Made by a program: the position numbers and the translations under genes. Positions 1-28,407 of a DNA stretch of 28,407 nucleotides are shown in pieces. The stretch is taken from the IMG/VR virus record IMGVR_UViG_3300013111_000231, positions 1-28,407 of that record; one strand, 5' to 3'. Every line of letters starts with the position of its first letter. Position 1 is the first letter of the stretch. The DNA is from a virus. The notes below the pieces were generated by a model. The model was given only the letters and a program-made list of their open reading frames with translations. It did not search any database and was not told the origin of the DNA.

Positions 1-566
1 AGGACGAGGACGGGAATTTGCAGTATGTGAAACGCTACGTTATCGGCGCAGACCCGGCAGAAGGCAACCCCACCAGTGACCCCTCAGCGGCAACCGTGTT
101 GGATCTGCTGACAGGTGAAGAAATGGCCGTCATTCATGGCCGGCACCAGATTACCGTATTTGCTGATTATGTTGCAGAGCTGGCGAAGTATTACAACAAG
201 GCCATGATCATGGTAGAGCGCAATAATCACGGTCACGCCGTGATAGCCTGGCTGCTGGATAATACGACGCTATCGGTACTCGAAGGCTGGGACGCCTACG
301 ACGACTCAGGGAAATCGATCACCGGGCGCAGGAAATACGGTTGGCTTTCCAACTCCAAGGGCAAGGCGCTGTTGTATAACGAATGTACCAACGCCTTCAG
401 GGACGGCACTTGCATCCTGCACAGCTTTGAGACCTACACCGAACTATCCAGTGTCGAGGGCGCCACGTTACGAGCGCCTGAAGGGATGCACGATGACCGC
501 TCCGACAGTTACGCCCTGGCAATAGTAGGTGCGAATTACGCTTCTAATCAATGGTTATTAGGATAA
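1..566 (+). CDS. terL: Terminase large subunit, C-terminal nuclease part (5' truncated)
   Basis: The frame is open from base 3 to the TAA at 564-566, so the start lies outside the window; the TTG at 18 is only an internal codon. The visible part matches the RNase H-like nuclease domain that cuts concatemeric phage DNA during packaging. Counting from codon 18, the acidic residues sit in the expected order: Asp12 in IGADPAEG, Glu67 in MVERNNHG, and an Asp cluster in HDDRSDSYA near residues 159-163. The ATPase half (Walker A and B) is missing because of the window edge. The portal gene starts four bases after the stop, the usual terminase-portal order. Identification rests on motifs and gene order. 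Confidence 0.9.
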   Translation, partial: DEDGNLQYVKRYVIGADPAEGNPTSDPSAATVLDLLTGEEMAVIHGRHQITVFADYVAELAKYYNKAMIMVERNNHGHAVIAWLLDNTTLSVLEGWDAYDDSGKSITGRRKYGWLSNSKGKALLYNECTNAFRDGTCILHSFETYTELSSVEGATLRAPEGMHDDRSDSYALAIVGANYASNQWLLG

Positions 567-570
567 GATT

Positions 571-2037
571 ATGCCTGAATACAAACACTATATGATCGAC
601 GGTCAGAAAGCCGTCAATATGAACAATCTGCCCGAGGAAGCTTGGCAAATTATATCTGGGGGCTATGGAGAAGAAAGCGATCTCGAGAGCTTCCGTAAGT
701 CAGTACCCTGGTTGTTTCGCGGCGTCCAAAAGCGCGCCAATGCAGTCGCCGGTATGCCGTTCGTCATCTTGGACGGTGAGCGGGAAGTCGATACCAGCCA
801 GACATACGCCAATAATCTGGGCTGGTGGAAAGATCCACATACTACGCTATGGCTGATCGAGGCTTGCCTGACAGTACACGGACGTGCCTATTTCCACAAA
901 GAGCGCAACTTGCTGGCCATGTTGGGGCTAAAATACTTATTGCCCACGTCGGTTGTGCCCAAGATCACCAAGACTGCTGGCCTGACATATTTTGAGCGCA
1001 AAGTAGGCGCCAAATCGATACGCCTGGAAACGGAAGAGATGCTGTACTTCTGGGGATTAGACGAGACAGTTGAGATCGGGCCACCGCGTTCGTCACCAGC
1101 TCATGCCGCTGTTGCAGCTGCCGGCGTGCTGTTCAATATTGATGAATTTGCTCGTTTATTCTTCGAGCGGGGCGCCATCAAGGCGGCTATCCTGTCCGTG
1201 CCTAAGAACACGGCGCCGGAAGAGCGGGCACGGCTCAAAAAGTGGTATCAGCGGGTGATAACTGGCATCAAAAATGCCTTTGCGACCGAAGTTGTCAACG
1301 CCGATGACGTCAAGCCTGTGGTAGTCGGTGAGGGTATCAAGGAGTTGTCTAACGTCGAGCTGACCAAAGAGAAGCGCGAGGACATCGCCACTGCCCTGGA
1401 TATACCGCAAACGCTATTATTCGATCAGTCGGCCAATTTCGCCACCGCCAGGCAGAGCGATAAGCGCTTTGCAGACAGCATGGTCATCGAGGTAAAATTC
1501 ATTGAGCGAGTGCTGAACGATCAGCTCTTCGCTCCCTTTGGCTTTCGTATCGAGTTCCGCCCCGAGACAAAGCAGATATTCCAGGAAGAAGAAGTCAACC
1601 GCTCTGCCGCATTAGTCAATTTGGAGCGTGCCGGCATTCCGCCCTGGTTAGGGTCTAAGATATTGGGTTTTGATCTGCCATCAGATATCGATTGGGAAGC
1701 GCTAGAGCAGGCTATTGTCGAGTATCAGGAACATAAATCGAGCTTACGTCCTGCATTTGGTGGGTCGGACAATGGCGATAATGGGCCTTTGGCAGTCAAT
1801 ACAAACGAGCCCGATCCGGCCAAGTCTATGCTCGATCAATGGGAGCGTCACGCAGTGAAGGCGCTGAAAGACAATCGCCCCATCAAAGGGACAACCAAAG
1901 CACCCAAATTCGATCACGAAGGCACATTGTCGCCTGGTATCGTGGCGGCCATTGGTACGCAACTAGACCGAGCCAAGAGTACTGGCGATGTCCGGCGCAT
2001 ATTTAGACATGCTATTGATTGGGAAAGATACCCATAG
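571..2037 (+). CDS. Portal protein (HK97-type)
   Basis: This 488-residue protein has the length and look of siphovirus portal proteins, which form the dodecameric DNA channel at one capsid vertex. Typical features are the N-terminal part with WLFRGVQKRANAVAGMPF, the middle segment ELTKEKREDIATALDIP, then FATARQSDKRFADSMV (start of the long helix) and a polar C-terminal tail rich in Asp, Pro and Lys. The SD AGGATAAG overlaps the terminase stop, so translation is probably coupled. The neighbours (terminase upstream, MuF-type protein two genes downstream) support the call. The last 100 or so residues look poorly structured and are likely variable. Confidence 0.9.
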   Translation: MPEYKHYMIDGQKAVNMNNLPEEAWQIISGGYGEESDLESFRKSVPWLFRGVQKRANAVAGMPFVILDGEREVDTSQTYANNLGWWKDPHTTLWLIEACLTVHGRAYFHKERNLLAMLGLKYLLPTSVVPKITKTAGLTYFERKVGAKSIRLETEEMLYFWGLDETVEIGPPRSSPAHAAVAAAGVLFNIDEFARLFFERGAIKAAILSVPKNTAPEERARLKKWYQRVITGIKNAFATEVVNADDVKPVVVGEGIKELSNVELTKEKREDIATALDIPQTLLFDQSANFATARQSDKRFADSMVIEVKFIERVLNDQLFAPFGFRIEFRPETKQIFQEEEVNRSAALVNLERAGIPPWLGSKILGFDLPSDIDWEALEQAIVEYQEHKSSLRPAFGGSDNGDNGPLAVNTNEPDPAKSMLDQWERHAVKALKDNRPIKGTTKAPKFDHEGTLSPGIVAAIGTQLDRAKSTGDVRRIFRHAIDWERYP

Positions 2038-2046
2038 GAGTAAATT

Positions 2047-2526
2047 ATGAAGAAAAGAATATTTGATAGCGGCATATTGGAGCTGGTCGGCACAGATGAA
2101 CAAGTCGATCAGAACGATTACAGCGGCTCTGTATCATTGACGTTGGCCCGCCCGGACATTCACGGCGAAATCCTGTCTGTCAGCCTGATATCCACTGAAG
2201 ACAGTACTGGTACTGTTCTACAACCCACCGGCAAGCTGTTTGTGTTTGACGCCGATCCGTCTATTAGTTCGGGAGATACCAAGATAGACCAGGCCAGTTA
2301 TGCCTTTTTGGTAGGCGTGGTTGACATCGCCTCTGGCGATTGGGTGGCTGACGATGAGGGCGCAGTAGCGTTTATCAGCGAAGGTGATGCACAATTACCT
2401 TTGCCTTTCTCGCCTGAGAAAACGCTGTACTTTGCCTTTTTGAATACATTGGCGACCAGTATCAATAGCGCTGCCGGTGATGACGAGCAATTAGAAATGA
2501 GAGCATTTTACAGCCAGGGTGAATAA
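2047..2526 (+). CDS. Unknown beta-rich protein in the head operon
   Basis: A 159-residue acidic protein that I do not recognise. It is rich in alternating hydrophobic and polar residues (SVSLTLARPDIHGEILSVSLI) and in Ser, Thr, Asp and Gly, which suggests a beta-sandwich with no membrane segment or signal peptide. The SD GGAG lies just after the portal stop, and its stop codon overlaps the next start (TAATG), so it is part of the head operon. A minor capsid or decoration role is possible from its position alone, with no motif to prove it. Confidence 0.7.
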   Translation: MKKRIFDSGILELVGTDEQVDQNDYSGSVSLTLARPDIHGEILSVSLISTEDSTGTVLQPTGKLFVFDADPSISSGDTKIDQASYAFLVGVVDIASGDWVADDEGAVAFISEGDAQLPLPFSPEKTLYFAFLNTLATSINSAAGDDEQLEMRAFYSQGE

Positions 2527-3287
2527 TGCCTGAGCGTGTATCGCTAACCGGCGAGAAAGATCCCAACGCCCGCGCCAAAGATGACGCCGAAGAGCGCTTG
2601 GCTGCTTTTATGGCTGGTACGTTCTCCGATCAATACGAAGCGCTGTTTGACGAGATGGACACAGAACAGCCGACAGACCCCGGAAACGAGTTCTGGCACG
2701 GCTGGGCGCAAGTCATGCTCGCCTTTATGGGCGTTGAATTATTGTTTATGTTGCAAGAAAGTGCCATGAACGCGTCCGAATTCAGCGGTATCGGCGTAGA
2801 TTGGGAGTTCGTCATTGATCAGGCTGAGAACTGGTCTAGCACCTACGCTTTCAATCTGGTGAGCAATATCAACGAGAATACGCGTATGTCATTGCAGAAG
2901 TATCTACAACGCTACTTTGCTGGCGAGATTGACTTCGAAGGCCTGCGTGGTTCGCTGGCGTCTCGCTTTTCGCCGGTGCGTGCTGATATGATCGCCATTA
3001 CTGAGGTGACACGGGGCTTCGAGCGCGGCATTGATATCTATGAAGACGCCCTTAATTTCTTTGGTTTACAGACAGATAGAATCTGGTATACCGAAGATGA
3101 CGGTAATGTCTGCGAGATTTGCGAACCAAATCATGGTATATTGCGCTCCGAAGGCTGGACGGCATCAGGCGTGCCGCCGCATCCCCGATGCAGATGCTGG
3201 ACAGTTTTAGTGAAACGAAATACCGCCCAGCGGTCGATTGTAGTTCCTGATTGGCCGCGCAAAAACATGAGCTTAATCCACAAATGA
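2526..3287 (+). CDS. MuF/SPP1 gp7-like head morphogenesis protein
   Basis: The 253-residue protein carries the C-terminal MuF-like domain found in phage minor head proteins that associate with the portal. The diagnostic block runs from TEVTRGFERG (159-168) to WYTEDDGNVCEICEPNHG (187-204) and ends in GVPPHPRCRCW (215-225). The cysteine pairs CEIC and CRC plus nearby histidines are typical and may bind a metal. The N-terminal 140 residues are helical and specific to this phage. It starts with TAATG coupling to the previous gene. Location between portal and protease-capsid is the standard place for this family. Confidence 0.88.
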   Translation: MPERVSLTGEKDPNARAKDDAEERLAAFMAGTFSDQYEALFDEMDTEQPTDPGNEFWHGWAQVMLAFMGVELLFMLQESAMNASEFSGIGVDWEFVIDQAENWSSTYAFNLVSNINENTRMSLQKYLQRYFAGEIDFEGLRGSLASRFSPVRADMIAITEVTRGFERGIDIYEDALNFFGLQTDRIWYTEDDGNVCEICEPNHGILRSEGWTASGVPPHPRCRCWTVLVKRNTAQRSIVVPDWPRKNMSLIHK

Positions 3288-3397
3288 CCAATACGCAGCT
3301 TCAGTTCCTTTCTGTGGTACGTCGTGCCTTGCTGATGATCGTCAGGGAAATTGACCGTATTTTGGAAGTGGAGAGCGAAGCCGAAAAAGTAAGTTGA
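3284..3397 (+). CDS. Small 37-residue helical protein
   Basis: A short frame begins with an ATGA overlap on the end of the MuF-like gene and encodes 37 residues starting MTNTQLQFLSVVRRALL and ending with an acidic heptad-like helix (EIDRILEVESEAEKVS). Phages often carry a similarly short coiled-coil protein at this point between the minor head protein and the capsid protease, where function is unknown. The stop-start overlap and amphipathic pattern are the only support. Confidence 0.5.
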   Translation: MTNTQLQFLSVVRRALLMIVREIDRILEVESEAEKVS

Positions 3398-3403
3398 GGA
3401 TAT

Positions 3404-3433
3404 TTGACATATTGCCCATATATATCATATAAT
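3404..3433 (+). promoter_or_regulatory. Consensus sigma-70 promoter upstream of the capsid gene
   Basis: A perfect -35 box TTGACA (3404-3409) and a perfect -10 box TATAAT (3428-3433) are separated by 18 bases. Transcription would start near 3440. The promoter lies just after the 37-residue gene and points to the protease-capsid gene, but an intrinsic terminator intervenes. It probably gives extra capsid transcript, a short RNA, or both. Confidence 0.85.
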
Positions 3434-3439
3434 TACAGG

Positions 3440-3577
3440 GTAATCACAATTAAATAAAGGGCCGCACTTCCGGCCACGCTTGCCCCGCATTTGCCGCGCA
3501 AGCCCTACAGGAAGACCCGCCCGCCTCTTTGAAGGTCACCTACTTTGTAGCTCGCCTTTTCGGAGGCGGGCTTTTTG
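3440..3577 (+). ncRNA. Candidate structured leader or small RNA
   Basis: The predicted transcript from the promoter at 3404-3433 to the T-run at 3572 is about 135 nt and GC-rich. It can form nested pairs: CTTCC (3468-3472) with GGAAG (3510-3514), enclosing GCTTGC (3478-3483) with GCAAGC (3498-3503), followed by the terminator hairpin. No reading frame of use lies in it. It could be an attenuated leader for capsid expression or a stand-alone phage small RNA. It does not match an RNA family I recognise. Confidence 0.4.
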
Positions 3578-3580
3578 TTT
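3519..3580 (+). terminator. Intrinsic terminator directly before the capsid gene
   Basis: A perfect 9-bp stem, GCCCGCCTC (3519-3527) with GAGGCGGGC (3563-3571), is followed by TTTTTGTTT. The 35-base loop holds a smaller hairpin, CTAC-TTT-GTAG (3540-3550). The T-run ends two bases before the SD of the capsid gene, so read-through is needed for capsid expression from upstream. Confidence 0.8.
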
Positions 3581-3592
3581 CAGGAGCATATT

Positions 3593-5773
3593 ATGCCCGA
3601 TGAAAGCCTTAGAGACCAATTGAACCGGATCGAAGATGCTTGGTATGACGTTCGTCCGGTGTCCGAAGTGATTGCAGCCAGCGATAGCTGGGTTGTTGAC
3701 GTATATGACGACTATTTGATTGTCAATACCGGCTCTGAATACTATCAGGTACCCTATTCCGAGAGCGAAGGGGAAATCGAATTTGCTGATCAATCTGACT
3801 GGCTAAATGTCGAAAAGCAGGTCGAATGGGTTGCCAAATCGGTACAGGCCCAGATCAAGCATGTTGGACGTAATCCGCTGAAAACTCTGTCTGTTGACGA
3901 TGAAAGCATCCGGGTCGCTAATTACATGATCTTGTTTGGCGATGAGAAGAGCAAAGACCTTGACGGCGAGTATTTCACCGCTGAAACAGACATCGAAAGC
4001 GAATATACCAAATCCGGTCGCCTATATGTCGACTGGGAGCACCGATACGATAAGAAAGGCCCCGGTGACGCCATCATGGGCGTCATTGATTGGGCCACCA
4101 AGAAAGCCGATGAGATTGGTATATGGGTGGAGCGAACATTAGACCGTCGTAATGCCTATGTCCAGGCCATTGAGCCGCTGCTCGAAAAGGGCATCATTGG
4201 TACATCGTCCGAATCGATCCCAGGGAAAACAGAAGTTCTAAAAAACGGCCAGATTACTAAATGGCCTTTGCGCCGTGACAGTCTCACAGTCATGCCGGCA
4301 GAGCCGCGCATGATGACTGACAATGTATTGGCGGCGCTCAAATCAATCAATTCGTTAGAAGAGGCACAGCCTGAAGAGCCACAGGTAGAAACGCCAGAGG
4401 ATGCTATGGACGCATCGGCAGCTACAAAGCACGACGGCGAGCCTAATCAAGTTATATCCAAAATTACTCCACAGGAGAAATCCACCATGAAAACTAAAGA
4501 AGAAGTTTACAAAAACTTTGCCAAAGTCATGGGTATAGACGTCGGGGATCTCACCGATGAACAAAAGACACTGGCTTTGCATGGTCACGACTTTGAAGAG
4601 CCGGCAACTGAAGATAATTCAGAGCTGGAAAAGCAAGTCAAGACTTTGAGCGGCCAGGTTGAAGAGCTTTTGCGCTATGCCCAAGAACAGCCCGGTATCA
4701 AGTCCGCCGGCTATATTTCCGAAGATGGCGGCGATGACAAGAAAGTCCAGAAGTCATTTGGTGACTTCCTGGTCGCCGTGGCTCGCAAAGACGAGCGACG
4801 CCTGAAGAACATCTATGGCAGCTACAAGACTGCCAAGGCGGACATGGGCGAAGGCTCAGGTGCTGTCGGCGGCTATCTCGTACCGGAAGAGTATGAGACT
4901 TCATTGCTACAGATGGCCAATGAGTCTTCACGACTGCGCGAAATGGTCACAGTTGTGCCCGTGACCTCGCCTCGTGGTAACTGGCCTTCCCTTGATCAGT
5001 TTACCGCTCCCACTGCTGGCGTCGGTGATACCGCCTTTGCTGGCGGCTTGACTGCAGCTCGCACGGCGGAAAATGCCGCTCTGACCGAGACCAACCCTGC
5101 TTTCGAGCAGATCAAATGGAACATTGAGAAAGTCGGCGGCTACACTCAGGCCAGTAACGAGCTGATCAACGATAGCCCCATGTCCATTGAGACCATGCTG
5201 TCGGCACTGTTCGCCGTAGCAATCGCTGCCAAGCGCGAGCACTACATTTTCCGTGGTACTGGCGCTGGCGAGCCTCTCGGTATCCTGAATGCAGGGTGCG
5301 CCATTGGCGTATCCCCCGATGCTAACAACGTCTGGGACGAAGGCGATGCGCTAGAGATGATGAGCCGCTTCAAGAGCTACCTGACCCGTGGTTCCTGGTT
5401 CATCCATCCCGGCATCATCCCTGATTTGGGCGAGTTTGAAATGGGCTCCGGCGGAAGCGTGTTCGTCAGCGACCCCAACAACGACCCCGTGATCGGGCAG
5501 CCTTTGTTTGGCAAACCGGTCTATCAGAGCGAGCACTTGCCACAGGATGACAATGCTGGCTGTGTGGTTCTGGCCGACATGAAAGCCTATCTGCTGTTTG
5601 AGAAGCCCGGTCTTGAGATCGCCTTCTCTGAGCACTACGGCTTCATCAATGACCAGGGTACCTGGCGCTTCTACCAGCGGCTGGATGGTCAGCCCTGGTT
5701 GTCCGCTGCCATTACATTGGCCGATCCGAACGGCAGCTTCACCGTTTCCCCGTTCGTGTATTTCAATGACTAA
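3593..5773 (+). CDS. Capsid maturation protease fused to HK97-type major capsid protein
   Basis: One open frame of 726 residues holds two head proteins that are usually separate. The ATG at 3593 is preferred over an upstream in-frame TTG at 3575 because AGGAG (3582-3586) precedes it. Residues about 25-85 resemble the small beta domain at the front of XkdF-like maturation proteins (SWVVDVYDDYLIV...YYQVPY). Residues 100-245 match an S78-type prohead protease, with His150 in YVDWEHRYD and Ser205/206 in GTSSESIPG as likely catalytic residues. From residue 299 the HK97-fold capsid protein follows: a coiled-coil delta-like segment (ELEKQVKTLSGQVEELL), GGYLVPEEY, then the core with ASNELINDS and FRGTGAGEPLGIL. 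A nested start may also make the capsid part alone. Confidence 0.92.
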   Translation: MPDESLRDQLNRIEDAWYDVRPVSEVIAASDSWVVDVYDDYLIVNTGSEYYQVPYSESEGEIEFADQSDWLNVEKQVEWVAKSVQAQIKHVGRNPLKTLSVDDESIRVANYMILFGDEKSKDLDGEYFTAETDIESEYTKSGRLYVDWEHRYDKKGPGDAIMGVIDWATKKADEIGIWVERTLDRRNAYVQAIEPLLEKGIIGTSSESIPGKTEVLKNGQITKWPLRRDSLTVMPAEPRMMTDNVLAALKSINSLEEAQPEEPQVETPEDAMDASAATKHDGEPNQVISKITPQEKSTMKTKEEVYKNFAKVMGIDVGDLTDEQKTLALHGHDFEEPATEDNSELEKQVKTLSGQVEELLRYAQEQPGIKSAGYISEDGGDDKKVQKSFGDFLVAVARKDERRLKNIYGSYKTAKADMGEGSGAVGGYLVPEEYETSLLQMANESSRLREMVTVVPVTSPRGNWPSLDQFTAPTAGVGDTAFAGGLTAARTAENAALTETNPAFEQIKWNIEKVGGYTQASNELINDSPMSIETMLSALFAVAIAAKREHYIFRGTGAGEPLGILNAGCAIGVSPDANNVWDEGDALEMMSRFKSYLTRGSWFIHPGIIPDLGEFEMGSGGSVFVSDPNNDPVIGQPLFGKPVYQSEHLPQDDNAGCVVLADMKAYLLFEKPGLEIAFSEHYGFINDQGTWRFYQRLDGQPWLSAAITLADPNGSFTVSPFVYFND
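4473..4489 (+). promoter_or_regulatory. Internal SD and start for a capsid-only product
   Basis: Inside the fused gene, AGGAG (4473-4477) lies nine bases before an in-frame ATG at 4487. Starting there gives 428 residues (4487-5773), the normal length for an HK97-type capsid protein with its delta domain. The junction upstream is a low-complexity Pro/Glu/Ala linker, as expected where one protein ends and another begins. Confidence 0.65.
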
Positions 5774-5787
5774 TCTCTGTTAGCTCA

Positions 5788-5821
5788 TTGGGTGGTGTGC
5801 CACTCTATCCACATCACCCAA
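5788..5821 (+). other. Hairpin after the capsid stop codon
   Basis: A 12-bp stem with a single G-T pair is formed by 5788-5799 (TTGGGTGGTGTG) and 5810-5821 (CACATCACCCAA), with a 10-base loop. No T-run follows, so it is more likely an mRNA 3'-end stabiliser or partial attenuator than a terminator. It sits 14 bases after the capsid stop. Confidence 0.6.
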
Positions 5822-5849
5822 GAGCACATGACAGATAAAGGAGCAAAAA

Positions 5850-6290
5850 ATGACTGAAAAACTCCATCAATTACTGGCCGTCGTAGCAACTGTCGATCCT
5901 GATGCCTATTCCACTGGTGCGCAAAATACTGACTGGGTTGATATGACTATCTTCCAGGAAGTTATGTTTGTCGTCCAGGCCGGCGTTATCGCCAGTTCTG
6001 GTACGCTGGATTTTGAAATCCAGGAGGCCAAGAGTTCGACCGGATCAGACGCGCAAACGCTGGACTCCGGCAATCTCAACATTACCCAAATGTCCACCGG
6101 TGACAATGACGAGCAAACAGTTGTCGTTGTTGAAGCCGAGGATTTGACTGCCCTGTTTACCCACGTTCGTGGCGTTATGACCTTGACGACTGCCGGCGGT
6201 GATGCTGCCGTAGTCGCCATTGGTGGCCGGGCACGCTATAACCCTGCCTCTGACAACGATTTAGCAAGCGTTGGTGAGATCAAAGGGTAG
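5850..6290 (+). CDS. Probable head decoration/structural protein
   Basis: A 146-residue protein with strong SD (AAAGGAG) directly after the capsid gene. It is Thr/Ser/Asp-rich and beta-patterned (VMFVVQAGVIASSGTLDFEIQEAK; TALFTHVRGVMTLTTAGG), without Cys or membrane segments. Small beta proteins in this slot of HK97-like phages are commonly capsid decoration or head-stabilising proteins. The family call is from position and composition; I do not see a diagnostic motif. Confidence 0.65.
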   Translation: MTEKLHQLLAVVATVDPDAYSTGAQNTDWVDMTIFQEVMFVVQAGVIASSGTLDFEIQEAKSSTGSDAQTLDSGNLNITQMSTGDNDEQTVVVVEAEDLTALFTHVRGVMTLTTAGGDAAVVAIGGRARYNPASDNDLASVGEIKG

Positions 6291-6299
6291 CGATAAACC

Positions 6300-7445
6300 A
6301 TGACAACCGTAGACCAGGGCGTCCTCGTGGCGCCCTGGTACCCAGGGACTATGATGACAGAAAAACGATCTGTAGCAATCGTCGGGTTTGCGCACACCAG
6401 TATGAGCGAGGTGGATAAGTCGCAGGCTGATGAAATTTGGTCGATCAATTACGCTTGGAGATACGAGCTCCCGCGTATTGATCGCCTTTTTGAAATCCAT
6501 AAATTGGAATGGTTGGCTGTTCCGCAAGGAAAGCGCTCCCAGGAGCATTACGAATGGCTCCATAAGGAGCACCCGTATCCGATTTACACATATAAGCAAT
6601 ATCCTGAGATCCCTTGCAGTGTAGCCTTTCCATTCGATGAGCTTTTCAAGCAGATACTCTGGCCGCAGTGCATCCTTGAAGTTAGGGATAGCGGCGAATA
6701 CATCACCGAAGATAGCGAAGATGCACGCAGTACTATCAGCTATATGGTTATGTTAGCTATCGCCGAACATTTTGACCGCATTGAGCTATACGGCGTCGAG
6801 ATGGGATCTGACACCGAATACGGCCACCAAAAGCCAAATCTGTTTTATCTGCTGGGATACGCTGCCGCTTTAGGTATCGAAATATTCTATCCCGAGGCAT
6901 CGTCACTATTTGCCGCCAATCTATATCACGAATACGGTCAGGCGCTGACTGGTGAGGATGTCAACGAGCATATTGACTTTTATCAGACAAAGTTAGATCA
7001 ATGGCGCGATGCTATTCTATCGCTCAGTGAAGAAATCAAGACCAACAGGGATATGTTTCCTGAGTACGTGAACGCCCAGAGATTGGCATTTGTGTACGGC
7101 GGAGCGCTCAAAATATGTGAGAAGCTGCTGGAAACCATCGATATTGAAGGTATTGTTGGTAGGCAAGACTTAGAAAGTGCCAAAGGCCAATACCGTGCCG
7201 CCCGTGATGCCGAGATGGCACACGCCAACCACTGGAACGGCGTACTATCCGAGAGAACACGCATCAAGATGAGAAGCAAGCTAATTGATAAGGCTCGTGA
7301 GAATGCCACCGTTCACCAGCAAACAGCCTTGATACGGTCAGGACAAATGCAAGCGGTTGAGAATATGATCAAGGCCATCGATACCCCAAACCCTGACCTT
7401 ACTTTACGAAACGAATTTGCGGCGCAAATGCCACAAAAGGAGTAA
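6300..7445 (+). CDS. Rossmann-like conserved phage protein of unknown function
   Basis: The 381-residue frame has a nucleotide-binding-like start, SVAIVGFAHTSMSEV, then DEIWSINYAWRYELPRIDRLFEIH, a central ISYMVMLAIAEHFDRIELYGVEM and a C-terminal helical region after residue 220. Proteins of this layout are recurrent among phage head genes and resemble the Rossmann-like proteins related to the DUF115/MptE-like group, but no reaction is established. The start is uncertain: ATG 6300 has a weak SD (AAAGGG), while ATG 6351/6354 begins right before the conserved strand. An 8-bp hairpin at 6314-6338 lies between the two. A sugar-nucleotide or glycosylation role would be speculation. Confidence 0.7.
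   Translation: MTTVDQGVLVAPWYPGTMMTEKRSVAIVGFAHTSMSEVDKSQADEIWSINYAWRYELPRIDRLFEIHKLEWLAVPQGKRSQEHYEWLHKEHPYPIYTYKQYPEIPCSVAFPFDELFKQILWPQCILEVRDSGEYITEDSEDARSTISYMVMLAIAEHFDRIELYGVEMGSDTEYGHQKPNLFYLLGYAAALGIEIFYPEASSLFAANLYHEYGQALTGEDVNEHIDFYQTKLDQWRDAILSLSEEIKTNRDMFPEYVNAQRLAFVYGGALKICEKLLETIDIEGIVGRQDLESAKGQYRAARDAEMAHANHWNGVLSERTRIKMRSKLIDKARENATVHQQTALIRSGQMQAVENMIKAIDTPNPDLTLRNEFAAQMPQKE
6314..6338 (+). other. Hairpin at the 5' end of the Rossmann-like gene
   Basis: CCAGGGCG (6314-6321) pairs perfectly with CGCCCTGG (6331-6338) around a 9-base loop. It lies between two possible start codons (6300 and 6351/6354) and could be a leader hairpin if the later start is used. Confidence 0.45.
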
Positions 7446-7450
7446 CTAAA

Positions 7451-7909
7451 ATGTCCGAAGATACGAAATTTGATATGTTTGATACCCTGGGCGCTGATAT
7501 TGTCGAGGCCCTGGACGGATCAGACTATGGAAGCCCAGAAGAATTGGTCGCCGCTCAGGATGGCGATATTCAAGCTATCAAAGGTATTGGCCCGGCGACG
7601 GTGCGCAAAATACGCATTTTGATGGCCGAGGCCGGTATAGCCGAAGACCCCGATGCCGCCTTGCCAGAGGCCGCCCCTGCGCCGCTTTCTAATCTTGACT
7701 TTGAGCCCAGCGATGTCGCTGTCGGACCCGCTCCTGACGAAAGTGCTGGCAAAGTTGCCTTGCGTGCTACTAAGAACATGGTTTTGAAGTGGCAAGGGCA
7801 AAAATATAACGTGGTTATCGGGCAAGAAGTTGATCATTTGCCCGCCGATTTAGTTGATCACCTGAAGGAACGCGAAGAAGCACAAATGCTGCCCCCAAGA
7901 GGTAAGTAA
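7451..7909 (+). CDS. Helix-hairpin-helix protein in the head completion cluster
   Basis: A 152-residue protein with SD AAAGGAG. Residues about 30-60 form a helix-hairpin-helix unit with the hairpin IKGIGPATVRKI, a motif that usually binds the DNA backbone non-specifically. A Pro/Ala-rich linker (about 66-95) joins it to a small C-terminal beta domain (ATKNMVLKWQGQKYNVVIGQEVDHLP). Its stop overlaps the connector gene (TAATG). It may contact DNA at the portal or neck. This is inferred from motif plus position; no such function is proven. Confidence 0.7.
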   Translation: MSEDTKFDMFDTLGADIVEALDGSDYGSPEELVAAQDGDIQAIKGIGPATVRKIRILMAEAGIAEDPDAALPEAAPAPLSNLDFEPSDVAVGPAPDESAGKVALRATKNMVLKWQGQKYNVVIGQEVDHLPADLVDHLKEREEAQMLPPRGK

Positions 7910-8775
7910 TGCCTAATTTGTATGCAACCTTGGCAGAGATACGTGACGTGGCCCCGGACGCTCTGGCGGCCAGTATCACGCAGTATGACCAGCAGTTTTT
8001 GAGACTGTCTGAGACAATCAGCCGCTGGATCGATGAATATTGCTACCGGCATTTTTATCCGGTTAGTGAAACGCGCTATTTCTACGGCACGGGCGATCGA
8101 GATGTATTCCTTGACGATTTGATCTCTGTCACAACAATCTCGTACAGCGAAGATGACGGCGATACCTATACTGCCTTGACATCTAGCGATTATGCCCTGA
8201 TGGCCGGTGATGATTACAACCCGCGCGGGTCATACAACCGTGTGGAATTGTCTGTCAATGGCGATCTGGCGACCTGGCCGGAAGGCCAAAAGGCCGTCAA
8301 GGTCGTCGGCGTGTGGGGTAAGACCGACTTGCGCGGCGATGCCTGGGAAGACACCGGCGATGACGTAGAGAACAATCCCCTGGCTTCCGGCGGCACATCC
8401 CTGACGCTGAATGACGTAGACGGGGCTGGTCCTTGGGGCATGACGCCCCGTATCTCCGCTGGTCACCTGCTGCGCATCGAGAGCGAGTATGTCGAAGTCG
8501 TTTCCACCAATACCAGTGGTAATACCGCCGCCATTGTTCGTGCTCGCAATGGCACCACTGCTGCAGCCCATGTTCAGAATACCGACGTTGAACGCTGGCG
8601 TGTGCACCCCAAGGTAAAACAGGCGTGCATCATTCAAGCTGTGCATCAATTCAAACGTGCGCAAGCCGGTTATGCCGACGCCGAAGCCATGCCTGATATG
8701 GGTAAGATGGTGCACCTGAAGTCGATCGATCCAGAGGTCTACGATCTTTTAGGCAACTTACGGAGAATGGCCTAA
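7909..8775 (+). CDS. Head-tail connector (HK97 gp6-like)
   Basis: The 288-residue protein begins with the helical pattern of phage connector/adaptor proteins: LYATLAEIRDVAPDAL, then RLSETISRWIDEYCYRHFYPV, followed by beta strands (TRYFYGTGDRDVFLDDLISVTTI) and a closing helix (HPKVKQACIIQAVHQFKRAQ). Adaptors of this family form a ring under the portal that docks the tail. The protein is longer than the usual 100-200 residues because of a Gly/Thr/Asn-rich insertion around 125-215 (SLTLNDV...RARNGTTAAAH). Gene order between capsid and tail completion genes agrees. Confidence 0.8.
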   Translation: MPNLYATLAEIRDVAPDALAASITQYDQQFLRLSETISRWIDEYCYRHFYPVSETRYFYGTGDRDVFLDDLISVTTISYSEDDGDTYTALTSSDYALMAGDDYNPRGSYNRVELSVNGDLATWPEGQKAVKVVGVWGKTDLRGDAWEDTGDDVENNPLASGGTSLTLNDVDGAGPWGMTPRISAGHLLRIESEYVEVVSTNTSGNTAAIVRARNGTTAAAHVQNTDVERWRVHPKVKQACIIQAVHQFKRAQAGYADAEAMPDMGKMVHLKSIDPEVYDLLGNLRRMA

Positions 8776-9203
8776 TGCTACAATTCACCTTGCGCTTTCC
8801 CGACTTAGACAAGCAGATAACCAAACTGCAAGGATTTGAGCGTGTGTTTGGACAAGAGGCGCGCAAATTGGGCAAGCAGACATCTATCTTGATGCGACGT
8901 GGCTGGCGTGGCGTGGCAGCATACGAGACCGGTCATTATCGCCAGAGCATTGATACACGCGTGGAAGATATAGCCAAGACGCATGTTCAGGCAATCGCTG
9001 AGACCGATGTACGCAGCTCCAAAGGATTCCCCTATCCACGTGCCCTGGAAGAGTCCACACGCTACCACTACCGCAAAACATCGCGGATGGGCAGGCGCAC
9101 AGCTGGCCAGGTGACACGTGTCTTCAAAGGGCTGAAAGGCACCTTTGAGAAGCTGCAAGATCGTATGACTGAGAATATTATCAAGAAATTGGTAGTGCAG
9201 TAA
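8775..9203 (+). CDS. HK97 gp10-like neck/tail completion protein
   Basis: A 142-residue basic protein with TAATG coupling to the connector. It has the gp10-like pattern: an N-terminal strand (FTLRFPDLDKQI), an amphipathic helix, the segment RRGWRGVAAYETGHYRQSIDTRV, then FPYPRALEESTRYHYRK and a C-terminal helix. Members of this group sit at the head-tail interface. No catalytic residues are expected. Confidence 0.7.
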   Translation: MLQFTLRFPDLDKQITKLQGFERVFGQEARKLGKQTSILMRRGWRGVAAYETGHYRQSIDTRVEDIAKTHVQAIAETDVRSSKGFPYPRALEESTRYHYRKTSRMGRRTAGQVTRVFKGLKGTFEKLQDRMTENIIKKLVVQ

Positions 9204-9224
9204 TGCCGCAATTGGAGAAAGACT

Positions 9225-9581
9225 ATGCCGTTGGTATCGATACCTGGAAAATATAATCTACAAATCAAGCAGGGCGCTACATTTGAGCGCACCTTTACAG
9301 TAAAAGATGCTAATGGAGTTGTGGTTGATCTGTCGTCTTATTCTGCACGGGCTCAAATTAGGGAGCATGTCGATTCTTCGACGACTGAATTAGAAATGAC
9401 ATCCGGCGGGGGCGAAATAACGCTGGGCGCCGATGGTACTGTCGTTTTGTCGGTAACCGCCACTGTCACGGCGGCATTGGATTACCAGAATGGCGTATGG
9501 GATCTGGAACTTGTCAATGGCGCTGATGTTACGACGATACTCGAGGGTGACGCCACGCTGATAAAAGAGGTAACCAGATGA
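9225..9581 (+). CDS. Small Ig-like phage structural protein
   Basis: A 118-residue beta protein with the recurrent phage pattern IKQGATFERTFTVKDANG followed by VDLSSYSARAQIRE. This pattern is common in small proteins near neck and tail-fibre genes and suggests an Ig-like fold that may serve as an attachment platform for the fibre-like protein encoded next. SD GGAG is at the usual distance, and the stop overlaps the next start. Confidence 0.65.
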   Translation: MPLVSIPGKYNLQIKQGATFERTFTVKDANGVVVDLSSYSARAQIREHVDSSTTELEMTSGGGEITLGADGTVVLSVTATVTAALDYQNGVWDLELVNGADVTTILEGDATLIKEVTR

Positions 9582-10984
9582 CGACCGTCACTGTAAAAGA
9601 CGAACGTCCCACCGTAGAAGTTACAGAAGAAGGCGCGACCGTTGAAGTCGGCGCAAATCCCACGGGATATCCGACGCTGGTTGGCCTAACAATTGGTAAC
9701 CCGCTGCGTGCCACAAGTGCAACGACGGCGGCGTTTGGTGGCGATATCTTGCTTGACAATGACGGCTTGCATTTGCTAGATACTAATGCCAGTCACGATT
9801 TGATTATTGCGCCTGGCTCAGACTTGACAGCCGATCGCACGCTAACACTGACTACTGGCGACGCTGCCAGAACGATAACTCTGAGCGGCAATCCTACGCT
9901 GGCAGATTGGTTTGACCAGAGCGTGAAGCAGGCGGCAAGTCCGACGTTTGCAGGGCTGACGCTAACGGATACACTTACTATTACAATGAATTTAGATACT
10001 GTTAGTATTAGTCATGATGGAACACATGCTAATTTTAGGACAAATGATGGTCACTTTAATTTCACAACTGATGAGGGATCGAATACAGTAACATATGTTA
10101 GTGTTCACGGTAAAGGCACTGGCTATGGAGTAGTAAATATCTATGATAATAATGATGCCGAGTATTTAGAACTATTTACAGACAACGGTGTTGGCTATTT
10201 ACATACAGCAGGAGTATCACCCAACATTTTAAGACTACAAAGAGGCGGGCATGCTGGAGCTGATTTTTTCCAATCTGCTGATGAGGGCGAAACGCCTGAA
10301 CTGATTATTTATGGTTATCGTACTTCGGATTCTTACCGCTCCCTCCATATTGGCGTAGGTATAGATGCAGCCGATACGGCGAGTTTCGATGGAGTGAGTA
10401 ATTACTTGTTTGATGGCGACCTTGCCGTCAACGGTGGCGACATCACATCTTCAGCTGCTACAGCTAGTCTATTCAATACTACCCCGACCACCGTCAACAT
10501 CGCTGGCGGGGCGACGCAGATAACGAGTACGACAACGGGAGTGGGCATCGGGACGACGAGTCCGGGGGCGAAGTTGCACGTTAAAGGCGGAGATTTCTAT
10601 ATTCAGAGTGATCCATCCGATGGTGCAGCATACAGGTTGCGTCTAAAAGGCAATAGTGCTACTGGAGATGGTGAAATTGGGGTTGCTAGTGGATATGACT
10701 TATTGTTACAGACAGGCTCAGGAGAAAGCGGCAACGTCGGCATCGGGACGACGGGGCCGGACAGCAAGCTTCATATCGACCAAGCCTCTACTACTGCCGC
10801 AATTCCAGTTATGACATTAGATCAAGCCGATTTGTCCGAGCAATTTATGAAATTTATGACCACCATCGGCGTAGGAAATCCCATCGAGGCCGTTGGAGCA
10901 AAAACATTGACTACTACACATTTTATCAAGATCGAAATTGATGGTGTGGGTGATAGGTATATCCCGGTTGGGACGATAGCGTAA
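9578..10984 (+). CDS. Fibre-like protein with GIGT repeats
   Basis: A 468-residue Thr/Asp/Gly-rich beta protein. The N-terminus (VTVKDERPTVEVTEEGATVEV) looks like an anchoring strand set. The body carries fibre-type repeats, including two copies of VGIGTT(S/G)P followed by (A)KLH, typical of trimeric fibres and chaperone-tailed adhesins. The C-terminus has no intramolecular-chaperone motif I can identify. Bases about 9,960-10,440 are clearly AT-richer than both ends, so the middle may be a swapped module. Its place upstream of the tail tube suggests a head or neck appendage, or a fibre gene moved from the tail tip. Confidence 0.7.
   Translation: MTTVTVKDERPTVEVTEEGATVEVGANPTGYPTLVGLTIGNPLRATSATTAAFGGDILLDNDGLHLLDTNASHDLIIAPGSDLTADRTLTLTTGDAARTITLSGNPTLADWFDQSVKQAASPTFAGLTLTDTLTITMNLDTVSISHDGTHANFRTNDGHFNFTTDEGSNTVTYVSVHGKGTGYGVVNIYDNNDAEYLELFTDNGVGYLHTAGVSPNILRLQRGGHAGADFFQSADEGETPELIIYGYRTSDSYRSLHIGVGIDAADTASFDGVSNYLFDGDLAVNGGDITSSAATASLFNTTPTTVNIAGGATQITSTTTGVGIGTTSPGAKLHVKGGDFYIQSDPSDGAAYRLRLKGNSATGDGEIGVASGYDLLLQTGSGESGNVGIGTTGPDSKLHIDQASTTAAIPVMTLDQADLSEQFMKFMTTIGVGNPIEAVGAKTLTTTHFIKIEIDGVGDRYIPVGTIA
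10544..10753 (+). repeat. Direct repeat inside the fibre-like gene
   Basis: The 15-base string GGCATCGGGACGACG occurs at 10544-10558 and again at 10739-10753, encoding the repeated VGIGTT fibre motif. The repeat spacing is 195 bases and in frame, so recombination would delete a whole 65-residue unit without frameshift. Confidence 0.75.
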
Positions 10985-10993
10985 GGAGATAAT

Positions 10994-11419
10994 ATGGCTA
11001 TGAAATACAAATTTAGTTTACCAGAAGGAATTACTGTAAATCTAATTGACGATGTGCCCGTCTCACTTGAATGGCGCGTACAATGTGATGCTTACGAGCA
11101 GTTAGATGCAGAAGGCAACCCCGTCATATTGTCTCAGGCCGATATGGGATATAAAGTCGATGGCGAAGATATTCCCAATTGGCCACTAAGTCCAGCAAAG
11201 CAAAAGGCACTTGTCAAGAAATACATGAAAGCGCCAGGGAACAATGACCAGATTGCCAGTGCAGAAGCATCACATGCCGCATGGGTATCGAACGAGCCGG
11301 TTATCCCCGCTGCGGTGCGGCGTGTTGATATGCTCAAGGATCAAGCGGCACCCGCTGGAGAACCACCACAAAAACCGAAAAAAACAACCAAAGTTGTTGA
11401 ATTTGATGAGCAGTTATAA
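10994..11419 (+). CDS. Unknown protein in the neck/tail region
   Basis: A 141-residue protein with strong SD (AAGGAGATAAT). ATG 10994 or ATG 11000 could be the start. The middle includes PNWPLSPAKQKALVKKYM and a Pro/Lys-rich C-terminal tail (PQKPKKTTKVVEF). No membrane segment, Cys pair or known motif is seen. Its position suggests a small tail or fibre-assembly protein, but I do not recognise it. Confidence 0.6.
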   Translation: MAMKYKFSLPEGITVNLIDDVPVSLEWRVQCDAYEQLDAEGNPVILSQADMGYKVDGEDIPNWPLSPAKQKALVKKYMKAPGNNDQIASAEASHAAWVSNEPVIPAAVRRVDMLKDQAAPAGEPPQKPKKTTKVVEFDEQL

Positions 11420-11446
11420 AAAATATATTCTAATTTAGGAGTTGTC

Positions 11447-11938
11447 ATGTCAGAAGAAAACAAAAGCCAGGGAAAACAAAAGGTCGTCGAGATCAAACTG
11501 AAGCGCCGACCCAATCGTAACGAAGTTATTATATTGCGAAAATTGCCCATCAGCGGAATGGGCAAAGATGAATTGTATGATCTTTTGTATGACCACATTT
11601 CAGAGGACAAAGATCTTCTCGTTAAATCCGATCTTGACTTCTTTTGGGAGGTCTTGCGCTGGTCCCCTATCGTCGATGAGCGCACCGGTCGTCGTGCAGG
11701 TCAGGACATCAAAGAGATGGCCAAGTTCAGCAGGATCGCCGATGAATTGATCCGCATAGAAAGTAAAGTGTTCGATGGCGGCGAACCTATAATCAAAATA
11801 TCCAGGGATGATATTGCTGAATTGCAAAAAAGAGTTAAAAATATCAAGCGTGACACGTATGAGCATTCTTATGTCGAATTTTTGCGAGACATGGAAGTGG
11901 TCACCGGGATGACCTTTATCACAACCAGCAGCGAGTAA
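11447..11938 (+). CDS. Unknown helical protein in the tail region
   Basis: A 163-residue charged, mainly helical protein with SD TAGGAG. The N-terminus is basic (KVVEIKLKRRPNRNEV), followed by acidic helices (GKDELYDLLYDHISEDKDLL) and a C-terminal coiled-coil-like region (ISRDDIAELQKRVKNIKRD). No known motif. Its length and charge would fit a tail-tube accessory or assembly protein, but nothing proves this. Confidence 0.6.
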   Translation: MSEENKSQGKQKVVEIKLKRRPNRNEVIILRKLPISGMGKDELYDLLYDHISEDKDLLVKSDLDFFWEVLRWSPIVDERTGRRAGQDIKEMAKFSRIADELIRIESKVFDGGEPIIKISRDDIAELQKRVKNIKRDTYEHSYVEFLRDMEVVTGMTFITTSSE

Positions 11939-11941
11939 TTT

Positions 11942-12409
11942 ATGGCCTTTGAAGATTTTTCGCCCACTGCCAAAACGAATATGGAAGCGGCGTTTACCGC
12001 GGCCGTGTCCGCTGGTCTATTTGATGATTCGCCGGCTGTGTACGACTTTGATAGCTGGCCAGGCTCTATTATGGGCACTTGCGCGCTAATTGGTACCAAA
12101 GATGGTACACAGGATTATGGTATGGCGGAGCCAGCCATTGCGCATCATGGTCTAAAAATCTGGCTGTATTTCCCCAGCAGCTATACTTTGGCGCAGGCCA
12201 TGGGGCCAGCGGTGAAGATGATCAAACTTGTGCGCAACCAATTTGCGGGTGACATTCAGCTTGGCGGGAACGCAGAACATATCCTGCCTGATGCACCGTT
12301 TTATGAAGGCCCAGGCTTCCTGGAATATGCTGGAAAAGGCCATGTCGGGATTATATTTAATTTTGATGTCAAGGAAAATGAAACCGGCGGGTTCACCGTA
12401 GGAGCGTAA
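11942..12409 (+). CDS. Probable tail terminator-like protein
   Basis: A 155-residue protein two genes upstream of the tail tube, where siphoviruses keep the tail terminator that caps the finished tube. The alternating pattern (LKIWLYFPSSYTLAQAMGPAVKMIKLVRNQFAG and GHVGIIFNFDVKE) agrees with the alpha/beta fold of such proteins. No invariant motif defines the family, so this is mainly a position-based call. Confidence 0.5.
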   Translation: MAFEDFSPTAKTNMEAAFTAAVSAGLFDDSPAVYDFDSWPGSIMGTCALIGTKDGTQDYGMAEPAIAHHGLKIWLYFPSSYTLAQAMGPAVKMIKLVRNQFAGDIQLGGNAEHILPDAPFYEGPGFLEYAGKGHVGIIFNFDVKENETGGFTVGA

Positions 12410-12411
12410 CT

Positions 12412-12687
12412 ATGTATAAATACAAAGGCGACGGCCTGGGTATCCCCGGCTTACCGCATGAAATAACAGAAGAGCAGGCGCATGAATATAAACGCGATTA
12501 TCTTGCTGCAACGAAGCGTCTGAATAGGGAAGAGAAACTCAGCAAAAGGAAAGCCGATATACGCTTGTCTGCTTATCCACATGTGCAATTGCAAGCAGCG
12601 CTGCAAAGCGGTGCTTACAAAAAAGAGGGCAAGGCCAGGGTAAAGCCTTCCAAGACCAAGAAAGCAAAGGAGGCCGATAATGGCTGA
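12412..12687 (+). CDS. Small basic protein before the tail tube gene
   Basis: A 91-residue Lys/Ala-rich protein. It starts with a Gly/Pro turn, GLGIPGLPHEITEEQA, like the IPGIPARDLT-type motif in many short phage proteins of this slot, and ends with a basic tail (KVKPSKTKKAKEADNG-like). It begins two bases after the previous stop and overlaps the tail tube gene by eight bases. Function unknown. Confidence 0.6.
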   Translation: MYKYKGDGLGIPGLPHEITEEQAHEYKRDYLAATKRLNREEKLSKRKADIRLSAYPHVQLQAALQSGAYKKEGKARVKPSKTKKAKEADNG

Positions 12688-13693
12688 GAGAGCACTTAGT
12701 AAAATGCAATTCGGTAAGGAGACGGTCAACGGCACCGCCGTGGCTGCCGATACCGTACTGGTTGGAGAGCACCAACCAATTACCCCAGACATCACCAATG
12801 AAATCATCCAAGAGGACATTGGCGTACGAGCCGAGGGCTTCAGGGCCCGTAATGGCGATGTGAAGCTGGTCACCGATGCGATCCGCATCCCCCATGCCTA
12901 TTACCAGGCACTGCCGGCGCTGCTATCATGCGGCGTCAAGGGTAGCATTGGCCCCTCAGAGCAGACCAGCGGCGAAGGCGACTATGAATGGGATTTCGAT
13001 CCATCCATGACCGCATCTAATAGCATCGACAGCCTGACCCTCGAGTTAGGCGACGATGATGCTGTGCTTGAGCGCGAATATCTAATGTTTGAGGGCTACC
13101 GCATCCAATGGGAGGTCCCCCAACAGCGCGCCAGCTCGCCGGTGCTGTTTGAGGGGCAGTATTTCGCCCGCCAGAATACCGATACCACCGGCTTTACAGC
13201 AGCTTTGAGCTTACCCAGCACCGAGAATTTGGTTGGTAAACTGTTCCGGTATTACCGGGATACATCCTGGGCTGGCCTTGGCGGCACTGAAAAGACCGGC
13301 GCATTACGTGGTGCAGATATCCAGCTCTTTACTGGTGTGCACCCTAAATTCATGGGCGGCGCCAATAAATATTTTGATAGTCACGGTGAAAATGAATTGC
13401 GCTTTACAGCCGCCATCACATTCGAAGGCGGCACTGAGGCCGACGCTGTACGTACACTGATGGAAGCTGCCACTAAGAGCTTTGTTCGATTAGAAGTTTC
13501 TGGCGCACAGATCGGCAGCGGCGTAAATCATAAATTCACGTTGGATTTAGCCGGTTTCTGGGTCGATGTGGTCCAAATGGACGGCGAAGATCGCGGTAAT
13601 AACCTGTGGACGGCCATGCTATACGGCATGTACGACACCACAGGCGGCAAAGTCTACCGCACAGCCGTGATCACTGACGTTTCCGCAATATAA
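12680..13693 (+). CDS. Major tail tube protein
   Basis: A 337-residue beta-rich protein with SD AAAGGAGG. The start FGKETVNGTAVAADTVLVGE, the central LTLELGDDDAVLEREYLMFEGYRI and repeated beta strands resemble long siphovirus tube proteins, which stack as hexameric rings around the tape measure. It is immediately upstream of the frameshifted chaperone pair and the tape measure gene, the standard order. The length suggests an extra domain on the tube surface. Confidence 0.85.
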   Translation: MAERALSKMQFGKETVNGTAVAADTVLVGEHQPITPDITNEIIQEDIGVRAEGFRARNGDVKLVTDAIRIPHAYYQALPALLSCGVKGSIGPSEQTSGEGDYEWDFDPSMTASNSIDSLTLELGDDDAVLEREYLMFEGYRIQWEVPQQRASSPVLFEGQYFARQNTDTTGFTAALSLPSTENLVGKLFRYYRDTSWAGLGGTEKTGALRGADIQLFTGVHPKFMGGANKYFDSHGENELRFTAAITFEGGTEADAVRTLMEAATKSFVRLEVSGAQIGSGVNHKFTLDLAGFWVDVVQMDGEDRGNNLWTAMLYGMYDTTGGKVYRTAVITDVSAI

Positions 13694-13698
13694 ACTAC

Positions 13699-13764
13699 GC
13701 CGGGCGGATAGGGGCAGGGTCGTAACCTATCCCGAAAAGCCTTCCCTGGGGCCTGCCGCCCGGC
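13699..13764 (+). other. Branched RNA fold after the tail tube gene
   Basis: GCCGGGCGG (13699-13707) pairs with CCGCCCGGC (13756-13764) in a perfect 9-bp stem. Inside, ATAGG (13709-13713) can pair with CCTAT (13726-13730), and CAGGG (13715-13719) with CCCTG (13744-13748) as an alternative. No T-run follows. It lies six bases after the tube stop, before the much less needed chaperone genes, so it likely sets relative transcript level or stability. Confidence 0.6.
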
Positions 13765-13797
13765 TTAATCAGGGATTAGTCAACAGGAGATTTTGAC

Positions 13798-14277
13798 ATG
13801 TCGAACTTTATAAAATCAGAACTTGGCAAAGTAAAAGTACCGGTCATCGTGCGCAAACTAAAGATGGCAGACTTCTCGCCTGAGTACAAAAATGAGAATT
13901 TGCGTATCTGGGTAAACCCGCACCAAGATCTTCTCGATGAATACACCAATATACAGGCGGAGATCCATCGGCTAAAAGAGCAGTTGAATATCCGCCTGTA
14001 TGATAGGCCGCTACGTTGGGTAAACAAGTTGCGCTTCAACCCCAAACGATCAAAGCGACTTCTAGCCCAGATCGAAGCTGCTAACGAACGCCTGTTCGAG
14101 TGGTACGCCGTGATTTGGAGCCAGCACCATTTAGAAGACACACACGTCACGGCCGAGGATGTCAAGCGCTTTGCCAAAGCCGCCCTAGATCGAGATGACG
14201 CCGGTCTGTGGAAATGGATTACCAACCAGACCAACGCCATGATCATTGCTTACCAGGAGGGCTTAGAAAAAAACTGA
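13798..14277 (+). CDS. Tail assembly chaperone, short form (gpG-like)
   Basis: A 159-residue helical protein between the tail tube and tape measure genes, the position of the lambda gpG family that coats the tape measure during tail assembly. It ends GLEKN at a run of seven A bases followed by C and the TGA stop, the slip site that lets part of the ribosomes continue into the -1 frame. SD AGGAG precedes ATG 13798. The sequence itself has little family-level conservation, as is usual; position and slip site make the call. Confidence 0.85.
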   Translation: MSNFIKSELGKVKVPVIVRKLKMADFSPEYKNENLRIWVNPHQDLLDEYTNIQAEIHRLKEQLNIRLYDRPLRWVNKLRFNPKRSKRLLAQIEAANERLFEWYAVIWSQHHLEDTHVTAEDVKRFAKAALDRDDAGLWKWITNQTNAMIIAYQEGLEKN

Positions 14278-14531
14278 TACGCTCGTTGGATGATTGGACA
14301 ACATCTGGCGAGACTAATAACCCCTTTTTTGTCCGTATCGTCATGGCAAAGCGCATCAATAGGCAATCCGGTATGAGTATCGGTCCCTGGGATGTAGACG
14401 AAATTGACCCGCAATGGCTGGCAGCTTTCAGGGTGCTCGATATGAGTGAAGCCAGGGCAAAGACTAACGCACAAATACAGGCGCATTTCAAGCGAGCTAT
14501 GCACGATCACCCAACGTTTAGGAAGCACTAA
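13798..14531 (+). CDS. Tail assembly chaperone, frameshifted long form (gpGT-like)
   Basis: A -1 slip at 14268-14274 joins the 159 residues of the short form to 85 residues read in the second frame to the TAA at 14529-14531 (about 244 residues total). The T-part includes FFVRIVMAKRINRQSGMSIGPWDVDEIDPQWL and a helical end. It has no convincing start of its own at its beginning. Its stop overlaps the tape measure start (TAATG). In lambda this form binds both tape measure and tube subunits. Confidence 0.85.
14268..14274 (+). promoter_or_regulatory. -1 frameshift slip site A AAA AAC
   Basis: In the zero frame the codons are GAA AAA AAC TGA, giving the canonical X XXY YYZ heptamer A AAA AAC right before the stop. 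A slip by one base changes the tRNA pairing to AAA AAA and reading resumes at CTG ATA CGC. A short CTCG/CGAG pair (from 14282) may give a weak downstream stem, and the adjacent stop codon may itself cause pausing. Confidence 0.9.
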
Positions 14532-16399
14532 TGGCGAGACAATCCGTACTTGATTTAATACTCAATATCCGCAAACAAGGAACCGGCGCAAAGCAATCCG
14601 AGGACGAATTACGAAGACTAAAAGACGCCTCTGGTGAAGCTGGTAAGGCTGCCGAGCGCTTAAGTCTGGGCTGGACAGCTGTTCAGGGTGCCTTGGTTAC
14701 GGCTGGCGTTGCTTTCTTGCGCTCAGTTCCAGCCATGGTACAACAAGGGGAAGCCATTAACCGCGCCAATACTGCCCTGGAAGCATACGCCGGGGGCGCA
14801 TTGCAAGCGGAGATGGCGACTGAGGCCATCCTGGATGCCACAAATAATGCCATAAGCGAATTCGATGCTGTTCACAATGCGACAAAGTTTTTCTCGATGG
14901 GCCTTGCTGAAACATCGGAAGAAGCGGGGAAATTAGCCGAAATCGCCGTAACTATGGGGGCGGCAGTCGGTAAAGATGCCAAATCATCATTTGAAGAGTT
15001 TAGCCTACTGTTAGCAAATCAATCTATCCAACGATTAGATCAATTTGGCCTGAGTGCAGGACAAGTGCGCTTGCGCATTCAAGAGCTGATGGATGCCAAC
15101 GCTGGTCTGACACGCCAACAGGCATTCACCAATGCCGTGCTTGAAATAGGCGGAGAGAAGCTGCAGCAGCTAGACAAAGCAGGATTCCAGGCGACCAGCA
15201 GTATAGACAGACTAAATGCTCAGTTTGAGAATGCCAAAAATGCAGTGGCCACTTTCTTTGCCGATGGGCTCCTGCCGATTATCGATGGAATCATGGCGCT
15301 AAATGACGCCATCGATGATCAGCGCGAAGAGATTACGCTTGCATCATCTTCTTATGAAGAATACTTAGAACGAATGTACGCCCTTTCACAGCAGGCGGGG
15401 GTATCCATATACCAGATGGATATACTCACTCAATCGGCCTATGAAGAAGCCAGAGCCAGAGAAGTCGCCAAAGAGGCTATCCGTGAGCAAGCGGGCGCAA
15501 ATGAGCAACTATCAGATAGTTATTCTGAGCTTGTACTGGCACAAGAAGAAGCCAAATTGCAGCTAGATGAACTTAGTTTGTTGATGAAAACCGACCTGTC
15601 ACAGTCGCTAGAGACCGTACAGGAGAAAATAAAGGCGCAGCAAGATAACATCTCCGAATGGCAAGCCCGCATCCAAGAGCTAAACAGCCAGGGCTATGTT
15701 ACCCCGGAACAACAAAGCGAAATTGACGAGTTGAACGGCAAGATTGATGATGCAACCAATAATGTCAAGGAGCTCGAAGAACAGTGGGACGAACAAACCA
15801 AGAAGATGATTTTCAACATTGCCCAACAGAGTTTGGCGATGGATGGATTTACTCAAGAGGAGTTGGACGCTTTAGCAAGATTGGCGGGGCCAGAGGGCTT
15901 TGGCTTGGTGGATGAAGCTGGCGCAGAGATGATATCTCGGATCGGAGAAGCGTCCTTGGCGATGGCCGAAACCGGCGATCAATCAGGTTTATTTGTGGAT
16001 GACATGAGAGATTTGCAGGGTGCCGTTGGTGATGCTAGTACTGATGTTGGTGGGCTTAGAGACAATATAAACAGCCTGCCTACTAGCAAAACTGTTACGC
16101 TGACAACTAACTCAGTACACAATAAATATATCAATACCTACAGCAGCTATAACGTTCAGGACATCCAGGGCGGCGATTATCAACATGGTGGCGAGATCGA
16201 GGTCGGAGGTCTGCCCGGCCCTGACCGTGTGCCGGTTGCTTTCAATGCCAGCCGGGGCGAAAAGATCACCATCACCCCACGTGGCGGCGTGACGCCTGCC
16301 GAAAAGGGCGGCGGTAATACATCTGGCCGACCTATCAATGTTCAGGTATATAACCGATTTGATTTATCCCTGCTCGAGCAGGTTTTGAGAGGCAGATAA
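14531..16399 (+). CDS. Tape measure protein
   Basis: A 622-residue protein that follows the chaperones. It has an N-terminal helical region (LILNIRKQGTGAKQSEDELRRLKDA), a hydrophobic segment around 48-70 (AVQGALVTAGVAFLRSVPAM), long helices resembling the tape-measure core (FSMGLAETSEEAGKLAEIA), a coiled coil around 330-430 and a Gly-rich C-terminus from about 540. It is short for the family; if the usual ~0.15 nm per residue holds, the tail would be under 100 nm. No peptidoglycan hydrolase motif is seen. Confidence 0.88.
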   Translation: MARQSVLDLILNIRKQGTGAKQSEDELRRLKDASGEAGKAAERLSLGWTAVQGALVTAGVAFLRSVPAMVQQGEAINRANTALEAYAGGALQAEMATEAILDATNNAISEFDAVHNATKFFSMGLAETSEEAGKLAEIAVTMGAAVGKDAKSSFEEFSLLLANQSIQRLDQFGLSAGQVRLRIQELMDANAGLTRQQAFTNAVLEIGGEKLQQLDKAGFQATSSIDRLNAQFENAKNAVATFFADGLLPIIDGIMALNDAIDDQREEITLASSSYEEYLERMYALSQQAGVSIYQMDILTQSAYEEARAREVAKEAIREQAGANEQLSDSYSELVLAQEEAKLQLDELSLLMKTDLSQSLETVQEKIKAQQDNISEWQARIQELNSQGYVTPEQQSEIDELNGKIDDATNNVKELEEQWDEQTKKMIFNIAQQSLAMDGFTQEELDALARLAGPEGFGLVDEAGAEMISRIGEASLAMAETGDQSGLFVDDMRDLQGAVGDASTDVGGLRDNINSLPTSKTVTLTTNSVHNKYINTYSSYNVQDIQGGDYQHGGEIEVGGLPGPDRVPVAFNASRGEKITITPRGGVTPAEKGGGNTSGRPINVQVYNRFDLSLLEQVLRGR

Positions 16400-18963
16400 T
16401 GGGACGTCAATATAAGGTGACAGACGGCACAACAACCGTCGATATGATCAGTACCAGCGACCCCGGGATCATGGCCGTCAGGGGCGGTTTGGGGCCGGTG
16501 CGCGGGCGTAATGACATTGCGATAATCAATCAACAGATTGCCGGCCTAAAAGTGCACCCAACGATCGAAACATATCGCCTGAATATTCATGGCACTAGTC
16601 ATAATAATGCCGCCTCGCAAGTGCAGGATTTGTTCAAGTTGTTGCGCAAAGCACGTGAATACAACGATCCACGCACACCGAACCAAGAAGATCCGGTATA
16701 TATTATTTCGCAAACCACAGAAGAAAGCGGTACCCGCTATGCGCTGGTATATGGTATGCCTGACTGGCTGGCACAAGATTTGTACCGCGTACCCTTCGAG
16801 GCCGAGAACCATCTGGAAGAGTTCGAAATCACTATTATTCGTGAGCGCTATTGGCGAGATACGATCCCCGAAACTCTACCGACTAGTCTGACTATTGGTA
16901 ATAAGCCCATGAATGATGCCGTCTATGCCGATTTAGACGCTGGCGCAGCCGAAACAGGCAATTATGATCTGATATTTAGGAAAACGGCGGCGGCGCTCAA
17001 GGGCGATTATGGTGCCGAGGTTACTATCAATGGATCTGATAGCGCGGTATTGCGGTTTGAGTTTCCAGATGATTTGACTACATGCTCTGTGCAATTTGAA
17101 TTTGATCCTAATACAGTCGATATGAATGATACGGCCAGCTTTAGGATTTGCTTTGGGTCCGAATCGGATAACACCGCAGTATGGCGATTATATTTAGTTT
17201 ATACAACCGCCGATGGCTATCGTTTGAAGTTAGAAACCTACAACGACGCTGATGCTGTCGATTCGACCAATACGGTTGATATTACAGACGAAGCACACAC
17301 AATAAAGCTTGAATGGGTGCGCTCAACAGGTGCTGGTAATGATGATGGTACCACCGATTTATATATCGATGGTGTTGCAGAAGTCCAACAAACCGGCATT
17401 GATAATGATACTGTCGCGCTAGACGAGTATTGGATTGGTGTTCATGGCTACAGCGGAACTGTCACTGGCGGGACGATTTTCTTTGACGATATAAAGTTTG
17501 CCGATTCCATAGATGAGGATTGGCATTTCACGATTGATTTTGAGGACGCCAAATATGTACCGGTGGCTAATCACTACCAAAAGACACAAATAACCCATGT
17601 CTTCAACTACGATGACAGCCTGACGGCTTTCTCTCAGAATTTGGTCAGTCAACACGACGCTACACTATTCGAGGTCAGTGGAAGCACACCGGCATTAAGC
17701 GATATTGTGTACATCGGTTCAGAAGAAGGCCCAATTTTTGCGGCCTATGCCGAATTAGCAACGGCGCAGGTTTCCGATGCTACTGTGAAGTTACAATACT
17801 ACAATGGATCCTGGACAGATTTGGATGCCGGCTTTGATTGGAAGCTCGAAAATGGCCTGGCATTTATGACGACCAATAATAATGCATCTGATTGGGCTAC
17901 GGTAGCTATCAATGGCGTCACCGCCCATTGGTTACGACTCATTATTACATCGTTCACCAGCTGGACTACTTCGCCTGTGCTCAATCGAGCTATTTATGCT
18001 GTGCATGGTAATTACTTGGAGATCCATTCGGACCGTATTGCTGGCGATGTCGATCCCCTGGCTATGTTGCGCTATTCGATGCAGGATAGCAAACAGGATA
18101 CGGTTGGCTGGATGGCCTGCGGTCTGAAATCACGCGGACTGGATAGCTTTGAGAGTATTGTCAATGCCGGCGGCGACAATCCAGACGGCTGGACAATCAC
18201 CGCAGGCACCGATACATCGGGCCAGGCTGAAGACCAGGCACCTAGCAATGCTGTAATGCAATGTACATTTGCCACTGCAACACTAGAAACCAGGGTTACA
18301 TTTGCGTATGATGGCGGTACCAACCCAGATTACAGGGGTGCATATCGTGTATTCTTGCGCGCCAAACAAGTTGGGGGCAGCGCCGGAGATGTCACCATTC
18401 GCATGGATTACAAACTACAGTCTACCATTCAGGGCGAGGAAATAGATATGGCGCTAGTCGGCGAAGAGGTTGAATTGATAGATTGTGGCCGCTACGAGAT
18501 TTTACCCATGGATATCGTCGGGAGCGAGGACGATGAAGTCATTGAATTTGACTTTATCCTAAAAGCCAAGTCCGGCAACGGCAGCACTCCCAATCTTGAA
18601 GTATATGACATTGTTTTATTGCCAGTAGATGAATGGTCGGTAATTGCACGCCATGCTGGGCTAGATGGACAATTATTAACCGTGAATCGGGGCATCCAGA
18701 TTGATAGCGGCGTATTGAGAAAGGGCGCCATCTATGTGCGCGCTAACACGCCATGGACAGCAGATAATTGGGCGCGTCCGCTTGTTACCTGGCAGCTGGA
18801 GGGCGATTTGCCAAGATTGCCGGTAGGTAAAAGAGCGCGTTTGTATTTCTTGTTTGCAAGTTACGATTCGGTGGGTGATTTTTACGAATCGGGTGCTGGC
18901 CTTGGCGGAATAATGGAGCTATACACTGTTGAGCAATGGGAGCTATTGAGGGGTGCAGCTTGA
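16399..18963 (+). CDS. Distal tail protein with LamG-like domain
   Basis: An 854-residue protein directly after the tape measure. Residues 1-155 look like a tail-tip platform domain (VRGGLGPVRGRNDIAII ... ITIIRERYWRDTIPE). Residues about 190-365 resemble a laminin-G/concanavalin-like sandwich, with FRICFGSESDNTAVWRLYL, HTIKLEWVRSTG, DLYIDGV and FFDDIKFAD in the expected order. A second beta domain follows (about 400-520), then another jelly-roll-like part. Such domains often bind sugars, so the protein may act in host surface recognition. Coupled TAATG start. A Dit-like role is inferred from position. Confidence 0.75.
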   Translation: MGRQYKVTDGTTTVDMISTSDPGIMAVRGGLGPVRGRNDIAIINQQIAGLKVHPTIETYRLNIHGTSHNNAASQVQDLFKLLRKAREYNDPRTPNQEDPVYIISQTTEESGTRYALVYGMPDWLAQDLYRVPFEAENHLEEFEITIIRERYWRDTIPETLPTSLTIGNKPMNDAVYADLDAGAAETGNYDLIFRKTAAALKGDYGAEVTINGSDSAVLRFEFPDDLTTCSVQFEFDPNTVDMNDTASFRICFGSESDNTAVWRLYLVYTTADGYRLKLETYNDADAVDSTNTVDITDEAHTIKLEWVRSTGAGNDDGTTDLYIDGVAEVQQTGIDNDTVALDEYWIGVHGYSGTVTGGTIFFDDIKFADSIDEDWHFTIDFEDAKYVPVANHYQKTQITHVFNYDDSLTAFSQNLVSQHDATLFEVSGSTPALSDIVYIGSEEGPIFAAYAELATAQVSDATVKLQYYNGSWTDLDAGFDWKLENGLAFMTTNNNASDWATVAINGVTAHWLRLIITSFTSWTTSPVLNRAIYAVHGNYLEIHSDRIAGDVDPLAMLRYSMQDSKQDTVGWMACGLKSRGLDSFESIVNAGGDNPDGWTITAGTDTSGQAEDQAPSNAVMQCTFATATLETRVTFAYDGGTNPDYRGAYRVFLRAKQVGGSAGDVTIRMDYKLQSTIQGEEIDMALVGEEVELIDCGRYEILPMDIVGSEDDEVIEFDFILKAKSGNGSTPNLEVYDIVLLPVDEWSVIARHAGLDGQLLTVNRGIQIDSGVLRKGAIYVRANTPWTADNWARPLVTWQLEGDLPRLPVGKRARLYFLFASYDSVGDFYESGAGLGGIMELYTVEQWELLRGAA

Positions 18964-20168
18964 TAGGATCAATTGTATTACAACGTAATCCAGTAATAAC
19001 TGTTGGCAAAAATATCGAGCGTAGCTTCGCGCGAGGTCAATGGAGTAATTATCGTCACGAAATACGCGCCATGGGCGGCTATTGGTCATGTCATTTTACA
19101 ATCTCTGGAACTGTCGAGGAATTACGATACCTATTGCGGGCTGGGCTTGGGGCGCATGTGCAAACCTTCTCCATTGATGGCATCAAAGCCTGGGAAGGAT
19201 TTGTCAATAGTTTTACGCTCAACTTTTATGATACTCGTTTGCGTTATTCACTAGACAGTATGGCCAATCGCTCTTGGGCGCGTTACTTATCTGTTGCCGG
19301 ATCAGAAGATGTCGGCGCAACGGCCCAGGATTATGACGCTGAACAAGTGGCGCGGCTCGAGGTTGAGCTGTCTGGCGGCGGGTCATTTAGCAGATCAACC
19401 AAGCAGAATGAAACTGATTCGCAGGCAAAATACGGCATTAAGGAGCACGTTCTGAGCGGCGGCGTATTAGGGAGTGCTGTTGCTGATGATTTGGCACAGA
19501 ACTATATAAACAATTATGCCTTTCCCAGACCGACAATTGAATTTGCCGGCCAAAACACAGACCCGCGTATTGCAACATTAGAGTTTGAATGTCTAGGATA
19601 TTTCCACACTCTTTATTGGCGACGCTATAATCAAACTGCATCGGCAGGCAATGAAAATGCCAGTGTTCAGATTGACGCGGTTATTACTGATGTGGGCCAA
19701 TTTATAAATAGTACAGATGTAACTACTAATACATTACAAGTGCCCAAAGAGCATGATATTGATCGTAAGGCAGCAGATATTATTTTAGATGTAACCAGGC
19801 TGGGTGACAGTTCTAATAATCGCTTTTTAGTTGGTGTATATGACGATCGTAAGCTGATTTACGAGCAGCAGGGCGACACCACAGGAAGCGTTGATTATCA
19901 CCGCAGGCTAAACAACAAAACAATCTTCAATCAGGGACAAGTACCCATGTTACCAACTGCGGTGAGGCCTAATAAATGGTTGCGAGTAGAGGGTGTTTTC
20001 CCGTTCCGGGTGAGTGATTATAGCGACTTACGCAATGATCCATCTGTTGTTTTTGTTGAGGCCGTGCGGTACGACGAAACTAGAGGGCTGGAACTGATCG
20101 GGGCGAGAAATAATCTAATCGATATGATGTTAGCTAGAGCAGCGATGGCGAATGTGAGTAACTTATGA
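18960..20168 (+). CDS. Tail-tip/baseplate protein
   Basis: A 402-residue protein that I read from TTG 18960, which overlaps the previous stop (TTGA) and has GAGGGG at 18948-18953, six bases upstream. ATG 18936 has no SD at a proper distance. The N-terminal 100 residues (IVLQRNPVITVGKNIERSF ... WEGFVNSFTLNF) and the beta-rich rest suggest a tail-tip hub component. Residues from about 230 form separate beta units. No hydrolase motif. Position at the end of the tail module supports the call. Confidence 0.7.
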   Translation: MIGSIVLQRNPVITVGKNIERSFARGQWSNYRHEIRAMGGYWSCHFTISGTVEELRYLLRAGLGAHVQTFSIDGIKAWEGFVNSFTLNFYDTRLRYSLDSMANRSWARYLSVAGSEDVGATAQDYDAEQVARLEVELSGGGSFSRSTKQNETDSQAKYGIKEHVLSGGVLGSAVADDLAQNYINNYAFPRPTIEFAGQNTDPRIATLEFECLGYFHTLYWRRYNQTASAGNENASVQIDAVITDVGQFINSTDVTTNTLQVPKEHDIDRKAADIILDVTRLGDSSNNRFLVGVYDDRKLIYEQQGDTTGSVDYHRRLNNKTIFNQGQVPMLPTAVRPNKWLRVEGVFPFRVSDYSDLRNDPSVVFVEAVRYDETRGLELIGARNNLIDMMLARAAMANVSNL

Positions 20169-20479
20169 CAACCAATGAGCAAATCATAGACGAAATCAAT
20201 ACGATCAGGCGGGAAATCATCCCTCGCATTGACGATAACACCGATAGGTTGGATTACGTGCAGCCGCTAGTCGAGAACCATCAGCGGGTATTGTACGGAG
20301 ATCCACTTGACAGGAAGGATGGCGGTATGATTACTGCATTCAATTCAATGGAAGATCTGTTTAGATCGGTCAAAAATTGGGCCGGCAAACTGGTAGGTAC
20401 GTCAATTGCGGGCGTCCTGTTTTGGATAGCTCGCAATCTTTTTGAGATGTACGTGGCCTATCAGCAGATTGTGCCCTAA
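20165..20479 (+). CDS. XhlA/holin-like membrane protein
   Basis: A 104-residue protein with ATGA overlap. The first 50 residues are charged and coiled-coil-like (NEQIIDEINTIRREIIPRIDDNTDRLDYV), and one transmembrane helix lies at about 75-98 (KLVGTSIAGVLFWIARNLFEMYVAY). A soluble coiled coil followed by one membrane helix is the layout of XhlA-type lysis accessory proteins. An endolysin is not seen next to it, so a different membrane role remains possible. Confidence 0.5.
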   Translation: MTTNEQIIDEINTIRREIIPRIDDNTDRLDYVQPLVENHQRVLYGDPLDRKDGGMITAFNSMEDLFRSVKNWAGKLVGTSIAGVLFWIARNLFEMYVAYQQIVP

Positions 20480-20485
20480 TCCAAT

Positions 20486-20551
20486 ATGGATGACGATCTG
20501 ATAAATACTATTCGTAATGTCATTGGGGTTTATGACAGCCAAGACAAATAA
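20486..20551 (+). CDS. Possible 21-residue peptide
   Basis: A short frame, ATG 20486 to TAA 20549-20551, encodes MDDDLINTIRNVIGVYDSQDK. It has no clear SD and could be chance. It fills the gap between the membrane protein and the phosphoesterase. Confidence 0.15.
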   Translation: MDDDLINTIRNVIGVYDSQDK

Positions 20552-20579
20552 AATCTACCAGCGCGAGGAGTAGGGATTT

Positions 20580-21443
20580 ATGAATGCTGAAATAAAGCAA
20601 GTCAGTAGTGCAGTTACGGATATTATCTATAAATGCGGGGCTACGGCAAGCGCATCCATATATCACATGAGTGACCTACATCTGGATAGCCCATATTGTG
20701 ACCGGCGACAATTAGAGCGAGACCTGAAGGCAGCCGAGGAGTCTGGGTCAGTCGTGATGATTGCCGGCGATGTGTTTGACGCCATGCAAACGCACAACGA
20801 CCCCCGCCGCAGCCTGGAAGAACTAAAGGCGAAATACAAAGTATCTAATTATCTCGACGCCATTGTGATAGATGTAACCGAGTTCCTGGGGAAATTCAAA
20901 GTGCCCTATATCATTGGTCTGGGCAACCATGAGACAGTCATAACAAAAAAGCTGAATACCAGCCTACCAGATCGCCTGGTATTTGGAATAAACAAGGGCG
21001 GCGGTCAGGCGCTGGTCATGGGATATGAAGGCTATTTGCGGATAATATTCCGCTACAAAAAAGGTAGCGCCGGAGCCATGAAAGTGATCTATTTCCATCA
21101 TGGTAAGGGCGGCAATGCTCCAGTGACCAGGGGCGTAATTCATACCAACCGCCAGGCCGTTGCATTTAGAGATGCCGATTTGGTCCACAACGGACACAAT
21201 CACCAGGGCTATACAGTGCCGATATCGAGGGCCTGTCTATCGCAGAATGGGACGCCTTATAATGACGTAATGTGGTTCATTCGTAGCCCTGGATATAAGA
21301 GCGGTGGAATGCCTTCCGGAGAACAGTTCGGCTATGGTGTAGAGAAGCACCCCGAGCCAACGCCGATAGGCTTTGTGCGGGTGGACTATGAATATAATAA
21401 ACGAGATGGGATAAGTATTACGCCGGTTCCCAAAATAAAGTGA
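20580..21443 (+). CDS. Calcineurin-like metallophosphoesterase
   Basis: A 287-residue protein with SD GAGGAG. All metal-binding motifs of the superfamily are present: DLHLD (D32, H34), GDVFD (G63-D67), GNHE (115-118), the histidines HH (173-174) and GHNH (205-208). The likely site holds two metal ions. Substrates in the superfamily range from DNA (SbcD/Mre11-like) to nucleotides and proteins, and the sequence does not tell which. The HNHQG end and the missing C-terminal capping domain suggest a small single-domain enzyme. It sits alone between the late genes and the tRNA gene. Confidence 0.88.
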   Translation: MNAEIKQVSSAVTDIIYKCGATASASIYHMSDLHLDSPYCDRRQLERDLKAAEESGSVVMIAGDVFDAMQTHNDPRRSLEELKAKYKVSNYLDAIVIDVTEFLGKFKVPYIIGLGNHETVITKKLNTSLPDRLVFGINKGGGQALVMGYEGYLRIIFRYKKGSAGAMKVIYFHHGKGGNAPVTRGVIHTNRQAVAFRDADLVHNGHNHQGYTVPISRACLSQNGTPYNDVMWFIRSPGYKSGGMPSGEQFGYGVEKHPEPTPIGFVRVDYEYNKRDGISITPVPKIK

Positions 21444-21455
21444 CTGTGATCATGA

Positions 21456-21470
21456 TATAATATCTATAAT
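21456..21470 (+). promoter_or_regulatory. Possible promoter for the tRNA gene
   Basis: Two TATAAT boxes (21456-21461 and 21465-21470) lie just upstream of the tRNA start at 21474. A clear -35 box at 17 bases is missing, though GTGACT (21440-21445) is 19 bases from the second box. The tRNA may also be cut from a longer transcript. Confidence 0.3.
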
Positions 21471-21473
21471 CTT

Positions 21474-21546
21474 GCAGGAGTAGCTCAGCTGGTAGAGCGC
21501 CTGGTTGCCAATCAGATGGTCGCAGGTTCAATTCCTGTCTCCTGCT
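21474..21546 (+). tRNA. tRNA-Gly (GCC)
   Basis: A complete 73-base cloverleaf. The acceptor stem GCAGGAG (21474-21480) pairs fully with CTCCTGC (21539-21545), with discriminator T21546. The D stem is GCTC/GAGC. The anticodon loop TTGCCAA carries GCC at 21507-21509; the anticodon stem has one C-A mismatch and one G-T pair. The T arm is GCAGG-TTCAATT-CCTGT. No CCA is encoded. It reads GGC and GGT codons. Confidence 0.93.
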
Positions 21547-21579
21547 TTGACCTGGTATCCGCGCGGTAACGCCAGGCCA

Positions 21580-21636
21580 CCCCCTAAGCCTCTGGAGTCG
21601 CTAAGCGTCGCCAAGCTCAAATGTAGGGGGTTTTTT
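21580..21636 (+). terminator. Intrinsic terminator after the tRNA gene
   Basis: CCCCCTA (21580-21586) pairs with TAGGGGG (21624-21630) and is followed by six T bases. The 37-base loop can hold a small CGC-TAA-GCG hairpin. Upstream, CCTGG/CCAGG (21551-21576) makes another hairpin. It separates the late and early regions. Confidence 0.8.
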
Positions 21637-21699
21637 ATATCATTAAGTTACGTATTATGCGTATTTAGCGAAACAAACTACCAATATTTTATTTGGGTA

Positions 21700-21728
21700 T
21701 TGACAAACTATAGACAGCACTATATAAT
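21700..21728 (+). promoter_or_regulatory. Consensus sigma-70 early promoter
   Basis: A perfect TTGACA (21700-21705) and TATAAT (21723-21728) with the ideal 17-base spacer. It drives the early/accessory operon starting at 21760. Three ACTA-type direct repeats (AACTA 21706, CACTA 21718, CACTA 21731) overlap the promoter and may be an operator for the ribbon-helix-helix protein encoded next. Confidence 0.9.
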
Positions 21729-21759
21729 AACACTACAAACGAAATGAGGCGATGAAACT

Positions 21760-22002
21760 ATGTCACATCTTACTACCGTTCAAATCTCCAAAGTCTACCG
21801 AGACAAGCTAAAGCAGGTTGCTAAGAGAGAAAAGCGATCAATGACCTCGCAGCTTGAGTATTGGATTGATGACGCTCTTGCTAAGACCTCTCTGCATTCG
21901 GACTGCCTGTATTGTGATGGCCAGTTAGGAAATACTACCAGCGGCCCCGAGTGCAACAAGTGCGGACGCCCGCATCCAGCTATGAGTAGGGCAAATCAAT
22001 GA
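21760..22002 (+). CDS. Ribbon-helix-helix protein with C-terminal zinc ribbon
   Basis: An 80-residue protein and the first gene of the early operon. Residues 5-42 fit the ribbon-helix-helix (Arc/CopG) fold: a short strand TVQIS, then the helices YRDKLKQVAKREK and TSQLEYWIDDALAK. Residues 49-68 have two CxxC pairs (CLYC and CNKC) that should bind one zinc ion. RHH proteins form dimers that bind DNA with the strand. The position after a consensus promoter with repeats points to self-regulation or control of the early operon. SD GAGG lies ten bases upstream of the start, a little long. Confidence 0.8.
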   Translation: MSHLTTVQISKVYRDKLKQVAKREKRSMTSQLEYWIDDALAKTSLHSDCLYCDGQLGNTTSGPECNKCGRPHPAMSRANQ

Positions 22003-22205
22003 GCATTATTATCATCAATAAGAACGGCATTATGACTGTCTGCGGTGCAATGGGTCTGGGCAAATTGTCAGATCATCCCCATGCGCCGAAACTGATCATT
22101 GCTGATCCGATAGCCAAAAGCAAGGCGCCTTCCATGAAGAATGCCAATGCCATCGATTGGGATGTATTCAGCCAGCACGACGCGGACACAGAGAGCACTA
22201 CTTAG
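21999..22205 (+). CDS. Small unknown early protein
   Basis: A 68-residue protein that starts on an ATGA overlap with the RHH gene. It begins with a strongly hydrophobic strand (SIIIINKNGIMTVCGAMG) and continues with polar, His/Asp/Lys-rich residues. It has no known motif, no full membrane helix and one Cys. Translation is probably coupled to the upstream regulator. Confidence 0.5.
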   Translation: MSIIIINKNGIMTVCGAMGLGKLSDHPHAPKLIIADPIAKSKAPSMKNANAIDWDVFSQHDADTESTT

Positions 22206-22212
22206 TGGATTG

Positions 22213-22284
22213 CTGCCCCGCTGCTGGGCCGCCTGGGCACAGGGCAGATAAAAACTTAGTGTATGAAAGGAGATTCTCCTTCAT
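22213..22284 (+). other. Two-hairpin leader before the 32-residue membrane peptide
   Basis: CTGCCC (22213-22218) pairs with GGGCAG (22242-22247) around a GC-rich loop. A second hairpin, 22263-22284, has the arms ATGAAAGGAG and CTCCTTCAT (nine pairs, one bulged A, three-base loop). It lies in the 115-base gap before the gene at 22321 and hides an SD-like AAGGAG. No gene is visible in this gap. Confidence 0.45.
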
Positions 22285-22320
22285 TCGGGTTACAGGCGGC
22301 AAATCTAAAGGAGAAATGGA

Positions 22321-22419
22321 ATGGACAAACTGATTGAGTACCTACCGCTTATTATTGTAGTAATCATCGTCTTTGGCTGGAATGTGAAGGCTTTGTATTT
22401 CAGCAATGGCGATAAATGA
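22321..22419 (+). CDS. 32-residue single-pass membrane peptide
   Basis: The frame starts at ATG 22321 with a good SD (AAAGGAG, 22307-22313) and encodes MDKLIEYLPLIIVVIIVFGW followed by a polar tail (NVKALYFSNGDK). Residues 8-20 or so form one hydrophobic helix, probably in the inner membrane. The stop overlaps an ATGA start of the next frame. Small membrane peptides of phages often act in superinfection exclusion or host takeover; which applies here is unknown. Confidence 0.65.
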   Translation: MDKLIEYLPLIIVVIIVFGWNVKALYFSNGDK

Positions 22420-22451
22420 AGTTGAATTCATGCACCAGAGGAGGAATAATT

Positions 22452-22976
22452 ATGAAAGATCTGTTCTATGAAGTCGAAAGAGATTATCAAAAGATGGTAG
22501 CCAGAGCTAAAAGACTAAGAGCACGAGCGAAATTTGTTCTCGGCAATTTGCCAGAGTTACCGGAGGGCATTACTTTGCGCTCGTCTTATGCTCCGGTATA
22601 TGCTCGAGGATGGAAGTCGGATGAATTTAATATAACTGCTTTAGAAAATCCGAAATATGTCATGGTTGAAATCGAGGTCGAGGATGATGCTTTTGTATTA
22701 ACTTCGAAAACCGAAAACCGCGAATTACTTGCTGAAGTTATGGCTATTTTCAAATGTATCTTGTCGGATGCTCAGCCAAGTGCAAAATCTCAAGCTATTC
22801 TGTTTGATGATTATACCTGGGAGCCTGAGACTATTTATTATGGTTTAGGCGAGATGGGCGGCTATAAGGTAGTCATTAAATTATTTGCACCTTGGTCTCC
22901 ACCAGGTTGTAAAATCGAGAAAATCACGAGCAAAAAGAAAGAGTATCAATTAGTTTGCGGGCAGAGTGAACAATGA
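22452..22976 (+). CDS. Unknown early protein
   Basis: A 174-residue protein. ATG 22452 is chosen because the near-perfect SD AGAGGAGG (22437-22444) lies seven bases before it, although an in-frame ATG at 22416 overlaps the previous stop. The N-terminus is a basic coiled coil (FYEVERDYQKMVARAKRLRARAKFV), followed by an alpha/beta region (YVMVEIEVEDDAFVL, YKVVIKLFAPW). I do not recognise a family. Confidence 0.6.
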   Translation: MKDLFYEVERDYQKMVARAKRLRARAKFVLGNLPELPEGITLRSSYAPVYARGWKSDEFNITALENPKYVMVEIEVEDDAFVLTSKTENRELLAEVMAIFKCILSDAQPSAKSQAILFDDYTWEPETIYYGLGEMGGYKVVIKLFAPWSPPGCKIEKITSKKKEYQLVCGQSEQ

Positions 22977-23236
22977 AATATAACCAAGATGCGATAGTTG
23001 AGGGCTTGCTTTCGGCGATGTTCGTATTAGGCGAGATCGACCTTGTCAACACGATCGAAGCTGATTGTCTGGCCGACCAGATGGGCGAGAATGCCCCTGA
23101 CTGGCTGTTGCTGATCGCCGGTGCTAATCTGGAGGATCCCGAAGCGGTAGCCAAAGAGGCCGCTAAGTGGTTCGTGGTTTGGTGGCTGGAAGAGAACGAC
23201 CCCGGACTTTTGAAAGAGGTCAACCATGAAAAATGA
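22973..23236 (+). CDS. Unknown small acidic protein
   Basis: An 87-residue acidic helical protein in an ATGA-coupled series. It includes LLSAMFVLGEIDLVNTIEADCLADQ and a Trp-rich helix near the end (AAKWFVVWWLEENDP). No motif is recognised. It overlaps the prepilin-like gene by 11 bases, so the two are probably co-translated. Confidence 0.55.
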   Translation: MKYNQDAIVEGLLSAMFVLGEIDLVNTIEADCLADQMGENAPDWLLLIAGANLEDPEAVAKEAAKWFVVWWLEENDPGLLKEVNHEK

Positions 23237-23636
23237 GCGCGGACACGGAATGATCGAATACATGGCCGTGCCAATACTGGCACTTTTGGCCTTGTTATTG
23301 GTTTTGTCAGTGATTGGGCCGGTATTAGGCGAGAAAATAACCGATACTATTCAGCATTACAACCTGGATAACTCGCACGCAGTGCAGAAGCACGGTTCGC
23401 AAGCTGTGGCCGTACGACTTGCACATAATAAATGTGGTGCTGACTTCGAGTTCTATCACGAAGATTGGGACCGCACAGCATGTGTGATTGAGTTTGACGA
23501 TGAGAAGGGCAGCCGCTGGGGCGTGCGCATCTTGGATGGTGAGAACGAGCGCACTGCGTTTATCCAGCGAGCCGGTCGCAGCTGGGAAGAGTTTGTCAAG
23601 TACATGCAGCGACGTGGCTATGAGCTGGTAAAATAA
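23226..23636 (+). CDS. Flp-type prepilin-like protein with soluble C-terminal domain
   Basis: The 136-residue protein begins MKNERGHGMIEYMAVPILA and then a hydrophobic helix to residue about 34. This matches a type IVb (Flp) prepilin signal: a short basic leader ending in Gly6, then +1 to +4, Glu11 at +5 and Tyr12 at +6 (G/xxxxEY), followed by the transmembrane helix. The rest (about 45-136) is soluble, with DFEFYHEDWDRTACVIEFDDEKGSRW and a helical end. A host prepilin peptidase would cut after Gly6 if recognised. No pilus assembly genes lie nearby, so it may mimic or block host pili. Confidence 0.65.
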   Translation: MKNERGHGMIEYMAVPILALLALLLVLSVIGPVLGEKITDTIQHYNLDNSHAVQKHGSQAVAVRLAHNKCGADFEFYHEDWDRTACVIEFDDEKGSRWGVRILDGENERTAFIQRAGRSWEEFVKYMQRRGYELVK

Positions 23637-23639
23637 AAA

Positions 23640-23660
23640 CGTCCCCGAAGGGACGCCTTT
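23640..23660 (+). terminator. Short hairpin, possible bidirectional terminator
   Basis: CGTCCC (23640-23645), loop CGAA, and GGGACG (23650-23655) form a tight stem. On the + strand only CCTTTG follows; on the - strand the stem is followed by TTTTTATTTT, a better T-run. It may weakly end + strand transcripts and strongly end antisense ones. Confidence 0.5.
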
Positions 23661-23680
23661 GTGATAAGGAGAAGTATAGC

Positions 23681-23938
23681 ATGGTTTATAATGGATGGAC
23701 ACCCCCGATTGATCCAATTGTAAAGGTCCGAAATAGGCTAATCAATCTGATTGGCGACGATGCTTTTGCCGAATGGGCTGAGACATTGCCGGACGTCGTT
23801 GTAAATGACGATGAAGCCTACGAGTCGATGATCCGCTATAAAATTAGCGAGATCGAAAGCGCTCAGGCTGAGGCCTCAGCAGGAATTGACCATTATTCAG
23901 AGCAGATGCAATTTACCCAAGAGCTACGGCACGGGTAA
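23681..23938 (+). CDS. Unknown small early protein
   Basis: An 85-residue acidic helical protein with SD AAGGAG. It contains IVKVRNRLINLIGDDAFAEWAETLPDVV and a C-terminal helix rich in Glu, Ala and Gln. No motif is recognised. It precedes the RecT-like gene by 11 bases, so it may belong to the recombination operon. Confidence 0.55.
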   Translation: MVYNGWTPPIDPIVKVRNRLINLIGDDAFAEWAETLPDVVVNDDEAYESMIRYKISEIESAQAEASAGIDHYSEQMQFTQELRHG

Positions 23939-23949
23939 AGGAGGAATAA

Positions 23950-24882
23950 ATGAGTAACGCAATAATAATCCGTAATGTTGACGATGTGGCCAGGGTAGCC
24001 AAAGCCATGTCCCAATCAGGATATTTCCAAGATGCCAAAGATGCAGCGCAAGCGGCAGTCAAGATCATGGCCGGACAAGAGATGGCTATCGGCGCTTTTG
24101 CGGCAATGACTGGTATCCACATTATCAAAGGTAAGCCGGTTTTGGGCGCTAATCTGATTGCGTCCAAGATCAAAAATGACCCCCGCTATAACTATAAGAT
24201 CAAAGAATTTACCAGCAAATCTTGTGTTATCGAGTTTTATGAAGATGGTGAGCTGGTTGGAGAATCGTCTTTCTCGATCGACGATGCCAAAGCTGCCGGG
24301 CTGAAAAATGATAACTGGAGCAAATATCCTAAGAATATGCTTTTCGCCCGTGCAATCAGCAACGGTGCCAAATGGTTCACGCCTGGTATTTTTGGCGGCG
24401 CTCCTGTTTATACACCCGATGAATTTGATATCGAAATAGACGAAGAGGGAGATCCCGTTATTGCTATCGAGGCAGAAGCCAGAGACGTCAATGGCAATAA
24501 CGGCGACAGCAGCAACGATGAGACTGACGCTGACCCCGCCTGGATTGAACGCCCCATTGCCCCCGAGAACCTGAAAGCACAACTTGCCGAATGGGCGAAG
24601 ATGTACGTTGATCAGGATTGCCAGGACGCCCATCGTAAAATGCTGGCATCTCATCTGGGAACTACCTTCGACGGCGATGACACCAAGCGCTACGAATGGA
24701 GTAAATACTACCTGGGCGCCGCCAGTACCAAAGAAATTGACGGCGACTTAGTTTTGGCGACGCTGAAAACACTCTTTGAGTGCAGTAACTGGGGCGATAT
24801 TCCCAGCGAAGTCGCCATCGAAGAAGTAAAGAACAGTCACGCCTATGCCCTGAAAAATCAGGGACAACAGGAGCTACTATAA
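23950..24882 (+). CDS. RecT-like single-strand annealing protein
   Basis: A 310-residue protein with a perfect SD (AAAGGAGG). The first 155 residues follow the phage RecT-related pattern: AKAMSQSGYFQDAKDAAQAAVKIMAGQEM, then TGIHIIKGKPVLGANLIASKI, FSIDDAKAAGLKNDNWSKYPKNMLFARAIS and the end of the core near GGAPVYTPDEF. RecT/Bet-type proteins anneal complementary single strands in phage recombination. The C-terminal half is acidic and variable, and the protein ends QQELL, a possible sliding-clamp-binding peptide. The small coiled-coil gene next to it and a nuclease gene further on fit a recombination module. Confidence 0.72.
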   Translation: MSNAIIIRNVDDVARVAKAMSQSGYFQDAKDAAQAAVKIMAGQEMAIGAFAAMTGIHIIKGKPVLGANLIASKIKNDPRYNYKIKEFTSKSCVIEFYEDGELVGESSFSIDDAKAAGLKNDNWSKYPKNMLFARAISNGAKWFTPGIFGGAPVYTPDEFDIEIDEEGDPVIAIEAEARDVNGNNGDSSNDETDADPAWIERPIAPENLKAQLAEWAKMYVDQDCQDAHRKMLASHLGTTFDGDDTKRYEWSKYYLGAASTKEIDGDLVLATLKTLFECSNWGDIPSEVAIEEVKNSHAYALKNQGQQELL

Positions 24883-25256
24883 TGAATAGAATTACTCAAC
24901 TACTTGACGAGATGGCAAATATCCAGGCGCAAATTGACGCCTTGCGGCTGCAAAAGCAAGCTGAAATCGACAAGATTATGACGCCCGAAATAAAGATGGA
25001 GCTTAGCGCCCTGGATGTTGAATACGACCAGATGGCAGAAGTTGCCGAAAATAAGCTGAGTGCTATAAAAGCGCAGGTCAAAGAGCTTGTCATTGAGAGC
25101 GGCGAAAGTATCAAGGGCGAATTTGTCCAGGCGATTTATTCTAAGCCGCGGACAACATGGAATTCCAAAGCCCTCGAAGGATACGCAATGGCGCACCCTG
25201 AAATTCTGGAAGCTCGTAAAATCGGCAAGCCATCAGTTCGTTTTAAGTTTCTTTAG
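24882..25256 (+). CDS. Coiled-coil phage protein next to the RecT-like gene
   Basis: A 124-residue protein that overlaps the RecT-like stop by one base. The first 75 residues are a long charged coiled coil (LLDEMANIQAQIDALRLQKQAEIDK). The C-terminal part, VQAIYSKPRTTWNSKALEGYAMAHPEIL ending in KPSVRFKFL, is a recurrent ending in phage proteins beside recombination genes. Gam-like nuclease inhibitors look similar in shape, but no decisive residue supports that, so function is open. Confidence 0.65.
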   Translation: MNRITQLLDEMANIQAQIDALRLQKQAEIDKIMTPEIKMELSALDVEYDQMAEVAENKLSAIKAQVKELVIESGESIKGEFVQAIYSKPRTTWNSKALEGYAMAHPEILEARKIGKPSVRFKFL

Positions 25257-25266
25257 TGGGTTAGGG

Positions 25267-25280
25267 TTGGGGTGACCCAA
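25267..25280 (+). other. GNRA-type hairpin after the recombination genes
   Basis: TTGGG (25267-25271), loop GTGA, and CCCAA (25276-25280) form a stable five-bp hairpin with a GNRA tetraloop. A pyrimidine-rich TCTTCTTCTCCTT follows. It is a possible weak terminator or the first hairpin of the folded stretch. Confidence 0.5.
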
Positions 25281-25350
25281 TCTTCTTCTCCTTAGTAGGT
25301 GGGCGGAGGGCAGAGCCTGTCAGCTAGTTTCGCCGCCCACCGAAGGGGTA

Positions 25351-25512
25351 ATGATACAGAACTTTCACAATGTAATAGTGGCGGCGGTGTGGTGGGAACA
25401 CACTGATATGGCTCAAGATGGACGACGAAGCCTAACCACTGCGGGGCACTTGCGCCAAAAGGGGATGTGCCAAATGCTGCAAACCTGGTTCAAATCCAGG
25501 CCGCCATTCTAG
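25351..25512 (+). CDS. Doubtful 53-residue frame over the tRNA-like element
   Basis: A frame from ATG 25351 to TAG 25510-25512 covers the tRNA-like fold. Its SD-like AAGGGG is only two bases from the ATG, too close. Its end TWFKSRPPF is what the T arm of a tRNA gives when translated, so it is more likely a shadow of the RNA than a protein. Confidence 0.15.
   Translation: MIQNFHNVIVAAVWWEHTDMAQDGRRSLTTAGHLRQKGMCQMLQTWFKSRPPF
25378..25508 (+). ncRNA. tRNA-like element with long central insertion
   Basis: GTGGCGG (25378-25384) can pair with CCGCCAT (25501-25507), with one G-T pair, like an acceptor stem. Just before the 3' arm is a perfect T arm, CCTGG-TTCAAAT-CCAGG (25484-25500), holding the canonical GGTTCAAATCC box. 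GTGTG/CACAC (25387-25403) could be a long D-like arm. The middle (about 80 bases) has GGCT/AGCC and GGCAC/GTGCC hairpins but no clear anticodon arm. It is either a tRNA-like RNA, a tRNA with an insertion, or a tRNA 3' end kept as a phage attachment site. Confidence 0.45.
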
Positions 25513-25638
25513 TAACGTGTTAGTTTGACTTCTGGCGACTACTCCGGTAGCCGTCAGAGGCCAGGGTAATACAACCCCTGGTATTCCTCCTTAGATGGGG
25601 TGGGGCATTGCATGTGTCTCACCCCGGAAGGTGAAACT

Positions 25639-26286
25639 ATGACAGAGAGACCTATCTTATTTAGCGGCGAAATGGTAAAGGCCATCTTGGATGGCAGGAA
25701 AACTCAGACACGGCGAGTGTTGAAACTAAAATCACGCAAATTAATAAAAGATGGTCACGCCATCAATCCTATTGATGTGTTGCCAATGCCAAGCTCCAAA
25801 TCCCCTAATCAGAAAGAGTGGGTGGCACTAACAAAAGAGAATCCCAATAAAGGCTTAGTAATAAAATGCTCCCAGGGTGTCCCGGGTGATTCTCTTTGGG
25901 TGCGGGAAACTTGGCAGGCATCTACACCGGACGGCTATTGGTGGCATGAAATTCCAAAAGAAGAAAGGGAGCTGCATAATTGGGCGCTGACAAATCCAGT
26001 TATGCCAGCATATCCAGTGCATCCCCCGAGATGGATACCATCTATCCACATGCCCCGCTGGGCCTCGAGAATTACGCTTGAGGTGACTGGTGTGAGGGTG
26101 GAGAGGGTGCAGGAGATTAGTATAGAAGACTGTAAAGCCGAAGGTGTAGGCCATGATCTAAATAACATAGGTTGGCGCTACGCCTTCGGTTCTCTCTGGA
26201 ATTCAATCAACGAAAAACGTGGCTTTGGCTGGGACATTAATCCATTTGTATGGGTAATCGAATTCAAAGTGGTGGACAATGCCTAA
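25639..26286 (+). CDS. ASCH-like phage protein
   Basis: A 215-residue protein of the common phage group that starts ERPILFSGEMVKAILDGRKTQTRRV and includes PGDSLWVRETW, SIHMPRWASRITLEVTGVRVERVQEIS and WDINPFVWVIEF. The pattern fits the ASCH domain (PUA-like fold), which often binds RNA or modified bases; the role in phages is not settled. ATG 25639 is chosen because GGAAGG lies at 25626-25631; an in-frame GTG at 25600 lies inside a hairpin. The preceding gene-free stretch ends in a stem that touches this SD. Confidence 0.75.
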   Translation: MTERPILFSGEMVKAILDGRKTQTRRVLKLKSRKLIKDGHAINPIDVLPMPSSKSPNQKEWVALTKENPNKGLVIKCSQGVPGDSLWVRETWQASTPDGYWWHEIPKEERELHNWALTNPVMPAYPVHPPRWIPSIHMPRWASRITLEVTGVRVERVQEISIEDCKAEGVGHDLNNIGWRYAFGSLWNSINEKRGFGWDINPFVWVIEFKVVDNA

Positions 26287-26536
26287 AACTAAATATTACA
26301 ACAAATACAAGCCGAAGCGTGACGCCATCGAGCCCGAACAGGTGCAAGAGTGCATCAAAGAGCTGTCACCCAGAGCGCAGAAGGTCATCGCTCTAATGAT
26401 GGCGGCGTACGGCGATGGGTCTACTAAAAACTCAGGCGGCGTAAAATCGCAACTTGAGATGATAGGCGTCTTGGTCAGGGATATTGATAAGCTGATGCCG
26501 GCTTTCGAGGCGAAAGGATTTATAAAAGATGTTTGA
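26279..26536 (+). CDS. Unknown small protein
   Basis: An 85-residue basic protein that overlaps the ASCH-like gene by eight bases. It begins with a Lys/Tyr-rich stretch (PKTKYYNKYKPKRD) and continues with helices (EQVQECIKELSPRAQKVIALMMAAY). No motif is recognised; the helical part could bind DNA, but this is only a guess. Confidence 0.55.
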   Translation: MPKTKYYNKYKPKRDAIEPEQVQECIKELSPRAQKVIALMMAAYGDGSTKNSGGVKSQLEMIGVLVRDIDKLMPAFEAKGFIKDV

Positions 26537-26786
26537 CAATTTCACAGACGAACAATTGCAGAAAGAATTAGAGCGGCGCCAAAAGATAAAAGACGAAAGC
26601 GAAAAACCTCAGCAGCATGAATCTATAAATATTGGGCCGCTAAGAAAAATTTGCCAGTCTTATATTGACGATGTTCAAAAAGACGGTTACGCAGATGATG
26701 ATTATGTTCATTACATTTTCGAAGTTGCAATGGGGGCCGTCTTTGGCGAGGATGTATGGCAATGGATCAATGCGAAACAGGAATGA
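26529..26786 (+). CDS. Small conserved-looking acidic phage protein
   Basis: An 85-residue acidic protein with an eight-base overlap on the previous gene. It has a helical start (FTDEQLQKELERRQK) and the block ICQSYIDDVQKDGYADDDYVHYIFEVAMGAVFGEDVWQW, which resembles short phage proteins of unknown function seen in accessory regions. No catalytic or metal-binding pattern is seen. Confidence 0.6.
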   Translation: MFDNFTDEQLQKELERRQKIKDESEKPQQHESINIGPLRKICQSYIDDVQKDGYADDDYVHYIFEVAMGAVFGEDVWQWINAKQE

Positions 26787-26789
26787 CGA

Positions 26790-27152
26790 ATGAATGATCT
26801 GACTCGGCAGCTTGTCGCAGAGACAGCCAAGAAACACAAAAGCCTTGCTCGAGCAGGCGGTTTTCAATTTGACAGTAAAGTAATGTCTGCGCACTGGAAT
26901 TATCTGTTAATCGAGTTTGGGATTGATTTAAAAGCCAGGGCTTTGCGACTATGGGAGCAATTTCACCCTGAGCAATTCGAGGATGGCTTTCTAAAAACCC
27001 ACAACAACCAGGTGTATGATATTGAGATACGCCTATCGGAGAAAGTAAAAAGAGTGATGCTGCGAAAGATTGAAAGAGAGCCCGAACTAAATCTCGACAA
27101 TTGGGGCGATTACCATCAGCAAATAGCAAACCCCCAGATGGAATTATTCTAA
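26790..27152 (+). CDS. Unknown protein with clamp-binding-like C-terminus
   Basis: A 120-residue protein, mainly helical, with HWNYLLIEFGIDLKARALRLWEQFHPEQF in the middle and EIRLSEKVKRVMLRKIEREPE later. The last residues are QMELF, close to the bacterial sliding-clamp-binding consensus QL(S/D)LF, and the preceding residues NP would leave it free at the tail. It overlaps the nuclease-like gene by one base (TAATG). A link to DNA replication or repair is inferred; the fold is unknown. Confidence 0.6.
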   Translation: MNDLTRQLVAETAKKHKSLARAGGFQFDSKVMSAHWNYLLIEFGIDLKARALRLWEQFHPEQFEDGFLKTHNNQVYDIEIRLSEKVKRVMLRKIEREPELNLDNWGDYHQQIANPQMELF

Positions 27153-27526
27153 TGAGCAGATACAGACCACGATACCCCAAAACCGACGAAAACCATAACC
27201 TAGTACCTATGTTCTGCAATTCGATAGGCTACCGCTGGGGCGGCATGTTGCTAAAGCCGATGGACACCAGTAAATTAGGTGGTGAATTCTTAGACTGGAT
27301 ACTGCACATTGGGCCCCTGCCGGTACACATCGAAGTCAAGACCGAAGAAGAATACAGGAAGTATGACAAGGGCATGACCGAAGGCGAAAAGACTTTCTTT
27401 TGCAATCACAAGGAGATCCCCAAAGCCGTCGTAGCGAATTACGATCACATGGCCGGCGTCATGGCTCAGTGGGGGCCGGTGGCTCATAGGCTGCTGGCCG
27501 TGATGGAAGAGGCGTATATTGTTTAG
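27152..27526 (+). CDS. Probable PD-(D/E)XK (VRR-NUC-like) nuclease
   Basis: A 124-residue protein read from ATG 27152 (TAATG overlap). The order of motifs fits small phage VRR-NUC-like nucleases: GGEFLDWIL (Asp48), then VHIEVKT (Glu61 and Lys63, the E-x-K part), then the helical MTEGEKTFFCNHK and the strand AVVANYDHMAGVM. Such enzymes cut DNA structures or strands in recombination and replication. The usual Pro-Asp before the first Asp is replaced (EFLD), so the call is not certain. It lies downstream of the RecT-like gene in the same direction. Confidence 0.6.
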   Translation: MSRYRPRYPKTDENHNLVPMFCNSIGYRWGGMLLKPMDTSKLGGEFLDWILHIGPLPVHIEVKTEEEYRKYDKGMTEGEKTFFCNHKEIPKAVVANYDHMAGVMAQWGPVAHRLLAVMEEAYIV

Positions 27527-27544
27527 AAAAAAGGAGAATATCAA

Positions 27545-27943
27545 ATGAAATCAAAAGAACTTGAACGAAAAATAATTATTTTCTTTGGCAAAAAGCGCTT
27601 GCTGGATATGCACTTTGGCTTGTTAGGCTTACATATATGGCTTCGAATCTTGGCTGTATATCACAGCTTTTTCTATCTTGTATATTTGAGAATTAGAAAG
27701 ACATTTTATTTTTCTATCTGTTATCATGCGCAACCCAGCCATTACCCGCTTATTCAAATTGAACTTGACGTACTGGGCAAGTGCATTTTCGACAATGGCA
27801 AAGATGCGGCGGCCCTAATATCAGAAAGCGTAAATGAATCTATGGCCGAGAGAGAGAAAAACAAAAAAGCCGCGCTAGACGAGCTAGAAGAAATATTACC
27901 GAGTGATAAACGAAAGTTATTATCCCGAATAGTGAGATTATGA
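27545..27943 (+). CDS. Unknown protein with hydrophobic N-terminal half
   Basis: A 132-residue protein with SD AAAGGAG. Residues about 20-60 are aromatic and hydrophobic (GLLGLHIWLRILAVYHSFFYLVYLRI) and could form one or two membrane helices with basic flanks. From about residue 85 it is acidic and coiled-coil-like (SVNESMAEREKNKKAALDELEEIL). No family is recognised. A membrane-anchored helper is possible. Confidence 0.55.
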   Translation: MKSKELERKIIIFFGKKRLLDMHFGLLGLHIWLRILAVYHSFFYLVYLRIRKTFYFSICYHAQPSHYPLIQIELDVLGKCIFDNGKDAAALISESVNESMAEREKNKKAALDELEEILPSDKRKLLSRIVRL

Positions 27944-28158
27944 GCATGAAAAAACGATCTAACAATGAACAGAATAGAGATTATCGTTTTAGGGCAGTGC
28001 GAACGCTGGCACATAATAGCAGTAGCTGTTTTACGTGCGACGACGAGCATGCCGTCACCATTGCCATATGTGGTGGTGTAATTTCTCTTACTATTTGTAT
28101 AGAGTGTGCTAAGGAATTGGCACATGTTGTTATAGAAGAAAGTATAGGCGAATTATGA
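27940..28158 (+). CDS. Small zinc-ribbon-like protein
   Basis: A 72-residue protein that begins on an ATGA overlap. It has two CxxC pairs, CFTC and CIEC, separated by about 20 residues, which would bind one zinc ion; a single Cys lies between. The N-terminus is basic (KKRSNNEQNRDYRFRAVR). It is one of two adjacent Cys-rich genes. Function unknown. Confidence 0.55.
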   Translation: MSMKKRSNNEQNRDYRFRAVRTLAHNSSSCFTCDDEHAVTIAICGGVISLTICIECAKELAHVVIEESIGEL

Positions 28159-28407
28159 GAATGATTGAGTACATGAGACAAGAACCACCAGACGTACAAG
28201 AGTATTATCAGTGTGAGATATGCCAGGAAGAGAAGCACATCAACGAATTGCGCCCACCGAATTTTGTACAAAAGCGCATTATCTGTGATGATTGCAATGG
28301 CAAAATATGTGAACATTGCGGCTTTTATCCAATTATATTGAATGGCTGCCTTCAATGTGGTGCGCCTGTGTGCTGCCCGATTTGCTGCGATGAAGCAACA
28401 GGAGAGC
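28155..28407 (+). CDS. Cysteine-rich multi-zinc-finger protein (3' truncated)
   Basis: Starts on an ATGA overlap and runs off the window end with 84 full codons. It has a dense series of CxxC knuckles: CEIC, CDDC, CEHC, CLQC and CCPICC, enough for two to three zinc sites (treble-clef or ribbon type). The N-terminus MRMIEYMRQEPPDVQEYYQ is polar. The whole protein cannot be judged because its end is missing. Confidence 0.6.
   Translation, partial: MRMIEYMRQEPPDVQEYYQCEICQEEKHINELRPPNFVQKRIICDDCNGKICEHCGFYPIILNGCLQCGAPVCCPICCDEATGE

Follow-up and report, generated by a model that had tools for sequence, protein, structure and literature searches.

A predicted membrane-tethered phage protein family and its Flp-type prepilin variant in a virus of likely Anaerolineae hosts

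The window analyzed here, the whole 28,407-base stretch of an IMG/VR virus contig (IMGVR_UViG_3300013111_000231) that encodes portal, capsid and tail proteins as well as RecT, harbors a gene (gene B) whose product joins an Flp-type prepilin N-terminus to a C-terminal domain that, judging from sequence, defines an undescribed phage and prophage family. The computations establish this family, the two-gene module that it forms with a small upstream gene (gene A), the transmembrane (TM) anchor, the pairing pattern of the cysteines, the Flp-type motif and the Anaerolineae-like character of the head genes. We tentatively favor the view that the phage protein encoded by gene B is made early and tethered to the envelope, with superinfection exclusion as its most plausible role and the Flp-type signal as a variant anchor. 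The relevant features of the window are:

21700-21728, plus strand: sigma-70 promoter with perfect consensus (TTGACA-17-TATAAT) upstream of the gene cluster; 0.012 such sites expected in the window
22416-22976, plus strand: upstream ORF, overlapping gene A by 4 bases
22973-23236, plus strand: gene A, small partner of 87 aa with the PDWLLLIAGANLED motif, overlapping gene B by 11 bases (profile of upstream neighbors)
23226-23636, plus strand: gene B, 136 aa; an Flp-type prepilin N-terminus, predicted to anchor the protein in the membrane, precedes a C-terminal domain of exported type (ORF list, family profile)
23226-23243, plus strand: putative class III leader MKNERG, with cleavage by prepilin peptidase predicted after Gly6 (sequence; RGxGhhEY block common to Anaerolineae Flp pilins and a pilin on a viral contig)
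23262-23315, plus strand: single TM helix, residues about 13-30 (hydropathy; AlphaFold2 helix 8-48)
23376-23633, plus strand: C-terminal domain HAVxKHG...TAFI...YMxxxGY, residues 51-136 with Cys C70 and C86, helix-helix-four strands-helix (alignment, profile, AlphaFold2)
23640-23655, plus strand: terminator-like hairpin just 3' of gene B, with a weak T tract (fold z-score -2.5)

The coordinates given to gene B by the first-pass annotation were right, and AGAGG precedes its start. The protein begins MKNERGHGMIEYMAVPILALLALLLVLSVIGPVLGEK... (also given as MKNERGHGMIEYMAVPILALLALLLVLSVIGPVLGEKITDTIQHYNLDNSHAV...) and ends ...RRGYELVK, its order being MKNERG, the presumed cleavage site, HGMIEY, one hydrophobic helix and then an 86-aa soluble domain. 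The G/xxxxEY pattern of Flp-type pilins claimed for this ORF is indeed there, with Gly6, four residues, Glu11 at +5, Tyr12 at +6 and the single hydrophobic helix, while the leader described as basic is so but weakly (K2 and R5, with E4). The published PilFind cleavage motif set is [GAS]-[ACFGILMNPQSTVWY]4-[DE] (PMC3244431); G-HGMI-E, having His at +1, lies outside it and is accepted by the rule only if His is allowed, and the other PilFind properties are present in gene B, namely at least 14 uncharged residues after the motif, one TM segment within the first 50 residues and a length of no more than 350 (PMC3244431). When the protein was searched by hmmscan against PF04964 (Flp_Fap), the check proposed for its pilin nature, it gave no match, and its own record lists none, whereas true Anaerolineae pilins are hit with E values from 6e-5 to 4e-9, some of them under the curated cut-off.

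The prepilin motif of gene B is far beyond chance. A degenerate DNA pattern for RG[HQ]GhhEY, devised after the window had been seen, occurred eight times in 100 Anaerolineae genomes, each time in a pilin-like sequence, and its reversed control never. Among 1019 ORFs from 15 loci, [KRE]GxG[ILMV]2E[YF] was found in two, the window and one locus that had been fetched with that very motif. A profile built from 20 Flp pilins of Anaerolineae gave gene B 17 bits, vs. at most 5.8 for its 12 relatives, and none of 2000 shuffles of gene B residues 1-48 reached the window score. When residues 13-48 were shuffled around an intact motif, 31 of 2000 did so, and 616 of 2000 when TM helix and tail were shuffled separately; since TM and tail alone are thus not significant, the case rests on the cleavage block and the adjoining helix. 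The idea that the anchor shares its origin with Flp pilins over all 48 residues was considered and given up, the shuffle test offering no proof past the motif. Overall, the sequence supports a real type IVb-like prepilin N-terminus, and we infer that a host prepilin peptidase could process the protein.

Such a peptidase, whose presence in the host the first-pass annotation had proposed to verify, is common in the likely host lineage, Peptidase_A24 being found in 28 of 31 Anaerolineae genomes and Flp pilins in 56 of 60; PMC4877987 reports an active Tad-type pilus cluster from this lineage. By its head genes the virus likely infects this class of the Chloroflexota: the portal had no match in 50,697 phage records and shares 40% identity with the portal of an Anaerolineae genome, whose head genes are collinear with those of the window (G068:C1, about 3794000-3832000; L076, L077); A and B are absent from this region. 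The window also contains a 732-aa ORF (3575-5773). Its residues 328-716 form an HK97-type major capsid domain, and the long N-terminal part before them looks like a prohead protease joined to the capsid protein. Among the window genes, no integrase was identified.

Gene B shares with the Flp/Tad type IVb pilins of Anaerolineae (PF04964) the N-terminal RGxGhhEY block at the cleavage site and, in an ungapped similarity, the single TM and GPxxG at equal spacing. Unlike them, it lacks a PF04964 match, has His at +1, bears the 86-aa phage-family domain and sits in an early-type phage region with no pilus genes found near; the earlier remark that assembly genes are missing from its surroundings agrees with our scan, in which no pilus assembly family appeared among the window ORFs submitted to Pfam, a part of the total. 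Flp-type N-termini also occur on some longer proteins of Anaerolineae themselves. On another IMG/VR contig (3300025325_000176, L065) an ordinary Flp pilin gene was observed (3998-4138, plus strand; PF04964 E 4e-9), whose product starts with MRNERGQGLVEY, nearly the same as the gene B protein; such sequences therefore travel on contigs classed as viral.

The soluble domain had been taken for a new one unlike any pilin. It is not a lone novelty, as it belongs to a phage and prophage family. No library names this family: gene B had no named-family match in Pfam, PHROGs, NCBIfam or PADLOC, and none among defence families. Single-sequence searches gave nothing related among viral contigs or phages, and their one plasmid match was non-significant. 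The search patterns were derived in part from the window domain aligned with a few made-up variants (alignments A1 and A2), which served pattern design only, while the family evidence consists of natural sequences confirmed by tblastn and of profiles built without the variants. Twelve natural relatives of the domain were obtained, first with a degenerate probe and afterwards with natural members alone (L004, L005, L006, L007, L009, L012, L013, L014, L016, L031, L032, and L033; L013 and L033 among the remotest), occurring in IMG/VR and, in phage-like surroundings, in two Anaerolineae genomes, and scans with natural-member alignments for further ones were saturated. A further candidate, L003, was dismissed, RecT being all it has in common with the window. 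A profile of eight members built without the window retrieved gene B at E 6e-18, the next ORF following at 0.12. Conserved residues of the domain include H51, A52, H56, A60, and T110, with G96, F112, and G131 nearly so in the alignment.

Every member of the family has an N-terminal TM helix, most show an N-in charge bias, and all 13 have an even number of cysteines in the domain (two in 11 members, four in one, six in one), which together argue for an exported, disulfide-bonded, membrane-tethered domain; the domain of gene B, too, is predicted to be exported and disulfide-bonded. The domain profile, the N-terminal TM anchor, the even cysteine number and gene A upstream, by which the family is recognized, are all found in gene B. 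The prepilin motif, on the other hand, is absent from 11 of the 12 relatives, and the conserved function of a domain that sits on anchors without it should be independent of the pilin pathway. The remaining relative, L032 (MSREGSVFTDMLV...), conforms to the strict PilFind rule, which may be due to chance.

AlphaFold2 modeled the whole gene B protein with a pLDDT of 82 and the domain alone with 86 (pTM 0.75), the latter as two helices, four strands and one helix. Neither model had a confident fold match among PDB or viral models, the best Z values being both in the range of unrelated matches: the whole model reached 6.5 with Gse1p of the yeast EGO complex, the domain alone 5.0. By sequence, no solved structure was significantly matched, the lowest E being 0.037. 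WGR, Roadblock-like, PUR, and BECR folds appeared as weak structural matches only and were not adopted.

Gene A is conserved directly upstream of gene B in seven relatives, hence the two form a module. A profile of the seven upstream neighbors, built without the window, ranked gene A first of 356 ORFs (E 5.5e-5, next 0.8), and in the window and six relatives the two genes share 1-23 bases, with a 61-base gap in L031. The ORF at 22416-22976 is probably in the same transcription unit as gene A. The consensus promoter, a possible early promoter of the region, was observed between a gene for tRNA-Gly(gcc) and an Arc-like ORF (window sites 21700-21728 and 21474-21546). The RecT gene lies downstream of gene B, at 23950, and the module is near RecT or other recombination genes in L006 and L014 as well as in the window; expression of gene B is presumed to be early.

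We favor an early protein acting on the envelope, with the pilin-type anchor as a variant, since most members of the family carry a plain helix. The gene B protein, made early, would present a small, disulfide-bonded domain at the outer face of the cytoplasmic membrane of the host, and would work with, or at least be co-translated with, the small and supposedly cytosolic protein A. Most relatives would be tethered by a plain membrane helix at the N-terminus (N-in, C-out); in the window phage the tether would be an Flp-type (type IVb) prepilin signal, which the host prepilin peptidase could process, the product then staying in the membrane among the pilins. The most likely role is to protect the infected cell or lysogen at the envelope, i.e., superinfection exclusion. 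We infer this solely from where the gene lies and from the anchor and topology of its product; the same traces would be left by lysis control, by adhesion or by an envelope enzyme.

The first-pass annotation had instead proposed that the protein poisons pilus assembly. After cleavage behind Gly6 the mature protein would enter the Flp/Tad machine and cap, jam or decorate the filaments, thereby keeping out pilus-dependent phages or altering adhesion. The RGHGMIEY motif with a TM helix at the right distance, the ungapped similarity to Anaerolineae Flp pilins up to GPxxG, the pilins and Peptidase_A24 of the likely hosts, the strict prepilin rule satisfied by the sibling L032 and the Flp-type N-termini on longer Anaerolineae proteins speak for this route, while the motif missing in 11 of 12 relatives, the Flp_Fap match that true Anaerolineae pilins have and gene B has not, the His at +1 and the non-significant similarity of TM and tail speak against it. 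We consider it unlikely, although its probability, lower than that of an envelope protein, is real. Its more specific form, in which the phage fused a host-type Flp prepilin signal to an exported domain of its own, so that prepilin peptidase and Tad machine carry the product into or onto pili and block or decorate them during infection, seems more doubtful still. It is also rather improbable, if less so than either, that the prepilin-like N-terminus is a mere alternative anchor, copied from or converged on the host Flp signal, to which processing and pili are irrelevant: unrelated plain helices hold the domain elsewhere in the family, the published prepilin set does not include the +1 His (PMC3244431) and significance is confined to the motif block, but sequences other than pilins very rarely carry the exact RGxGhhEY block.

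A BECR-class nuclease or another toxin-like enzyme, with A as immunity or partner protein, is a far more remote reading of the C-terminal domain. It is suggested by the two helices followed by a four-stranded sheet, by the conserved His residues and by one CDI toxin chain, which we take to be of BECR type, among the weak structural matches (Z 3.6 over 65 residues). That value is within noise and the chain is not listed for the domain-only model; moreover, the cysteine pairing and the membrane anchor favor an exported domain, and no defence family was matched.

Returning to an envelope protein, the membrane-tethered superinfection exclusion proteins of other phages are small, expressed early or in the lysogen, and TM-anchored with an outward domain. 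Gene B resembles them in size, TM anchor and predicted outward domain, with no sequence match to a named family. To our knowledge, neither a prepilin signal nor a gene B-type domain is present in Tip, Aqs1, or PfsE. These type IV pilus inhibitors serve superinfection exclusion and are, as the gene B protein, small phage proteins; the inner-membrane protein PfsE is aimed at pilus assembly (PMC8764522). The comparison with D3112 and DMS3 drawn in the first-pass annotation is loose, because Tip (D3112) and Aqs1 (DMS3) bind the ATPase PilB, whereas the gene B protein appears exported; PfsE (Pf4) binds PilC (PMC8764522). In the literature, no paper joining the terms phage-encoded, prepilin, and superinfection exclusion was found. 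If true, an envelope role would provide the first molecular handle on the surface action of phages of the Chloroflexota, abundant and poorly studied bacteria, and would name an undescribed two-gene phage module, while the pilin route would represent a new phage use of a host secretion signal together with interference with Tad pili, of which we know no earlier case.

Other genes accompany the A-B module in part of the family. A small multi-TM gene is beside it in L004 (3849-4175), L005 (470-790), L014 (5064-5390), L016 (about 370-690), and L032 (about 6290-6640), and a coiled-type gene (PREWPNGAKEAR...) was also observed beside it in several of these loci; the conserved multi-TM and coiled companions of L004, L005, L016, and L032 are absent from the window. 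In L012 (5264-8234), apparent sugar-nucleotide genes (PseG-like, ATP-grasp and cytidylyltransferase-like by eye) adjoin the B-family gene, which suggests surface modification nearby.
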